64,000 bases of DNA from an uncultured Pelagibacteraceae bacterium (lineage in GTDB: Bacteria > Pseudomonadota > Alphaproteobacteria > Pelagibacterales > Pelagibacteraceae), in NCBI GenBank assembly GCA_902634455.1, contig CACPKQ010000001.1:124001-188000 (forward strand), given 5' to 3'. Position 1 is the first letter of the stretch. Every line of letters starts with the position of its first letter. Both the position numbers and the translations under genes were made by a program. Under the pieces are notes generated by a model. It ran no database searches. It saw only the letters and a list, made by a program, of their open reading frames with translations, and was not told the DNA's origin. Below, piece after piece: positions 1 through 64,000 of the stretch.

Positions 1-1558
1 ACGACAAAGTGAAAAATTTAGGGTTCATTTACTCCAAGGAACCACTGGTTCTGGAAAAACAATTGTATATTTTAATGCAATCAAAAAAAAAATAGATCTT
101 GGATATCAGGGATTAATTTTATTACCTGAAATTGGTTTAACATCTGAATTTGAAAAAAAATTTCAAGAATATTTTGGATTTAATCCAGCTATTTGGCATT
201 CAGGAATATCAAAAAAAAGAAAAAAAATTATTTGGAGTGGTTTAGCATCAAAAAAAATCAAAGTTGTTATTGGTGCTCGTTCAGCACTATTTCTTCCATT
301 TAAAAAACTTGGAATAATAATAGTTGATGAGGAACACGATCAGTCTTTCAAACAGGATGAGGGAGTTATTTATAATGCAAGAGATATGGCTATATCTAGA
401 GCCTATTTTGAAAACATTCCAATAAATCTTATAACCGCAGTTCCTTCAATAGAATCATACGCAAATATTAAAAAAGAAAAATATTCTTTATCAAGATTAA
501 TTCATAGATATCAAAATGCAAAACTTCCCTCACATGAAATTATTAATTTACAAAAGTATAAACTTTCCAATCAATCTTGGATTTCTTCTAAAACATATGA
601 AAAAGTTAAATATCATTTGCAACGAGGAGATCAGATACTTTTTTTTCTTAACAGAAGAGGATTTTCTCCATATGTTTTATGCAAAAATTGTTTAAAAGTT
701 TATTCCTGTCCAAATTGTTCAATTAATTTAGTTTATCATAAAAATAAAAAAAATCTTTTATGTCATTATTGTGGCTTTAAAACTATTTTAAAAAGAGAAT
801 GCGAAAGAAATATAAGTGGAAGTTGTCAATTTGTATTTAGTGGACCAGGAGTAGAGAGAATTCAAGAAGAAGTGAATAAATTATTTCCTACATATAAATC
901 TATAATATTTTCAAGTGATACAATGAATAAAAAATCTTCTTCCGAAATTTTAAAAAAAATTTTTAATAATGAAATTAAAATTTTAATTGGTACTCAGCTT
1001 ATTTCTAAAGGTTTTCACTTTCCAAAATTAAATTGTATTGTCGTATTAGATATTGATTTTTCATCTTTGGGTCATGATTTAAGGGGAGGGGAAAAAAATC
1101 TGCAACTTTACCATCAGTTGTCAGGTAGAGCAGGTAGAACAGGAAGCCCTTCAACTGTATATTTTCAAACATATAATTTAAATCAAGAAGCTATATCTCA
1201 AATAACAAACGAAGATCCATTTAATTTTTTAGATCAAGAATTAAATTTAAGAAAAAAAAACAATCTACCTCCTTATGAAAGATTTGTTTCTTTAATTCTT
1301 ACATCTCCAAATGAAAAAAAATTAGAATCTGAAGCAATAAGATTAAGAGATTATTTGTTTAAAAAGTTAAATGGTAGAATTTTAGGACCAGTAAATGCAT
1401 CAATCTATAGAATAAAAAAACAATATAGAAATAGATTGCTTATCAGATCTAAAAAAACACCGAAAATTCAAAAATCACTTACTTTAGCTTTGAAAGATTT
1501 TAAATTAGGTTCAGGAATAAAACTGACAGTTGATGTTGATCCAATAAGCTTTAATTAG
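1..1558 (+). CDS. priA: Primosomal replication-restart helicase PriA, C-terminal part (5' end outside window)
   Basis: Superfamily 2 DNA helicase that reloads the replisome at stalled forks. The ORF track starts at an internal ATG (386), but the same frame is open back to base 2 and encodes the Walker A loop GTTGSGKT and the DEEH box, so the gene enters from the left edge. Downstream come the zinc-binding region (CKNC, CPNC, CHYCG), the helicase motif with LIGTQLISKGFHFP, and the QLSGRAGRTG motif. The fourth zinc pair is odd: the usual C-x2-C appears as CERN followed by a Cys further on. In alphaproteobacteria priA commonly lies just upstream of atpH, as here. The family assignment is secure; the N-terminal DNA-binding domain is not visible. 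Confidence 0.95.
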   Translation, partial: RQSEKFRVHLLQGTTGSGKTIVYFNAIKKKIDLGYQGLILLPEIGLTSEFEKKFQEYFGFNPAIWHSGISKKRKKIIWSGLASKKIKVVIGARSALFLPFKKLGIIIVDEEHDQSFKQDEGVIYNARDMAISRAYFENIPINLITAVPSIESYANIKKEKYSLSRLIHRYQNAKLPSHEIINLQKYKLSNQSWISSKTYEKVKYHLQRGDQILFFLNRRGFSPYVLCKNCLKVYSCPNCSINLVYHKNKKNLLCHYCGFKTILKRECERNISGSCQFVFSGPGVERIQEEVNKLFPTYKSIIFSSDTMNKKSSSEILKKIFNNEIKILIGTQLISKGFHFPKLNCIVVLDIDFSSLGHDLRGGEKNLQLYHQLSGRAGRTGSPSTVYFQTYNLNQEAISQITNEDPFNFLDQELNLRKKNNLPPYERFVSLILTSPNEKKLESEAIRLRDYLFKKLNGRILGPVNASIYRIKKQYRNRLLIRSKKTPKIQKSLTLALKDFKLGSGIKLTVDVDPISFN

Positions 1559-1588
1559 TGTTGTAAAAATATCTATTTATGCCATTCT

Positions 1589-1605
1589 GTCGCTTGAAGA
1601 GCGAC
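1589..1605. repeat. Short GC-rich hairpin between priA and atpH
   Basis: A perfect 6-bp inverted repeat, GTCGCT / AGCGAC, with a 5-base loop lies in the 107-bp gap between priA and atpH. It stands out because the surroundings are almost pure A/T. No T-run follows on either strand, so it is not a standard intrinsic terminator. It could be an mRNA-stabilising or processing hairpin, or a protein site. I cannot identify a convincing promoter for the atp operon in the same gap. Confidence 0.45.
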
Positions 1606-1665
1606 TACTGTTATGCTAATTAAATTCAACTTTTTTAAATCTTCTTAAGTAATAAGGGTATTAAA

Positions 1666-2223
1666 TTGAGCGAAAAAAATAATTTTTCAGTAACAGTTGT
1701 AAACAGCTATTCTCAGGCATTGTATGAGTTAGCTACAGAAAATAAATCAATAGATTTAATTGAGACACAGGTTAATGCCGTTATAGAACTTATTACACAA
1801 AGTTCAGATTTTAGACTTTTAATTAAAGATCCAACGCATACAAAAGATACTCAAATAAATGTAGTTAATTTAATTGCCGAAAAATTTGAATTTAATGAAT
1901 TATTAAAAAAATTTATGAATTTTTTAATTATCAAAAGAAGGTTCTTTAATATTAAAAAAATACTTAAGGATTTTTTGGTTATTTGTTCAAATAAACGTGG
2001 AGAAATTCATGCAAAGCTTACAGTGGGAAAAAAACTAAATAATCAAGAAATTGAAAAAATTAAATCTGAATTAATTCAAAACTTTGGTTCAAATATAAAA
2101 CTAGAATACAAGTATGATCCTAATCTAATTGGTGGTTTAATTATTCAGATAGGTAGCATAATGATAGATACTTCAATAAAAAATAAATTACAAAAAATTG
2201 AAAATAAAATGATAGGTGCTTAA
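1666..2223 (+). CDS. atpH: F1F0 ATP synthase subunit delta
   Basis: Peripheral-stalk subunit that joins the F1 head (via the N-terminus of alpha) to the F0 stator at the cytoplasmic face of the inner membrane. It is 185 aa, the usual length, with the N-terminal helical pattern (SYSQALYELA) and the C-terminal GGLIIQIG motif of the OSCP/delta family. The start is a TTG at 1666; no in-frame ATG fits, and AAGGG sits a few bases upstream. It is the first gene of atpHAGDC and its stop abuts the atpA start. The F0 genes are not in the window, the normal split arrangement of alphaproteobacteria. Confidence 0.95.
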   Translation: MSEKNNFSVTVVNSYSQALYELATENKSIDLIETQVNAVIELITQSSDFRLLIKDPTHTKDTQINVVNLIAEKFEFNELLKKFMNFLIIKRRFFNIKKILKDFLVICSNKRGEIHAKLTVGKKLNNQEIEKIKSELIQNFGSNIKLEYKYDPNLIGGLIIQIGSIMIDTSIKNKLQKIENKMIGA

Positions 2224-3759
2224 ATGGAAATAAATCCTTCTGAAGTAACAAAAATTTTAAAAGAGCAAATAAAAAAATTTGGCGATAAAGCCGAAGTTTC
2301 CGAAGTTGGTCAAGTTTTATCAGTAGGTGATGGTATAGCAAGAATTTATGGATTAGATAATGTACAAGCTGGAGAAATGGTAGAATTTTCTGATGGATCT
2401 AAAGGTATGGCTCTTAACTTAGAGAGTGATAATGTTGGTGTGGTAATATTTGGAGAAGATAGAGCTATAAAAGAAGGAGATATAGTTAAAAGAACAGGTG
2501 CTATAGTTGATACACCTGTAGGAAAGGAATTGCTTGGCAGAGTTGTTGACGGATTGGGAAACCCAATTGACGGAAAAGGTGCTTTGGATAAAGGAGTTAA
2601 AAGAAATAGAGTTGAGATAAAAGCTCCTGGAATCATTCCAAGAAAATCAGTTAGTGAGCCAATGCAAACAGGACTTAAGTCAGTTGATAGCCTTGTACCA
2701 ATTGGAAGAGGGCAACGAGAATTAATTATTGGTGATAGACAAACAGGAAAAACAGCTGTTGCAATTGATACAATAATAAATCAAAAAAAAATAAATGAAT
2801 CTAACGATGAAAAACAAAAATTATATTGTGTTTATGTAGCAATAGGTCAAAAAAGATCAACAGTAAGACAAATTGAAAAAACTTTAGAGGAAGCAGGAGC
2901 AATGGAATATACCACAATAGTTGCGGCTACAGCCTCAGATGCTGCTCCATTACAATTTTTAGCACCTTATACAGGATGTGCTATGGGAGAATATTTTAGG
3001 GATAATGGAATGCATGCTTTAATTATATATGATGATCTGTCTAAGCAGGCTGTAGCTTATAGACAAATGTCTCTATTATTAAGAAGACCTCCAGGAAGAG
3101 AGGCCTATCCTGGTGATGTTTTTTATTTACATAGCAGATTACTTGAAAGAGCAGCTAAGCTAAGCGATGAGCATGGAGGCGGATCTTTAACAGCACTTCC
3201 AATAATTGAAACACAAGGTGGTGATGTTTCTGCTTTTATACCTACAAATGTTATATCGATTACAGATGGTCAAATATTTCTTGAGACAAATTTATTTAAT
3301 CAAGGAATTAGACCTGCAATTAACGTGGGCCTGTCCGTATCTAGAGTTGGTTCATCAGCTCAAACTAAGGCTATGAAAAAAGTTTCAGGATCGATGAAAT
3401 TAGAACTTGCACAATATAGAGAAATGGCAGCATTTGCACAATTTGGTTCTGATTTAGATGCATCTACCCAAAAACTTTTGAATAGAGGCTCTAAATTAAC
3501 TGAACTTTTAAAGCAAAAACAATTTTCTCCAATGACTGTTTCCGAGCAAGTGATTTCAGTTTTTTGCGGAGTCAGAGGTTATTTAGATGATGTAGATCTA
3601 AATAAAATTGCGGAATTTGAGTTAAAAATTATTGAAAGATGCAAATCTACGAAACCTGAGATTTTAGAATCAATATCAAGCTCAGGAAAGCTCGAAGAAG
3701 ATACTGAAAAATTATTAGTTGAAATAATAACTGAATTTAAAAAAAATTTTAATTCTTAA
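2224..3759 (+). CDS. atpA: F1F0 ATP synthase subunit alpha
   Basis: Non-catalytic nucleotide-binding subunit of the F1 hexamer. At 511 aa it is full length. Walker A GDRQTGKT lies near residues 170-177 and the alpha signature [10 protein letters not shown] follows in the second half. The N-terminal beta-barrel and C-terminal helical domain are both present. The gene follows atpH without a gap and is separated from atpG by a single base, so the subunits are probably translated in a coupled manner from one transcript. The high conservation and canonical motifs leave no real alternative. Confidence 0.99.
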
Positions 3760-3760
3760 A

Positions 3761-6059
<2,299 letters not shown>

Positions 6060-6060
<1 letters not shown>

Positions 6061-6458
6061 TGAGCGAAGAATTTAAGATAGAAATAGTAAATCCTGAAAA
6101 ATCTTTTTTATCTAAAGAAGATATTACAGAAGTTGTGATCCCAGCTTTTGAAGGTGAAATGGGAATACTAAAAGATCATATTTCTATTATTTCATTTCTA
6201 AAACCTGGGATAATTAAGATTTACTCAAAGTTGGGCGAAGATAAGTACTATGTTGAAGATGGTATTATAGAATTTAAGAATAACTGTTTGTCAATTTTAA
6301 CAAGTGATATTTTTGATATTAAAAAAATTGATAAAAATTTTATTAGTGAAAGTTTGTTAAAAGCTGAGAAAGAAACACAAAACAAAGATATTTCTGATCA
6401 AGCAAAATATTTAATAGATCAAAAAATCGAAGTTTTAAAATCTTTAAGTTTAAATTAG
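6060..6458 (+). CDS. atpC: F1F0 ATP synthase subunit epsilon
   Basis: Rotor-associated subunit that couples gamma to the c-ring and can inhibit ATP hydrolysis. It is 132 aa, with the N-terminal beta-sandwich (FKIEIVNPEKSF, VVIPAFEGEMGILKDH) and a C-terminal two-helix region. It starts inside the atpD stop codon and is the last gene of the F1 operon. The 3' end overlaps the convergent rppH gene by 4 bases, so any terminator must lie inside coding sequence. A separate zeta-type inhibitor is encoded at 39103. Confidence 0.95.
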
Positions 6459-6931
6459 TATAATATTTTTTTTATTTCCTGTTTAAGTTTATTATAAACT
6501 TCAACTTTAAAATTTACAGCTATTTTTGGCAAATCTTCTAAATCAATCCATTTCCAATCTAAAAATTCAGGCTTAATAGTATTTATATTAATTTCGTTGT
6601 CATTACCTAAAAATCTCATTATGAACCATTTTTGTATTTGACCTTTAAATTTACCTTTCCAAATAATTCCTATTAAGTGATCTGGCAATATATATGTAAG
6701 TTTTTTGTCAATTTCTTTAATAAGCTCTACATTAACTATACTTGTTTCTTCTTTTAATTCTCTTAAAGCGGCTTGATAATAATTTTCTCCTTTATCGAGA
6801 CCTCCTTGTGGCATTTGCCAAAAGTTTTTTGGGTTGTCTATTCTTTTTGCTACAAATATTTTATTTTTATTATTTAACAATACTATTCCCACTCCACTTC
6901 TAAGTGGAAGATTCTTATGATTTTTTTTCAT
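6455..6931 (-). CDS. rppH: RNA pyrophosphohydrolase (Nudix)
   Basis: Nudix hydrolase of the RppH/NudH group, which converts 5'-triphosphate mRNA ends to monophosphates and so starts RNase E decay; the family also cleaves diadenosine polyphosphates. It is 158 aa. The Nudix box GGLDKGENYYQAALRELKEE is complete, and the RSGVGIVLLN start and WQMPQGGLD context are characteristic of RppH rather than other Nudix enzymes. It is the last gene of a minus-strand run behind ctpA, a pairing common in alphaproteobacteria. The 3' end overlaps atpC by 4 bases. Confidence 0.93.
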   Translation of the reverse strand: MKKNHKNLPLRSGVGIVLLNNKNKIFVAKRIDNPKNFWQMPQGGLDKGENYYQAALRELKEETSIVNVELIKEIDKKLTYILPDHLIGIIWKGKFKGQIQKWFIMRFLGNDNEININTIKPEFLDWKWIDLEDLPKIAVNFKVEVYNKLKQEIKKILY

Positions 6932-6933
6932 TA

Positions 6934-8076
6934 TTACCCGTTAAGTAGTTTAACTGCGAAATCTAATTGGTTATCCGTTTCAGTATTGATTCTAAATTCA
7001 TCAGAACTTTCTGCAACCTCTATATCAGGAGTTACACCTACCTCAGAAATTGATTTTCCAGATGGTAAATAATATTTCGATATAGTTAATCTTATTGCAC
7101 CATTATTTTTTAATGGAATTACTGACTGCACAGATCCTTTTCCATAGGAACTCTCTCCTATTAATATTGCTCTTTTGTGATCTTGCAAAGCACCGGCAAC
7201 TATTTCTGCTGCAGAAGCAGAGCCATAATTAATTAAAACAACTAAAGTTTTACCATCAATCAAGTCTCCATTTTTTGCAAACCACTTTCTGTTTTCTATA
7301 CTTTTCCTACCTTTAGTTGAAACTATTTCCCCATGATTTAAAAAAAAATCAGATATTTTAATTGCCTGTGATAATAATCCTCCCGGGTTATTTCTTAAAT
7401 CTAAAATATATTTATTTATTTTGTTTTCTTTTTTAAATTTATTAAGATTTTTTTTAATCTGATCTGAGCTATTTTCATTAAATGACGTTAGTCTAAGGTA
7501 ACCAACTTTATCATCAATGATTTTTGTTTTAACAGATTTTACTTCAATTATTTCTCTTGTGATATTAAAAACTATTGCTTTTTTTTTACCTATTCTTCTC
7601 ACAGTTATTTCAATATCGCTTCCAACTGGACCTCTCATTAAATCAACTGCTTCTGATAATGATTTGCCTTGGACTTGAGTATCATTAATTTTAACAATAT
7701 AATCTCCAGCTTTAACTCCCACTCTTTCAGCAGGAGAATTATCAATAGGAGAAATTACCTTTACTACTCCAGCCTCCATACTAACTTCTATTCCTAGTCC
7801 TCCAAATTTTCCACTAGTTTCAGTTTGCATTTCTTTAAAAATTTCTGGAGACATGTAGGCAGAATATGGATCTAAAGATTGTAGAACGCCATTAATAGCT
7901 GCATCCATAACATCGCTTTGGTTTATTTCTTCTACATATTCATTATTTATTTTATCTAAAACTTCTCCAAACAAATCAATTTTATCATATATATTTTTTT
8001 CATTTGCTAAAATTCCAAAACTACTAAAACAGAGAGTTGTTAAAGTTATAAAAATTATTTTAATTTTTTTAATCAT
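6934..8076 (-). CDS. ctpA: C-terminal processing peptidase (S41, PDZ)
   Basis: Periplasmic serine protease of the CtpA/Prc family that trims or degrades envelope proteins. It is 380 aa: an N-terminal hydrophobic signal peptide (about residues 1-25), a PDZ domain at about 90-165 (GGLGIEV, VKAGDYIVKIND), then the S41 catalytic core. The catalytic dyad fits Ser288 in YGSASAAE and Lys313 in YGKGSVQ, with the family spacing of 25. DLRNNPGGLL is the usual core motif. The start overlaps rsfS by 4 bases, indicating coupled translation. Confidence 0.95.
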   Translation of the reverse strand: MIKKIKIIFITLTTLCFSSFGILANEKNIYDKIDLFGEVLDKINNEYVEEINQSDVMDAAINGVLQSLDPYSAYMSPEIFKEMQTETSGKFGGLGIEVSMEAGVVKVISPIDNSPAERVGVKAGDYIVKINDTQVQGKSLSEAVDLMRGPVGSDIEITVRRIGKKKAIVFNITREIIEVKSVKTKIIDDKVGYLRLTSFNENSSDQIKKNLNKFKKENKINKYILDLRNNPGGLLSQAIKISDFFLNHGEIVSTKGRKSIENRKWFAKNGDLIDGKTLVVLINYGSASAAEIVAGALQDHKRAILIGESSYGKGSVQSVIPLKNNGAIRLTISKYYLPSGKSISEVGVTPDIEVAESSDEFRINTETDNQLDFAVKLLNG

Positions 8077-8423
8077 ATTATTAACTTTTCTTTAGGAATT
8101 AACTCCGACCACATTTTTTCTAATTCATAAAATTTTCTTTTTTGTGGATTAAAAATATGGACGATTAAATCTATACCATCTATTAATTTCCAATCATTAC
8201 TATTTTTACCTTCTATTTTTGAGTTAATAATGCCATTTTTTTTAAATTCCTCCAATACTTGCTCTGAAAGAGCCTGAATATGTCTTGATGAAGTACCACT
8301 TGCAATAATCATGTAATCTGCGACAGAAGATTTATTTGCAAGATCTATTGAAACTATATCAAGAGCTTTATTCGAATCCAGGGTATCAATAATTTTTTTT
8401 TTTAGATTCGCAATTTTATCCAT
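8073..8423 (-). CDS. rsfS: Ribosome silencing factor RsfS
   Basis: Binds ribosomal protein L14 and blocks 30S-50S joining, shutting translation down in starvation. It is 116 aa with the family motifs IASGTSSRHIQALSE and EGKNSNDWKLIDGIDLIVHIF. It lies between nadD and ctpA. In many alphaproteobacteria rlmH sits immediately after rsfS, but here ctpA follows with a 4-base overlap, so rlmH is absent from this position. Confidence 0.94.
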   Translation of the reverse strand: MDKIANLKKKIIDTLDSNKALDIVSIDLANKSSVADYMIIASGTSSRHIQALSEQVLEEFKKNGIINSKIEGKNSNDWKLIDGIDLIVHIFNPQKRKFYELEKMWSELIPKEKLII

Positions 8424-8440
8424 TAATTATTTTAAGATTA

Positions 8441-8968
8441 TCAAATTTTTCTTAATTTAGAAGAAGAAATATTGACTTTTTTAAAAGTAATATATTTTAA
8501 TCTTTTCTTATTATATTTTTTGTAAGCTATTGATTTTAATGACTTAGCTTTATAATTTTTTCTATCAAAAACTAATATGTTACAATTTGATAAAATTTCT
8601 TTCCATCCAACCCACTTATGAAAATTGATTAGGTTATCTGCACCCATAATGAAATATATTTCTATATTTTTTTTCTTTTTTTTAATAAAATTTATAAGTT
8701 TAATTGTTTTATTTGATTTAATTTTATCTTCAAAGTAATCAACCTTAATAAATTTATTTTTGCAAGTTAATTTTTTTGCAAAACTTATTCTTTCTTTTAA
8801 ACTTAAGCTACTTTTATTTTTAAAAGGATTTTTTTTAGTAATAGCCCATATTATTTTTTTTAAATCAAATCTTTTTTTAGCTTCTTTAGAAATTTTTAGA
8901 TGTCCGATATGCGCTGGATCAAAAGTTCCACCCAAGATACCTATTTTATTTTTAATTATTTTACTCAA
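8441..8968 (-). CDS. nadD: Nicotinate-nucleotide adenylyltransferase
   Basis: Transfers AMP from ATP to nicotinate mononucleotide, making deamido-NAD+ in NAD synthesis. It is 175 aa, a little short for the family. GILGGTFDPAHIGHL is the nucleotidyltransferase GxFxPxHxGH motif. FIMGADNLINFHKW is typical of NadD, and the C-terminal KVNISSSKLR corresponds to the ISSTxIR motif. It lies in the usual proB-proA-nadD-rsfS order, one base after proA. Length and position both support the assignment. Confidence 0.94.
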   Translation of the reverse strand: MSKIIKNKIGILGGTFDPAHIGHLKISKEAKKRFDLKKIIWAITKKNPFKNKSSLSLKERISFAKKLTCKNKFIKVDYFEDKIKSNKTIKLINFIKKKKKNIEIYFIMGADNLINFHKWVGWKEILSNCNILVFDRKNYKAKSLKSIAYKKYNKKRLKYITFKKVNISSSKLRKI

Positions 8969-8969
8969 A

Positions 8970-10220
8970 CTATTTTCTAACCTGCCCTGATCCTAGTACT
9001 TCATATTTATATGTTACAAGTTGATTTAATCCAACAGGTCCTCTAGGAGGAAGTTTATTTGTTGAAATTCCAACCTCTCCTCCAAATCCAAACTCTCCTC
9101 CATCTGCAAATTGAGTAGAAGAATTGTGTATAGCAATGGAGCTTTTAACATTTTTTAAAAAGTATTGAGCGTTTTTTTTATTATTTGAAATAATTGCATC
9201 AGTGTGCATTGTACCATACTTATTAATATGCTTTACAGCTTCATCAACATTTTTTACTGATTTAACAGAAACCTTTGCCGATAAATATTCTGTTGACCAA
9301 TTTTTCTCGTTTGCATTTAAAGATTTACCGTTAAAAATTTTTTTGATTTTTTTATCTGCATAAATTATACAGTTGTTTGCATTAAGTTTTTTTAAAACAG
9401 GATTTACAAATTTTTTTAAAGATTTTTCATGAAATAAAATTGTTTCAGTTGCTCCACAAATGCTAGTATTTCTTAATTTTGCATTGTGAACAATTTTTTT
9501 GGCAAAATTTAAATTTGCATATTGGTCTATATAAGTATGACAAATGCCTTCCAAATGGCCAATAATTGGAACAACACTAATATTTTGTACTTTTTTAACT
9601 AAGTTTTTACCTCCCCTTGGTATAATTATATCAATATATTTTTTCATGCTTGAAAGCATTAAATCTACTAATTTTCTATTTTTATTTTCAATAAATTGAA
9701 CGTAATTTTGATCAACATTATTAATTTTAAGAGCTTTTCTAAATAAATCGGCAAGAATTTTATTTGAAAAATATGCTTCAGAACCACCTCTTAAAATAAC
9801 ACAATTTCCAGATTTAAAACATAAGCTTGAGATATCCGAGGTTACATTTGGTCTACTTTCGTAGATTACTCCTATAACACCAATTGGAATTGTTACTCTT
9901 TTAATTATTAATCCATTTGGACGTTTCCATTTACTTAGGGTAATATTTGTTGGGTCTTTTAATTTAATTATATTATTAATTGATTTAATGATTTGACTTA
10001 TTTTAGCATCACTTAACTGAAGTCTATCAATTAAGTTTTTTCTCAAACCTTTTTTTATTGCTAGATTAACATCTTTTTTATTTTGTTTAATAATTTGCAA
10101 TTTATTTTTTTTTATTAAATTTAAAAATTTTTTCAAAACTTTGTTTTTTGTTTTATAATTAATTTTATTATTAAGAGCTTTACTAGAATTTTTTCCAATA
10201 GATGCTAAATATTTTTTCAT
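8970..10220 (-). CDS. proA: Glutamate-5-semialdehyde dehydrogenase (gamma-glutamyl phosphate reductase)
   Basis: NADPH-dependent reductase for the second step of proline synthesis. It is 416 aa, normal length. IGVIYESRPNVTSD, IPRGGKNLV, the catalytic-Cys stretch RNTSICGATETILFH and GTMHTDAIIS are all ProA motifs. It follows proB directly, with proA starting at the base after the proB stop, and the two enzymes are known to channel the unstable glutamyl phosphate. The protein is very Lys/Ile/Asn-rich, as elsewhere in the window. Confidence 0.97.
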   Translation of the reverse strand: MKKYLASIGKNSSKALNNKINYKTKNKVLKKFLNLIKKNKLQIIKQNKKDVNLAIKKGLRKNLIDRLQLSDAKISQIIKSINNIIKLKDPTNITLSKWKRPNGLIIKRVTIPIGVIGVIYESRPNVTSDISSLCFKSGNCVILRGGSEAYFSNKILADLFRKALKINNVDQNYVQFIENKNRKLVDLMLSSMKKYIDIIIPRGGKNLVKKVQNISVVPIIGHLEGICHTYIDQYANLNFAKKIVHNAKLRNTSICGATETILFHEKSLKKFVNPVLKKLNANNCIIYADKKIKKIFNGKSLNANEKNWSTEYLSAKVSVKSVKNVDEAVKHINKYGTMHTDAIISNNKKNAQYFLKNVKSSIAIHNSSTQFADGGEFGFGGEVGISTNKLPPRGPVGLNQLVTYKYEVLGSGQVRK

Positions 10221-11327
10221 TTAAACCTCAACCATATCATCTTTATGTATAACTTCAGATTTAGTAATATATCCCAATAATTCACGAATTTTATTGGAAT
10301 GTTGTCCTTTGATTTTTGAAATTTCATCTGATGTAAAAGAACTTAATCCTCTAGCATATTCTTGCATATTTATGTCCATTACTTTTATATGATCTCCTTT
10401 ATTGAACTTTCCATTAACTTTTTTTATACCAGCCGCTAGTAAACTTTTGCCTTTTTTTAAAGCTTTTACTGCTCCATCATCGATTATTAATTCTCCTTTA
10501 GGTGCAATTGAACTTATTATCCATTTTTTTCTAGCATCTAATTTTGAAACTTTAGGTAAAAACCAAGTGCAATTATTTTTATCAAAAATTTTTTTTATAG
10601 GACGTATTGATAAACCATTTGCAATAGCCATAAAACACCCAGATATTTGACAAACTTTTGCAGCATCTATTTTAGTTTTCATTCCTCCAGTTCCATGTTC
10701 ACTTATACTTTTAGTAGCCACTTCTTCTATATTTGAATTTATATTTTTTATATGTCTTATTAATTTTGCGTCACTATAAACTTTTGGATTTTTTGTATAT
10801 AAGCCATTAACATCAGATAATAAAATTAGGCAATCAGCACTAGATATTTGCGCTACTCTAGATGCTAGTCGATCATTATCACCATATTTTATTTCAGTAG
10901 TAGCTATACTATCATTTTCATTTACTATGGGAACAAAACCTAATTTAAATAAATTTTCAAAAGTCCTTTTTGCATTTATTGCACGTCTTCTTTGTTCAGT
11001 ATCTTCTAATGTTAGTAAGATTTGAGATAGATTTATTTTTTTTGAACTAAAAGTTTTTATAAATAAATTCATTAGCTCTATTTGTCCTACTGAAGCAACA
11101 GCTTGGCTTTTATCTAACTTTAGATTTTTTTTATTTAAATTTAATTTTTTACAACCTAAAGCAATAGCTCCGGAGCTGACAATTATAACATTTTTTTTGT
11201 TGTCTAATAATCCTTTTATATCTTTACAAAATTCTGATAACCATTTTTTTCTAATAGTCTTTTTTTTATTAATAAGTAAAGAAGATCCTATTTTTATTAC
11301 AATTGTTTTAGAATTTTTAAGATACAT
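10221..11327 (-). CDS. proB: Glutamate 5-kinase
   Basis: Phosphorylates glutamate, the first and feedback-controlled step of proline synthesis. It is 368 aa with an N-terminal amino-acid-kinase domain (KIGSSLLI, IIVSSGAIALG, NENDSIATTEIKYGDND) and a C-terminal PUA domain (from about residue 280, with IIDDGAVKALKKGKSLLAAGI), the two-domain form found in E. coli. The start overlaps the end of obgE by 11 bases, so proB is probably on the same transcript as obgE, rpmA and rplU. Confidence 0.97.
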   Translation of the reverse strand: MYLKNSKTIVIKIGSSLLINKKKTIRKKWLSEFCKDIKGLLDNKKNVIIVSSGAIALGCKKLNLNKKNLKLDKSQAVASVGQIELMNLFIKTFSSKKINLSQILLTLEDTEQRRRAINAKRTFENLFKLGFVPIVNENDSIATTEIKYGDNDRLASRVAQISSADCLILLSDVNGLYTKNPKVYSDAKLIRHIKNINSNIEEVATKSISEHGTGGMKTKIDAAKVCQISGCFMAIANGLSIRPIKKIFDKNNCTWFLPKVSKLDARKKWIISSIAPKGELIIDDGAVKALKKGKSLLAAGIKKVNGKFNKGDHIKVMDINMQEYARGLSSFTSDEISKIKGQHSNKIRELLGYITKSEVIHKDDMVEV

Positions 11328-12300
11328 AATTTATTAATTTTGATTTAATTTGAGATACAGAAGATTTATTTATAGTTGATAGTATAAAAACTTTTTTTTT
11401 AATATTTTTTGTGAATTCATCTATTTTTTTCTTTAAAATTTTTTTATCAATCAAATCTATTTTATTAAAAACAATCAATTCCTTTTTTTTTAGTAATTCT
11501 TTGCTATATTTCCTTAATTCTTCTCTTACTTGCTTATAAGAACTAATTAAATCTTTTTCATTTACGTCAATTAGGTGTAGTAGAGTTTTACATCTTTCAA
11601 TATGTTTAAGAAATTTTGTTCCCAATCCAACCCCAGAGTGAGCTCCTTCAATTAATCCAGGAATATCTGCTAAAGTGATTTCTTTATTATCATAAGTAAC
11701 AACACCCAGATTAGGATTGATTGTTGTAAATTTATAATTTGCAATTTTTGGAGTGGCTCTTGTAGTAGAAGCCAATAAACTAGATTTTCCTGCATTAGGT
11801 AAACCAATAATTCCAATATCTGCAATTGTTTTTAACTGTAACCAAACCCAAAATTCTTCACCTTTAGAACCTTTGGTAAATTTTCTTGGAGCTCTATTTG
11901 TTGAAGATTTGAATCTTGTATTACCAATTCCTCCTTTGCCACCAATTGCAGCAACAAATTCATCATTTTGTATTTTGAAATCATAAATTAATGTTTTATT
12001 ATCCTCTTCAAATACTTGCGTACCTACTGGAACTTTTAAATAAAGATTCTTTCCGCCTTTACCTGTTTGTTTTTTACCTTTTCCGTCACCACCTCTTTCA
12101 GCTTTAAAATGTTGTTGATATCGAAAATCAATTAAAGTGTTTAAATTTCTTTCGGATTTAAAAACTATAGAACCACCACTTCCACCATCTCCACCATCTG
12201 GTCCACCAAATTCGACATATTTTTCTCTTCTAAAACTAGGTGAACCGGAACCACCATCACCTGCTTTAACCTTTATTTTAACTTGATCTAGAAATTTCAT
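11317..12300 (-). CDS. obgE: Obg-family GTPase (ObgE/CgtA)
   Basis: Essential GTPase linked to 50S ribosome assembly and stress control. It is 327 aa: glycine-rich Obg fold at residues 1-155 (GDGGSGSPSFRREKYV, GPDGGDGGSGGS), then a G domain with GLPNAGKSS, the switch region ADIPGLIEGAHSGVGLG, and NKID. The C-terminal OCT domain seen in Bacillus is absent, which is usual in this group. The rplU-rpmA-obgE-proB order is a widely conserved ribosomal cluster. Confidence 0.97.
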   Translation of the reverse strand: MKFLDQVKIKVKAGDGGSGSPSFRREKYVEFGGPDGGDGGSGGSIVFKSERNLNTLIDFRYQQHFKAERGGDGKGKKQTGKGGKNLYLKVPVGTQVFEEDNKTLIYDFKIQNDEFVAAIGGKGGIGNTRFKSSTNRAPRKFTKGSKGEEFWVWLQLKTIADIGIIGLPNAGKSSLLASTTRATPKIANYKFTTINPNLGVVTYDNKEITLADIPGLIEGAHSGVGLGTKFLKHIERCKTLLHLIDVNEKDLISSYKQVREELRKYSKELLKKKELIVFNKIDLIDKKILKKKIDEFTKNIKKKVFILSTINKSSVSQIKSKLINYVS

Positions 12301-12332
12301 GATACAACCAATTTTTTTGTTAGTTGTACTAA

Positions 12333-12587
12333 TTAATTGGGTTTTACAGAAACAAAAGTTCTATCAGACCTAGTTCTTTTAAACTCTACCCTTCCCTTAA
12401 CCAAGGAGAATATAGAGTGATCTTTACCCATTTTTACATGGTTTCCAGGAAATATTTTTGTACCTCTTTGTCTAACAATTATATTTCCAGGGTTTACGTA
12501 CTGGCCACCATACTTTTTTACACCAAGTCTTCTACCAGCACTATCTCTTCCGTTACGGGACGATCCACCTGCTTTTTTTGTTGCCAT
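12333..12587 (-). CDS. rpmA: 50S ribosomal protein L27
   Basis: Component of the large subunit whose N-terminus reaches the peptidyl transferase centre. It is 84 aa and starts [16 protein letters not shown], the normal bacterial form without the Firmicute-type cleavable leader. It continues with [11 protein letters not shown] and [11 protein letters not shown]. It lies between rplU and obgE, 10 bases after rplU. The assignment is unambiguous. Confidence 0.99.
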
Positions 12588-12597
12588 AATTTAATTT

Positions 12598-12984
12598 TTA
12601 TTTTTCCTTATCAATTTTTTTAGTTTCTTTTTTATCTATCTTTTTTGCTTCAGCAAATAAACCACCGTCTTTTGCAAAAATTTTGTTAATTTTAATTAAT
12701 GAATATTGTTGTCTATGTCCATTCTTTCTTCTAGAATTTTTTCTTCTTCTTTTTTTAAATACTAACACTGTTCTTTTTTTAGCATTTTTAATAAGTTCAG
12801 CTTCTACTTTTGCACCTTGAACTAAAGGAGATCCAACTTCAATATTTTTATCATCACCATAAGCTAAAACTTCCTTGAACTCTATTTTACTAGATGGTTT
12901 TTTATCTATTTTCTCAATTTTTAATATTTCACTAGTTTTTACTTTGTATTGTTTTCCACCAGTTTGAATTATAGCAAATGACAT
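12598..12984 (-). CDS. rplU: 50S ribosomal protein L21
   Basis: Large-subunit protein that contacts 23S rRNA. It is 128 aa, longer than the usual ~103, because of a Lys-rich C-terminal extension (about residues 103-128, EAKKIDKKETKKIDKEK). The core starts FAIIQTGGKQYKV, and the conserved C-terminal part reads KKRRRKNSRRKNGHRQQYS. It is the first gene of the rplU-rpmA-obgE-proB-proA-nadD run, and a good sigma-70 promoter lies just upstream. Confidence 0.98.
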   Translation of the reverse strand: MSFAIIQTGGKQYKVKTSEILKIEKIDKKPSSKIEFKEVLAYGDDKNIEVGSPLVQGAKVEAELIKNAKKRTVLVFKKRRRKNSRRKNGHRQQYSLIKINKIFAKDGGLFAEAKKIDKKETKKIDKEK

Positions 12985-13005
12985 AAAATTTTTTATTTGA
13001 TCAGC

Positions 13006-13033
13006 AATATAATCTTAGGCTTTACTTAGTCAA
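13006..13033 (-). promoter_or_regulatory. Sigma-70-type promoter for rplU operon
   Basis: Read on the minus strand the gap upstream of rplU contains TTGACT, a 16-base spacer and TATATT. This would start transcription about 15-20 bases before the rplU ATG. It is one of the best -35/-10 matches in the window. In such AT-rich DNA the -10 alone means little, but the -35 match adds weight. Confidence 0.6.
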
Positions 13034-13043
13034 GCTGAATAAG

Positions 13044-13775
13044 CTAAAAATTGTCCTTTAAATCTCTTAATTTTGAAAAGTTTTCAATAGAATCGCATCT
13101 CAGGAAAATATTTGTTTCTAGTTCTTCTTTTAAAGTTGAAGGTATGGTGGGTAAGTTTTTATTTAATTTTTTTTTGATTAAAAAAATTTTTTTTTTTAAT
13201 TTTAAGTTTTTTTTATCATGTAATAAACAAAAATTAGAATTATTTAAAGTATATTCATGACCACAATAAATCTTTGTTTCTAAAGCAAAAGATTTTATAA
13301 GATTTAATGAATTATACATTTGTTTATATGTTCCTTCAAAAATGCGTCCACATCCTAAAGAAAAAAGAGTATCGCCTGTAAATAGTAATTTTTCTTTAAA
13401 AAAATTAAAACACACATGACCCATTGTATGACCTGGAATATGAAAAATTTTAAATTCAAAATTTTTATGCTTCCATATTTCTCTATCTTTTAAACAAATA
13501 TCGATTTTAGGAATTCTATCTTTGTCTCCTTCAAATCCAATTACTTTAGAGTTATATTTTTTTTTTAAAACTTGATTTCCCCCAACGTGATCAAAATGAT
13601 GATGAGTGTTTAATATAAAGTCTAGTTTTATTTGATTTTTTTCTATAAAATTTATTATTGGTTTTGCTTCACTAGGATCAATTACACAAGCAGATTTGTT
13701 TTTTTCATCTATTACTAAATAGGAATAATTGTCTTTAAGACATTTGATTATTTCTACATTCATTTTATTTTTCAA
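13044..13775 (-). CDS. gloB: Hydroxyacylglutathione hydrolase (glyoxalase II)
   Basis: Zinc metallo-beta-lactamase-fold enzyme that hydrolyses S-lactoylglutathione, the second step of methylglyoxal detoxification. It is 243 aa. The metal-binding motif THHHFDHVGG is clear, followed by FHIPGHTMGHVCF, FTGDTLFSLGCGRIFEG and YCGHEYTLNN. The C-terminal domain ends with the glyoxalase II feature FLRCDS. It overlaps the end of metW by 11 bases, so it is probably co-transcribed with metX-metW. The substrate call rests on the C-terminal domain and the GCGRIFEG segment. Confidence 0.92.
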   Translation of the reverse strand: MKNKMNVEIIKCLKDNYSYLVIDEKNKSACVIDPSEAKPIINFIEKNQIKLDFILNTHHHFDHVGGNQVLKKKYNSKVIGFEGDKDRIPKIDICLKDREIWKHKNFEFKIFHIPGHTMGHVCFNFFKEKLLFTGDTLFSLGCGRIFEGTYKQMYNSLNLIKSFALETKIYCGHEYTLNNSNFCLLHDKKNLKLKKKIFLIKKKLNKNLPTIPSTLKEELETNIFLRCDSIENFSKLRDLKDNF

Positions 13776-14361
13776 TTAAAAAAATTCCTAATTCTGAAAG
13801 TAAGTTTTTAAAATTTAAGTTTTTTAAACTTATATTTGAAACTTTTTCTTCATGTAAAGCGAGTGATTTAAATAAATTTATATTTTTTTTTTTGCAAAAA
13901 TTAACAAAATCTTTGATTGTACACATATGTAAATTTGGCGTGTTGTACCATTCATTTGGAAGATGCTTAGTTATTGGCATTGTACCTTTAAAAAATAAAT
14001 GAAGCCTTACTTTCCAATAACCAAAGTTTGGAATAGTCACTATAGCTTTATTTGCAACTCTTAATAGATCTTCTATTACTTTTTCCGGATTATAAAAGGC
14101 CTGAAGGGTTTGACTTAAAATCACATAATCAAAAGATAAATTAGGAAATTGTTGTAAATCTTTTTCTGCATTTCCTTCAATAACCGATAAACCTTTTGAA
14201 ATACATATTTGAACATTTTCTTTTGAAATTTCTAAACCTCTGGTATCTACATTTTTATTATCTTTTAAATGTTTCATTAAAATTCCATCTCCACAACCTA
14301 CATCTAAAACTCTTTTATTTTCTTCGATTAATTCTGAAATTATTTGGAATTCTTTTTTCAT
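13765..14361 (-). CDS. metW: Methionine biosynthesis protein MetW
   Basis: SAM-dependent-methyltransferase-fold protein that in many proteobacteria is encoded beside metX and is thought to activate homoserine acylation. It is 198 aa with the nucleotide-binding loop VLDVGCGDG, the YVILSQTLQAFYNPEKVI segment, and IVTIPNFGYWKVRLHLFF, which is diagnostic for MetW. It lies 6 bases after metX and so falls under the same SAM-II riboswitch. Its biochemical role is less well defined than that of MetX. Confidence 0.92.
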   Translation of the reverse strand: MKKEFQIISELIEENKRVLDVGCGDGILMKHLKDNKNVDTRGLEISKENVQICISKGLSVIEGNAEKDLQQFPNLSFDYVILSQTLQAFYNPEKVIEDLLRVANKAIVTIPNFGYWKVRLHLFFKGTMPITKHLPNEWYNTPNLHMCTIKDFVNFCKKKNINLFKSLALHEEKVSNISLKNLNFKNLLSELGIFLIEK

Positions 14362-14367
14362 AAATTT

Positions 14368-15477
14368 TTAATAATTTGCCTCTAAAAAGTTTTTTATAGA
14401 TTTTAAAAAATCTGGAACATCTAATAAAAAGGAATCATGTCCTTTATCACTTGTAATTTCTATAAAACCAACATCTGCACCAGCAGCATTTAAAGCAATA
14501 ACAATTTCTTTATTTTCGGCAGTTGGATATAACCAATCAGAAGTAAAAGAAATTATAAAAAATTTTACTTTTGAATCTTTAAAAGCATGAGAAAGATTTC
14601 CTTTATACTGTTTTATTAAATCAAAATAATCCATTGCTCTTGTTATATAAAGATAGCTATTTGCATCAAATCTATCAACAAATGCAGAACCTTGGTGTCT
14701 AAGATAGCTTTCAATTTGGAAATCTGCATCAAAACTAAATTTTAAGTCATCTCTTTCTTGAAGTTTTCTTCCAAACTTTTCTTGTAAACCTTTTTGAGAA
14801 AGATAAGTAATATGAGCTGCCATTCTAGCAACAGACAAACCTTTGTCTGGAGAATTTTCTAAATTTAAATAATCTCCTTTTTTCCAATTACTATCTGCCA
14901 TTATTGCTTGTCTACCCAACTCATTAAGAGCAATATTCTGCGCTGAATGACTAGCTGTGCAGGCTATGGGAATAGCAGTTTTAGTTTTCTTGGGATAGTT
15001 TGCAACAAACTGTAAAACTTGCATTCCTCCCATTGATCCTCCCATCACACTAAATAATTTTTCAATTTTAAAAAAATCTAATAAATTATATTGAGCATTA
15101 ACCATGTCATTGATCGTAATTACTGGAAAATTTGTACCAAGTCTTTTATTTGTTTTTAAATCAACACTACTTGGACCATAGGAACCCATACATCCGCCAA
15201 TTACATTTGCACATATCACAAAAAATTTGTTTGTATCAACTGCCTTATTAGGTCCTACTAAATATGACCACCAGCCGCTTTTATTAGTTATTGGATTTGT
15301 ACCTGTAACAAATTGGTCACCTGATAAAGCATGAAAAGCTAATATTGCATTATCCTTTTTTTCATTTAGCTTACCATATGTCTCATAAGCCATTGGATAA
15401 TTACTTATAGTTTTTCCACAATCGAGTTTAAGCGGTTTTTCTATAATTATTTTTTTTATATTTTCTATAGTATTCAT
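14368..15477 (-). CDS. metX: Homoserine O-acetyltransferase MetX
   Basis: Alpha/beta-hydrolase enzyme that acylates homoserine, the branch-point step of methionine synthesis. It is 369 aa. HALSGDQFVTG, the nucleophile elbow GGSMGGMQ, FVICANVIGGCMGSYGPSS, and the C-terminal Asp and His (SFTSDWLYP, KGHDSFLL) complete the catalytic triad. It is led by a SAM-II riboswitch and a strong promoter, then followed by metW and gloB. In SAR11-like cells that lack sulfate assimilation, the product would feed direct sulfhydrylation with reduced sulfur (inference). Acetyl versus succinyl specificity cannot be fixed by eye. Confidence 0.95.
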   Translation of the reverse strand: MNTIENIKKIIIEKPLKLDCGKTISNYPMAYETYGKLNEKKDNAILAFHALSGDQFVTGTNPITNKSGWWSYLVGPNKAVDTNKFFVICANVIGGCMGSYGPSSVDLKTNKRLGTNFPVITINDMVNAQYNLLDFFKIEKLFSVMGGSMGGMQVLQFVANYPKKTKTAIPIACTASHSAQNIALNELGRQAIMADSNWKKGDYLNLENSPDKGLSVARMAAHITYLSQKGLQEKFGRKLQERDDLKFSFDADFQIESYLRHQGSAFVDRFDANSYLYITRAMDYFDLIKQYKGNLSHAFKDSKVKFFIISFTSDWLYPTAENKEIVIALNAAGADVGFIEITSDKGHDSFLLDVPDFLKSIKNFLEANY

Positions 15478-15510
15478 AGTTTAAAGCTGATTGTGAATTG
15501 TGAGAAAAAA

Positions 15511-15563
15511 AACTTATTTAGCGGTTTTTTTATAGCGCTCGCAATTCAGTTAAATCAGCGCAG
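15511..15563 (-). ncRNA. SAM-II riboswitch upstream of metX
   Basis: On the minus strand the metX leader contains GCGCTGATTTAAC followed by ATTGCGAGCGC. This is the SAM-II P1 stem (GCGCU/AGCGC) with its conserved loop, then an A-rich linker and GCTAAATAAGTT, the 3' pseudoknot strand. Compared with the well-known metX SAM-II example, the loop AACC paired with GG is here AACU paired with AGUU, which looks like compensatory change. The element begins right at the start site predicted from the upstream promoter. SAM binding would hide downstream sequence and lower metX-metW expression. The ribosome site itself is weak. Confidence 0.9.
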
Positions 15564-15567
15564 TGGT

Positions 15568-15596
15568 TTATTACAATATACCTTTTTATATGTCAA
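15568..15596 (-). promoter_or_regulatory. Consensus sigma-70 promoter for metX
   Basis: Minus strand: perfect TTGACA, a 17-base spacer, then TAATAA. Transcription would begin within a few bases of the 5' edge of the SAM-II aptamer, so promoter and riboswitch support each other. Confidence 0.75.
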
Positions 15597-15623
15597 TTTT
15601 TTATCTATAAGGTTAAAAAAATA

Positions 15624-16718
15624 TTGAAAATTATGACTTTGCCAACTTTTAAAAGAATAAAAATAGAAGCTTACAAGCCAGGAAGATCTTTTTTAAAAAA
15701 AGCGAGAAATATAATAAAACTATCTGCAAACGAATCTGCACTGGGTTTTAGTCCAAAAGTTAAAAAAGTTTTGCAAGGAAAGAATATCCAAATATCTAGG
15801 TATCCAGATAGTAAAGCTATAGAACTTAGAAAATTAATTTCAAAAAAATTTAAATGTGATTTTAATAAAACTATCTGTGGTTCAGGATCAGATGAAGTAA
15901 TCCAAATGTTATGTCAACTTTTTCTTAAACCTGGTGATGAGGTAATTGTTCCAGAATTTAGCTTTATAATGTATAGACTTTATTCATCTATAGTTGGTGC
16001 CAAGGTTGTTTTTTCTAAAGAAAAAAATTTTAAGATATCCGTCGATGAAATAATAAAAAAAGTTAATAGAAAAACTAAAATTGTTTTTATTGCCAATCCT
16101 AACAATCCAACAGGCACATATTTATATAAGAATGAATTAATTAATTTAAGAAAAAGATTAAACAGTAGAATTTTATTAGTAGTTGACGATGCATATAGTG
16201 AATATATGAAAGATAAAAAATATTCTTCTGGTCTGAGAATCTTTAAAAATGTTAAAAATGTATTTATTTTAAGAACCTTTTCAAAAGTTTATGGCTTAGC
16301 TTCTTTAAGAATTGGGTGGGGGTATGGAAATAAAAAAATTATTGATGCACTAAATGTTATTAAACCACCATTTAATGTTAATAGAATTGCACAATTATGT
16401 GCAATAGAGTCTTTAAAAGATAAAGAATTTATAAATAAATCAGTTAAGCACAATTTTTTTTGGAGTAAATTAATCAAAGACAATTTAAAAAAATATAGTA
16501 TTACTACAAACAAAGTAAGTGGAAATTTTCTTTTGTTAAATTTTAACAAATGCAAATTATCTGCGAATAACATTGAAAAAAAATTGGAAAAAAAAAGTTT
16601 AATATTAAGAGAAACAAGAACCTATGGTATTAAAAATTGCTTAAGGTTAACCATTGGAAATAATTTAGAAAATAAATTATTTTTAAAAGCTATAAATGGA
16701 ATTTTCAGAAATGTTTAA
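15624..16718 (+). CDS. hisC: Histidinol-phosphate aminotransferase
   Basis: PLP-dependent class I/II aminotransferase. It is 364 aa. KLSANESALGFSP near the N-terminus, GSGSDEVIQ, ANPNNPTGTY, VVDDAYSEY and the PLP-lysine stretch RTFSKVYGLASLRIGWGYG are HisC motifs. The track starts at TTG (15624), which has AAGG about a dozen bases upstream; an ATG nine bases later (15633) is the other candidate. It overlaps tyrA downstream, and the metX/metW-hisC-tyrA neighbourhood is conserved in alphaproteobacteria. Next to tyrA it may serve aromatic amino acid transamination as well as histidine synthesis (inference). Confidence 0.9.
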   Translation: MKIMTLPTFKRIKIEAYKPGRSFLKKARNIIKLSANESALGFSPKVKKVLQGKNIQISRYPDSKAIELRKLISKKFKCDFNKTICGSGSDEVIQMLCQLFLKPGDEVIVPEFSFIMYRLYSSIVGAKVVFSKEKNFKISVDEIIKKVNRKTKIVFIANPNNPTGTYLYKNELINLRKRLNSRILLVVDDAYSEYMKDKKYSSGLRIFKNVKNVFILRTFSKVYGLASLRIGWGYGNKKIIDALNVIKPPFNVNRIAQLCAIESLKDKEFINKSVKHNFFWSKLIKDNLKKYSITTNKVSGNFLLLNFNKCKLSANNIEKKLEKKSLILRETRTYGIKNCLRLTIGNNLENKLFLKAINGIFRNV

Positions 16719-17607
16719 AAAAACATTAATTATTGGATGTGGATTAATAGGTTCATCAATTCTAAGAGCTATACATAGTAAAAAATTATCTAAATCTATT
16801 ATAGTATTTGAAAAGTCTGCAAAAAATATCTCAAGGATAAAAAAAATTAAATCAAATATAAGATTTGTTAAAATTTTAAATAATCAAATATCCGATGTTG
16901 ATTTAGTTATTATTTGTACTCCAATGAGTGAATATAAAAAAATAATTTTAAAGCTAAATAAAAACCTAAAGTCAAAATGCTTGATAACCGATGTTGGATC
17001 AACCAAAACAAATATAATTAAATTAAAAAATAAATATTTAAATAAAAAGTTAATCTGGGTATCTAGTCATCCCATAGCAGGATCTGAAGTCAGTGGACCT
17101 GAATATGGTAGTAAAAATTTATTTTTAAATAAATGGTGCGTAATTATTAAAGAAAAAAGAAAAATTCCAAAAAAAATTAATTTGTTAAAAAAATTTTGGA
17201 AAAAACTTGGCTCTAAAGTGATTTTAATGGATTCAAATAATCACGATAAAATTTTTTCTATCACAAGTCACTTACCTCACTTGATTGCATATAATTTGAT
17301 TAAAACTGCGCAAGATTCACAAAAAATTCAAAGAAAAAACTTAATACAATACAGTGCGGGAGGTTTAAGGGATTTTTCAAGAATAGCAGCGTCAAATGAA
17401 ATTATGTGGAGAGATATATTTTTTAGCAATGATAATATTATTAATGCAATAAATTTATTTAGTAAAAATTTAAATTCATTTAAAAAAATTATTCAAAGTA
17501 AAAATAATAAAAAACTTTTATCAAAATTAGTTAATTCTAAAAAAGTAAGAAAACAAATAATTTTATCAAAACAAGATGTGGCAAAACCAGACTTTGGAAG
17601 AGAATAA
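16711..17607 (+). CDS. tyrA: Prephenate/arogenate dehydrogenase
   Basis: NAD(P)-dependent oxidative decarboxylation of prephenate or arogenate in tyrosine synthesis. The N-terminal dinucleotide loop is IIGCGLIGSSILRA. ICTPMSEY, DVGSTKTNI, SSHPIAGSEVSGPEYG and the helical C-terminal SITSHLPHLIAYNL are TyrA signatures. The ORF track begins at 16696, but the ATG at 16711 overlaps the hisC stop by 8 bases and places the Rossmann loop at the very N-terminus, so I prefer it; this gives about 298 aa. No chorismate mutase or ACT domain is present. Confidence 0.9.
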   Translation: MFKKTLIIGCGLIGSSILRAIHSKKLSKSIIVFEKSAKNISRIKKIKSNIRFVKILNNQISDVDLVIICTPMSEYKKIILKLNKNLKSKCLITDVGSTKTNIIKLKNKYLNKKLIWVSSHPIAGSEVSGPEYGSKNLFLNKWCVIIKEKRKIPKKINLLKKFWKKLGSKVILMDSNNHDKIFSITSHLPHLIAYNLIKTAQDSQKIQRKNLIQYSAGGLRDFSRIAASNEIMWRDIFFSNDNIINAINLFSKNLNSFKKIIQSKNNKKLLSKLVNSKKVRKQIILSKQDVAKPDFGRE

Positions 17608-17608
17608 T

Positions 17609-18337
17609 TTATATTTTACAAATTTTTCTAACTTTTAAATTAGCTGTTTTTTCTATTCTATTTATTGTTTCTTTTATTGGCATTACAATAACTTTTTTTT
17701 CTGGCCCATAAGCGTGAATTAATTTTTTTGAGTTAATACACATTGCAACATGACCTTTCCAATAAATAATATCTCCTTTTTTATATTTTTTTTTGTTTTT
17801 AATTCCATTTTTAAACTTAATTTGATCTATAGTATCTCTTGGAAAAAATTTATTGTTAAATTTATAAAATATTTGAATTAAAGCAGAACAATCAATTCCC
17901 TTAAAGGTTTTACCTCCCCATTTATATTTACAATTTGAGAATAAATTAAAAGTTTTACTGAAGTTTTTTTCTTTTTTATTAATAAAATATATATCTTTTT
18001 TTTTTATCCATTTATTTTTTTGAAACATTACATAATTCTTTTTTTTCTTTAAAATTTGAATTTCACTTGAAAATGGTAAAAAATTATTTGATTTATAAAT
18101 TCTAGTTTTTAAAACTTTTACTTTGTGTGTAGGATTAAATTTATTAATAAATTTTTTATTTTTAATATAACCATAATATCTATCGTAAAATGTTTTTATT
18201 TTTAAAAAATTTTTTGTTTTTTTTAAAACTTTAAATTTTTCACCATAGATGATTTGTGAGCTAATTTTAGAATTAATTGAAGGATGTTCGTATATATTTA
18301 TACAGGGATATATACAGTAATAATTATTTTGTGCCAA
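17609..18337 (-). CDS. SH3 plus NlpC/P60 cell-wall endopeptidase
   Basis: Cysteine peptidase of the NlpC/P60 family, which cuts gamma-D-Glu to diamino-acid bonds in peptidoglycan stem peptides. It is 242 aa with two bacterial SH3-like segments (residues ~10-120) before the catalytic domain. The nucleophile lies in GIDCSALIQIF, the histidine in GHVAMCI and the third polar residue in IHAYG. No clear signal peptide is visible, which fits a cytoplasmic turnover role as in dipeptidyl peptidase VI enzymes. It overlaps the ampG-like permease by 14 bases, supporting muropeptide recycling. Confidence 0.85.
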   Translation of the reverse strand: MAQNNYYCIYPCINIYEHPSINSKISSQIIYGEKFKVLKKTKNFLKIKTFYDRYYGYIKNKKFINKFNPTHKVKVLKTRIYKSNNFLPFSSEIQILKKKKNYVMFQKNKWIKKKDIYFINKKEKNFSKTFNLFSNCKYKWGGKTFKGIDCSALIQIFYKFNNKFFPRDTIDQIKFKNGIKNKKKYKKGDIIYWKGHVAMCINSKKLIHAYGPEKKVIVMPIKETINRIEKTANLKVRKICKI

Positions 18338-19712
18338 CTTTTAATTTATCTTTAATAATCCACAAACAAATTAATGAAGGAATTACCATTATTGTAGTTA
18401 AGATGAAAAAAGTTCCCCAATCTCCATTTAACCAATCGACAAGTGCTCCAGAAGATGATGCGAGAGTCGTTCTTCCCGCAGTTCCAATAGATGCAAGTAA
18501 TGCATATTGGGTTGCGGTATAGGTTCTATCAACTAGTAAAGAAATAAAAGCAACAAAAGCCACTGTAGCGAATGCGGCTGAAATATCATCAGCTATCACA
18601 GCAACTGCAAATAACCACTCAGACTTCCCTGTCCAAGCAAGAGCGGCAAACAAAAGATTTGTTGCTGCCATGAATGCTCCTGCAACAAACATTGTTTTTA
18701 CAGTTCCAGATCTCATTGCAAAGATTCCTCCTAGCAATGTAAATACAACTGTTGTTATCCATCCCAAGGTTTTAGAATAAATTGCTATTTGTCCTTTAGA
18801 AAAACCAATCTCTTTATAAAAAACAATCGACATTCGTCCTAGGAAAGCCTCTCCAATTTTGAATAAGAAAACAAAACCTAGAATTCCTACAGCAATATTG
18901 AATCCATTTTTTTTGAAAAAACTTATTATTGGTCCACCGATAGTACCTGTGATGTATGCAATAAAATTTGTTATAATATTGTTTGATCCAAGTTTCCCCT
19001 TTATCATTTGATCAGTTTCTCTTTGATTTGCCTCTCTATCTGTTTGAATTGGCTCATGTACAAACATTAAACCTATATTCATTAAAATTATTACAACTCC
19101 TAAAATTAAAAAAGTAGCTTGCCAGTAATCGACAATACCCATATTTTCAAAATATTCTGCTGAGAATAAAGCTATAACTCCTCCGAGTTTGTAACCAGTC
19201 CACCAACCAACTACCGCCATAGCAGCACCTGCTGCCATAGATTTTCCTTCATTTGCATTAATTTGTTCAATTCTTAAAGCATCTACAGTTATGTCTTGAG
19301 TGGCAGATGCTATTGCAATAACTAGACCTACAGTGATTAATAGAGCTAAGTTTTGTGTTGGGTTTATAACGCTCCAAATTACCAAACTAAATAAGATTAT
19401 AATTTGCATTAAAACTATCCATCCTCTTCTATGACCTAGTTTTTTTGTTAAAAATGGAATTTGAATTCTATCTATTATTGGTGCCCACAAATAATTAAAA
19501 GCATAAACACCAAAAATTAAACCTGCCCATCCAATTGTTGACCTGCTAAGGCCCTCTTCTTTTAACCAAAGACTTAAACTGCTAGCAATCAAGACCCATG
19601 GAAAACCACTTATTGCTCCTAGAAGTAATATTCTTAACATTCTAATGTCTTTGTAGACTAATAGGGAGCTTATCCAGGTTTGTTTTTTTTCTATCATTAA
19701 TATTTTCTCCAA
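18324..19712 (-). CDS. ampG: AmpG-like muropeptide permease (MFS)
   Basis: Major-facilitator transporter resembling AmpG, which imports anhydromuropeptides into the cytoplasm. It is 462 aa and hydrophobic throughout, with about 12-14 membrane segments. LGAISGFPWVLIASSLSLWLKEEG, FNYLWAPIIDRI, LGHRRGWIVLMQ, and ATQDITVDALRIE are the AmpG signature stretches. It is followed by an NlpC/P60 peptidase with overlapping ends, a sensible uptake-and-cleavage pair. The track start overlaps trkH by 16 bases; a second ATG at 19697 (MIEKKQTW) would remove nearly all of the overlap. Confidence 0.85.
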   Translation of the reverse strand: MEKILMIEKKQTWISSLLVYKDIRMLRILLLGAISGFPWVLIASSLSLWLKEEGLSRSTIGWAGLIFGVYAFNYLWAPIIDRIQIPFLTKKLGHRRGWIVLMQIIILFSLVIWSVINPTQNLALLITVGLVIAIASATQDITVDALRIEQINANEGKSMAAGAAMAVVGWWTGYKLGGVIALFSAEYFENMGIVDYWQATFLILGVVIILMNIGLMFVHEPIQTDREANQRETDQMIKGKLGSNNIITNFIAYITGTIGGPIISFFKKNGFNIAVGILGFVFLFKIGEAFLGRMSIVFYKEIGFSKGQIAIYSKTLGWITTVVFTLLGGIFAMRSGTVKTMFVAGAFMAATNLLFAALAWTGKSEWLFAVAVIADDISAAFATVAFVAFISLLVDRTYTATQYALLASIGTAGRTTLASSSGALVDWLNGDWGTFFILTTIMVIPSLICLWIIKDKLKVGTK

Positions 19713-21145
19713 AACGATGGAACAAGTAATACTAATATAGCAAATAGTTCAAGTCTACCTAAAATCATTCCCATACTTAAAGCCCATTTAGATACATTTG
19801 AGAGTGTTGAGAAGTTACCTTCTGGGCCAATAATCTCACCAAGTCCAGGACCTACATTTGATATAGAGGTTGCAGCACCTGAAATTGAACTAACAAAATC
19901 TAAGCCACTAAGTGATAAAATTGAAGTAAGAATAAAAAATATAATTATATATAAATATATAAATGATATAACTGATGCCATAAATTTATCATCTATATTG
20001 CTATTATCATATTTAACTACAAAAACTCCTCTTGGGTATATTGTTTTTTTGATTTGATTGACTAAAAAAAGATACAATAATTGAACTCTAAAAATTTTAA
20101 TTCCACATGCAGTAGAACCAGCACATCCGCCAATAAACATTAAAATTAAAAAAAATACTAATGGAAAATTTCCCCATTGATTAAAATCTTTAGTTACATA
20201 GCCAGTTCCTGTTAATATTGAAATAACATTAAATGAAACAGTTCTGAGGTTAATTTCTATAAAACTTTTATTTTTAATAATTAAATAAATAAATAATAAA
20301 ATAATCGAAAAAGCTATAATTTTAAAAAAAGCTATAATTTGAGTGTCTGAAAAAAAAATTTTTCTATCTCCATTAAGAAATTTTATATAAGCTATAAAAG
20401 GTATGCTTCCTAACAAAATAAATACTATTGAAGTTGTTTCAATTGATGGACTATCAAAATATCCTATTGATTGATTATAATTTGAAAATCCTCCTGTAGC
20501 TATTGTTGTCATTGAATGTGTAAGGCTGTCAAAAAAATTCATACCAAAGATTTTATAAAAAAAAGCACAAAGGATTGTTAACGAAGAATATATAATTAAT
20601 AACCTAACACTAATCTGTTTAGATTTTGGTAATATTTTTTCTGCAGTATCATTACTTGATACTTTAAATAACTGCATACCACCAACTTTCATGATAGGCA
20701 TAAGTGTAATTGCCATTAAAATTATTCCAATTCCTCCAAGCCACTGCAAAATAGCTCTCCATAGTAAAATTGCTTTTGGAGCATCATTTAAATTAGTAAT
20801 AACTGTGGAGCCGGTAGTTGTAATACCAGACATACTTTCAAAAATTGAATCTGTTACACTTAACTCTAAACTTGAAAATATAAATGGCAATGACCCAAAC
20901 AATGCAATACCCATCCATGATAAAGTTGTTAACAAAAAAGCTTGAGGTAAATTAAGTTTTTTCTCATGATCTAAGTTCGATAAAAAAAATAGAACACCAA
21001 AAATAATACATATTATAGAAGGGCCAATAAATGAAGAATCTAAATCATTATAAATGTATTGAACAATAATAGGAATGGTCATTGACACGCCCAAAACTAT
21101 TTGCAGGATTCCTAATGTAAAAAAAACCGTTTTATAATTAGACAT
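19697..21145 (-). CDS. trkH: Trk-type potassium uptake protein TrkH
   Basis: Membrane subunit of the Trk K+ channel/transporter. It is 482 aa with the four pore loops visible in order: GITTTGSTVI, ATGGFSNYN, LTGTGYVT and ISNVGPGLG, the central Gly of each forming the filter. Loop FLILMFIGGCAGSTACGIK precedes the third-to-fourth repeat. The C-terminus (GRLELFAILVLLVPSFWR) is the typical TrkH ending. The regulatory NAD-binding subunit TrkA is not in the window. It is divergent from lysK and may share a transcript with ampG. Confidence 0.95.
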   Translation of the reverse strand: MSNYKTVFFTLGILQIVLGVSMTIPIIVQYIYNDLDSSFIGPSIICIIFGVLFFLSNLDHEKKLNLPQAFLLTTLSWMGIALFGSLPFIFSSLELSVTDSIFESMSGITTTGSTVITNLNDAPKAILLWRAILQWLGGIGIILMAITLMPIMKVGGMQLFKVSSNDTAEKILPKSKQISVRLLIIYSSLTILCAFFYKIFGMNFFDSLTHSMTTIATGGFSNYNQSIGYFDSPSIETTSIVFILLGSIPFIAYIKFLNGDRKIFFSDTQIIAFFKIIAFSIILLFIYLIIKNKSFIEINLRTVSFNVISILTGTGYVTKDFNQWGNFPLVFFLILMFIGGCAGSTACGIKIFRVQLLYLFLVNQIKKTIYPRGVFVVKYDNSNIDDKFMASVISFIYLYIIIFFILTSILSLSGLDFVSSISGAATSISNVGPGLGEIIGPEGNFSTLSNVSKWALSMGMILGRLELFAILVLLVPSFWRKY

Positions 21146-21235
21146 TTTGAATGAACATTATTTTATGGTAAATAAATTTCAACTCTATAAGAATTATTAA
21201 AATGCTATTTTTATAAGTTATTTTGATACTAAATT

Positions 21236-22798
21236 GTGATTGATAAAGCTAACATTGAAAAAACTAATGCCTGGCCCTTTGTTGAGGCAAAAAAAATTTT
21301 AAAAGACAGAAAAAAATATATTGATAAAAAGGGTAAAATAATTTTGCAAACAGGTTATGGACCTAGTGGACTACCTCATATAGGTACCTTCGGAGAAGTT
21401 GCCAGAACTTCTATGGTTGTTAATGCATTGAATCAATTAACAGATATACCTAAAGAGATAATTACTTTTTCAGATGATATGGACGGTCTTAGAAAAATTC
21501 CAGATAATGTTCCAAATAAAGATAAATTAAAAGAAAAACTACACCAACCTTTAACAAGTATTCCAGATCCATTTGGCAAGTATAAAAGTTATGGAGAACA
21601 TAATAATGAGATGCTTAAACAATTTTTGGACAAGTTTAATTTTCAATATATATTTAAAAGTTCAACTGAACTTTATAAATCAGGGTTTTTTAACTCAACA
21701 TTAGAATTAATTTTAAAACATTATAATGGAATAATGGATATAGTTGTTCCTACACTAGGAAAAGATAGACAAAAAACCTATTCTCCCTTTCTTCCAATTT
21801 GTCCAGAAACTGGAAATGTATTAGAAATTCCTGTTTTGGAAATTAATCAAAAAGAATTAAAAGTTGTATTTGATAATAACGGAAAAAAAATCGAAAAAAG
21901 TATTTTAAATGGAAATTGCAAACTTCAATGGAAAGTGGATTGGGCAATGAGATGGTATGCTATTGATGTAGACTTTGAAATGTACGGAAAAGATTTAATT
22001 GAAAGTGCAATTTTGTCTTCAAAGATAGTTAAGCTATTAGGAAAACCCAATCCCGCAGGATTTGCATATGAATTATTTTTAGACGAAAAGGGAGAAAAAA
22101 TATCAAAATCTAAAGGGAATGGTATTACTATTAATGAATGGTTAAATTACGCATCACCCGAGAGTCTATCATTATTTATGTACCAAAATCCAAAAAGAGC
22201 TAAAAAACTCTATAAAGAGATAGTTCCAAAGGCCGTAGATGATTATTTGGATTTTATAGAAAAAGGAAAAACTCAAAATGAACTTCAGCTACTTTTAAAT
22301 CCTGTATGGCACGTTCACAATGGTAAAATGCCAAAAGAAAAATTCATTATGAGTTTTTCAATGCTTTTAAACCTTGTTGAGGCTAGTAATTCAGATACTA
22401 AAAATATTTTATGGAAATTTATAAAAAAAAATAAATCTAATATTACTGAAAATGAATATCCTATATTTGATGGACTTATAGATTATGCAATTAAATTTTT
22501 TCAAGATATTATTAAGAAAGCAAAAAAATATAAGCAACCAAATGATAAAGAAAAAAAGGCCTTAGAAGCTTTATTAAAAGCTTTAGATAAATGTAGTGAC
22601 AGTATGGAGCCCGAAGAGATTCAAACTCAAATTTATACAGTTGGTAAGGAAAATGGATATAAAGAAGATCTAAGAGAATGGTTTAAATTGATTTATGAAG
22701 TAGTTTTTGGAGACATCAATGGCCCAAGAATGGGTTTCTTTATTAGTTTTTTTGGAGTTAAAGAAACAAAAGAGTTAATAAAAGGTAAAATTAATTAA
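21236..22798 (+). CDS. lysK: Lysyl-tRNA synthetase, class I
   Basis: Charges tRNA-Lys using the class I fold, the archaeal and alphaproteobacterial type that replaces the class II LysS. It is 520 aa. The HIGH-like motif is PSGLPHIG (residues ~43-50) and the KMSKS-like motif is EKISKSKGNG near 285. The start is GTG at 21236. The stop overlaps the pyrD start by one base (TAATG). No class II enzyme is present here, as expected, since genomes normally carry only one. Confidence 0.96.
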   Translation: MIDKANIEKTNAWPFVEAKKILKDRKKYIDKKGKIILQTGYGPSGLPHIGTFGEVARTSMVVNALNQLTDIPKEIITFSDDMDGLRKIPDNVPNKDKLKEKLHQPLTSIPDPFGKYKSYGEHNNEMLKQFLDKFNFQYIFKSSTELYKSGFFNSTLELILKHYNGIMDIVVPTLGKDRQKTYSPFLPICPETGNVLEIPVLEINQKELKVVFDNNGKKIEKSILNGNCKLQWKVDWAMRWYAIDVDFEMYGKDLIESAILSSKIVKLLGKPNPAGFAYELFLDEKGEKISKSKGNGITINEWLNYASPESLSLFMYQNPKRAKKLYKEIVPKAVDDYLDFIEKGKTQNELQLLLNPVWHVHNGKMPKEKFIMSFSMLLNLVEASNSDTKNILWKFIKKNKSNITENEYPIFDGLIDYAIKFFQDIIKKAKKYKQPNDKEKKALEALLKALDKCSDSMEPEEIQTQIYTVGKENGYKEDLREWFKLIYEVVFGDINGPRMGFFISFFGVKETKELIKGKIN

Positions 22799-23844
22799 TG
22801 TTTTCAAAATTAAGATCTTTAATTTTTAAACTAGATCCAGAACTAGCCCATTCTTTAGCAATAAAAGCTTTAAAATTTAACTATTTTCCAATTAAAGGCG
22901 TTAAAAAAAACAATATCCTTGAATTAGAAATATTTGGAAAAAAATTACCTAATCCAATAGGTATTGCAGCCGGCTTTGATAAGGATGCCCAAGTATATAA
23001 TCCATTATTCAAGTTAGGATTTGGCTTTGTAGAAGTGGGAACGGTAACACCATATAAACAATATGGAAATCAAAAGCCAAGAGTATTTCGCCTTGAAGAA
23101 GATAGAGCTTTAATTAATCGTTTAGGTTTTAATAACTCTGGCGCAGAAAAAATCAGTTCAAGAATTAAATTAGATTTACCAAATGGATTATTAGGCATAA
23201 ATGTAGGGCCAAACAACAATAGTAAAAATAGAGTAGAAGACTATTTAATTTGTTTAAGAACTTTTCACGATCTAGCTGATTACTTAACGATAAATATTTC
23301 ATCACCAAATACTGAAAATTTAAGAAGCTTTCATGATCAAAACGAATTAGACGAATTATTAAATGAAATTGAGTTAGAAAAAGAAAAATTAAAAAGTAAT
23401 ATACCTATTGCTGTTAAAATTTCTCCCGATATTGAAATCAATAATATTGAAAAAATTTGTCAAGTACTCATTAAATATAAAATTGATTTAGTTATAATTT
23501 CTAATACGACAGAAAAAAATAGAGAAAGTTTAAAAAATATTCATAAGTTGGAAAAAGGAGGTTTATCAGGAAAACCCCTTGAAGATAAATCAAATTTTTT
23601 AATAAATAAATTTTATAAAATTTTAAAAAATAAAACAAAAATAGTTGGTGTTGGAGGAATTGATTCAGGTAAAAGTGCATATGCCAAAATAATAAATGGA
23701 GCTAGTTTGCTTCAGTTGTATACTGGGATGATCTATAAGGGTCCAGGTATTGTATTAAAAATTTGTGATGAATTAACTGATATTTTAAATTCTGAAGGAA
23801 TAAAAAAACTGGACGAAGCTGTTGGATCAAAATTATCAACTTGA
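22798..23844 (+). CDS. pyrD: Dihydroorotate dehydrogenase (quinone), class 2
   Basis: FMN enzyme on the inner membrane that oxidises dihydroorotate and passes electrons to quinone in pyrimidine synthesis. It is 348 aa. The N-terminal amphipathic segment (KLRSLIFKLDPELAHSLAIKAL) is the class 2 membrane anchor. NPIGIAAGFDKDA, GFVEVGTVTP, the catalytic Ser in NISSPNTENLR, and GVGGIDSG follow. It is coupled to lysK by a TAATG overlap. The rpmB promoter begins at its stop codon. Confidence 0.97.
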   Translation: MFSKLRSLIFKLDPELAHSLAIKALKFNYFPIKGVKKNNILELEIFGKKLPNPIGIAAGFDKDAQVYNPLFKLGFGFVEVGTVTPYKQYGNQKPRVFRLEEDRALINRLGFNNSGAEKISSRIKLDLPNGLLGINVGPNNNSKNRVEDYLICLRTFHDLADYLTINISSPNTENLRSFHDQNELDELLNEIELEKEKLKSNIPIAVKISPDIEINNIEKICQVLIKYKIDLVIISNTTEKNRESLKNIHKLEKGGLSGKPLEDKSNFLINKFYKILKNKTKIVGVGGIDSGKSAYAKIINGASLLQLYTGMIYKGPGIVLKICDELTDILNSEGIKKLDEAVGSKLST

Positions 23845-23869
23845 CGGTTTAATGATCAGAGCCTATACA
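23841..23869 (+). promoter_or_regulatory. Candidate promoter for rpmB
   Basis: TTGACG, a 17-base spacer and TATACA lie across the pyrD stop codon and the 39-base gap. The predicted start site would be fewer than 10 bases before the rpmB ATG, and no Shine-Dalgarno sequence is visible, so a near-leaderless mRNA is possible. Confidence 0.45.
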
Positions 23870-23883
23870 GTCATGAAATTATT

Positions 23884-24165
23884 ATGTCTAAAAAATGTGA
23901 GCTAACTGGAAAAATTCCTCTTAAGGGTCATAAGGTTAGTCACGCTAATAACAAAACAAAAAGAAGATTTTTACCTAATCTTAAAAAAGTAAAATTTAAA
24001 AGTGATATATTAAATCGTACAATTAGACTGAAAGTATCTAATTCAGGAGTTAGATCAGTAGATAAAAAGGGTAGCTTTGATGAGTATATAATAAATACAA
24101 AATCAAAATATTTATCTTTAAGATTAAAAAAAATAAAAAAAACTTTATTATCTAAAACTGCTTAA
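23884..24165 (+). CDS. rpmB: 50S ribosomal protein L28
   Basis: Large-subunit ribosomal protein. It is 93 aa, within the longer alphaproteobacterial form. It opens MSKKCELTGKIPLKGHKVSHANNKTKRRFLPNL, where the CELTGK and SHANNKTKRRF motifs identify L28. It stands apart from other ribosomal genes, between pyrD and a transporter gene, and its stop overlaps the next start by one base. Confidence 0.98.
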   Translation: MSKKCELTGKIPLKGHKVSHANNKTKRRFLPNLKKVKFKSDILNRTIRLKVSNSGVRSVDKKGSFDEYIINTKSKYLSLRLKKIKKTLLSKTA

Positions 24166-24713
24166 TGAATAAACTTTTTTTACTTCTCTCATTTATAATG
24201 GGAGCAGTTGTTCTTATTTCAAATTATTTAGTTCAATTTCCTTTTAAATATTATGGTTTACATGAAATATTAACTTACGGAGCATTTACTTATCCAATAG
24301 CTTTTTTAATCACTGACCTAAGTAATAGATGCTATGGTAAATATACAGCTAGAAAAGTTGTTTATGTAGGATTTTTTATAGGTGTTAGTTTCACACTATT
24401 TTTTTCAACAAATTTTACTGATTTAATTTCAGTCAGAATTGCAATTGGATCAGGTACAGCTTTTATAATTGCACAATTGATAGATGTACAAATTTTTGAC
24501 AAATTAAGAAATAAAAAATGGTTTATTGCTCCTATAACTTCTTCTTTAGCAGGATCTAGCCTTGATACTTTTTTATTTTTTTCAATTTCATTTTATGGAA
24601 CTGAAATGCCTTGGTTTACTTTATCATTGGGAGATTTGGCTGTTAAAATTTTTGTAGCTATAGTGATGTTAATACCTTTTAGGCTGCTATTAGGTACTTT
24701 GAAGGCAGCTTAA
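24165..24713 (+). CDS. yhhQ: YhhQ-family queuosine-precursor transporter
   Basis: Small integral membrane protein of the YhhQ/VUT (DUF165) family; E. coli YhhQ takes up the queuosine precursors preQ0 and preQ1. It is 182 aa with about six hydrophobic segments. FPFKYYGLHEILTYGAFTYPIAFLITDLSNRCYGKYTARKVVY contains the family TDLxNRxYG core, and the second half contains the SSLAGSSLDTFLFF segment. It is coupled to rpmB by TAATG. The family is clear; the substrate is inferred. Convergent with the polyamine operon, 2 bases away. Confidence 0.85.
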   Translation: MNKLFLLLSFIMGAVVLISNYLVQFPFKYYGLHEILTYGAFTYPIAFLITDLSNRCYGKYTARKVVYVGFFIGVSFTLFFSTNFTDLISVRIAIGSGTAFIIAQLIDVQIFDKLRNKKWFIAPITSSLAGSSLDTFLFFSISFYGTEMPWFTLSLGDLAVKIFVAIVMLIPFRLLLGTLKAA

Positions 24714-24715
24714 AA

Positions 24716-25594
24716 TTATTTACATAAAAATTTATATGACAAAATTTTATAAGCTAGCTTAGCAGTCAAAAAGTTATAAGAATTAAATCCTTTAATAGGA
24801 GATAGTTCATTTATATCCGCACCAACAATATTTGAATTTTTTGATGCTATTTTTATAATTTTTAAAGTTTCATTCCAAAACAATCCACCCGGTTCTGGAG
24901 TACCAGTAGCAGGCATAATACTAGCATCGAAGCCATCTACATCAAATGTTAAATAAACATTTTTATTTTTAATTAATTTTCTAAATTTTTTTAAATTCCA
25001 ATTTGATTTATCTTTTGCCCAAAAAATATTAATTCTAGAAGAATTTTTATTTAGATAAGAAACTTCATTTTTTGAAATATTTCTTATTCCAAAGGAGATT
25101 ACAGAGACATTTTTATAATCAAGACATCTTCTAATCGCGGATGCATGAGAGAACTTTTCACCATTATAACTTTCTCTTAGATCTGCATGTGCATCAAAGT
25201 GTAATAAGCATAATTTTTTATACCTTTTAACAAATGGAGCAATACACCCTGGAGTAATAGAATGCTCTCCCCCGAAAGTTATTGGAAATAGTTTTTTCCG
25301 TAATATTTTTTCATTAATGTCAGACATTTTTTTAAGAGCTTTATTAATATTTTTATTAATTTTAAAAGGTTTTAATGTTTTGATTCCTATTTTTTTATAT
25401 GGTTCACAATGCAATTCTTCATCATATAATTCAACTTGATGGGAAGCTTTAATAATTTCTTTTGGACCATTTTTTGTTCCACTTCCATAACTAACTGTTT
25501 TTTCTAAACCGAAAGGAACAACTACTACTTTTTCTTTAAAATTAAATGTATTGTCAATTCCAAGAAAACCTATTTTATTTGATAAATATTTCAA
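24716..25594 (-). CDS. speB: Agmatinase-family ureohydrolase
   Basis: Mn2+-dependent ureohydrolase that releases urea from agmatine or a related guanidino compound. It is 292 aa. The metal-binding motifs GGEHSIT, LLHFDAHADLRE and TFDVDGFDAS are all present, so the enzyme should be active. It is the last gene of the odc-DHS-like-speB run, 3 bases after the middle gene. With no arginine decarboxylase nearby, the true substrate could be agmatine or an aminopropylated derivative; sequence alone does not decide. Confidence 0.85.
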   Translation of the reverse strand: MKYLSNKIGFLGIDNTFNFKEKVVVVPFGLEKTVSYGSGTKNGPKEIIKASHQVELYDEELHCEPYKKIGIKTLKPFKINKNINKALKKMSDINEKILRKKLFPITFGGEHSITPGCIAPFVKRYKKLCLLHFDAHADLRESYNGEKFSHASAIRRCLDYKNVSVISFGIRNISKNEVSYLNKNSSRINIFWAKDKSNWNLKKFRKLIKNKNVYLTFDVDGFDASIMPATGTPEPGGLFWNETLKIIKIASKNSNIVGADINELSPIKGFNSYNFLTAKLAYKILSYKFLCK

Positions 25595-25597
25595 TCT

Positions 25598-26641
25598 TTA
25601 TCCAAATATCTTTGTAAGGTTTTTTTTATTTCTATTTTTCCAGTAGCCTTTATGGTAGGCATCACTTGCTATTAATGGTAAAATGCTAGTTGCTTCTGCA
25701 AAAACCATTTGTTCTTTAGTCACATCAACCTTTCCCCAAGAACTAGCTTCTTTTAAAGTAGAGCTACTACAAGCCCCATCTCTTGAGTCTGCAACTGTAA
25801 TTTGGATTGCATACTTATGCATATCAACTTTTTTTCCTAAAAGTTCAGCACAAATAACAGTATCTTGAATGAAATTTTTAGGAACACCTCCTCCAATCAT
25901 AAATAAACCAGATCCCTTTGATCTAATTTTTATTTCCGTAAGTTCACGAAATTCTCTTATTGAATCTATTGTTAAATGTTTTTTTTGATTTTTTTCTTGA
26001 TGCATAACTAATCCAAATCCAGCACTAGAGTCCGTAAAAGCTGGACAAAATATAGGAACTTCATTGTCATAAGCAGTTTCAATTAGAGAATTTTTTTTCT
26101 TTGCATTTTTTTTAAGATATTTGCCAATTTCATGAATAAATTCTCTAGATGTATAGCTTCTAGGTTTTAAATTATCTGCTATTTCACATATAATTTTATC
26201 ACACATTTGAAGTTCATCTTCATCTATGTAGGTGTCATAAATTCTATCAATATAATTTTTTCTTAATTCGCTATCGTCTTGAAATTGAGAACCTTGATAA
26301 TGTTTAAAACCAAGCGCTTCAAAAAAATCCATATCTATAATAGAAGCACCTGTTGCCACCACAGCATCAACCATATTGTATTTAATCATGTCTCTATATA
26401 TGTGCATACAGCCACCAGCAGATGTTGATCCAGCTAAAGTTAAAAAAATAGTGCATTCTTTATCTTTTATCATTTCATTAAATATATTTGATGCATTTGC
26501 TGTTTCCCTAGAAGCAAATGACATTTTTTCCATTGATGAAATTATTTTTCTTGCATCAAAAGAAGTTATATCGATATGTTCTACAGGCTTATTTAAAAAA
26601 TCTTTTTTACTATTGTGTCCAAGGTTTTTTTTATCTGGCAT
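25598..26641 (-). CDS. Deoxyhypusine-synthase-family protein
   Basis: NAD-dependent aminobutyl-transferase fold. It is 347 aa. FLTLAGSTSAGG and VVATGASIID correspond to the NAD-binding segments of deoxyhypusine synthase, and the catalytic-Lys motif survives as SSWGKVD near residue 310, after GGGVPKNFIQ. Bacteria have no eIF5A, so the protein cannot make hypusine. Related enzymes make homospermidine or act on other polyamines. It lies between ornithine decarboxylase (no gap) and an agmatinase-like gene, which points to a polyamine product. Exact reaction unknown. Confidence 0.85.
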   Translation of the reverse strand: MPDKKNLGHNSKKDFLNKPVEHIDITSFDARKIISSMEKMSFASRETANASNIFNEMIKDKECTIFLTLAGSTSAGGCMHIYRDMIKYNMVDAVVATGASIIDMDFFEALGFKHYQGSQFQDDSELRKNYIDRIYDTYIDEDELQMCDKIICEIADNLKPRSYTSREFIHEIGKYLKKNAKKKNSLIETAYDNEVPIFCPAFTDSSAGFGLVMHQEKNQKKHLTIDSIREFRELTEIKIRSKGSGLFMIGGGVPKNFIQDTVICAELLGKKVDMHKYAIQITVADSRDGACSSSTLKEASSWGKVDVTKEQMVFAEATSILPLIASDAYHKGYWKNRNKKNLTKIFG

Positions 26642-27820
26642 TTAGGCAACAAGAAACTCGCTATCAGTCTCTTTGTTATACATCGACATAATTGGACTAT
26701 CTTCAACTTCATAAATACTATCAGAGAAAAACCCATTAAAATGAGTTCTGAAAGTTAATCCATATGCGCCTAGTTGACCTAATTCTATGTAATCATTTTC
26801 TTTAATATTATTTGGCAATACAAAAGGTCCTTTCATATAATCCATGCTGTCACAAGTTGGACCATAAAAATCAAAAGATGTCATTTTTTTTGATACTAAT
26901 CTACCATTTGTAATTAATTTTGAAGGGTAAACAATATTAGGAACTCCAGCATCAAAAAGCGTTCCATAAGTTCCATCGTTTATAAACAATTTTTGTTTTT
27001 TTCTTAAATTTACTTTAACTATTGTTGAACCACTTTCGGCAACTATTGCTCTACCAGGTTCACATATTATTTCAGGTTTTTTTTCAAGTTTTAAGCTTTC
27101 TAATTTTTTTTTAATCTCTTCAAAGTAGTTATCCAATGATTGTGGAATTAAATCAGGATATATTGTTGGGAAACCACCTCCTACATTAATATAGTCAGGA
27201 ATAATTTTAGTTTTATTAATAATTTTTCCAATTTCCAATATTCCTTTTGAATAAGAGATAGGATGCATGCATTGTGAACCTACATGAAAGCTTAATCCTG
27301 TTTTTTTAGCATAATTTTTTGTTAATCGAAATAATCCTATCGCTTCTGATGTTGGTGCTCCAAATTTTTTTGATAAATCTATTTCAGCATGTTCATTAGA
27401 TACCGAAACTCTAACAAACAATTCTAAATCTTTTGCTTGATTAGTACTTTCAATTATTTTTATTAATTCGTCTTTTGTGTCTAAAGAAAAAGTTTTAACT
27501 CCATGTTTAAAATAAGCATCTTTTATGCTGTGTCTATCTTTTATTGTATGCATATAAGAACATTTTGCTTTTGGACTAATTTTTTTAATTGTTTCAATTT
27601 CTTTAATGGACGCAACATCAAAGTTTCTTATGCCACTTTCAATTAAAGTTTTTAATATCTCAGGATGTGGATTTGTTTTAACAGCATACAAAACTTTTCC
27701 TGGAAACTTGTCTTGGAAGAACTTAGAAGCAACATTTATAGAATGCTTCCTTATACAATAAACCGGTTCATTTGGTTTCAGTTGATGTATTAACTCTTCA
27801 ACTGATTTAAATTTTTTCAT
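26642..27820 (-). CDS. odc: Ornithine/lysine decarboxylase (alanine-racemase fold)
   Basis: PLP fold III decarboxylase making putrescine (or cadaverine). It is 392 aa. The PLP lysine is in YAVKTNPHPEI, and HVGSQCMHPISYSKG, GGGFPTIYP, EPGRAIVAESG and the active-site Cys motif GPTCDSMD are all present. It is the first gene of a three-gene polyamine operon. Its leader carries a long hairpin followed by a T-run. A usable ribosome site, GGAG, sits five bases before the ATG. Ornithine versus lysine preference is not fixed by the motifs I can see. Confidence 0.92.
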   Translation of the reverse strand: MKKFKSVEELIHQLKPNEPVYCIRKHSINVASKFFQDKFPGKVLYAVKTNPHPEILKTLIESGIRNFDVASIKEIETIKKISPKAKCSYMHTIKDRHSIKDAYFKHGVKTFSLDTKDELIKIIESTNQAKDLELFVRVSVSNEHAEIDLSKKFGAPTSEAIGLFRLTKNYAKKTGLSFHVGSQCMHPISYSKGILEIGKIINKTKIIPDYINVGGGFPTIYPDLIPQSLDNYFEEIKKKLESLKLEKKPEIICEPGRAIVAESGSTIVKVNLRKKQKLFINDGTYGTLFDAGVPNIVYPSKLITNGRLVSKKMTSFDFYGPTCDSMDYMKGPFVLPNNIKENDYIELGQLGAYGLTFRTHFNGFFSDSIYEVEDSPIMSMYNKETDSEFLVA

Positions 27821-27845
27821 TTAAGCTCCACAAAAAAAATTTACT

Positions 27846-27878
27846 AAAAAAAAATTTGCATAACTGTTATGCAAATTT
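27846..27878 (-). terminator. Hairpin plus T-run in the odc leader (attenuator or operator)
   Basis: A perfect 13-bp inverted repeat around one base (AAATTTGCATAAC/GTTATGCAAATTT) is followed on the minus strand by a run of nine T, the shape of an intrinsic terminator. It sits only about 25 bases before odc, with no minus-strand gene upstream to terminate, so it is either a leader attenuator or a dyad operator. A second run of eight T precedes the ribosome site. The stem has low GC, so terminator strength is uncertain. Confidence 0.5.
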
Positions 27879-27967
27879 CATATTAAATCAGCATTTATGA
27901 GATATAGAAGTAAATGTAAAGAAAATATTACTATTGAATCTTGTTTATTCATAACCATATAAAGATC

Positions 27968-28531
27968 ATGCTTGAAGTTAAAAAAATCAGAAAATTAAGT
28001 GAATTTAAGGACAATTCACTACTAATCGTAGATGACGACAATCCATTCAGGGAACGATTGGCGAGATCTATGGAAAAAAAGGGATTTAAAGTTTCACAAG
28101 CTGAAGGTGTAAAAACCGGGATTCTTGCAGTTAATAACAATAATCCAACATTTGCTGTCGTGGATTTAAGACTTAATGATGGTAATGGCCTGGAGGTTGT
28201 AAGAAAAATTCAAAGTTCTAACTCTAAAAGTAGGATAGTTATGCTAACAGGTTATGGAAACATACCTACTGCAGTTGCAGCTATAAAAGAAGGGGCAATA
28301 GATTATTTAGCAAAACCAGCAGACGCTGATGATGTAGAAAAAGCATTATTAGCTGGCCCAAATACAAAAGCAGACCCACCTGAAAATCCAATGTCAGCAG
28401 ACAGAGTTAAGTGGGAACATATTCATCGAGTTTTTGAACTATGTAATAGAAATGTTTCAGAAACAGCAAGAAGACTTAAGATGCATAGAAGGACTCTTCA
28501 AAGAATATTGTCGAAAAAATCTCCTAGATAA
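27968..28531 (+). CDS. regA: RegA/ActR/PrrA-type response regulator
   Basis: Two-component response regulator of the redox-responsive RegA/ActR group. The receiver domain has LLIVDDDNPFRER, the phospho-acceptor FAVVDLRLNDGNG, TGYGNIPTAV and AKPAD. A Pro-rich linker leads to a Fis-type helix-turn-helix (NVSETARRLKMHRRTLQRIL). The ORF track starts at a TTG at 27941; the ATG at 27968 (MLEVKKIRK) gives 187 aa, close to family length, so I use it. The partner RegB/ActS kinase is not in the window. It is divergent from the odc operon. Confidence 0.9.
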   Translation: MLEVKKIRKLSEFKDNSLLIVDDDNPFRERLARSMEKKGFKVSQAEGVKTGILAVNNNNPTFAVVDLRLNDGNGLEVVRKIQSSNSKSRIVMLTGYGNIPTAVAAIKEGAIDYLAKPADADDVEKALLAGPNTKADPPENPMSADRVKWEHIHRVFELCNRNVSETARRLKMHRRTLQRILSKKSPR

Positions 28532-28544
28532 AATAAAATTTAAA

Positions 28545-29474
28545 CTAATTTTTTGTTAATCTTACAAAAACATCTTCTAAGTCAGCATCTTCCGTCGATA
28601 TATCAGATATTTTTATTTTTTGTTTATTTATAAAATCTATAAGTTCGTTTATATGTAACTTACTTCTTTCATAAGATACTATCAACTTATCTGCACTATT
28701 GTATATAATGTTTAATGAGTTTAAAGATTTATCAAAAATATTAACTTTTCCATTTAATAAAAATGTTACAATTTTAGTTTGTATTTTTTTTAACAAATTT
28801 TCTGTGCTATCTAAAGCTACTAAATTTCCATTATTTAGTATTCCTATTCGATCACATATTTCTTCAGCCTCTAACAAATAATGTGTTGTTAAAATAATTG
28901 TTACACCTTGTTTATTTAGTGATTTTACACTTTCCCATAATTTTTTTCTAAGTTCTACATCTACACCAGCAGTAGGTTCATCCAAAATTACAATTGGAGG
29001 CTGATGAACTAATGCTTTCGCAACTAACAATCTTCTTTTCATACCTCCGGATAAGCTTCTGCTGTAACTATTAGCTTGATTTTTTAGAGAAACCAATTCT
29101 AAGATAGTATCTGTAATTCTATCTTTTTTTTTTACACCATATAATCCTGCTTGCAGTTCAAGTAATTTTCTAGGACTAAAAAAAGGGTCTACATTAATTT
29201 CTTGTGGAACTACTCCAATGGATGCTCTTACTTGTCTTGGATTTTTATCAAGATTAAAACCCCAAACATCAATTTCACCCGAAGATTTAACCGATGTACC
29301 TGCCAATATATTTATAAATGTACTTTTTCCTGCTCCATTTGGTCCCAATAATCCAAAAATTTCACCTTCTTTCACTTCTAAGTTTAGATTTTTTAATGCA
29401 TGAATAGTTTTTGATCTATTTTTATAATAAATTTTATTTAAGTTTTTTACATATAAAACGTTTTTTTTGATCAT
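28545..29474 (-). CDS. ABC transporter ATP-binding protein (DrrA/NodI-like)
   Basis: ATPase subunit of an ABC-2 type exporter. It is 309 aa: Walker A GPNGAGKST, Q-loop VVPQEIN, signature SRSLSGGMKRR, Walker B IVILDEPTAGVD and H-loop TTHYLLEAEE, then a ~90-residue C-terminal extension ending ISTEDADLEDVFVRLT, typical of multidrug/polysaccharide exporters. No membrane permease gene is adjacent: regA lies on one side and polA on the other, both on the opposite strand. The substrate is unknown. Confidence 0.88.
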   Translation of the reverse strand: MIKKNVLYVKNLNKIYYKNRSKTIHALKNLNLEVKEGEIFGLLGPNGAGKSTFINILAGTSVKSSGEIDVWGFNLDKNPRQVRASIGVVPQEINVDPFFSPRKLLELQAGLYGVKKKDRITDTILELVSLKNQANSYSRSLSGGMKRRLLVAKALVHQPPIVILDEPTAGVDVELRKKLWESVKSLNKQGVTIILTTHYLLEAEEICDRIGILNNGNLVALDSTENLLKKIQTKIVTFLLNGKVNIFDKSLNSLNIIYNSADKLIVSYERSKLHINELIDFINKQKIKISDISTEDADLEDVFVRLTKN

Positions 29475-29524
29475 AGATCGTTATACATTTATAACATTAG
29501 GTTAAATTAGTGTAAAATTATTAC

Positions 29525-32299
29525 ATGGATAAAATAAAAAAAACAGATCATTTTTATTTAATTGATGGGTCAGGTTATATCTTTAGAGCATATTATGCGC
29601 TACCTCCACTTAGTAGAAAAAGTGATGGAATGCCAACTGGCGCAGTTAGTGGTTTTTGTAATATGCTGTTTAAATTACTTGAAGACTCAAAGTCAAGCGA
29701 AAATAAGGAAAAAGCAACTCATTTTGCAGTTATTTTTGATTCTGCTAAAAAAAATTTTAGAAATGAAATTTATAAAGATTATAAAGCTAATAGATCAGAA
29801 GCACCAGAGGATCTAATTCCTCAGTTTGATTATATAAGAAAATCTGTAGAGGCATTTAATTTGCCATCTATAGAATTAATTAATTATGAGGCTGATGATT
29901 TGATAGCTACTTATTCAGAACAAATAATTAAAGAAGGAGCTAAAGTAACAATTGTTTCTTCAGATAAAGATTTAATGCAATTATATAGAAAGAATATCCG
30001 AATATATGATCCGATGAAAAATAAATTTATTTCTAATGAAGATATTATTGATAAGTTTGGCGTTATACCTGAGAAAGTAATTGATGTTCAGGCATTAGCA
30101 GGTGATAGCAGTGATAATGTGCCAGGTGTTCCAGGAATAGGTGTAAAAACCGCTGCCGAACTAATAAACCAATATGACAATTTAGACAATTTATTTAAAA
30201 ATCTTAATCAAATTAAACAAAACAAAAGAAGAGAAACATTATTAGAAAATAGAGGGAAGGCTATAATTAGTAAAAAATTAGTTACTTTAAAGAAAGATGT
30301 ACCCATTAAGAATAAAATTACTGAATTTGAATTAAAAAATATTAATAAAGAAAAACTTTACAACTTTTTAAGAGAGATGGAATTTAATAGATTGTTAAGT
30401 ACTACAATTTCAACTTATGGAAATATTAACTTTACTAAAGAAAATAAATTAACCAATAAAGATGAAAATATTTCAAAAATAAATAAAAAAAAATATAAAT
30501 TAATTGAAAACGAAGAGGATTTAGAAACTTGGATAAAAAAAGCTGAAGAAAATGGTGAATTAGCAATTGATACAGAAACAACTTCTTTAGATCCACATCA
30601 AGCAGATTTGGTAGGTATTTCTATTTCCACTAACATAGGAGAAGCTTGCTATATTCCAATTGGTCATACTAAAGGAAAAAATTTAAAAGAAAAAAATATT
30701 ATTAAAAAGCTTAAAATAATTTTGGAAGATACAACTGTAAAAAAAATTGGTCAAAATATTAAATTTGATTATATAATATTTTATCATCGAGGAATTGATA
30801 TGTCTCCTATGGAAGACACAATGTTAATGTCGTATACTTTAGATGCTGGAAAAAATAAACATAACATGGATATATTGGCAGAAATTCATTTAAATCATAA
30901 AACTATTTCCTTTAAAGAGTTAGTAGGAACGGGGAAAAAACAAATTAATTTTAGTGAAGTTCATATCGACAATGCCAAAGAATATGCCGCAGAAGATGCA
31001 GATATAACTTTTAGGTTATATAAAATTTTTTCTAAAAATTTAAAATCTGAAAAATTACTAAATATCTACGAAATTTTTGAAAAACCATTAATTAAAATAC
31101 TAGCTCATATGGAAATAAATGGGATTGAATTAGATACAAATATTCTCAAATCTCTTTCAGAAAAATTTGAAAAAAAAATTAAATCATTAGAAGATAAAAT
31201 ATTTAAAATTTCAAAAAAAGAATTTAAAATAGCATCTACTAAACAACTAGGGGAAATAATGTATAATGAGATGAAAATTTCATCTCTTAAAAAGACAAAA
31301 AAAGGAAGTTTTGCTACAAGTGCTGTAGTACTTGAGGATTTAGCCTTTAAAGGTCACAAATTACCAAAATTAGTTTTGGATTGGAGACAAGCTACAAAGC
31401 TAAAAAATACTTATTCAGACTCATTGTTAAAACATATTAATCCAAAAACAAAAAGAGTTCATACATCTTTTTTGTTAGCTGCCACTTCTACAGGACGTTT
31501 GGCATCAAGTGATCCAAATTTACAAAATATTCCAATTAAATCAGAAGATGGAAAAGATATTAGAAGAGCATTTATCTCAAAAGAAAATTTTAATTTAATT
31601 TCAGCAGATTATAATCAAATAGAAATGAGAATATTAGCAGATTTAGCAGATGTTAAAGAATTAAAAAAAGCATTTAAAAATAATGAAGACATTCATTCTT
31701 TAACTGCAAGTCAGGTTTTTAATATAAAAACTAATCAAGTAAAACCTGATATGAGAAGAAAAGCAAAAGCAATAAATTTCGGAATAATATACGGAATTTC
31801 CCAGTATGGTTTGGCAAAACAAATTGGCGTTTCTAATAATGAAGCAGAAGAATTTTTAAATGCATATTTCTTAAAATTTCCAGAAATAAAAAATTATATG
31901 AATTCAACAATTAAATTTTGTAGAAAAAATGGATATGTAAATAATGTATTTGGTAGAAGAACTTACATTACAGGAATTAATGATAAAAATTTTAATGTTA
32001 GAAATTTCCAAGAAAGAGCAGCAATAAATGCACCTATACAAGGTTCAGCATCTGAAATAATGAGATTATCTATGATTAGACTAAATAATAAATTTAATGA
32101 AATAAAAGATTTAAAATGTAAAATTTTACTTCAAATTCATGATGAATTAATTTTAGAAGTTGAAAAAAAAGAGGTTAAAAAATGCTCAAAAATTATTAAA
32201 GATGAAATGATGAGCGTTAAAGATACTGATATGCATTTATTTTCGGTACCACTTTCTGTTGATGTAAATATAGGTAATAATTGGGGAGATCTTCATTAA
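29525..32299 (+). CDS. polA: DNA polymerase I
   Basis: Repair and Okazaki-fragment polymerase. It is 924 aa with all three domains intact. The 5'-3' nuclease holds YEADDLIAT, SSDKDLMQL and GDSSDNVPGVPGIGVKTA. The proofreading 3'-5' exonuclease holds AIDTETTSLDP, GQNIKFDY and YAAEDADIT, so its acidic residues are conserved. The polymerase holds motif A DYNQIEMRILA, motif B RRKAKAINFGIIYG and motif C QIHDELILE. It has its own divergent promoter region shared with the ABC ATPase gene. Confidence 0.98.
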   Translation: MDKIKKTDHFYLIDGSGYIFRAYYALPPLSRKSDGMPTGAVSGFCNMLFKLLEDSKSSENKEKATHFAVIFDSAKKNFRNEIYKDYKANRSEAPEDLIPQFDYIRKSVEAFNLPSIELINYEADDLIATYSEQIIKEGAKVTIVSSDKDLMQLYRKNIRIYDPMKNKFISNEDIIDKFGVIPEKVIDVQALAGDSSDNVPGVPGIGVKTAAELINQYDNLDNLFKNLNQIKQNKRRETLLENRGKAIISKKLVTLKKDVPIKNKITEFELKNINKEKLYNFLREMEFNRLLSTTISTYGNINFTKENKLTNKDENISKINKKKYKLIENEEDLETWIKKAEENGELAIDTETTSLDPHQADLVGISISTNIGEACYIPIGHTKGKNLKEKNIIKKLKIILEDTTVKKIGQNIKFDYIIFYHRGIDMSPMEDTMLMSYTLDAGKNKHNMDILAEIHLNHKTISFKELVGTGKKQINFSEVHIDNAKEYAAEDADITFRLYKIFSKNLKSEKLLNIYEIFEKPLIKILAHMEINGIELDTNILKSLSEKFEKKIKSLEDKIFKISKKEFKIASTKQLGEIMYNEMKISSLKKTKKGSFATSAVVLEDLAFKGHKLPKLVLDWRQATKLKNTYSDSLLKHINPKTKRVHTSFLLAATSTGRLASSDPNLQNIPIKSEDGKDIRRAFISKENFNLISADYNQIEMRILADLADVKELKKAFKNNEDIHSLTASQVFNIKTNQVKPDMRRKAKAINFGIIYGISQYGLAKQIGVSNNEAEEFLNAYFLKFPEIKNYMNSTIKFCRKNGYVNNVFGRRTYITGINDKNFNVRNFQERAAINAPIQGSASEIMRLSMIRLNNKFNEIKDLKCKILLQIHDELILEVEKKEVKKCSKIIKDEMMSVKDTDMHLFSVPLSVDVNIGNNWGDLH

Positions 32300-32314
32300 T
32301 TTATTTTGTTAGTA

Positions 32315-32343
32315 TTGCCCAAATTAGAACAATTTAGTATTTT
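32315..32343 (+). promoter_or_regulatory. Candidate promoter for chvI-chvG
   Basis: TTGCCC, a 17-base spacer and TATTTT lie in the 59-base gap before chvI. Both boxes match consensus at four of six positions, so this is a plausible but weak call in AT-rich sequence. Confidence 0.3.
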
Positions 32344-32358
32344 TAAGTAGTCTAAGAA

Positions 32359-33060
32359 ATGAAACAAACAATAGCTTTAATAGATGATGATAGAAATATT
32401 TTGACTAGTCTTAGTATAGCACTTGAAAAAGAAGGATTTAAAGTTCAAACCTATTTAGATGGAGAAAGTGCACTTATTGGATTAGCTAGAACTCCACCAG
32501 ATCTAGCAGTAATAGATATTAAAATGCCAAAAATGGACGGTGAAGAATTATTAAAAAAACTTAGGAAAAAAACTTCTTTACCAGTAATTTTTTTAACTTC
32601 AAAAGACGAAGAAGTGGATGAGTTATTAGGTCTTAAACTAGGAGCTGACGATTTCGTAAAAAAATCAGGAGGTTTTTCAATAAAAGTTCTTATTGAAAGG
32701 ATTAGAGTTCAATTAAGAAAAAAAAATATAAATAATTTAGAAGATACAAAAAACATCATATCTCATGGAAAACTGAGATTAGACCCATCTCAATTAGAAT
32801 GCGAATGGAATGGCAAAACATTACCTGACAAACTTACAACCACTGAATTTTTAATTGTTCAGGAACTTGCAAAAAGGCCTGGAATCATTAAAGAAAGATC
32901 TCAATTAATGGATATTGCTTATAGAGAAGATACTGAGATAGAAGATAGAACTATAGACAGTCATGTAAAAAGAATAAGGAAAAAATTTAAGAAAATTGAT
33001 AGTAATTTTTCTGCAATTGAAACAAGATATGGAAGTGGATATAGGTGGAACGTTAATTAA
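32359..33060 (+). CDS. chvI: OmpR-family response regulator ChvI
   Basis: Response regulator of the ChvG-ChvI envelope/acid-response system of alphaproteobacteria. It is 233 aa. The receiver domain has IALIDDDRNI, the phospho-acceptor LAVIDIKMPKMDGEE and FLTSKDEE. The C-terminal winged helix has TTTEFLIVQELAKRPG and DRTIDSHVKRIRKKF. The GLKLGADDFVKK stretch with a Lys-Ser-rich turn is typical of ChvI. The stop overlaps the chvG start by one base, so regulator and kinase are translated together. Confidence 0.9.
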   Translation: MKQTIALIDDDRNILTSLSIALEKEGFKVQTYLDGESALIGLARTPPDLAVIDIKMPKMDGEELLKKLRKKTSLPVIFLTSKDEEVDELLGLKLGADDFVKKSGGFSIKVLIERIRVQLRKKNINNLEDTKNIISHGKLRLDPSQLECEWNGKTLPDKLTTTEFLIVQELAKRPGIIKERSQLMDIAYREDTEIEDRTIDSHVKRIRKKFKKIDSNFSAIETRYGSGYRWNVN

Positions 33061-34589
33061 TGTTCAATAATTTTATTAAAAAATTATCAATACTGAAAAA
33101 ATTTTTATTTATTAATTTAATTATATTTATTGTAATAGGATGCTTAACTGTAGTTTATCTTAACACTATTCAACCTAATTTAATAAATAAAAAAACATCA
33201 AATCATATTAATATTATAAATAATACCATTGATCATATTAAAAGATTAAAAATTAATTTTAGTGAAAAAGATATAAGGAAATTTTTATTTTCTACCAGGT
33301 TTCTTTTTCAGAGTTTAGATAGAGTTATAATATTTGATAATAAACTTAATTTAATTGGAGATACAGATACTTTAGATCTTGATCCAAGAGCTTTTTCACA
33401 AAAATTGCAAGTTATAGAAATGGATATGTTAAACAATGAAAATGAAATTAATAATAAAAAAAAAGAGAAAATAAATAAAAAAAATAATAATTTAAATGAG
33501 ATTTTATTAAATTATTCAGAATCGTCTGAATTTGGAAAACCATTTACATTTACACAAGAAACTTATGATCAATTTCTTTTAACAACAATCAAAAATGTAA
33601 AATTTGGTGAGAAAAATATTGGTTATTTAGCAATAAGTGAAAATGCAAATGATATTAGAGCAGCTATTCAAGAAAGAAAAAATTTTATAATTAGAACTGC
33701 TATTTTAGTTACAATAGTTGTTTTAATTTTTTCATTTGTATTAAATAGATATTTTTTAAAACCGATAAAGAATTTGGTAAATTATACAAATATTATTAAG
33801 GATAAAAGTAGAGAGAAAACTAACATCGAATTTATAAAAAAAAGAAATGATGAATTAGGTATACTATCCCAATCATTAGATGAAATGACTCATGAATTAA
33901 ATAAAAGAATTGCTACTGCTGAAAATTTTTCTACTGATTTAGTTCATGAAATAAGAAATCCTCTTGCATCATTAAAAAGTGCATCAGAAATTATTTCTGA
34001 AACAGATAAAAAAGAACAAAGAGATAAACTCATTAATATTGTTACCCATGACGTCGAAAGGATTGAAAGATTAATTACTGATTATTCACAAATGTTAAAA
34101 GATGAAGCAGCTATATCATACGAAAAAATGAAAAAAATTGATTTAAAAACAATTACAAAATCTGTAGTTGATGATTTTAATGGAATTTATAATTCAAAAA
34201 GAAATATTTCAATTAAATTAAAAACTAACGGATCAAATGATTTATATATTTTAGGAATAGAAAATAGGATTGAGCAAATTCTTGCTAATCTTTTGGAAAA
34301 TTCAATTTCTTTTAGCAAAGATAATCAAGATATACATGTTGAATTAATTAAAGATATTAACAAAAAAATAAATTTAAAAGTTATTGATCAGGGATTAGGT
34401 TTTAAAGAAAAGGATACAAATAAAATATTTAATAGATTTTATAGTAATAGACCTGAAAAATTTGGAAAACACTCTGGATTGGGATTGAATATAGTAAAAA
34501 ATTTAGTTGAACTCCATAATGGCAGCATATCAGCTACAAATAATAAAAATAAAGGTGCAAAAATTGAAATAACCTTTCCTGCGGTTTAA
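33060..34589 (+). CDS. chvG: Sensor histidine kinase ChvG
   Basis: Membrane sensor kinase paired with ChvI. It is 509 aa: membrane helix at residues ~15-35, a ~180-residue periplasmic sensor region rich in Asn/Lys, a second helix at ~210-230, a HAMP-like linker, the dimerisation/phosphoacceptor box DLVHEIRNPLASLKSASE, N-box LANLLENSISFS, G1 DQGLGF and G2 GLGLNIVKNLVELH. In rhizobia this pair senses envelope stress and acidity. The downstream HPr kinase/PTS genes found there are not seen here; ahcY follows instead. Confidence 0.88.
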   Translation: MFNNFIKKLSILKKFLFINLIIFIVIGCLTVVYLNTIQPNLINKKTSNHINIINNTIDHIKRLKINFSEKDIRKFLFSTRFLFQSLDRVIIFDNKLNLIGDTDTLDLDPRAFSQKLQVIEMDMLNNENEINNKKKEKINKKNNNLNEILLNYSESSEFGKPFTFTQETYDQFLLTTIKNVKFGEKNIGYLAISENANDIRAAIQERKNFIIRTAILVTIVVLIFSFVLNRYFLKPIKNLVNYTNIIKDKSREKTNIEFIKKRNDELGILSQSLDEMTHELNKRIATAENFSTDLVHEIRNPLASLKSASEIISETDKKEQRDKLINIVTHDVERIERLITDYSQMLKDEAAISYEKMKKIDLKTITKSVVDDFNGIYNSKRNISIKLKTNGSNDLYILGIENRIEQILANLLENSISFSKDNQDIHVELIKDINKKINLKVIDQGLGFKEKDTNKIFNRFYSNRPEKFGKHSGLGLNIVKNLVELHNGSISATNNKNKGAKIEITFPAV

Positions 34590-34634
34590 TCACAAGTTGA
34601 TAAATATAAATAAAATTGTTAAAAGCGCGAGTTT

Positions 34635-35921
34635 ATGAATGATTATAAGGTAAAAGACATTAATCTGGCTGAATTTGGTAGAAAAGAAATTTCTTTAGCT
34701 GAAACTGAAATGCCTGGTCTTATGGCATTAAGGAAAGAATATAAAGGAAAATATCCTCTTAAAGGTGCAAGAATTTTAGGATGCCTTCATATGACAATTC
34801 AAACAGCAGTTTTAATTGAAACACTAGTTGCATTAGGTGCTGAAGTTAGATGGTCATCATGTAATATTTTTTCAACCCAAGATCATGCTGCTGCAGCAAT
34901 AGCAAAAGCAGGGATACCAGTTTTTGCATGGAAAGGTGAAACTGAAAAAGAGTATTGGTGGTGCGTAAAACAAACAATCGAAGGTAAAAAAGATTGGAAA
35001 CCTAACATGATACTCGATGATGGGGGAGATTTAACCGCACTAATGCATAAAGACTATAAAGAATTAATGAAATCAATTAAAGGTTTGTCAGAGGAAACTA
35101 CAACTGGAGTTTTGGCATTAAAAAAAATGCAATCAGAAGGAAAATTACTTGTTCCAGCAATTAATGTTAATGACTCTGTAACAAAATCTAAATTTGATAA
35201 TTTATATGGTTGCAGAGAGAGTCTAGTTGATGGAATTAAAAGAGCTACAGATGTTATGATGTCTGGAAAAGTAGCAATTGTTGCTGGATTTGGAGATGTT
35301 GGAAAAGGAAGTGCTGCATCTTTAAGACAAAGTGGAGCAAGAGTTATGGTAACAGAAACAGATCCAATCTGCGCACTCCAAGCAGCCATGGAGGGTTACG
35401 AAGTAGTTTTAATGGATGAAATGATTAAAGAGGCAGACATTGTGGTTACAGCAACAGGAAATAAAGATATAGTTACAGCAGATCATATGAGAGACATGAA
35501 AGATAGAGCGATACTTTGTAATATTGGACACTTTGATAATGAAATTCAAGTTGAAGCTTTAAAAAATTATAAATGGGATGAAATAAAGCCGCAAGTACAT
35601 GAGATAACATTTCCAGATAAAAAAAGAATTATATTATTAGCAGAAGGAAGATTGGTAAATTTAGGTTGTGCCACGGGACATCCAAGTTTTGTTATGAGTG
35701 CATCTTTTACAAATCAAGTAACAGCTCAAATAGAACTTTGGAATAATTCGGATAAGTATGAAAAAAAAGTATATGTGCTGCCAAAACATCTTGATGAAAA
35801 AGTAGCAAGATTACACTTAGACAAAGTAGGTGCAAAACTAACTAGACTATCTAAAGAACAGGCAGATTATATAAGTGTAAAACAAGAAGGACCTTTCAAA
35901 CCAGATGCATATCGCTACTAA
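34635..35921 (+). CDS. ahcY: S-adenosylhomocysteine hydrolase
   Basis: NAD-dependent hydrolysis of SAH to homocysteine and adenosine, completing the methyl cycle. It is 428 aa. [33 protein letters not shown], the NAD loop [23 protein letters not shown], and the C-terminal [15 protein letters not shown] and [10 protein letters not shown] (the tail that closes the NAD site) are all present. A weak TTGATA/TAAAAG promoter can be drawn upstream; no SAH riboswitch fits in the 45-base gap. Overlaps tsaE by 17 bases. Confidence 0.98.
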
Positions 35922-36384
35922 AAGTAGCAAAATTGATATCACTTTAGAAAAAGATACAAAATCAATTTCGCAAAAAATTTCTAATTATTTAATAAAAGGA
36001 GATGTAATTTTTTTATATGGCGAGATTGGTATAGGAAAAACAACTTTTATTAGATATCTTATAAATTATTTACAAATAAAATCTAATGCAAAGGCAATTG
36101 AAGTTCCGAGTCCAACATTTAATATATTGCATGAATACAAAATTGATGAATTGATTATTCAGCATTATGATCTGTACAGAATAAAAAGTGAAATAGAATT
36201 GAAAAATATAGGTTTATTTGAAAATCAAAAAGACTTTATAACATTAGTAGAATGGCCAGAAGTAATAAAAGAAAAACCAAAAAAAATAATAGAATTAATC
36301 TTTAATTACGAAGAAAATTTAAGCAGAAGAAGTTTAATTATATCTAGTAATTATAAAAAAGAAATTTTTAATGAATTTAAATAA
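35905..36384 (+). CDS. tsaE: tRNA t6A modification ATPase TsaE
   Basis: ATPase that works with TsaB, TsaC and TsaD to make N6-threonylcarbamoyladenosine on ANN-decoding tRNAs. It is 159 aa. The P-loop is [28 protein letters not shown] and HYDLYRI follow, and LVEWPEV is the diagnostic Trp motif near the end. It overlaps ahcY upstream by 17 bases and the phosphotransferase gene downstream by 14 bases, so the four genes ahcY-tsaE-amgK-murU probably form one unit. Confidence 0.93.
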
Positions 36385-37324
36385 TTTAATTAAATTATCA
36401 GGAGATGCTTCATTTAGAAAATTTTATAGAAGTGATAAATCTGTTATAGTTTTTTGTCAAAAAGAAAAAAAAAGTAATTTACTAATTTACGATTCAGTAA
36501 ATAAATTATTAATAAAAAACAAAATAAAAGCTCCAAAATTATTAACTCAAAATTACAAAAAAAATTTTATAGAAATAGAGGATTTAGGAGATGTGTCTAT
36601 TTATAATAAAATAAAAAATAAAAAAATTAACAAATTAAAATATTATAAAAAAATTATTTTACTACTATGTAAATTGCAGAAAATTAAAACTAAAAAAATT
36701 AAAACATTCAATAATACTAATTACATTATTCCAAAATATTCAGAGGATAAACTTTTTAAAGAGTCTGAACTATTTTTAAATTGGTATGTCACAAAAGTAA
36801 TTAAGAAAGAAAATCAAAAAATGATTAAAAATAAACTAAAAAATATTATTCAAACTTTATTAAAAAAAATAAAAAATAAAAATAATATATTTGTGCATAG
36901 AGATTTTCATGTATCTAACTTAATGGAGTATAGAAAAACAATAGCTCTTATAGATAATCAAGATGCCTTGTATGGTAATCGCGCCTATGATCTAGCTTCA
37001 TTAATAGATGATGTGAGGTTTAAAACACCAAATTCTTTAAAAGAAAAAATTTTCAAATATTTTTTAACGCAAAATAAATTTATAAATAAAAAAGATTTTA
37101 AAAATGATTTTGATGTATTATCTGTTTTAAGAAATATAAAAATAATTGGAATATTTACCAGGTTATCTTCCAGGGATAAAAAATATTACTACTTAAAATT
37201 AATACCAAATGCATGGAAACTAATTGAATATAGAGTAAACAATAATGCAGTATTTAAAGATTTAAAATTACTTTTAGATAAAAACTTTTCAAAAAAAATA
37301 AGACAAAAAAAATGGAAAAAATAA
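36371..37324 (+). CDS. amgK: AmgK-like sugar kinase (aminoglycoside phosphotransferase fold)
   Basis: Kinase of the AmgK type, which phosphorylates the anomeric carbon of N-acetylmuramic acid in the shortcut recycling route. It is 317 aa. The catalytic loop HRDFHVSNLM and metal-binding IDNQDALYGNRAYDLASL are clear. The N-terminal half is very Lys/Ile/Asn-rich. The position directly before a MurU-type nucleotidyltransferase (13-base overlap) and after tsaE is the standard alphaproteobacterial arrangement, which is the main reason for calling AmgK over a generic phosphotransferase. Confidence 0.8.
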   Translation: MNLNNLIKLSGDASFRKFYRSDKSVIVFCQKEKKSNLLIYDSVNKLLIKNKIKAPKLLTQNYKKNFIEIEDLGDVSIYNKIKNKKINKLKYYKKIILLLCKLQKIKTKKIKTFNNTNYIIPKYSEDKLFKESELFLNWYVTKVIKKENQKMIKNKLKNIIQTLLKKIKNKNNIFVHRDFHVSNLMEYRKTIALIDNQDALYGNRAYDLASLIDDVRFKTPNSLKEKIFKYFLTQNKFINKKDFKNDFDVLSVLRNIKIIGIFTRLSSRDKKYYYLKLIPNAWKLIEYRVNNNAVFKDLKLLLDKNFSKKIRQKKWKK

Positions 37325-38004
37325 ATACCGCATTAATACTTTGTGCTGGTTATGGCAAAAGATTAAATCCTCTAACATTAAAAACACCAAAACCTTTATT
37401 AAAATTAAATAATATAAGTTTGCTAGAAAATACTATTAATTTGATTAATGACTTTGGGATAAAAAATATTTTAATTAATACCTATTATCTAAAAGAACAA
37501 ATTGAAGAATTTATTAATAAAAAAAATTTTAATTGTAAAATTAATCTCATAGAGGATGGCAATTCAATTTTAGACACTGGTGGCGGTATTTTAAATTTAA
37601 TAAAAAAATCAGAAAGCGAAAATTTTTTTGTTTTTAATCCTGATACAATCTGGAGCAAGCAATATATCGCAATAATTAGAAAAATGGAAATTTTTTACTT
37701 TGAAAATAAAATCCAGAATATTTTATTAGTGGTTAATAAATCTAAAAGTTTTGATAAAAATCTTAAAGGTGATTTTAATTTAGAATCAAAAAATATTTTA
37801 AATTATAAAGAAAAAAATTTCATTTATACTGGTTGTCAAATAATTAATAAAAAAGTTTTTTCAATAATTAATAAAAAATCATTTTCCATTGATGAAATAT
37901 GGAACAAACTAGTTAATGAAAATAAGCTATATGGATTTGAAAGTTTAAACGATTTTGTACATGTTACTGATATAGAAATATTTAAAAAGCTTTCAAAAAA
38001 CTAA
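37312..38004 (+). CDS. murU: MurU-like sugar-1-phosphate nucleotidyltransferase
   Basis: Nucleotidyltransferase related to MurU, which turns MurNAc-1-phosphate into UDP-MurNAc and bypasses de novo synthesis. It is 230 aa. The signature LCAGYGKRLNPLTLKTPKPLL is at the N-terminus and VFNPDTIW carries a metal-binding Asp. It could equally be annotated mannose-1-phosphate guanylyltransferase from sequence alone; linkage to the AmgK-like kinase favours MurNAc. The 3' end overlaps the convergent gpmA by 12 bases. Confidence 0.78.
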   Translation: MEKINTALILCAGYGKRLNPLTLKTPKPLLKLNNISLLENTINLINDFGIKNILINTYYLKEQIEEFINKKNFNCKINLIEDGNSILDTGGGILNLIKKSESENFFVFNPDTIWSKQYIAIIRKMEIFYFENKIQNILLVVNKSKSFDKNLKGDFNLESKNILNYKEKNFIYTGCQIINKKVFSIINKKSFSIDEIWNKLVNENKLYGFESLNDFVHVTDIEIFKKLSKN

Positions 38005-38703
38005 TAAATCTTTAGCTCTATCTTTGTCTAGGTATTTTGCGTTTACTAACTTTTTATTTTCAAAATTTAAAGTTAATGGATTTCCGGTAGGAATTTCTAA
38101 TCGTGATATTTTAGCATCATCTATTTCAAATAAATATTTACATAGTGAACGAATAGAATTGCCATGAGCAGCAATAATTATATTTTCATCAATTAAAGGA
38201 AGTATATTTTTTTTGTAATAAGGAACTACTCTTTCATAGGTATCTTTTAGAGACTCTGTATCTGGAATCATATTTTTGGGTATATCTTTATATGCATTAA
38301 TATTTAAAGGATGGTAAGGATTATTTTTGTCAAGTGGTTCTGGAGCAATATTCCATGATCTTCTGAATTCATGAACTTTTTTTTCGCCCAAAGTTTTTTT
38401 CATTTCTTCTTTATTTAAACCAGTTAAAATTCCATAATTTCTTTCATTTAACTGCCAAGCTTTTTTTACATTATCTTTTTTTATTCTTAGTGTATTTAAA
38501 ATTAAACTTAATGTTTCAATAGCTCTTTTTTGGTAAGAGCAAAAAAAATGATCCAAATTCAATTTTAAATTTTTTATTAATTCTCCAGCTTTGCAAGCTT
38601 CAAGTTTTCCTTGTGGAGTTAATTCAACATCAACCCACCCGGTAAATCTTTTTTCCAAGTTCCACACGCTTTGACCATGGCGTACTAAAATTAAATGACT
38701 CAT
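37993..38703 (-). CDS. gpmA: 2,3-bisphosphoglycerate-dependent phosphoglycerate mutase
   Basis: Interconverts 3- and 2-phosphoglycerate in glycolysis/gluconeogenesis. It is 236 aa with the phosphohistidine motif LVRHGQSVWN, LNERNYGILTGLNK, the second histidine in IIAAHGNSIRSL, and EIPTGNPLTL near the C-terminus, all GpmA features. It is the cofactor-dependent, eukaryote-like form rather than the Mn-dependent GpmI. A lone minus-strand gene, convergent with murU and divergent from the VanZ-like gene with 26 bases between. Confidence 0.95.
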   Translation of the reverse strand: MSHLILVRHGQSVWNLEKRFTGWVDVELTPQGKLEACKAGELIKNLKLNLDHFFCSYQKRAIETLSLILNTLRIKKDNVKKAWQLNERNYGILTGLNKEEMKKTLGEKKVHEFRRSWNIAPEPLDKNNPYHPLNINAYKDIPKNMIPDTESLKDTYERVVPYYKKNILPLIDENIIIAAHGNSIRSLCKYLFEIDDAKISRLEIPTGNPLTLNFENKKLVNAKYLDKDRAKDLLVF

Positions 38704-38729
38704 TAATAATTTTTCAATATAAGATAATT

Positions 38730-39116
38730 ATGCAAAAGACAAAAATATTATTTAATATTATTAATGTAATTTTTATTGTTTTATATGTATATCCAGGGAG
38801 TATTTTGGGTTTTCTAATTTATGGAGAATTTCATAAACAACCACAAATTACCCAAGATTTTTTATCAATATCGTCAAATCACTTATATGCATTTTTTGTA
38901 TTGTCATTGATGGGGTTAATTGCCTATTACAAAAGCAAAAAAAAACTTATTATTACTTATTTAATATTAAGCTCAATAATTCTCGAGATTTTACATATAG
39001 TGATACCAAACAGATCATTTCAATACGATGACTTGTTTGGTAATATTGTTGGAGTTTTAATGTCAATTTTTTTATTTAGTATATTTAATTTTTGGAGAAA
39101 AGATGAGCACATTTGA
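38730..39116 (+). CDS. VanZ-like membrane protein
   Basis: Small membrane protein of the VanZ-like family; role unknown, the name coming from a teicoplanin-resistance accessory gene. It is 128 aa with four hydrophobic segments (about residues 7-30, 48-64, 71-89 and 105-123). The motif NRSFQYDDLFGNIVGVLMS matches the family pattern with an Asp-rich turn before a Gly-containing helix. It overlaps the next gene by 14 bases. No resistance function is implied. Confidence 0.7.
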   Translation: MQKTKILFNIINVIFIVLYVYPGSILGFLIYGEFHKQPQITQDFLSISSNHLYAFFVLSLMGLIAYYKSKKKLIITYLILSSIILEILHIVIPNRSFQYDDLFGNIVGVLMSIFLFSIFNFWRKDEHI

Positions 39117-39411
39117 TGAAAGAAAAAAAAGTTTTGAAAAAAAATTTGCACATGATGAAGAATTACAATTTAAAGTTAGTGCCCGAAGAAATAAATATAT
39201 TGGTCAATGGGTTTCACAAATTTTAGGCTATAATCCTGATCAAGAAAAAGATTACATCCAAGCAGTTATAAAGGCAGATTTTGCCGAGGTAGGGGATGAA
39301 GATGTTTTTAGAAAAGTAAAAGCTGACCTAAAAGATCATAAAATTTCAGACGAAGAAATAAGAAAAAAAATGGATGAGCTTAATGAAAAAGCTAAGTCTG
39401 AATTTAAGTAG
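39103..39411 (+). CDS. F1-ATPase inhibitor zeta subunit (DUF1476)
   Basis: Alphaproteobacterial F1-ATPase inhibitor, first characterised in Paracoccus, which blocks ATP hydrolysis by inserting its N-terminal helix into F1. It is 102 aa, all helical and highly charged, beginning with the inhibitory segment FDERKKSFEKKFAHDEE and followed by the four-helix DUF1476 domain (GYNPDQEKDYIQAVIKADFAE). It lies about 33 kb from the F1 operon, so control of the inhibitor is separate. The family match is strong; inhibition in this organism is inferred. Confidence 0.88.
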   Translation: MSTFDERKKSFEKKFAHDEELQFKVSARRNKYIGQWVSQILGYNPDQEKDYIQAVIKADFAEVGDEDVFRKVKADLKDHKISDEEIRKKMDELNEKAKSEFK

Positions 39412-39904
39412 ACTTATAATTATAACTATATTTTCTATTTCATTTTCTTATAGCAATGAGAAGAATATCACCAAAGGAAAATCCATTGTCATGGATGGAG
39501 ATACTATAAAGATTAATGGTGAACGAATTCGTTTCAGTGGAATTGATGCTCCGGAAAGCTATTTCAGGGGTAGAAAGCAAACTTGTATCGAAGATAATAA
39601 AAAAGTTTTTTGTGGAGAAATCTCCAAGGAGAAATTGATAGAAAAAATTGGAAATAATTCTGTAAATTGTAAAATTGAAAAAAATAAAGACAAATATAAA
39701 AGATCAGTGGGCGAATGTTTTATAAAAGAGGAAAGCTTATCTGTTTTTATGGTGAGAAATGGTTACGCTTTTGATTGGCCTTATTATTCAAAAGGAAAAT
39801 TTGCAAACGATCAAGAATATGCAAGGATGAACAAGCTAGGTTTTTGGAATACGAAGTTTGAGTACCCTTGGATATGGAGAGAAAAAATTAGAAAAAACAA
39901 ATGA
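39383..39904 (+). CDS. Secreted thermonuclease-like (SNase) protein
   Basis: Staphylococcal-nuclease fold, probably a periplasmic or secreted nuclease. The track start (39374) overlaps the zeta gene by 38 bases; the ATG at 39383 begins MKKLSLNLSR and leads straight into a hydrophobic signal peptide, so I use it. Active-site residues are conserved: Arg and Glu in RIRFSGIDAPES and Arg in DKYKRSVGECF. Four Cys residues could form disulfides, in line with export. It overlaps the next lipoprotein gene by 4 bases. Confidence 0.85.
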   Translation: MKKLSLNLSRLIIITIFSISFSYSNEKNITKGKSIVMDGDTIKINGERIRFSGIDAPESYFRGRKQTCIEDNKKVFCGEISKEKLIEKIGNNSVNCKIEKNKDKYKRSVGECFIKEESLSVFMVRNGYAFDWPYYSKGKFANDQEYARMNKLGFWNTKFEYPWIWREKIRKNK

Positions 39905-40491
39905 AAAAATTATTATTACTTATATTTTTTTTCTTTATATCTGCTTGTTCTTCTATTCCTAAAAATACTGCTGATGGTTGTTCAATATTTTCTGAAAGAT
40001 ATCTTTGGTATAAACATGCAAAAAAAACTGAGAAAAAATGGGGAACTCCTATTTATTTACAACTAGCAATCATAAAAATGGAATCAGATTTTGACTGGTT
40101 GGCAAAGCCTAAAAGACAGAAAATTTTTAAAGTAATACCCTACAAAAGACCTTCAAGCTCTTTTGGTTATTCACAAGCTGTTAAAGGAACATGGAAACAA
40201 TATAAGGAAGAAACTGGCAATAAATTAGCTACAAGAACTAGATTTAAAGATAGTGTAGACTTTATAGGCTGGTATACAAGTAAAACAGAAAAAATTTTAA
40301 AAATATCAAAGACAGATGCATTTAGACAGTATATTGCCTATCATGAAGGATGGGGAAATTACAAAAATTATAAAAAAAAAGAAAAAGTAATTTTGTTAGC
40401 TAAAAAAGTTCAAAATCAATCAAATAAATATAGAAGCCAGCTTGAGAAATGTAAAAGTTCTTTAAATAAAAAAAGATATATAATTTTTTAA
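39901..40491 (+). CDS. Lipoprotein with lytic-transglycosylase-like (SLT) domain
   Basis: Probable outer-membrane lipoprotein cutting peptidoglycan glycan strands. It is 196 aa. A signal peptide ends in a lipobox FISAC at about residue 16. The lysozyme-like core has a candidate catalytic Glu in IIKMESDFDW, SSSFGYSQAVKGTWKQY, and a late YIAYHEGWGNY, in the order of SLT-type enzymes. It starts inside the nuclease gene. The transglycosylase activity is inferred from the fold pattern only. Confidence 0.75.
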   Translation: MKKLLLLIFFFFISACSSIPKNTADGCSIFSERYLWYKHAKKTEKKWGTPIYLQLAIIKMESDFDWLAKPKRQKIFKVIPYKRPSSSFGYSQAVKGTWKQYKEETGNKLATRTRFKDSVDFIGWYTSKTEKILKISKTDAFRQYIAYHEGWGNYKNYKKKEKVILLAKKVQNQSNKYRSQLEKCKSSLNKKRYIIF

Positions 40492-43400
40492 CGAAGTTGT
40501 TTTTTTAGCTCTATATCAATAGCATCAATTCTTTTTGTATTTTTAGCTAACGTTGAGTACATCGTTGGAGTTACATACAATGTAAAAAATGTCGAAATTA
40601 CCATTCCACCTAATATTGTAGCTCCAACAGCTAATCTAGATCCTTCGCCTGCTCCAGGTCCTATATTTCCTACAATAAGTGGTATCATTGCAATCATAGT
40701 ACTCAAAGAAGTCATTATTATAGGTCTAAATCTTAATTCACATGCCTCTTTAATAGAGCTCTCAATATTTTTTCCAGTTGCTCTTAATTGATTGGCATAA
40801 TCAACAATTAAAATACTATTTTTCGTTGAAATACCAATAAGAATTACAAGTGCAATTTGAGAGAAAATATTTATTGAGCTATTTAAAAATAAAATAAATA
40901 CTAAGCCTCCAAATACTGCTAACGGAACAGTGAGCACAATAATAAAAGGGTGTACAAATGAATTAAATGTTGCTGCCATCACTAAATATGCAGTTAAAAG
41001 AGCCAATGCAAAAATGATATATAATTCATTGCTAGTTTCCTTTAATTCTTCTGATTTGCCTTTCCATGTTATTTGTTTTTCAGGCGCAACCTCAGACATA
41101 GTTTTTTCTAAATATTTCATTGCTTCCGTTAAAGTGTAACTTTCATTTATATTTGCTGATATAGTAACTGCTCTTTGCCTATTATATCTAGATAATTTGT
41201 TTGCAGAACCTTCTTCTTTAAAATTAACTATATTTGCTAAAGAAATCAATTTACCAGTATTTTCTGATCTGATAAAAATCTTACTTAGGCCTTCTTTGTC
41301 TTTTCTATCTTTCAGGTATTGTTGTAATATGATTGGATATTCTTTTCCAAGTTTATTAAATTTTGTAACAGTTTTGCCTCCATAAAGAGTTTCAAGTGTT
41401 TGACCAATGGATTGAGTTGAAACTCCTAAATCTTTAGCTTTATTCTTATTTATAATTAATTTTATTTCAGGTTTATTTCTTGAATAATCAGATTCTATTC
41501 TTGATAAATTTACATTTCTTCTCATTAAATTAATGACTTGAGATTGTACATTTTCTAACTCTTCATAATTATTGCCCAAAATAACCATTTGAACTGGTTT
41601 ATTGTAATTTGAAACTCTTATAGCTTGTGGAGAAATTGGAAAAGCTAAAGTTTGAGGAACTGTAACAATTTTTCCAATTGCTTTTCTCATAACAATTTGA
41701 GAATTTTCACTTCTGTTTTTCCAGTGATTTAGTAAAGCAATAATTAAAAAACTATTATCTGATCCAAACCCAGGAACTATCATTAGAAATCTATTGTAAG
41801 GACTATCTTCTGTTTTTAGAAGTGGAATAAGTCTTTGCTCTACATCTTCTGCTCTTTTCTGGGTATATTGAAAAGAACTACCTTCATCAGTAAAACCTAT
41901 TACTAAATAAGCCCCCCTATCTTCTAATGGTAAAAGTTCTTTTTTTGCAAAATTATATAAAATTGCCGATCCAAAAATAATTAATATTAGGAATGTGATA
42001 ATTGTTTTTTTTTTATCCAACCAAAACCTTAGGGTATCTTGATAGAATCCTGAAAAACCTTTAAAAAATTTATCAAATTTAACAACAAAAAAATTCGATT
42101 TTGTTTTTTTATTTAAAAATTTACTACCTAGCATTGGTGACAAAGTAAGAGCAACAAAAGATGAAACAACAATAGCAAAAGATAGCGCAATAGCCGTTTC
42201 TTTAAATAAGGTTCCTGCTATTCCTTGTATAAAAATTAGAGGTAAAAAAACTGCGACTAAAATTAATGTAGTTGCAATAATTGCAAAAGTTATTTGCTTT
42301 GAACCTTTGTAAGCTGCCACTAAAGGAGTTTCGCCATTTTCTATTCTTCTATAAATTGCATCAGTCATTATCACCGAGTCGTCAGTAATTATTCCTATTG
42401 CTAAAATAAAACTTAGTAGAACAAAAATATTAATTGATAATCCAAATAAATAGATTCCTAAAAAAGTGGCAATTAGACTTACAGGTAGGGCTATAGCTGG
42501 TACAATAACTGCTTTTAAGTTTCCAAGAAATAAATAAATAATTGCAACGACTAATACAAAAGCAATTATTAAAGTTTTATATACTTCATTAATTGCTGCA
42601 CCAATATAAGTGGCTCTGTTAAAGGCAATTTCAAGATTTAACCCTTCTGGCAGATTTTTTTTTACTTCTTTGATTTTTTTTTTTATTTCTTTTGAAAGCT
42701 CAACTGTTGATGCACCAGTTCTAGCATAAATACCAATTCCTACAGTTTTCAGATTTAAAGCATCTTTACTTTGTGCTCTAAACAAAGCTTTTTCAGAAAC
42801 TGGTCCAAATTCTATATTGGCAACATCTTCTAACCTAACTAAATTGCCTTTGGTTTTTCTTATTGGTAGTTGTTTTAATTTTTCAAGATCGTTGTAAGAT
42901 TTATCTAAATTTATTGTTAAATCTATATTGTTTGACTCTAACGTCCCAGCTGGCAAACTAACATTTTCATTTCTTAGAGAATTTTCAACTTCTTGAATGG
43001 TTAAATCGTTAGCAGCTAATTTTATGGGATCTATCCATACTCTAACACTAAGTTCTCTTAGTCCTCCTACTAAAATTCTTCCAACATTTTTAACACTTGA
43101 AAATTGATCTACCAAATATCTTTCAGCATAATCTCCAAGCTCTAAGTCGCTCCATGTAGACGAAGATAAAGCTAACCACATCGTAGTTGTAAAACCAGCT
43201 GCTTGCTTAAGAATTTGAGGAGGTTTAGACTCCGATGGTAGTGCATCAACTACTCTTGCAACTCTTTCTCTAATATCATTTGCGGCATCATCTAAGTCAA
43301 TTTCAGTTTCAAATTCTACATTTATAGTGCTTTTTCCATTTTCAGATTTTGAATCAATATTTTTAATTCCTTCAGCTCCACCAATTACATCCTCAATTAC

Positions 43401-43598
43401 TTGAGTTACTTCTTCATCGATTATTGGAGCTGACGCAGAACTGTATTCAACTTTAATTTGTACAACAGGTGGTTGCAACCCGGAGGGAAGTTCTCTTACA
43501 GGCAATTTCCAAAAAACAAAAATACCAAATACAATTAAAATCAATGAAAAAACCCATGCAACAGCTGGTCTTCTTATGCTTACATCAGTTATATACAT
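40488..43598 (-). CDS. RND-family efflux transporter, inner-membrane pump
   Basis: AcrB/MexB-type proton-driven exporter. It is 1036 aa, full length, with N-terminal RRPAVAWVFSLILIVFGIFVF helix, two large periplasmic loops and twelve membrane segments. The proton-relay Asp pair is in GIITDDSVIM and the matching Lys-bearing repeat in the second half is GISTKNSILIVDYANQLR. It is followed upstream by its adaptor gene (2-base gap). No TolC-type channel is encoded nearby. Substrate unknown; the sequence is nearer the hydrophobe/amphiphile branch than heavy-metal pumps (by general look only). Confidence 0.93.
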   Translation of the reverse strand: MYITDVSIRRPAVAWVFSLILIVFGIFVFWKLPVRELPSGLQPPVVQIKVEYSSASAPIIDEEVTQVIEDVIGGAEGIKNIDSKSENGKSTINVEFETEIDLDDAANDIRERVARVVDALPSESKPPQILKQAAGFTTTMWLALSSSTWSDLELGDYAERYLVDQFSSVKNVGRILVGGLRELSVRVWIDPIKLAANDLTIQEVENSLRNENVSLPAGTLESNNIDLTINLDKSYNDLEKLKQLPIRKTKGNLVRLEDVANIEFGPVSEKALFRAQSKDALNLKTVGIGIYARTGASTVELSKEIKKKIKEVKKNLPEGLNLEIAFNRATYIGAAINEVYKTLIIAFVLVVAIIYLFLGNLKAVIVPAIALPVSLIATFLGIYLFGLSINIFVLLSFILAIGIITDDSVIMTDAIYRRIENGETPLVAAYKGSKQITFAIIATTLILVAVFLPLIFIQGIAGTLFKETAIALSFAIVVSSFVALTLSPMLGSKFLNKKTKSNFFVVKFDKFFKGFSGFYQDTLRFWLDKKKTIITFLILIIFGSAILYNFAKKELLPLEDRGAYLVIGFTDEGSSFQYTQKRAEDVEQRLIPLLKTEDSPYNRFLMIVPGFGSDNSFLIIALLNHWKNRSENSQIVMRKAIGKIVTVPQTLAFPISPQAIRVSNYNKPVQMVILGNNYEELENVQSQVINLMRRNVNLSRIESDYSRNKPEIKLIINKNKAKDLGVSTQSIGQTLETLYGGKTVTKFNKLGKEYPIILQQYLKDRKDKEGLSKIFIRSENTGKLISLANIVNFKEEGSANKLSRYNRQRAVTISANINESYTLTEAMKYLEKTMSEVAPEKQITWKGKSEELKETSNELYIIFALALLTAYLVMAATFNSFVHPFIIVLTVPLAVFGGLVFILFLNSSINIFSQIALVILIGISTKNSILIVDYANQLRATGKNIESSIKEACELRFRPIIMTSLSTMIAMIPLIVGNIGPGAGEGSRLAVGATILGGMVISTFFTLYVTPTMYSTLAKNTKRIDAIDIELKKQLR

Positions 43599-43600
43599 TT

Positions 43601-44476
43601 TTATTTTTTTATAGGTTTAATTTGTCCCCTTGGTCTAACTTTTTTTAAACCTTCAGCAACAATTAGATCACCCTCAACTAAGCCAGATAAAACTTCTACA
43701 TTTCCTTTGCTTCTTGATCCAATAATAATTTCAGCTCTATTAGTAATATTTTCAGTAGAGACTTTATAAACATATGCTTTATTTCCTTCTAGCATGATGC
43801 TTGTATCGGGAACACTTAAAGAGTTTCTTTCATTATATTTAACTGTTACTTCAAGAAGGGATCCAGGAATTAATTCAAAGTTTTTGTTTTCAATTTTAAT
43901 TCTTGTTAACAAACTTCTTGTGTCCGCATTTATCCTACTAGATACAGTATCAATCTCTCCATTATAAATTTTGTTTTTATAGCCTGAAAATTTAGCCTCA
44001 ATTGGTAACCCTTTTTTGATAGCTACTGCAAAAGTTTCTGGAATTTTGATATCACAAAAAATAATTGAGCTGTCATCTAAAGTTAATATTATTAGATTTT
44101 CAGATCCTAATACATCTTCAGACAAACCTCTTTTTCCAATTATTCCATCAAAGGGAGCTATGATATTTCCACTTTTAACCTTTATAATTTTTTCGCCTTT
44201 TTTCACGTATTTATTAATTTCTAAATCTGCAATTAATTCACTTTTTTTTATTCTAAATGATTTTGTTTTTCTTGGAACTGCTGTGCCAAAGCTTTGTATT
44301 TTTTCATAAAACTTATTTGTAGCTACTTCTGCAACAATTATACCAGGAGGTGGTCTTTTACTGAATTTTTTTTGGAAATGCATTCCAATCATTGTTCTTG
44401 CAATTATTACTCCTGCTATAATTAAAAAGAATACAGTTATTATTGAAATAATTTTAGTTGATCTTTTCATTTTCAT
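43601..44476 (-). CDS. RND periplasmic adaptor (membrane fusion protein), short form
   Basis: Adaptor linking the RND pump to the outer membrane. It is only 291 aa against a usual 350-400. It has an N-terminal membrane anchor (residues ~8-28), the first lipoyl half ending VKKGEKIIKVKSG, and then immediately the second half IIAPFDGIIGKRG. The long alpha-helical hairpin that normally sits between the halves and touches TolC is missing. The beta-barrel and membrane-proximal regions follow (VNVxV-like SLSVPDTSIM, VLSGLVEGDLIVAEGL). The ORF is uninterrupted, so this is a design difference, not a frameshift. Confidence 0.88.
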   Translation of the reverse strand: MKMKRSTKIISIITVFFLIIAGVIIARTMIGMHFQKKFSKRPPPGIIVAEVATNKFYEKIQSFGTAVPRKTKSFRIKKSELIADLEINKYVKKGEKIIKVKSGNIIAPFDGIIGKRGLSEDVLGSENLIILTLDDSSIIFCDIKIPETFAVAIKKGLPIEAKFSGYKNKIYNGEIDTVSSRINADTRSLLTRIKIENKNFELIPGSLLEVTVKYNERNSLSVPDTSIMLEGNKAYVYKVSTENITNRAEIIIGSRSKGNVEVLSGLVEGDLIVAEGLKKVRPRGQIKPIKK

Positions 44477-45288
44477 TTTTTTCCATATTCTGCCCAGGAA
44501 CCATCATAAATAATTGGAACATATTTATTATTAATTAAAGAATAAGCAAGCGCTAAAACAGTTGCTGTAATTCCTGAACCACATGAAAAAACTACATGTT
44601 TTGGTAATTTTGGTCCAAAAATATTATTAAATTTTTTTTTAATTTCTCTTTTATCTTTAAAAGTATGATTTTCATTAATTAATTCTTTAAATGGAAGGCA
44701 AAAGGAACTTGGTATGGATCCACTTTTAACATCGTTTCTAGGCTCAGGTTCTTTTCCTTCAAATCTTTCTTTGCTTCTTGCGTCAACTAACTCAAAATTT
44801 TTATTTAAAATATTATTTTCAACTTGTTTTTTATTAATTACTAAATTTATTTTTTCTTCAGTAGTATATTTTGAGGCATAAATTTTGGTATACTTATTTG
44901 TTGTGGGTTTTTTCTCTCTTTTCCAATTTTTTAACCCTCCATCAAGAACATGTACAAGATTTTGTTTATGGCCAAAATAAATAAAGCTATACCAAAGCCT
45001 ACAGGAACTAATTAATTCTGAATTATCATATATTACGATTTCATCGTTGTTTGTAATTCCAAGTAATGAAATAATTTTTTCCCAGGCATTTTTATCTGGC
45101 AACATATGAGGAAGGTTTGTATTTTGTTCAGAATTTTTATCTAAATCAAAAAAAATAGCATTTGTAATATGTTCTTGGGTGTATTCATTATAAGGATCTC
45201 TATTTACATTTGGCAAGTGCCAAGAACAATCTAATATTTTAACTTTATTTATATTTTTTTCTAACCATTCAGATGAAACTAAAGACAT
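44473..45288 (-). CDS. sseA: 3-mercaptopyruvate/thiosulfate sulfurtransferase
   Basis: Two-domain rhodanese. It is 271 aa. The N-terminal inactive rhodanese domain holds ILDCSWHLP and VIYDN; the C-terminal catalytic domain holds LVDARSKERF and the active Cys loop FSCGSGITAT. The CGSGxTA form is typical of mercaptopyruvate sulfurtransferases, while thiosulfate-preferring enzymes have CRKGVT. It overlaps msrA by one base and the RND adaptor by four. Confidence 0.9.
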   Translation of the reverse strand: MSLVSSEWLEKNINKVKILDCSWHLPNVNRDPYNEYTQEHITNAIFFDLDKNSEQNTNLPHMLPDKNAWEKIISLLGITNNDEIVIYDNSELISSCRLWYSFIYFGHKQNLVHVLDGGLKNWKREKKPTTNKYTKIYASKYTTEEKINLVINKKQVENNILNKNFELVDARSKERFEGKEPEPRNDVKSGSIPSSFCLPFKELINENHTFKDKREIKKKFNNIFGPKLPKHVVFSCGSGITATVLALAYSLINNKYVPIIYDGSWAEYGKK

Positions 45289-45734
45289 TAAAATTTTTTT
45301 TCTAAATATTTTTGATGATAATCTTCTGCTTTACAATAATTTTTTAATTTAGAAATTGTTGTAACTATTTTTCCATCAAATTTTTTGTCATAATGTTTTA
45401 AAACATTTGTAGCAATTTTTTTTTGATTTTCACTTAAGTAGAATATTTCACTTCTATATTGTGTTCCTATATCGGGGCCTTGTTTATTTAAAGTAGTTGG
45501 ATTATGAATTTCAAAAAAATGATTTAAAATTTTTTCATAAGAAATTTTTGAGTTATCAAACTCTATTTTTACAACTTCTGCATGATTGGTTTTTCCAGAA
45601 CAAACTTCTTTGTAGTTTGTTTCGTCCGAGTTACCACCACAATATCCAACTTCAGTACGAACAACTCCATTTAATTTACTGAATTTAATTTCAGGTCCCC
45701 AAAAACATCCAAGAGCTAATACTGCTATTTCCAT
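45288..45734 (-). CDS. msrA: Peptide methionine sulfoxide reductase MsrA
   Basis: Reduces S-methionine sulfoxide in proteins. It is 148 aa, a short form. The catalytic Cys motif GCFWGPE is near the N-terminus, preceded by IAVLALG, and VVRTEVGYCGG, YKEVCSGKTNHAEVV, DIGTQYRSEIFY and KAEDYHQKYLEK identify the family. Resolving Cys residues are probably those in the C-terminal half. Joined to sseA by a one-base overlap, both enzymes dealing with sulfur chemistry. Confidence 0.95.
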   Translation of the reverse strand: MEIAVLALGCFWGPEIKFSKLNGVVRTEVGYCGGNSDETNYKEVCSGKTNHAEVVKIEFDNSKISYEKILNHFFEIHNPTTLNKQGPDIGTQYRSEIFYLSENQKKIATNVLKHYDKKFDGKIVTTISKLKNYCKAEDYHQKYLEKKF

Positions 45735-45767
45735 TGATTATTGTTTTATTTAATTTAAGTTAATATC

Positions 45768-46649
45768 ATGCTTTCCAAAAATCAATTGGGCTTTTTGTAC
45801 ATGTTTATATCTATATGTGCATTTTCTGTAATGGATTTAATTGTCAAATGGTCAGAAAATTATCCTGTTGGAGAAGTATTATTTTTTAGAGGTTTATTTG
45901 GAATGATTACAATTTTTTTTATAATTCCGAGGGAAAAATTTTTAAGTTTTTATAAAACAAATAGACCTATGTTGCATTTTAAAAGATGTATAGCTGGTTT
46001 AATTGCAATAGTAGCTATTTTTATTGCTTTAAGAAATCTTCCTTTGGCTACAGTTGTAAGCATTTCATTTGCTGCACCAATTTTTACTACGATTATGTCT
46101 ATATTTTTTTTAAGTGAAAAAGTTGGATTATATAGATGGATAGCAGTAGTTGTTGGATTTATTGGAATATTAATAATTTCACAACCAGGATTTAGTTCAT
46201 TTAATATTTACTACATTTATCCAGTTATTTTTTGTTTTGGTCTTTCGTATGTGGCAATTGCAATAAAAAAACTATCTTCAACCGAACCGGTTTGGCTCAT
46301 AGGTTTTTACTTTTCTTTTTCAATAATGATTTTAAGTTTTTTTACTTTGCAACATGGATGGATATTTCCAGATTTATTAGATTTATTTTTGTTATCTATG
46401 GTTGGAATTTTAGGAGGTTTGGCAAATTTGTGGTTAACTCAATCATATAAATATTCTGATGTTTCTCTTGTTACACCTATTAAATATTTAGCATTAGTTT
46501 TTGCAATAATATTTGGATATATATTTTGGGAGGAAATACCTACGATTAAAACTTTAATTGGAGCTTTTTTGGTTGTTGTATCTTCAGTGATAATCTTCAG
46601 AAGAGAAATTTATCATAATAAACAAGTGTCCATAGCACGTCATGAGTAG
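45768..46649 (+). CDS. DMT-superfamily (EamA) transporter
   Basis: Drug/metabolite transporter family. It is 293 aa with ten hydrophobic segments forming two EamA repeats (about residues 5-140 and 150-285). NLPLATVVSISFAAPIFTTIMSIFFLSEKVGLYRWIA and the C-terminal YSDVSLVTPIKYLALVFAIIFGYIFWEE are the characteristic repeat ends. The substrate cannot be named; members export amino acids, nucleobases or other metabolites. It overlaps the glycosylase gene by 8 bases. Confidence 0.85.
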   Translation: MLSKNQLGFLYMFISICAFSVMDLIVKWSENYPVGEVLFFRGLFGMITIFFIIPREKFLSFYKTNRPMLHFKRCIAGLIAIVAIFIALRNLPLATVVSISFAAPIFTTIMSIFFLSEKVGLYRWIAVVVGFIGILIISQPGFSSFNIYYIYPVIFCFGLSYVAIAIKKLSSTEPVWLIGFYFSFSIMILSFFTLQHGWIFPDLLDLFLLSMVGILGGLANLWLTQSYKYSDVSLVTPIKYLALVFAIIFGYIFWEEIPTIKTLIGAFLVVVSSVIIFRREIYHNKQVSIARHE

Positions 46650-47268
46650 CCCTCCAAAATATTGGTATAAAGCAAAAAAAATACTTTCTAAAAATGATCC
46701 TGTATTAAAAAAAATTATTAAGAAATTTAATAAAGGATTTTTAAAAACTAGAAATAATCCTTTTTTTTCACTTTGTAGGACAATAGTGGGACAACAAATA
46801 TCTACAAAAGCTGCGGACTCAATATGGATTAAATTTGAAAAAAAATGTAAAAAAAAAATAGCTCCTAAAATAGTTTTAAAATTATCAAGAACTACATTAA
46901 GAAGTGTAGGGCTATCTAAGCAAAAAATAGGCTATTTAAAAAATGTAGCTCTAAGCTTTAAAAATAAATCCTTTAAAATTAAAGAACTAAAGAAAATGGA
47001 AGATGATTCGGCCATTGAATATATTACCCAATTGAAAGGACTAGGCGTCTGGAGTGCGCAAATGTTTTTAATGTTTAATTTAAATAGACCAGACATATTT
47101 CCTGTTAAAGATATAGGTTTAATAAGAGCAATATCAAAAAACTATAATGTTTCGTATCCTCCAAGTAAGAGATTTTTGGATAAAATTTCAAAGTTACATT
47201 CGGGTTATAGGAGTGTTTTTACCTGGTATATGTGGAGAAGCATAGATCCTGTTGATGTTGAATATTAA
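46642..47268 (+). CDS. DNA-3-methyladenine glycosylase II (AlkA-like, HhH-GPD)
   Basis: Base-excision repair glycosylase that removes alkylated purines. It is 208 aa, lacking the N-terminal domain of E. coli AlkA. IVGQQISTKAADSIW is the family opening, the helix-hairpin-helix is ITQLKGLGVWSAQMFLMF, and the catalytic Asp lies in FPVKDIGLIRAI. The C-terminus RSVFTWYMWRSID matches the conserved WRPYRSxAAWYLW-type end. Convergent with the DUF1330 gene, overlapping 4 bases. Confidence 0.9.
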   Translation: MSSPPKYWYKAKKILSKNDPVLKKIIKKFNKGFLKTRNNPFFSLCRTIVGQQISTKAADSIWIKFEKKCKKKIAPKIVLKLSRTTLRSVGLSKQKIGYLKNVALSFKNKSFKIKELKKMEDDSAIEYITQLKGLGVWSAQMFLMFNLNRPDIFPVKDIGLIRAISKNYNVSYPPSKRFLDKISKLHSGYRSVFTWYMWRSIDPVDVEY

Positions 47269-47552
47269 GCGCCTTCAATAATTTGATAATTTCTCTTTGC
47301 TGTATCTCCAAGTATTTTTTTTGCTTCTTGATATTCTTTTGAATGATAAAATTTTTTTGCCATATCAACACTTGAAAATTCTAAAATAACTGTTCTTGGG
47401 GATGATGATCCTTCAATACATTCACTTTTTCCACCTCTAACTAAAATTTTTCCAGAATATTTTTTTACTGCGATTCCTGCTTTTTCTGCATATTCCTTTA
47501 AAATTTTATTATCATTTATTTTTTCATATACAGCAATAATATATCCTTTCAT
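47265..47552 (-). CDS. DUF1330 protein
   Basis: Small ferredoxin-like-fold protein of the DUF1330 family, function unknown. It is 95 aa. GYIIAVYEKINDNKILKEYAEKAG, ILVRGG and VILEFSSVDMAKKFYHSKEYQEAKKI are the pattern of the family (xxFpsxexAxxwyxSxeYq). It lies one base after the GT17-like gene on the same strand as that gene and uraD. Confidence 0.8.
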   Translation of the reverse strand: MKGYIIAVYEKINDNKILKEYAEKAGIAVKKYSGKILVRGGKSECIEGSSSPRTVILEFSSVDMAKKFYHSKEYQEAKKILGDTAKRNYQIIEGA

Positions 47553-47553
47553 A

Positions 47554-48444
47554 TTAATCTAACCATCTTTCAAACTTTTTTTTATTTTCCAAAATATATT
47601 TTGGTAGTTTTTCAAAGTCTAATCTTTCTAATTTACTACCCTTTCCAATTTTATTTATTTTTTTATCAACTTTTAAATCATATATTGCTTGCTTATTTTT
47701 TATAATTTCTGCTATATCTTCCTCAGATAATTTTTGAATGTCAAACTCTCTGTGATGTAGATAAGACTTTAGTTTATGTTGAATTTCTTTAGGAGATTTT
47801 ATATTTGAAAAATGCCAGCCACCTTTTTCAATAAATTTAATATTATTGTATTTTTTTTTTGAGAATAGTAAGTCAAGTCTAAATATAGAATATTTTTTAT
47901 CTCTAACATTTCTTAACCATTGTGGACTAAGTAAATTTTTTTTTCTACATGCTTTGGTTCCTATCCATTCAAAATTGGGAACTTTTAAATTAAATTTGTA
48001 GTGAAACATATCTTGCCTAAACATAATTATTTTTTCATTAATATTATTAAAATTAATATTTGAAATATTAGGTATTTCATCAACGTCGGAAATTAATATA
48101 ATGTCATTGTCTTTTGCAGTTTCCAAACCTTTAATAATAAAATTTCTTTGTCCATTTTCTCTTTTTCCAGCATTTAAAATGTACTTTAATGATTTTGTTC
48201 CGTGATCGTCTTTTTCGTTAACCAATCTAATTCCATCGGGTTCATTTTGATATATTAAATAAATAATTTTATTTTTAAATTTTTCAAATTTTTTTGGATT
48301 AAATTTTAAATTTCTTTTATCTCCTTTATGAGTAAAACTACTTTCGACAATAACAAAATGATCTACATACTTATCTAAAGTATTTAACCTTACGTCTAAA
48401 ACTACTTCTTCATCAAAATACATAAAACAATCAAATATTTTCAT
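47554..48444 (-). CDS. Glycosyltransferase family 17-like protein
   Basis: GT17 resembles the eukaryotic beta-1,4-N-acetylglucosaminyltransferase III catalytic region; bacterial members have no settled role. It is 296 aa. KIFDCFMYFDEEVVLDVRLNTL, VIVESSFTHKGDKR, the DxD-like ILISDVDEIP, and GWHFSN are family features. It overlaps uraD by 14 bases, so it is transcribed behind a urate-pathway gene, an odd pairing. No membrane segment is visible. Confidence 0.8.
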   Translation of the reverse strand: MKIFDCFMYFDEEVVLDVRLNTLDKYVDHFVIVESSFTHKGDKRNLKFNPKKFEKFKNKIIYLIYQNEPDGIRLVNEKDDHGTKSLKYILNAGKRENGQRNFIIKGLETAKDNDIILISDVDEIPNISNINFNNINEKIIMFRQDMFHYKFNLKVPNFEWIGTKACRKKNLLSPQWLRNVRDKKYSIFRLDLLFSKKKYNNIKFIEKGGWHFSNIKSPKEIQHKLKSYLHHREFDIQKLSEEDIAEIIKNKQAIYDLKVDKKINKIGKGSKLERLDFEKLPKYILENKKKFERWLD

Positions 48445-48943
48445 AAAATTTTTGTAAAATTTGGTTGATTCTAATAGTAGCTATTTTTTTTACTTGTACT
48501 ATTGCTTCATTAAACTCATTTTCAAAATTATTTTTTATTCTATTTTTAAAAATATCTAATATTTGTTTTTTATCTAAGCCAGCTACAGCAACAATAAAAG
48601 TAAAATTAAATTTTTTTTTATAATCATTATTTAATTTTATAAATTCATTAAGCTCTTCTTTTGTACAAGAGTTTAATTTTGAACCAATCTGTTCTTTCTT
48701 TGAATGAATAGTCATTATTTTTTCAATAGCTAACTGAGGATGTGAATTAAAAATCTCTAAATGTTGTTTGTTATTACAATTATTATAAATAGATATGAAT
48801 TTTTTTTTTATATCATTAGAATCTAAAAAAGGTTTTAAGTTATATGCTTTTTCAGCTATCCAATTAGTCTTTTCAAAAACATTTCCAAATATAGATATAA
48901 AATCAGATTTACTTAAATTGTTTATTTTATTAACCGAATTCAT
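48431..48943 (-). CDS. uraD: OHCU decarboxylase
   Basis: Decarboxylates 2-oxo-4-hydroxy-4-carboxy-5-ureidoimidazoline to S-allantoin, the last step of urate breakdown. It is 170 aa. The catalytic/binding motifs NSHPQLA and SKKEQ are present, with FTFIVAVAGLDKKQILDIF toward the C-terminus. It is divergent from uraH, sharing a 69-base gap with a striking palindrome. The GT17-like and DUF1330 genes follow on the same strand. Confidence 0.93.
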   Translation of the reverse strand: MNSVNKINNLSKSDFISIFGNVFEKTNWIAEKAYNLKPFLDSNDIKKKFISIYNNCNNKQHLEIFNSHPQLAIEKIMTIHSKKEQIGSKLNSCTKEELNEFIKLNNDYKKKFNFTFIVAVAGLDKKQILDIFKNRIKNNFENEFNEAIVQVKKIATIRINQILQKFYENI

Positions 48944-48977
48944 GTATTGCTTTTATTATCTTTGTTTTATTATTTTA

Positions 48978-48998
48978 ATTATACAATTATTGTATAAT
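48978..48998. promoter_or_regulatory. 21-base palindrome with TATAAT in each arm (uraD/uraH divergent control)
   Basis: ATTATACAAT-T-ATTGTATAAT is perfectly symmetric about one base and lies midway between the divergent uraD and uraH genes. Each arm contains TATAAT reading outwards, so a protein bound here would cover both -10 boxes. The core also fits the ATAC-N7-GTAT form of LysR-type sites. Predicted starts are about 8 bases before uraH and about 28 before uraD. No good -35 box exists on the plus side. Confidence 0.6.
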
Positions 48999-49012
48999 AT
49001 ATAGACAACTAT

Positions 49013-49363
49013 ATGACAAAATTAACTACACATGTGCTAGATATTTATTCGGGCAGACCAGGCAAAGGAATTAAAGTTGATCTGTATTTTGTAGAAAATA
49101 ATGAAAGAAAGAAGATTAGTAGTACAAAATTAAATGAGGATGGTAGAGCTAGCAAACCTTTAGTTGAGGGTGAAAATTTTAAAGAAGGAAAATATGAGCT
49201 TGTTTTTTTTGTTGGAGATTATTTTAAGAATATAACTAAAACATCAAAAATTTCATTCTTAGATGATGTGGTAATAAAGTTTGGAATATCTAATTCAAAA
49301 GAACATTATCACGTACCTTTATTGGTTTCACCTTGGAGCTATTCAACATATAGAGGAAGTTAA
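49013..49363 (+). CDS. uraH: 5-Hydroxyisourate hydrolase (transthyretin-like)
   Basis: Hydrolyses 5-hydroxyisourate to OHCU. It is 116 aa, the usual size. LTTHVLDIYSGRPGKGI at the N-terminus carries an active-site His, and the C-terminus is the signature YRGS; HYHVPLLVSPWSYSTYRGS is diagnostic. It is the first gene of the plus-strand run uraH-xdhA-xdhB-guaD-puuD. xdhA starts at the base after its stop. No Shine-Dalgarno sequence is visible upstream. Confidence 0.95.
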   Translation: MTKLTTHVLDIYSGRPGKGIKVDLYFVENNERKKISSTKLNEDGRASKPLVEGENFKEGKYELVFFVGDYFKNITKTSKISFLDDVVIKFGISNSKEHYHVPLLVSPWSYSTYRGS

Positions 49364-50800
49364 ATGACTTCCAATATATTAAAGTTTATTTATAAAAACA
49401 AAATTTTAGAAATTAAAAATCCTGACACTAATGAAACGATACTTAATTACGTTAGAACAAAATTAAAAAAAACAGGAACCAAAGAAGGTTGTGCCGAAGG
49501 AGGATGCGGTGCTTGCAGTGTAGTAATAGGAGAATTAGAAGAAAATAATATAAAATATAAGGCTATTAATTCTTGTATATCTTTTCTTCCAAGTTTGGAA
49601 GGTAAACAACTTATTTTAGTTGAAGATTTAATCAATAACGGTGAACTACATCCTGTTCAAAAGGCTATGGTTAATTATCATGGGTCGCAGTGTGGTTTTT
49701 GTACTCCAGGATTTGTAATGTCTTTATTTGCAATGTATAAAAATTATTCTTCTTACAAAGAAGAGGTTATTAAAGATTCAATTCAAGGAAATCTTTGCCG
49801 TTGTACTGGCTACAGACCCATTGTTGAAGCAGCTAAAAGTTTAAATAAAGATAAAAAGAGAGATTTCTTTGCAAAAGATAAAAAAAATACCTTAAAGCTT
49901 TTAAAAAAAATAAAAAACCGAAGTATTAAAATTATTGATAATAATAAAAAATATTTTGCACCCAAGTTTGTTAATGAATTAAACAAAATTCTTAGATCAG
50001 AACCCAATTCTAAATTAATAAGCGGAGGTACAGATGTATCTTTAATTGTTACTAAAGAGCTAAAAGATTTAAATTCTTTAATTTATCTTAATTCAATTGA
50101 TGAATTAAATTATATAAAAGAAAATAATAAATTTATTGAAGTTGGGGCTTCGACACCACTAATAAAATTTGAATCCTTTATAAAAAAATACTTTCCAGAC
50201 TTTTCAGAAGTTTTAAAAAGATATGGATCTGTTCAAATTAGAAATGTTTGTACTATTGCTGGAAACATAGCAACGGCAAGTCCAATTGGAGACACATTAC
50301 CTTTATTATTGGCACTGGATAGCCAAATTATTGTTAAGGGCCAAAACAAAACTCAAATACTACCAATTAATGGTTTCTTTACGAACTATCGTAAAACGAA
50401 ACTTAAAAAAGGACAATTTATCCATTCAATAAGAATTCCATTTTTAAAGCAAAATATATTTAAAGCCTATAAAATATCAAAAAGAATTGATGATGACATT
50501 TCATCTGTTTGTGCTTCTTTTAATATTGAAATTAATAAAGATAAAATAAAAAAAATAAAAATAGCTTATGGTGGAATGTCTAATACTCCAAAGAGAGCTT
50601 TTAATTGTGAAAAAGTATTAGTTAATTCTAATCTATCATACAAAACAATTAGTAAAGCAAAAAAGTTATTAGAAAAAGACTTCAAGCCCATTACCGACAC
50701 TAGAGCAACACAAAAGTATCGTATGGAGGTAGCAAAAAATTTACTAGAGAAATGCTTTTTAGAAGTTAAGCAGAAAAAAAATATAAGGATAAATGGATAA
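49364..50800 (+). CDS. xdhA: Xanthine dehydrogenase, FeS/FAD subunit
   Basis: Electron-transfer subunit of xanthine dehydrogenase. It is 478 aa. The first 2Fe-2S cluster fits Cys43, 48, 51 and 71 (CAEGGCGAC); the second fits Cys110, 113, 145 and 147 (CGFC, CRCTGYRP). The FAD domain begins near residue 190 with PNSKLISGGTDVSL and TIAGNIATASPIGD. The FAD domain's C-terminal part (AYKISKRIDDDISSVCASF) is complete. It overlaps xdhB by 8 bases, so both subunits are coupled. Confidence 0.95.
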   Translation: MTSNILKFIYKNKILEIKNPDTNETILNYVRTKLKKTGTKEGCAEGGCGACSVVIGELEENNIKYKAINSCISFLPSLEGKQLILVEDLINNGELHPVQKAMVNYHGSQCGFCTPGFVMSLFAMYKNYSSYKEEVIKDSIQGNLCRCTGYRPIVEAAKSLNKDKKRDFFAKDKKNTLKLLKKIKNRSIKIIDNNKKYFAPKFVNELNKILRSEPNSKLISGGTDVSLIVTKELKDLNSLIYLNSIDELNYIKENNKFIEVGASTPLIKFESFIKKYFPDFSEVLKRYGSVQIRNVCTIAGNIATASPIGDTLPLLLALDSQIIVKGQNKTQILPINGFFTNYRKTKLKKGQFIHSIRIPFLKQNIFKAYKISKRIDDDISSVCASFNIEINKDKIKKIKIAYGGMSNTPKRAFNCEKVLVNSNLSYKTISKAKKLLEKDFKPITDTRATQKYRMEVAKNLLEKCFLEVKQKKNIRING

Positions 50801-53102
50801 TATAAACACTACTATTATTGAACAAATAAGACCTCACGAAAGCGGAATAAAACATGTTAGCGGATATGCTAAATATATTGACGATATCGTTGAACCTAAG
50901 GGAACATTACATGGTGCAATTGGCTACAGTAAAAGAGCCCATGCAATTATTACTAAATTAGATTTAAAGGATGTAAGTAAAAGTGAAGGAGTTATTTCAG
51001 TAGTTACTTCAAAAGATATTCCTGGAAGAAATGATGTTGGAGCAGTGTATGATGGAGATCCAATTTTTACAAAAAAAGTAGAATATTTTGGTCAACCACT
51101 TTTTGCAGTAGCAGCAACTACAACTGAACTTGCTAGAAAAGCTGTTTTAAAGGCAAAAATAACTTACAAAACATTAAAACCAGTTGTCGATGTTAGGGAA
51201 GCATTAAAAAAAAAACTATTTGTTTTAAAAGGTAAAAAAATTAAAAGAGGCAATCCTATAAAAAAAATAAAGAAATCAAAAAATTATATTAAGGGATCAT
51301 TCGAACTAGGAAGTCAGGAACACTTTTATCTTGAGGGTCAAATTGCTTTTGTGATTCCACAAGAAGATAATGATTTTAAAGTTTATTCAAGTACTCAGCA
51401 TCCAAGCGAAACACAACAGATAATTGCAAAAATGCTCAACCAAAAAAATAATACTATACATGTCGATGTAAGAAGAATTGGAGGAGGATTTGGAGGAAAG
51501 GAAACTCAAAGTTTTATTTTTGCAGCAATATGTACTTTGTTATCAAAGAAAACAAAACGTCCAATTAAACTGAGAATGGATCGTGATGATGATATATTGA
51601 TTACAGGTAAGCGACATAATTTTTATTCTGATTATGAAGTAGGATTTAATGACAAAGGAATCATTGAAGGTGTAAAAATAAAATTACTATCCAGATGTGG
51701 AATCTCACCCGATTTATCAGGAGCCATTAATGGTAGAGCTTTATTACATATTGATAACGCTTACTATCTTTCTAATATACAAGTAGAAAATTATCTTTGT
51801 AAGACAAATACTTCTTCTTCTACTGCTTTTAGAGGTTTTGGTGGAAATCAAGGTATGATGATTATAGAAAATATTATAGATAATGTTGCAAAATATTTAA
51901 GCAAAGACTCTGCAGAAGTAAGAAAATTAAATTTTTATCAAAAAAATAAAAAAAATATCACTCACTATGGAATGAAAATTAAAGACAATGTTATTAATGA
52001 AATTTTTAATAAGTTGATTAAGTCTTCAGATTATAAAAAAAGAAGGTTAAAAATAAAAAAATTTAATTCAAAAAACAAATATTTAAAAAAAGGAATAGCA
52101 ATCACCCCCGTTAAATTTGGAATCTCTTTTACAACAACTCATCTTAATCAAGCTGGAGCTTTAGTCCATATTTACTATGCAGACGGCAGTGTTCACGTAT
52201 CAACCGGGGCAATTGAAATGGGTCAAGGTACATATACAAAAATTGCACAATTGGTTTCTAATGAATTAGGTTTAAATTTTAACAAAATAAAAGTTTCTTC
52301 TACTCGTACTGATAAGATTCCAAATACTTCAGCTTCAGCAGCAAGCACAACAACTGATTTAAATGGAGCAGCTGCAATCAATGCAGTAAATAAAATAAAG
52401 AAAAATTTAGCTTTATTTGTGAAAAAAAAATATAAATTAAATAGTGATAAAGCTATTTATAAAAATGGGATGATTAAATTTAAGGGAAAAACATTTTCAT
52501 TTAATTCTTTGGTAAAAGAAGCTTATTTAAATAGAATTTCATTGTCATCTTCAGGATTTTACTCTACCCCAAAAATATTTTTCAATAATAAAACTTTTAA
52601 AGGAAGGCCGTTTCTTTATTTTTGTTATGGAGCTGCAGTTTCAGAAGTTTTAATTGACACTTTAACAGGTGAAAATAAAATTTTAAGGACAGATATTCTT
52701 CATGATCATGGTAGAGCAATTAATCCAGCAATTGAAAAAGGTCAAATCGAAGGAGGATTTGTTCAGGGCGCTGGTTGGCTTACAATAGAAGAGGTGAAAT
52801 GGAAATTAAATGGAGAGCTTACTACACATTCCCCATCTACTTATAAAATACCAGCTGTAAATGATATGCCGGAACAGCTTATTGTGAAAAATTTTAGAAA
52901 TTTGAATAAAGAAAATGTTGTAAATAAATCTAAAACAACGGGAGAACCACCATTAATGTTAGGAATGTCAGTTTTTTTTGCTATTAAAGATGCAATTTCA
53001 TCGACAAGAAACTATCAAGTTATTCCAAACCTTAATGCTCCAGCTACTCCCGAAGCAATTTTATTAAGTATAAATGATATAAAGAAAAAATATGAAAAAT
53101 AA
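50793..53102 (+). CDS. xdhB: Xanthine dehydrogenase, molybdenum subunit
   Basis: Catalytic Moco subunit oxidising hypoxanthine and xanthine to urate. It is 769 aa. Motifs in order: QEHFYLEGQ, GGGFGGKE (residues ~230-237), the substrate Arg in TAFRGFGGNQG, EMGQGTYTKIAQ, and the base-catalyst Glu in TTGEPPLML (about Glu718). The Arg and Glu pattern favours xanthine dehydrogenase over aldehyde oxidase. The XdhC sulfuration factor normally needed for activity is not adjacent. The 3' end overlaps guaD by 11 bases. Confidence 0.95.
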   Translation: MDNINTTIIEQIRPHESGIKHVSGYAKYIDDIVEPKGTLHGAIGYSKRAHAIITKLDLKDVSKSEGVISVVTSKDIPGRNDVGAVYDGDPIFTKKVEYFGQPLFAVAATTTELARKAVLKAKITYKTLKPVVDVREALKKKLFVLKGKKIKRGNPIKKIKKSKNYIKGSFELGSQEHFYLEGQIAFVIPQEDNDFKVYSSTQHPSETQQIIAKMLNQKNNTIHVDVRRIGGGFGGKETQSFIFAAICTLLSKKTKRPIKLRMDRDDDILITGKRHNFYSDYEVGFNDKGIIEGVKIKLLSRCGISPDLSGAINGRALLHIDNAYYLSNIQVENYLCKTNTSSSTAFRGFGGNQGMMIIENIIDNVAKYLSKDSAEVRKLNFYQKNKKNITHYGMKIKDNVINEIFNKLIKSSDYKKRRLKIKKFNSKNKYLKKGIAITPVKFGISFTTTHLNQAGALVHIYYADGSVHVSTGAIEMGQGTYTKIAQLVSNELGLNFNKIKVSSTRTDKIPNTSASAASTTTDLNGAAAINAVNKIKKNLALFVKKKYKLNSDKAIYKNGMIKFKGKTFSFNSLVKEAYLNRISLSSSGFYSTPKIFFNNKTFKGRPFLYFCYGAAVSEVLIDTLTGENKILRTDILHDHGRAINPAIEKGQIEGGFVQGAGWLTIEEVKWKLNGELTTHSPSTYKIPAVNDMPEQLIVKNFRNLNKENVVNKSKTTGEPPLMLGMSVFFAIKDAISSTRNYQVIPNLNAPATPEAILLSINDIKKKYEK

Positions 53103-53556
53103 GTTTATGAAAAGGGCAATTGAGCTTTCCAAAGAAAGTATTAATAGTGGAGGAGGTCCATTTGGTTCAGTAATTGTGCAAAATGATAAAATTATTTCAG
53201 AAGGCATAAATAGAGTTACTGTTAATAATGATCCAACAGCACATGGTGAAATTGTAGCTATAAGGAATGCCTGCAAGGAGCTTAACACTTTTAATCTTTC
53301 CAATTGTTCGTTGTATTCAAGTTGTGAACCTTGTCCTATGTGTATGTCAGCTATTTATTGGTCACGTATTGGAAAAGTATTTTATGCTAACACTAGAGAT
53401 GATGCAAAAAAAATAGAATTTGATGATTCATTTATATATTCGGAAATTTCAAAAAAAAATAAAGATAGATCAATTTTGATGGAACAAATTTTAAGAGATG
53501 AAGCCCTTGAAGCTTTTGAAATTTGGAAAAATAAAACAGATAAAACAAAGTATTAA
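53092..53556 (+). CDS. guaD: Guanine deaminase (cytidine-deaminase fold)
   Basis: Zinc enzyme turning guanine into xanthine, the substrate for XdhAB. It is 154 aa, like the small Bacillus GuaD rather than the large amidohydrolase type. Zinc motifs are AHGEI and EPCPMC. SCEPCPMCMSAIYWSRIGKV and the C-terminal DDSFIYSEISK and ALEAFEIWK resemble GuaD more than the tRNA deaminase TadA, and the position between xdhB and the urate oxidase agrees. The first ATG is used, overlapping xdhB by 11 bases. Confidence 0.88.
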   Translation: MKNKFMKRAIELSKESINSGGGPFGSVIVQNDKIISEGINRVTVNNDPTAHGEIVAIRNACKELNTFNLSNCSLYSSCEPCPMCMSAIYWSRIGKVFYANTRDDAKKIEFDDSFIYSEISKKNKDRSILMEQILRDEALEAFEIWKNKTDKTKY

Positions 53557-53559
53557 TTT

Positions 53560-54471
53560 ATGGATTTTTTACCCTATACAATTAAGTGGTTAGAAATGAT
53601 TTTGAGGTGGGGTCATGTATTATTTGCTATTTTATGGGTTGGAAATAGTTTTCTATTTAATTATTTAGACAACAAACTTAATAAAAATATTTCAAGCGAA
53701 GATATTGATGGAGAAGGCTATTTAATGCACTCAGGGTATTACTATAAATTAACTAGGTTAAAAAAATCTCCACCCATTCAGTATCTAGGCAATTTAGTAA
53801 TTTTTAAATGGCAGAGTTATTTAACATTTGTAACTGGAATTCTTCTACTGATTATCGTTTATTACTATAATTCAGCTATACTAATGGTAGATAAAAGAGT
53901 TTTACAAATATCTCCTTTTTATGCAATTTTAATATCTATTTTTTCTCTTATAATATTTTGGTTTATTTATGATTTATTATGTAAATCTAAACTGATTAAT
54001 AATAATACTTTATTTTCATTAATCATTTTTATTTTATTAATAATTATATCTTTTATGTTTACAAAAATATTTGGTCCAAAATTTGCATTTTTAAGCGTTG
54101 GTTTAATTATTGGTACAAATATGTTTGGAAATGTTTTTACAGTAATTATTCCAAACCAAAACAATATAATCAACAGTAGTAAAAGAAAGGAAAAGTTTGA
54201 TTTAAGTTTATCTTTGGCAGCAAAACAAAGATCAATCCATAATAATTATTCTACATTCTTAGTGCTATTCATTATGCTCTCTGGCCATTATAGCTTTGTA
54301 GTTTATCACAAATATAACTGGTTAATTTTATGTTTAATTGCATTAATATCAGTAGCTGCAAGACATTATTTTAATTTAAGAGGAAGAAACATTCATAGGT
54401 TGTATATTTTAATTAGTTCGATTTTATCTCTAATTGTTCTTGCAGTTTTGCTTTTAATTTTCAAAAATTAA
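53560..54471 (+). CDS. puuD: Membrane-bound urate oxidase, PuuD-type, without cytochrome c domain
   Basis: PuuD (DUF989) is an integral-membrane urate hydroxylase making 5-hydroxyisourate. Characterised forms are about 400 aa with a C-terminal cytochrome c domain. Here 303 aa covers the membrane part, with eight hydrophobic segments and opening IKWLEMILRWGHVLFAILWVGNSFLF, the most recognisable family block. No CxxCH heme motif occurs and the ORF ends right after the last helix, so the electron acceptor must be elsewhere. It sits 3 bases after guaD. Confidence 0.85.
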   Translation: MDFLPYTIKWLEMILRWGHVLFAILWVGNSFLFNYLDNKLNKNISSEDIDGEGYLMHSGYYYKLTRLKKSPPIQYLGNLVIFKWQSYLTFVTGILLLIIVYYYNSAILMVDKRVLQISPFYAILISIFSLIIFWFIYDLLCKSKLINNNTLFSLIIFILLIIISFMFTKIFGPKFAFLSVGLIIGTNMFGNVFTVIIPNQNNIINSSKRKEKFDLSLSLAAKQRSIHNNYSTFLVLFIMLSGHYSFVVYHKYNWLILCLIALISVAARHYFNLRGRNIHRLYILISSILSLIVLAVLLLIFKN

Positions 54472-54477
54472 TATAAT
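54448..54477 (+). promoter_or_regulatory. Candidate promoter for gpt-like gene
   Basis: A perfect TATAAT at 54472-54477 lies 18 bases after TTGCTT, at the 3' end of puuD. The start would fall about five bases before the next ATG. The -10 is good but such matches arise by chance in AT-rich DNA. Confidence 0.3.
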
Positions 54478-54488
54478 AGAAATAATAT

Positions 54489-55013
54489 ATGTCTGAAAAA
54501 TTAATTGTAAGTTGGGATGAATATAATAAAACCGTTGAGAAACTTGCGATCCAAATAGATAAAAGTGGATATAAACCAACAATATTAGTAGGTATAATGC
54601 GAGGAGCCGCTCCTATGATTGATGTTTTGAGTAGAGTTTTTAAACTGAAATGTGCATATTTAGCAGTAGAGTCTTATAGTGGTAAAGGGATTGAAGATGA
54701 ACAAGGAGACATTGTTTTTTCAAGAGAGATGAGTTCAATTGCCCCAAATATGGGTGGAAAGATTTTACTTTGTGATGATTTATCCGATACTGGTATTACT
54801 TTTAACAAAAGCATAGATTGGTTAAAAAAATATGAGCCAATTAAAAATAAAATAGAAGACATTAAAACAGCTACACTTTGGAAAAAAAAGAAATCTACTT
54901 TTGAGCCTGATTTTTGTGCTGTAAAATTGGAATCCAATCCTTGGATTGTGCAACCTTTTGAAGTCTACGAAGAAATAAGAATAGAAGATATACTAAAAAA
55001 ACACACAAAATAA
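54489..55013 (+). CDS. gpt: Purine phosphoribosyltransferase (xanthine-guanine type)
   Basis: Type I phosphoribosyltransferase that converts a purine base plus PRPP into its nucleotide. It is 174 aa. The PRPP motif is ILLCDDLSDTGITF; VGIMRGAAPMIDVLSR and VESYSGKG are earlier conserved loops, and SNPWIVQPFEVYEE is the C-terminal base-binding region seen in xanthine-guanine enzymes. It offers a salvage route beside the oxidative genes. A terminator follows immediately. Exact base preference (xanthine, guanine, hypoxanthine) is not fixed. Confidence 0.85.
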   Translation: MSEKLIVSWDEYNKTVEKLAIQIDKSGYKPTILVGIMRGAAPMIDVLSRVFKLKCAYLAVESYSGKGIEDEQGDIVFSREMSSIAPNMGGKILLCDDLSDTGITFNKSIDWLKKYEPIKNKIEDIKTATLWKKKKSTFEPDFCAVKLESNPWIVQPFEVYEEIRIEDILKKHTK

Positions 55014-55041
55014 AAAAGGCGACCTAAAAAGATCGCCTTTT
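55014..55041. terminator. Bidirectional intrinsic terminator
   Basis: AAAAGGCGA and TCGCCTTTT form a 9-bp stem around a 10-base loop between the convergent gpt and azg genes. A/T runs flank both sides, so it should stop transcription from either direction. Confidence 0.85.
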
Positions 55042-55063
55042 AAAATTAATTAAATATTTTTTG

Positions 55064-56350
55064 CTAAGCTACTGCAAAGCTAATTACACTTAATAGAGCA
55101 ATTACCCAAATAGCTGGATTAACATCAACTTTACCAGTCAGTATTTTAATTGCTGCATATGAAATAAATGCCAATGCTATTCCATGTGAAATAGAATAAG
55201 TAAATGGCATTGCAATCATAGCAAGTACTGCTGGCCCTGATTCAGCGATATCATCCCACTCTATATCAACAATATTTCTTACGAATAACGTTGCAATATA
55301 AATCAAAGCTGCACCATCAATTTCTTTTGGCAAGCTTGTAGCTAACGGGCTGAAGAAAAGACATAATAGGAACAAAACACCTATCACTAAAGATGTCATT
55401 CCAGTTTTTCCACCAGCTTTCACTCCAGCAGCCGATTCAACGTAAGTCGTTACAGTTGAAGTACCCATAAATGCTCCAGCAACAGTTGATGCACTATCAG
55501 AAAGCATAGCTTTATCAATGTCTTGTATTTTACCGTCTTTACCAATTTTACCTGCTACATTGGCTACACTAGTTAGTGTTCCAGCTGTATCAAAAAAGTC
55601 GATAAAGAATAAAGTAAATATTACAGTTACCATTGAAGCAGATAATGCTGCACCTAGATCAAATTTAAATAGGTAAGTCATTGGTGGTGGTGGTGAGACC
55701 ACACCATTGAACTTAGCTAAACCTGTGATCCAAGCAATGATACTGAAAGCAATAATTCCAATTATAATATTTCCTTTGATACCTTTTTTTTCCATTACAA
55801 TCATGGAAACAAAAGCACCAGCACCTAATAGTAGAAGTGGATTAGATACGTCACCTAGCTGAACTAAAGTTACAGGATTGTCTGCAGTTAATCCCATAAT
55901 TTCGAATCCAATAATTGCCAGGAATAGTCCTATTCCAGCTCCAATACCAAGTTTTAAACTTTTTGGAATTGAGTTAATTAACCAAGCTCTGATTGGTGTT
56001 AGTGAAATAATCAAGAACACTACACCAGCAACTAATACAGCTCCTAAAGCTTCTTCAGGAGTGTACTTCATTCCAAGACAAACACCGTAAGCAATAAATG
56101 CATTTATTCCCATTCCAGGTGCTAGCCCAACAGGCCAAGTTTTTGCGTAAAAGGCAGCTATAAAACAAGCTAGTGCCGTCGCACATGCTGTTGCGGTGAA
56201 AACACCGCCAAAGTCAAAGCCACCATCAGATAATATGACTGGATTTAAAAACATTATGTATGCCATCGTCAAAAAAGTCGATACGCCTGCAACAACCTCA
56301 GTTTTAAAATCTGTCCTATGTTTTTTGTAGTTAAAGTAGTTATCTAACAT
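55064..56350 (-). CDS. NCS2 purine permease, AzgA/GhxP-like
   Basis: Proton-linked nucleobase permease of the AzgA-like branch, whose known members import adenine, guanine or hypoxanthine. It is 428 aa with about 12-14 membrane segments. It opens YFNYKKHRTDFKTEVVAGVSTFLTMAYIMFLNP, the branch signature, then CIAAFYAKTWPVGLAPGMGINAF and the core FIDFFDTAGTLTSVA. GGAGG lies 4 bases before the ATG, a strong ribosome site by the standards of this window. The upstream gap has a 16-base palindrome and nested repeats. Confidence 0.9.
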   Translation of the reverse strand: MLDNYFNYKKHRTDFKTEVVAGVSTFLTMAYIMFLNPVILSDGGFDFGGVFTATACATALACFIAAFYAKTWPVGLAPGMGINAFIAYGVCLGMKYTPEEALGAVLVAGVVFLIISLTPIRAWLINSIPKSLKLGIGAGIGLFLAIIGFEIMGLTADNPVTLVQLGDVSNPLLLLGAGAFVSMIVMEKKGIKGNIIIGIIAFSIIAWITGLAKFNGVVSPPPPMTYLFKFDLGAALSASMVTVIFTLFFIDFFDTAGTLTSVANVAGKIGKDGKIQDIDKAMLSDSASTVAGAFMGTSTVTTYVESAAGVKAGGKTGMTSLVIGVLFLLCLFFSPLATSLPKEIDGAALIYIATLFVRNIVDIEWDDIAESGPAVLAMIAMPFTYSISHGIALAFISYAAIKILTGKVDVNPAIWVIALLSVISFAVA

Positions 56351-56375
56351 TAGACCTCCAATGTTTTTGACAGTA

Positions 56376-56391
56376 TTTGATTCGAATCAAA
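56376..56391. promoter_or_regulatory. 16-base perfect palindrome upstream of azg-type permease
   Basis: TTTGATTCGAATCAAA, fully self-complementary, lies 25 bases before the permease start, between it and the divergent small lipoprotein gene. It directly follows a TTGACA on the plus strand (56366-56371). Perfect symmetry and position suggest a transcription-factor operator. Confidence 0.5.
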
Positions 56392-56416
56392 AAATCTTAA
56401 TGAATATGTAAATAAG

Positions 56417-56473
56417 TGACCAATATGTTATTAAAGTTGCATTTTATACAACTATTAAGTTAGTATTTGGTCA
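56417..56473. repeat. Nested inverted repeats in permease/lipoprotein divergent gap
   Basis: TGACCAA (56417) pairs with TTGGTCA (56467), enclosing AGTTG (56435) pairing with CAACT (56449). The arrangement could fold as a two-stem RNA on either strand or be a protein site. It does not match the purine riboswitch core I know. Confidence 0.4.
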
Positions 56474-56496
56474 TAATTCAGTGTTAAATTAAATCA

Positions 56497-56799
56497 ATGA
56501 AAATAAAAATAATAATTATTTTTCTTTCGATTTTGTTTTTTTCGTCAAGCTGTCAAACGATAAAGAAAAAATCCGATAAGATTGCTGAGAAAGAAAATGA
56601 AAGATTTGGTCTATTTTTAGGTAAACAAGTTTCAGAATTAAAAATGGAGTTGGGAGCTCCTACCGATGATTATATAAATGAAGCAGGAAATGAAACTTTA
56701 GTTTACAAAACTAAAAAGTATGGAATTCCTTGTGAAAGGAAATTTGAGATTAATGCAAACGGTACAATAATTAAATTTTCTTCAAGTGGCTGTATATAA
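56497..56799 (+). CDS. Small lipoprotein, SmpA/OmlA-like
   Basis: It is 100 aa. An N-terminal signal peptide with lipobox SSSC (Cys19) marks a lipoprotein. The remainder, FLGKQVSELKMELGAPTDDYINEAGNETLVYKTKKYG, matches the SmpA/BamE-like fold pattern (GmxxxdvxxxlGxP...y), and two later Cys (IPCERK and SSGCI) could pair. It is too short and divergent to be called BamE itself. It lies between two purine permease genes but has no obvious link to purines. Confidence 0.65.
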   Translation: MKIKIIIIFLSILFFSSSCQTIKKKSDKIAEKENERFGLFLGKQVSELKMELGAPTDDYINEAGNETLVYKTKKYGIPCERKFEINANGTIIKFSSSGCI

Positions 56800-56911
56800 T
56801 CAAAAATTAAAGCATTTTTTTCTAATTTTTCATTAAAAACGTCTTAAATTTATATATCAATTAAGTTTTATTTAAATTAATATTCTTTCAATTTAATATA
56901 AGGGAGGATAT

Positions 56912-58228
56912 ATGGCGAGAAAAAGAGTTAAAAGTTCAGGCGCTACTAACAAAAAGCTTCCACTAAATCAATCTATACCCTTAGGTATTCAGCATGTGTT
57001 TGCAATGTTTGCTGGGAACATCACAGTTCCATTGATTGTTGCTGGCGTTTTTGGAGTAACAACTGGAGAAAAAATTTTTTTAATTCAAATGGCCTTGTTT
57101 GCCGCAGGTGTGGCAACGATTATACAAACAGTAGGTTATAAAGATATAGGTTCAAGGCTACCGATTATTCAAGGAACAAGTTTTGCTTTTATTCCAATAA
57201 TGCTTCCTTTCAAAGCATTTGGCCTAGGAGCAATATTTACAGCTGCATTTATAGGAGGAATTTTTCAAATATGGATTGGTAAAATGTTAAAGCCAATTCG
57301 ACATATGTTTCCTCCATTAGTAACTGGAATAGTTGTTTTGATGATAGGAATTAGTTTGCTTAAAGTTGGATTTAAATATGCTGGTGGTGGAGTGTGGTTA
57401 ATGAATAATAAACCGGAAATTTTTGCCAATTGGCATCATTTAACTATAGCTGGAACTGTTTTAATAGTTGCGCTTTTAACAAACTTAAAAGGAAAAGGAA
57501 TGGTATCCGCAGCTTCAATTCTAATTGGAATAATTGCTGGGTTTATAGTTGCAGCTCTATTTGGAGAAGTTAGATGGGCAAAAATCGCTGCTGCTGGTTG
57601 GTTTGCATTTCCAATGCCTTTGCAATATGGAATAGACTTTGTTTGGGGTGCTGTAATATTGATGTTGTTCATGTCTATTGTAACGACAATTGAAACCATC
57701 GGAGATATTAGCGCAACAACAATGGGTGGTGCAAATAGAGAGGCTACCAATAAAGAACTTTCAGGTGGTATAATGGCTGATGGAGTTGGGACGGCTTTCG
57801 CATCAATATTTAATGCTATGCCTAATACTTCTTACTCACAAAATGCAGGTCTAGTTGCATTTACAGGAGTAATTAGTAGACATGTAGGAACAGTTGCTGG
57901 TGTTATTTTAATTTTACTAGGTTTGTTTCCAAAACTTGGTGGAGTTATTGCTGCTATGCCAGATTCAGTAATTGGCGGTGCCGCTATTATTATGTTCGGA
58001 TTAATTGCTGGAGCAGGAATAAAACTAATTTCCAAAGCAGAAATGAGCCAAAGAAATATTTTAATATTGTCTTTATCTCTTTCTTTCGGAATTGGATTAT
58101 ATGCATTTCCAGAGTTCGTCGCTCATGTACCAGATCTTGGAATTAAATTAGGATTGCTATTAACAACTGGTTTAATACCTGCTGGATTACTGGCATTTAT
58201 ATTAAATGCTATATTGCCTAAAAAATAA
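56912..58228 (+). CDS. NCS2 xanthine/uracil permease, UraA/UapA-like
   Basis: Second nucleobase permease, of the NAT/NCS2-1 branch. It is 438 aa with about 14 membrane segments. The start segment IPLGIQHVFAMFAGNITVPLIVAGVFG is the family opening (QHxxAMF), followed by GTSFAFIPIM and the NAT signature region with ETIGDISATT and NAMPNTSYSQNAGLVAFTGV, where the SQNAG context suggests xanthine or urate rather than uracil (tentative). GGAGG precedes the ATG. The 112-base gap upstream is AT-rich; I see no further structure in it. Confidence 0.9.
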   Translation: MARKRVKSSGATNKKLPLNQSIPLGIQHVFAMFAGNITVPLIVAGVFGVTTGEKIFLIQMALFAAGVATIIQTVGYKDIGSRLPIIQGTSFAFIPIMLPFKAFGLGAIFTAAFIGGIFQIWIGKMLKPIRHMFPPLVTGIVVLMIGISLLKVGFKYAGGGVWLMNNKPEIFANWHHLTIAGTVLIVALLTNLKGKGMVSAASILIGIIAGFIVAALFGEVRWAKIAAAGWFAFPMPLQYGIDFVWGAVILMLFMSIVTTIETIGDISATTMGGANREATNKELSGGIMADGVGTAFASIFNAMPNTSYSQNAGLVAFTGVISRHVGTVAGVILILLGLFPKLGGVIAAMPDSVIGGAAIIMFGLIAGAGIKLISKAEMSQRNILILSLSLSFGIGLYAFPEFVAHVPDLGIKLGLLLTTGLIPAGLLAFILNAILPKK

Positions 58229-58241
58229 ATAATTTTTGAAA

Positions 58242-58266
58242 CTTGTGGGGAAAATATCCCCACAAG
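58242..58266. terminator. Terminator-like hairpin between convergent permease and hsp20
   Basis: CTTGTGGGGA and TCCCCACAAG form a 10-bp GC-rich stem with a 5-base loop in the 51-base gap between convergent genes. Position argues for shared termination, although the T-runs beyond it are broken by other bases on both strands. Confidence 0.7.
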
Positions 58267-58279
58267 CAAGGTTTAAAAT

Positions 58280-58726
58280 TTATTTAATTTCAATAAGTTT
58301 TTTCTTCTTATATTCTGGTATAATTCTTTCACAAGCTATTGTTAAAAGACCATCTTTTAATTCTGCACCACCTACTTTTACATCATCTGCAATTGTAAAT
58401 GTTCTAGCAAATTGTCTTTGTGAAATACCTTTGTGAATAATTTCACCATCTTCATTTTTATTTTCAGATTTATTAACTTGTTTTGTTCTTACAGTTAATA
58501 AATTGTCTTCAAACTCAACTTCCACATCATTTTTGTTAAAACCAGCCAAAGCAACTTCGATAGAGTATTTATTTTTTCCAGTTTTTCTTATGTTGTATGG
58601 TGGATAGTTTGATTGCATACTCAAAGCTCCATTTCCCAACATATTTTCAAATTGGTCAAACATATCGTCAAAACCAATTGAAAAAGGTTTTAGTGAGTTA
58701 AATATAGATAGATCCTTACTTGTCAT
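58280..58726 (-). CDS. ibpA: Small heat-shock protein (Hsp20/IbpA)
   Basis: ATP-independent holdase that binds unfolding proteins. It is 148 aa: a short N-terminal region (SLKPFSIGFDDMFDQFENML), the alpha-crystallin domain (YNIRKTGKNKYSIEVALAGFNKNDVEVEFEDNLLTV to GLLTIACERI), with a C-terminal PE extension RIIPEYKKKKLIEI. It is typical of class A alphaproteobacterial sHsps. The leader appears to contain both a sigma-32-type promoter and a ROSE-like thermometer, so control is likely at transcription and translation. Confidence 0.95.
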   Translation of the reverse strand: MTSKDLSIFNSLKPFSIGFDDMFDQFENMLGNGALSMQSNYPPYNIRKTGKNKYSIEVALAGFNKNDVEVEFEDNLLTVRTKQVNKSENKNEDGEIIHKGISQRQFARTFTIADDVKVGGAELKDGLLTIACERIIPEYKKKKLIEIK

Positions 58727-58732
58727 AATTGT

Positions 58733-58750
58733 CCTCCTTTTTTAGCAAGG
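58733..58750 (-). ncRNA. ROSE-like RNA thermometer hairpin covering the hsp20 ribosome site
   Basis: On the minus strand CCUUGCU-AAAAA-AGGAGG folds on itself: C-G, C-G, U-A, U-G, an unpaired G, C-G, U-A. The UUGCU against AGGA with a bulged G is the defining feature of ROSE elements, which hide the Shine-Dalgarno site until heat opens the helix. The AUG follows six bases after the GGAGG. A second possible stem, UAGG/CCUA, lies upstream in the same leader. Leader length from the predicted start is about 55-60 bases. Confidence 0.75.
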
Positions 58751-58789
58751 TTATTTTTTATAAGCCCCATTAGGCGACCTACATTTTTT

Positions 58790-58817
58790 ATATGGTTATT
58801 ATTTTTATGTTTTCAAG
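58790..58817 (-). promoter_or_regulatory. Heat-shock (sigma-32/RpoH) type promoter for hsp20
   Basis: Minus strand: CTTGAAA followed 15 bases later by CCATAT. It fits both the enterobacterial CTTGAA-N14-CCCCATNT pattern (the last six positions of the -10) and the alphaproteobacterial CTTG-N18 spacing. It lies at the expected distance upstream of the thermometer. Confidence 0.6.
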
Positions 58818-58827
58818 ATTTAAAAAT

Positions 58828-60903
58828 TTATATTTTATTTGAAATTTTTAATGCAAACGCATAATCAAAAGCTATCTCTTCTATAGCTCCATCTCTACCA
58901 GATTTTCCACCGTGCCCAGCGTTCATTTCTGTTTTTAGTAAAAGCAAATTGTTATCAGTTTTAAAATCCCTTAATTTTGCAGTAAATTTTGCAGGCTCAT
59001 CAAACAAAACTCTATTATCACTTAAACTAGTTGTAATTAATATATGTGGATAATCCATTTTTTTAATATTGTGATATGGAGCGTATGAATAAATATAATC
59101 GAAATGTTCTTTATTTTCTTTTCCATTTCCAAATTCATCAAATTCTCCAACTGTTAATGGTAGTGAGTGATCTAGATTTGTAGTAAGAGAGTCGACAAAG
59201 GGAACCGCCATTATTATTCCTAAAAATAATTCTGGGGCTTTATTTAATACTGCTCCCATCAATAGCCCTCCTGCCGATCCGCCCATTCCGATTATCTTTC
59301 CTTGAGAGGTATATTTTTTATCAATTAAATATTTACCTACAGCTATATAATCATTGAAAGTATTTTTTTTATTAAGTAGTTTTCCTTCTTTCCACCACTT
59401 CATTCCTTTTTCCAATCCACCTCTAATATGAGCTGTTACCCATATAATATCTCTATTGATTAAACTTAATCTTGTTGATGAAAAACTCGGTGACATTGAG
59501 CTTCCATATGATCCATACCCATATAATAATAATTTAGCAGAACCATCTATTTTTGTTTTTTTGTGTCTTGTTATTGTTATTGGAACCATTCTTCCATCAT
59601 TCGAAGAACATTCATGTCTTTCAACAATATAATCTTGAGAATTGTGACCCGATGGAATTTCTTGTTCTTTAACTAATTTTTTTTCCTTTGTTTTTAAATT
59701 ATATAAAAAAGTTTTTGACTGAGTTTTTGGAGACGAATATGATAAATAAACAAGATCTGTATTTTTATTTCTTTGAGTTAATGAAATTCCCGGAACTATA
59801 ACCTTTTCATCAACAAAATTTAACTCTTCTTCAATATTTGTTTTTACATTTTTTACAAAAAGCTTACCAAGTGCATTTGAAATTTCAGATCTTAAAATCC
59901 AGTCGTTTAAAAAAATTAATCCACCGATTAAAACCTCATTTTTTGCTAAAATGTATGTTTTCCAGTTTTGATTATTTAAATCCTCACATTTTTCAATTTT
60001 AAAATCTTCAGCATCTTCATTTGTGTGATTATAAAAATAACCCCTCCATGAATCAACTGAATAAAGAATTCCTTTTTTTCTTTTTTTTATTAGTTTTGGT
60101 TTGGGTTGATCTTCGTCAACAGAAAAATAATATTGTTCAGAAGTGTTATGGTCTGAAGTTGTAATAAAATAATATTTTTCATCTGAGCTTAAGCCTATTC
60201 CAACTGTAAACGCTTCACTTTTTTCTTCAAAAATTAATTGATCTTGTGAAGTCGAGGTTCCTATTTTATGCCTAAATATTTTTCTAGGTCGATGAAATTT
60301 ATCTAGTTTTGAATAAAAAAAATATTTGTCATCGATACTAAAAGTAATTCCACCACTTGTATCTTCTATTTTTTCTGTTACCAGTTTGTTAGTTAAAATT
60401 TCTCTAACATAAATTGTATAATATTCTGAACCTTTTAAATCTAAAGAATAGCCCAACAATTGGTCGTTAAAACTAACTGATAAATCACCAACTCCAAAAT
60501 ATTCTGTTTTTAATTTTTCTTTTTCTTCATCTCCATTCCAAATTTGTTCAATTTTATCAGTGCCTATTTTTTTTCTTAATTTAATTGAGTAATTACCTTT
60601 AGCTGTTGTTTTGGTCCAGTACTCATACTTTTTATCTTTATACGGAAGTGATTCATCATCTAATTTTATTCTTCCTTTAATTTCATCAAATAATTTTTTT
60701 TGAAATTCTTTAGTGTCTTTCATGTGATATTCTGTATATGAATTTTCTTCTTCCAAATACTTTCTAACTTCTGGAAGCAGTTTTGAACTATCTTTTAAGA
60801 CTTCTAGAATGTTTTTTTGGTGTATCCAGCTATAATTATCTTCCCAGCTTATATTGTGACATGTTTTTAGTTCAGATTTTTTCTCAAGCTGTGGTATTTT
60901 CAT
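58828..60903 (-). CDS. ptrB: Oligopeptidase B (S9A)
   Basis: Prolyl-oligopeptidase-family serine peptidase cutting short peptides after Arg or Lys. It is 691 aa. An N-terminal seven-bladed propeller (residues ~70-400) is followed by the alpha/beta-hydrolase domain with LLYGYGSYGSSMSPSFSSTRLSL, AHIRGGLEKG, the nucleophile GMGGSAGGLLMG and the catalytic His in MNAGHGGKSGR. The HIRGG and GHGGKSGR forms mark oligopeptidase B. It is divergent from the DnaJ-like gene with only 18 bases between. Confidence 0.95.
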   Translation of the reverse strand: MKIPQLEKKSELKTCHNISWEDNYSWIHQKNILEVLKDSSKLLPEVRKYLEEENSYTEYHMKDTKEFQKKLFDEIKGRIKLDDESLPYKDKKYEYWTKTTAKGNYSIKLRKKIGTDKIEQIWNGDEEKEKLKTEYFGVGDLSVSFNDQLLGYSLDLKGSEYYTIYVREILTNKLVTEKIEDTSGGITFSIDDKYFFYSKLDKFHRPRKIFRHKIGTSTSQDQLIFEEKSEAFTVGIGLSSDEKYYFITTSDHNTSEQYYFSVDEDQPKPKLIKKRKKGILYSVDSWRGYFYNHTNEDAEDFKIEKCEDLNNQNWKTYILAKNEVLIGGLIFLNDWILRSEISNALGKLFVKNVKTNIEEELNFVDEKVIVPGISLTQRNKNTDLVYLSYSSPKTQSKTFLYNLKTKEKKLVKEQEIPSGHNSQDYIVERHECSSNDGRMVPITITRHKKTKIDGSAKLLLYGYGSYGSSMSPSFSSTRLSLINRDIIWVTAHIRGGLEKGMKWWKEGKLLNKKNTFNDYIAVGKYLIDKKYTSQGKIIGMGGSAGGLLMGAVLNKAPELFLGIIMAVPFVDSLTTNLDHSLPLTVGEFDEFGNGKENKEHFDYIYSYAPYHNIKKMDYPHILITTSLSDNRVLFDEPAKFTAKLRDFKTDNNLLLLKTEMNAGHGGKSGRDGAIEEIAFDYAFALKISNKI

Positions 60904-60921
60904 ATAATTATAATTTAATAC

Positions 60922-61431
60922 ATGAATATTTTTTTCTTAACACTTATTATTTTTGTCATAGTGTATTTTTTGCTTAATTGGTTTGTTAAAACCTCCAGTA
61001 AAAAAATTTCTAATGGAATTAGAACAATAACTATTATTCTATCAGTAATATTGGCTATAACAATGGCCTATGCTGGAAGATTTTTATTTTCTTTACCTTT
61101 TTTATTAATGGTACTTCCTTTGGTAAAAACTAAATTAGGTTTGTCTTTATTTCAATTTCTAAGAATATGGGGATTATTAAGAGTACTTAGAAATTCAGGA
61201 AGATTTAATTTTAATAATATTCATCAAAATCAAAATACACAAAATATTTCCCTTGATGAGGCTTACAAAATTTTAAATTTAGATCCAAAAAAAAAATATA
61301 CAAAACAAGAAATATTAAGCTCTTATAAAAAAATAATGAAAAAAATACATCCAGATATAAGTCCTGAACTTTCTCGTTTAGCTTCAATTGTTAATGAAGC
61401 AAAAGATATTGTGTTAAAGAATCTTGGTTAA
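60922..61431 (+). CDS. Membrane-anchored DnaJ-domain protein (Tim14-like)
   Basis: Membrane J-protein that should stimulate an Hsp70 at the cytoplasmic face. It is 169 aa: helix at residues ~2-22, another hydrophobic region at ~37-70, a linker, then a C-terminal J-domain (SLDEAYKILNLDPKKKYTKQEIL) with the HPD motif in KKIHPDISPEL and NEAKDIVLKNL. N-terminal anchor with C-terminal J-domain resembles mitochondrial Tim14/Pam18, a comparison known for alphaproteobacteria. Its 3' end overlaps the convergent GT9 gene by 4 bases. Confidence 0.85.
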   Translation: MNIFFLTLIIFVIVYFLLNWFVKTSSKKISNGIRTITIILSVILAITMAYAGRFLFSLPFLLMVLPLVKTKLGLSLFQFLRIWGLLRVLRNSGRFNFNNIHQNQNTQNISLDEAYKILNLDPKKKYTKQEILSSYKKIMKKIHPDISPELSRLASIVNEAKDIVLKNLG

Positions 61432-62387
61432 TTTAAAATATTTTTGAGTTTATTAAAAATTTTCTCTGGATTTATTTTTTCTTTTCCTAAAGTGTTATGA
61501 GTAACAGTTGTTTCACCGTCAGGTATGATAGGATGCATTTTTGAACTGTAGTTTCCGTACAATAGGGGTGTATCTGTCATTAGCACAATTGTTTCAACAC
61601 CTAATGCTGCAGATAGGTGACTAAAACTAGAATCGTTACATATTGCTATTTGACAATTTTTTATTATTGGAAGTGTATCCTTCAGCTTTATTTGATCTAA
61701 AGGAATACATCTGTCTTTGTGAATAGATTGAAGTATCTGTTTTAGTATAACTTGCTCTTCTTCATTTTTGCCAGTAGCTAAAAAAAATTTACAATTATAG
61801 TTTTTTATGGCCATTTCCATAAATTCAATATATTTTTTTGCAGGTACTCTTTTTGTGCTTCCTGATCCACCTATTCCAAGTAAAATATTAATTTCGTTAT
61901 TATCGATTTTAAAATTTTTTTTGGCAGAATCTATTAATTTATTTTCTAACTGTATAATGGGTTGGCTTTCTACATTTATATCCAATTGACTTTTGATAAA
62001 GTTTTGCGCGGTTTTAATAATATGTTGATTTTTTTTTGTAAACAAAGGGTATTGATATATTTCTTTAATACCTGAAAACTTTGAAATTAAATTAAATCTT
62101 AAAGATGAATTAAAAATAAATACTTTTTCAAAGTTAAATTTTTTTAAATCTTTTATGAGCTTAATAGATCCAAGTAAACCATCGTGAGAACCTGATTTAT
62201 TATCTCTATCTAAAATAATTATATTATTTATATATTTATTATTATCTAGGTATTCAGATGCTTTAGAATTTGCCTTTACAAGAATACTTACTGGTGAGTT
62301 ATATTTTTTGGAAATAGCCTCAATAAATGGTAAAAAAATTACCATATCTCCTATTCCCATCCTATTTTGAACTACTAAAATTTTCAT
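61428..62387 (-). CDS. Glycosyltransferase family 9 (heptosyltransferase-like)
   Basis: GT9 enzyme, related to lipopolysaccharide heptosyltransferases. It is 319 aa. VQNRMGIGDMVIFLPFIEAI is the N-terminal GxGDxxxxxP block, and the C-terminal nucleotide-sugar site has LLGIGGSGSTKRVPAKKYIEF and CNDSSFSHLSAALGVETIVLMT. It probably adds a sugar to surface glycolipid; the sugar is unknown. No other LPS genes are nearby. Confidence 0.85.
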   Translation of the reverse strand: MKILVVQNRMGIGDMVIFLPFIEAISKKYNSPVSILVKANSKASEYLDNNKYINNIIILDRDNKSGSHDGLLGSIKLIKDLKKFNFEKVFIFNSSLRFNLISKFSGIKEIYQYPLFTKKNQHIIKTAQNFIKSQLDINVESQPIIQLENKLIDSAKKNFKIDNNEINILLGIGGSGSTKRVPAKKYIEFMEMAIKNYNCKFFLATGKNEEEQVILKQILQSIHKDRCIPLDQIKLKDTLPIIKNCQIAICNDSSFSHLSAALGVETIVLMTDTPLLYGNYSSKMHPIIPDGETTVTHNTLGKEKINPEKIFNKLKNILN

Positions 62388-62437
62388 GTCTATTTATATA
62401 TTCTTTACTAAAATTTTTTTTTATATAAGTTTTATTT

Positions 62438-63322
62438 ATGACTGAAATTAAAGGCATTTATGCGGCCTCACTATCTATTTTAGATAATAATTTAGCTTTA
62501 AATGTTGATAAAACAATACAACATGCCGAAAATCTTATTGATATGGGCTGCCATGGTGTAGCAGTTTTTGGAAGCACAGGACAATCTCAGCTAATTTCTG
62601 TAAGTGAAAAAATTCAACTTATAAATAGTTTATCAAAAAGCAATCATAAAGATAAGTACTTAATAGGAACGGGACTTAATTCATTAAGTGAGACAATAAA
62701 TTTTATCAAGATCTCAAAATCATTAAATTTTTATAAATTTTTAATTATGCCTCCAGCTTATTATAAATATAGAGATGAAGATGTAATTAACTATTATTCA
62801 AGAATAGTAGAAGAAGTAAATGATTGTAAAATTGTATTATATAATTTTGAAAAACTTTGTGGCTACAAATTTAGCAAGGAGTGCGTTGAAGAATTGGTAA
62901 AAAAATTTCCAAAACAAATTGTAGGTGTGAAAGATAGCTCCTATAATTTGTTTGAAGTATTAAAAATTAAAAACTTTTCTGTTCTTCCAGGATCAGAAGT
63001 TAAGTTACTCACCGGTTTGGAGTTAGGCTGCTCTGGAATAATTACTGCAACATGTAATGTTACTGCACCTCTAGCCAGAAAAGTTTATGACGATTTTCAC
63101 GAAGGCAAAAATCAGACTGTAAATGAAAAATTATGTAATGTTAGAAAAGTTTTTGACCAATTTAATCTTATTGCAGGTCTACACACTTTTCTTTCGAAAA
63201 AAGACAGTTCTTATAAAAATATTTTACCAATACTCAGTTTGCTAAGTAAAAATGATGAAAAAAAATTGTTTGAAGATTTGAGTAAATTAGATTTTAATAT
63301 AAATAAATTTAAAGTAGCTTAA
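62438..63322 (+). CDS. DapA-superfamily aldolase/lyase (not a canonical DHDPS)
   Basis: TIM-barrel Schiff-base enzyme of the dihydrodipicolinate synthase/N-acetylneuraminate lyase superfamily. It is 294 aa. GVAVFGSTGQSQLIS replaces the usual GTTGE loop, the Schiff-base Lys is in QIVGVKDSS, and the Tyr is in IVLYNFEKLCG. The YNxPxR motif that gives DapA its substrate-binding Arg is absent (YNFEKL), so lysine synthesis is unlikely. It is followed directly by the cyclopropane synthase gene. Substrate unknown. Confidence 0.82.
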   Translation: MTEIKGIYAASLSILDNNLALNVDKTIQHAENLIDMGCHGVAVFGSTGQSQLISVSEKIQLINSLSKSNHKDKYLIGTGLNSLSETINFIKISKSLNFYKFLIMPPAYYKYRDEDVINYYSRIVEEVNDCKIVLYNFEKLCGYKFSKECVEELVKKFPKQIVGVKDSSYNLFEVLKIKNFSVLPGSEVKLLTGLELGCSGIITATCNVTAPLARKVYDDFHEGKNQTVNEKLCNVRKVFDQFNLIAGLHTFLSKKDSSYKNILPILSLLSKNDEKKLFEDLSKLDFNINKFKVA

Positions 63323-64000
63323 ATGAACCTAACAAAATTTTTAAAAAATCTATTCAAAGAAGATGGTTTCGTATTAATTGATGCAAATTTTAAAGAACAT
63401 ATGATTGGAAAACCAAAAAAACAAAATCCAATTAAGATAAGATTGTTAGATAAAACTTTACACTATAAATTGCTTTTACTACCTGATTTGTATCTTGGAG
63501 AGGCATATACGGATGGATCTCTTGTCATTGAAAATGGAACTCTAACGGAATTTTTGGATCTTGTAATGAAAAATATTGGAAGGAGTGAAACAAATATTTA
63601 TTCTAGAATTATAAACAAAATTTTGGGTAGCTTAAGATATTTAACAAACTTTAATTTAATAACTAAATCGAAAAGTAATGTTGCACATCATTACGACATT
63701 TCAGAAAAACTTTATGATTTATTTTTAGATAGTAATAGACAATATTCTTGTGCATATTTTAAAAGTGAAAATGATTCTTTAGAAATTGCCCAAAATAATA
63801 AGATGCAACATATAATTAAAAAGTTAAACCTTAAATCTAATCAAAAAGTTTTAGATATTGGATCTGGCTGGGGTACTTTAGCAATTGAAATTGCAAAAAA
63901 AACTCAATGTGAGGTTTTGGGCATTACTCTTTCAGAAAATCAATTAGAATACAGTCTTAATAAGGTAAAAGAACTAAATCTTGAAAATCAAGTGAGATTT
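63323..64000 (+). CDS. cfa: Cyclopropane-fatty-acyl-phospholipid synthase, N-terminal part (3' end outside window)
   Basis: SAM-dependent methylation of unsaturated phospholipid acyl chains. The ATG at 63323 directly follows the upstream stop codon and the frame is open to the window end (226 codons; absent from the ORF track because it has no stop). The N-terminal lipid-binding part has LPDLYLGEAYTDGSL; then VAHHYDISEKLYDLFLD, YSCAYFKSENDSLEIAQ, and the SAM loop VLDIGSGWGTLAIEIAKKT with GITLSENQ. These are the CFA/mycolic-acid synthase signatures. The C-terminal catalytic half cannot be assessed. Confidence 0.93.
   Translation, partial: MNLTKFLKNLFKEDGFVLIDANFKEHMIGKPKKQNPIKIRLLDKTLHYKLLLLPDLYLGEAYTDGSLVIENGTLTEFLDLVMKNIGRSETNIYSRIINKILGSLRYLTNFNLITKSKSNVAHHYDISEKLYDLFLDSNRQYSCAYFKSENDSLEIAQNNKMQHIIKKLNLKSNQKVLDIGSGWGTLAIEIAKKTQCEVLGITLSENQLEYSLNKVKELNLENQVRF

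Follow-up and report, generated by a model that had tools for sequence, protein, structure and literature searches.

The DNA analysed here (the window, a stretch of 64,000 nucleotides) comes from a member of SAR11 (Pelagibacteraceae) and carries on its minus strand an hsp20 gene (58280-58726, start codon AUG at 58726) that is 86-95% identical to the hsp20 of named Pelagibacteraceae single cells. The gene, present in a single copy in this genome, encodes a protein of 148 amino acids belonging to the HSP20/alpha-crystallin family (Pfam PF00011, 63 bits for a cut-off of 20.8). The hsp20 gene converges with a permease gene, and between the two lies an inverted repeat, CTTGTGGGGA...TCCCCACAAG (58242-58266), that is kept in relatives and is probably a two-way terminator. 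We could not detect ClpB at the family cut-off in 15 genomes (that of the window, G000, and 14 relatives), where only weak AAA+ matches were observed, and SAR11 may rely on Hsp20 without this disaggregase.

Read along the minus strand, the region upstream of hsp20 consists of CTTGAAA (58817-58811), 15 nucleotides, CCATAT (58795-58790), then AUGUAGGUCGCCUAAUGGGGCUUAUAAAAAAUAACCUUGCUAAAAAAGGAGGACAAUU, and finally the AUG. RpoH (sigma-32) promoters have a CTTGAA -35 element and a CCCCATnT-like -10 element separated by about 13-17 nucleotides, a consensus that the hsp20 promoter fits. An earlier reading of the window, made from its sequence only, had proposed a heat-shock promoter with these two elements at the right distance, and this is what we observed: the promoter is kept in the leaders of 118 of 120 relatives, in which TTGA is invariant, CCATAT is the consensus and the spacer measures 15 nucleotides in 106 of the 118. 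The groES genes of the same genome and of its relatives are preceded by CTTGAAA and CTATAT at a similar spacing, and an rpoH gene is encoded by the window's genome (G000:C7, 355 bits for a cut-off of 323). The conservation of the promoter, the likeness of the groES promoters and the presence of RpoH together argue for a double heat control of hsp20, by promoter and by RNA, which as a design appears well supported.

Transcripts from this promoter would carry a 5' leader of about 58 nucleotides (58727-58784, minus strand, its start being placed from the promoter) folding into a two-hairpin ROSE-type element, which is matched at 58724-58787 with 70.3 bits by R1, the covariance model described below. 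Hairpin 2 (58733-58750, minus strand), the presumed thermosensor, pairs CCUUGCU with AGGAGG and in so doing occludes the Shine-Dalgarno (SD) sequence AGGAGG (58733-58738, minus strand), which reads AGGAG or UGGAG in every readable relative. Its pairs are C58750-G58733, C58749-G58734, U58748-A58735, U58747-G58736, C58745-G58737 and U58744-A58738, with G58746 bulged, and reproduce base by base the succession of U-A, U-G, bulged G, C-G and U-A that the sequence-only reading had described. That reading had overlooked a second bulged-G hairpin upstream: hairpin 1 (58759-58783, minus strand), of sequence UGUAGGUC-G-CC UAAU GGGGCUUAUA with G58775 bulged, is backed by covariation and predicted to be heat-stable. 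A short upstream open reading frame running from the hairpin 1 loop to the hsp20 start codon was considered and rejected, as it meets an early stop in relatives such as L005 and its AUG is missing from several loops.

The hallmark of ROSE elements is a U(U/C)GCU motif paired to the SD sequence, which is thereby blocked, and a two-hairpin form has been proven experimentally for Pseudomonas ibpA, in which hairpin 1 persists as hairpin 2 melts (PMC3669281). The hsp20 leader displays the features of the class: U(U/C)GCU in the 3'-proximal hairpin, as also in relatives, imperfect pairing to the SD sequence with one bulged G, a further hairpin upstream and a location in the leader of a small heat-shock protein gene. 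The motif as such is frequent, since TTGCT-N3-11-AGGA occurs 7 times in the window for 6.5 occurrences expected; this count is at chance level and was therefore not used as evidence. Folding of the window leader as a single sequence was not significantly better than that of shuffles (z = -1.42), and the temperature rise in SD accessibility of hsp20 was the second largest of 13 when set against 12 other window genes, which is not exceptional. The case for the element is built on comparison, and not on pattern frequency or single-sequence folding.

Our comparison covered 122 hsp20 leaders of the window's family (family 1, five genera), together with 28 of a sister family (f2) in the same order. 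All 121 complete family-1 leaders, from each of the five genera, carry CUYGCU followed by (A/U)GGAG, and UCGCU is found in 27 of the 28 family-2 leaders, the remaining one being cut by a contig end. The CCUUGCU/AGGAGG pairing is thus conserved in relatives, with an invariant motif. In an alignment of 71 leaders fitted to the model, 94.4% of the cells were paired, against 88.2% in shuffles and 47-67% when the partners were slid, and 62 cells were double-changed, compared with 18.1 for shuffles and no more than 19 for the slid controls. On four of the five measures these structure counts exceeded all shuffles, and on the fifth they exceeded 499 of 500. Seven of the nine modelled pairs of hairpin 1 were changed on both sides, with 97.6% of cells paired, and the same hairpin was recovered by plain MAFFT alignment followed by RNAalifold, with six doubly changed pairs. 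Hairpin 2 covaries only slightly because it is nearly invariant, its five core pairs being present in 70-71 of the 71 aligned leaders. The check for covariation suggested for the UUGCU/AGGA stem showed mild compensation, at the outermost pair (C-G in 21, A-U in 5 and mismatched or unpaired in 43 of the sequences counted) and at one core pair, which is either U-G or C-G. At the level of sequence comparison, the promoter, the two bulged-G hairpins, the SD-occluding pairing and their conservation are established.

The covariance model R1, built from 57 leaders, gave one strong match in each of 19 family-1 genomes, always at the hsp20 leader (57-83 bits), and at most 26 bits elsewhere in 40 genomes. 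The element was found before a small heat-shock gene, and our models match no other gene strongly. In the sister family f2 the hsp20 leader forms three hairpins, the last of which is an invariant UUAAUC-G-CU/AG-GAUUAA hairpin; this UCGCU/AGGA hairpin does not vary in 20 sequences and the two further hairpins covary. By eye, a single bulged G can be seen in each of the three hairpins of the f2 leaders (L125-L150), which look like a distinct, longer ROSE-like form.

Of the Rfam ROSE models, whose use had been suggested as a check, none reaches its gathering score; ROSE_3 alone comes close, with sub-threshold matches to hsp20 leaders in other SAR11 genomes. In the window no Rfam family attained its gathering score and the leader itself had no ROSE_3 match; matches to RsaOG, tmRNA_permuted, AaHKsRNA82 and others were weak and at chance level, and were rejected. 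A search of 58 genomes of the order with ROSE (RF00435) gave no match, its control genomes being likewise without one, and neither ROSE nor ROSE_2 (RF01832) matched at SAR11 or phage leaders. For ROSE_3 (RF02523, gathering cut-off 43 bits), the best match in three whole SAR11 genomes was the hsp20 leader (19.5-26.4 bits); one SAR11 leader (L115) was matched end to end with 23.0 bits and phage leaders with 34.1 and 23.7 bits, all below the cut-off. As a positive control we used the Salmonella ibpA leader (L406, AGRM01000003.1, a chromosomal contig with ibpA and ibpB sitting in the phage collection), which scored 95.2 bits with ROSE_2 and 21.3 bits with ROSE_3. About 20 bits is therefore the level reached by a true ROSE element of another subfamily. 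A wider ROSE_3 search of the class returned four sub-threshold matches in 142 genomes. Matches below threshold were noted in another alphaproteobacterium, immediately before a ClpB-like gene (L163, G242:C9:2091-2160, 32.8 bits, without match to R1 or R2, the phage-derived model described below), and upstream of hsp20 in a non-SAR11 alphaproteobacterium (L166, G194:C68:4162-4229, 25.9 bits), where AACUCGCU precedes AGGAG.

The same leader is found in phages. A protein search of phage records identified hsp20 in 507 of them, and R1 matched the hsp20 leaders of the first four phages fetched (Pelagibacter phages HTVC008M, Mosig and HTVC103P and Methylophilales phage Melnitz-3) with 23.7-43.7 bits. 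Fourteen further phages were then searched with R1 (HTVC115P, twelve cyanophages including syn9, P-SSM2 and P-RSM4, and Pseudomonas phage Paride), of which 13 were matched at the hsp20 leader at E-values up to 1; the groups with the leader are pelagiphages, cyanophages and a methylophage. UYGCU precedes the SD sequence in 42 of 47 distinct phage hsp20 leaders (viral contigs included), as compared to 2 of 224 other SD-bearing starts of the same loci, and with redundancy included the element is present in 179 of 194 viral hsp20 leaders. Rather than being an oddity of this one genome, the element is a feature of nearly every SAR11 hsp20 examined and of most marine-phage hsp20 genes. In the phage set RNAalifold found both hairpins unprompted, with hairpin 1 pairs occurring in up to four pair types; double changes numbered 58, against 19.1 in shuffles, and covariation exceeded all shuffles on four of five measures. 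A second covariance model, R2, constructed from phage leaders only, matched the window leader at the same place as R1 (32.3 bits, E-value 2.5e-7), and when it was run on whole phage genomes the hsp20 leader was the best match in 17 of 18. R1 and R2, each built without the other's sequences, therefore recover each other's leaders. Scanning the viral contigs for the exact SAR11 pattern returned nothing because the phage hairpins differ in sequence, and it was the protein route that found the phage leaders. Some of the leaders that lack UYGCU can still pair: in two of them (L318 and L320) the core reads ACGCU with AGGAGGU, a compensating change that restores pairing below the bulged G. In one viral clade (L215-L222, for instance L215:941-1003) ACUGUCU replaces UYGCU before the SD sequence and hairpin 1 is kept in most members; this could represent either a variant of the core or decay of the element.

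A T4-type late box (TAAATA or TATAAT) was found 50-88 nucleotides upstream of the start in 38 of the 47 distinct phage leaders, for 4.3 expected. The phage leader thus usually stands behind a late box that replaces the heat-shock promoter, and the element would therefore be a translation-control module independent of the promoter. We found no published account of an hsp20 thermometer in phages: the literature that pairs 'cyanophage' with 'RNA thermometer' names each in passing, and the literature on cyanophage small heat-shock proteins that we examined makes no mention of a thermometer. A ROSE-type element in marine phages has apparently gone unreported so far.

We then considered the predicted thermal behaviour of the leader. 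Hairpin 1 has a predicted Tm of about 76 C and hairpin 2 of the window one of about 47 C (dG37 -1.3 kcal/mol), which would rise to about 70 C (-5.1 kcal/mol) if the bulged G were removed. The commoner Pelagibacter hairpin 2, found in most relatives, has an A.G mismatch at the outermost pair and a predicted Tm near 20 C, a lower set point which, we infer, would suit sea water. SD accessibility was predicted to increase from 0.58 to 0.80 between 10 and 40 C in one geometry and from 0.20 to 0.67 between 4 and 42 C in another, values obtained with energy models that handle the ROSE core poorly. The modest size of this predicted increase, the A.G mismatch in most relatives, the slight covariation of hairpin 2 and the missed Rfam cut-offs would all count against a thermometer.

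The first alternative concerns how such a sensor might work. The anti-SD arm CCUUGCU (58744-58750) is also complementary to codons 3-5 (AGU AAG G, 58714-58720, minus strand). In 48 diverged genes codons 2-4 (ACA AGU AAG) are free of synonymous variation while later codons vary, and AGU and AAG are minority codons there (18% of Ser and 26% of Lys codons). The arm-codon duplex has a predicted energy of -6.4 kcal/mol; synonymous recoding weakens it to -2.0 kcal/mol, and a median of 3% of recodings match its strength. Pairing of the arm with codons 3-5 is the best single-sequence structure at 37 C. When the window leader was folded between 4 and 42 C, the probability of hairpin 2 fell from 0.45 to 0.03 as that of the codon pairing rose from 0.02 to 0.61, and among 54 leaders the codon pairing was likelier than hairpin 2 in 17 at 10 C and in 36 at 40 C. 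The complementarity of the arm to synonymously invariant codons 3-4 suggests a two-state switch in Pelagibacter rather than a zipper: the CUUGCU arm would move from the SD sequence in the cold (off) to codons 3-4, AGU AAG, in the warm (on), so that the coding start would belong to the sensor. We consider this mechanism a tentative one that is more probably wrong than right. Absolute folding values vary with the length of coding sequence included, and a small extension of the coding part lets the codon pairing prevail at all temperatures. Genera g1, g7 and g8 have this pairing, g5 retains only 5 bp of it, and neither g6, where it was lost, nor f2 has it; the codon constraint may have other causes, such as initiation efficiency. 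Covariation cannot be called upon for the arm-codon pairing because both partners are invariant. The joint picture, in which ROSE modules are shared by the hsp20 genes of ocean bacteria and their viruses, lie behind a late promoter in phages, make phage chaperone output track water temperature and in Pelagibacter act as a two-state switch at codons 3-4, is speculative as a whole and, in our estimate, rather doubtful.

A second alternative is that the leader mainly serves as the site at which Hsp20 represses its own translation, temperature then acting through the titration of Hsp20 onto aggregates. Self-repression is known from E. coli IbpA, which acts through the ROSE-bearing ibpA leader and requires Arg93 as well as an aromatic residue at position 34 (PMC10474464). 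The SAR11 protein and three aligned phage Hsp20s conserve both positions, and self-repression may therefore act together with a thermometer. As the main role of the leader it seems unlikely: Arg93 is unspecific because it is common in alpha- and gamma-proteobacterial IbpAs, and in E. coli the repression works alongside the thermometer, not instead of it. A third alternative, in which the leader would owe its conservation solely to mRNA stabilisation or basal translation and would not respond to temperature, is very improbable, for although hairpin 1 is stable, begins near the presumed 5' end and has the best covariation, and the single-sequence fold does not stand out from shuffles, such a role leaves unexplained the invariant non-SD arm CUYGCU with its bulged G, the restriction to hsp20 and the likeness to a proven thermometer class.

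We conclude that the hsp20 leader is very probably a short two-hairpin ROSE-type RNA thermometer placed behind a heat-shock-sigma promoter. A ROSE-like leader combined with an RpoH-type promoter, as first proposed, remains the best reading of the region upstream of hsp20, in view of the invariant motif, the covariation and the conservation of the promoter. Thermometer function, and with it the temperature response that we infer, would follow from membership in the class. Under heat stress, RpoH would make more hsp20 mRNA. In cool water hairpin 2 would hide the ribosome-binding site of this mRNA, and upon warming it would open by way of its weak U-G pair and bulged G with hairpin 1 remaining folded, so that Hsp20 would be produced in quantity only when promoter and RNA agree. 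In Pelagibacter, and with less certainty, the released arm might be caught by codons 3-4, giving a sharper switch.

We regard the ROSE-type element as real on comparative grounds, and its host range, comprising SAR11 and many marine phages, as the unusual part. Priority for the SAR11 case is uncertain, since a 'possible RNA thermometer', its gene being given only in the supplement, has been named in strain HIMB5 of SAR11 by Stav et al. 2019 (PMC6429828), and the SAR11 thermometer may thus already be on record. The main text of Meyer et al. 2009 (PMC2704228), which deals with structured RNAs of Pelagibacter, does not contain an hsp20 element. SAR11 bacteria are among the most abundant cells of the sea and have few regulators; together with the single hsp20 gene and a ClpB that was not found, this makes the element a specific connection, open to experiment, of protein protection with sea temperature. 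Its occurrence in phages is the more surprising part, and makes RNA temperature sensing during infection directly testable. It is to be noted that the current Rfam models miss this whole clade at their cut-offs, which the present alignments would mend.

Among known systems, the closest are the Pseudomonas ibpA thermometer and ROSE_3, which we assume to be one family. The ROSE_3 consensus likewise consists of two hairpins, each with one base bulged at the corresponding position; its hairpin 2 is more stable (dG37 -7.8 kcal/mol, against -1.3 kcal/mol for the window), the short ROSE-like ibpA element of Pseudomonas has a reported upper flanking G-C pair where hairpin 2 of the window has an A-rich loop, and a pairing with codons 3-4 is, by contrast, possible in Pelagibacter. 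The enterobacterial ibpA element (ROSE_2) shares the UCGCU/AGGA hairpin, the bulged G and the occluded SD sequence of a small heat-shock protein gene, and differs from the SAR11 and phage leaders in its upstream hairpin. The rhizobial hspA element (ROSE, RF00435) has, by its published description, the same SD-occluding core within a longer leader of three to four hairpins, to which the three-hairpin f2 form of SAR11 is nearer in outline. Finally, ROSE-G (PMC12857270) carries a related anti-SD motif with a bulged G, although there the motif is CUGCU with opposed bulged Gs and stands before ABC-transporter genes, whereas the window leader has UUGCU with a single bulge.
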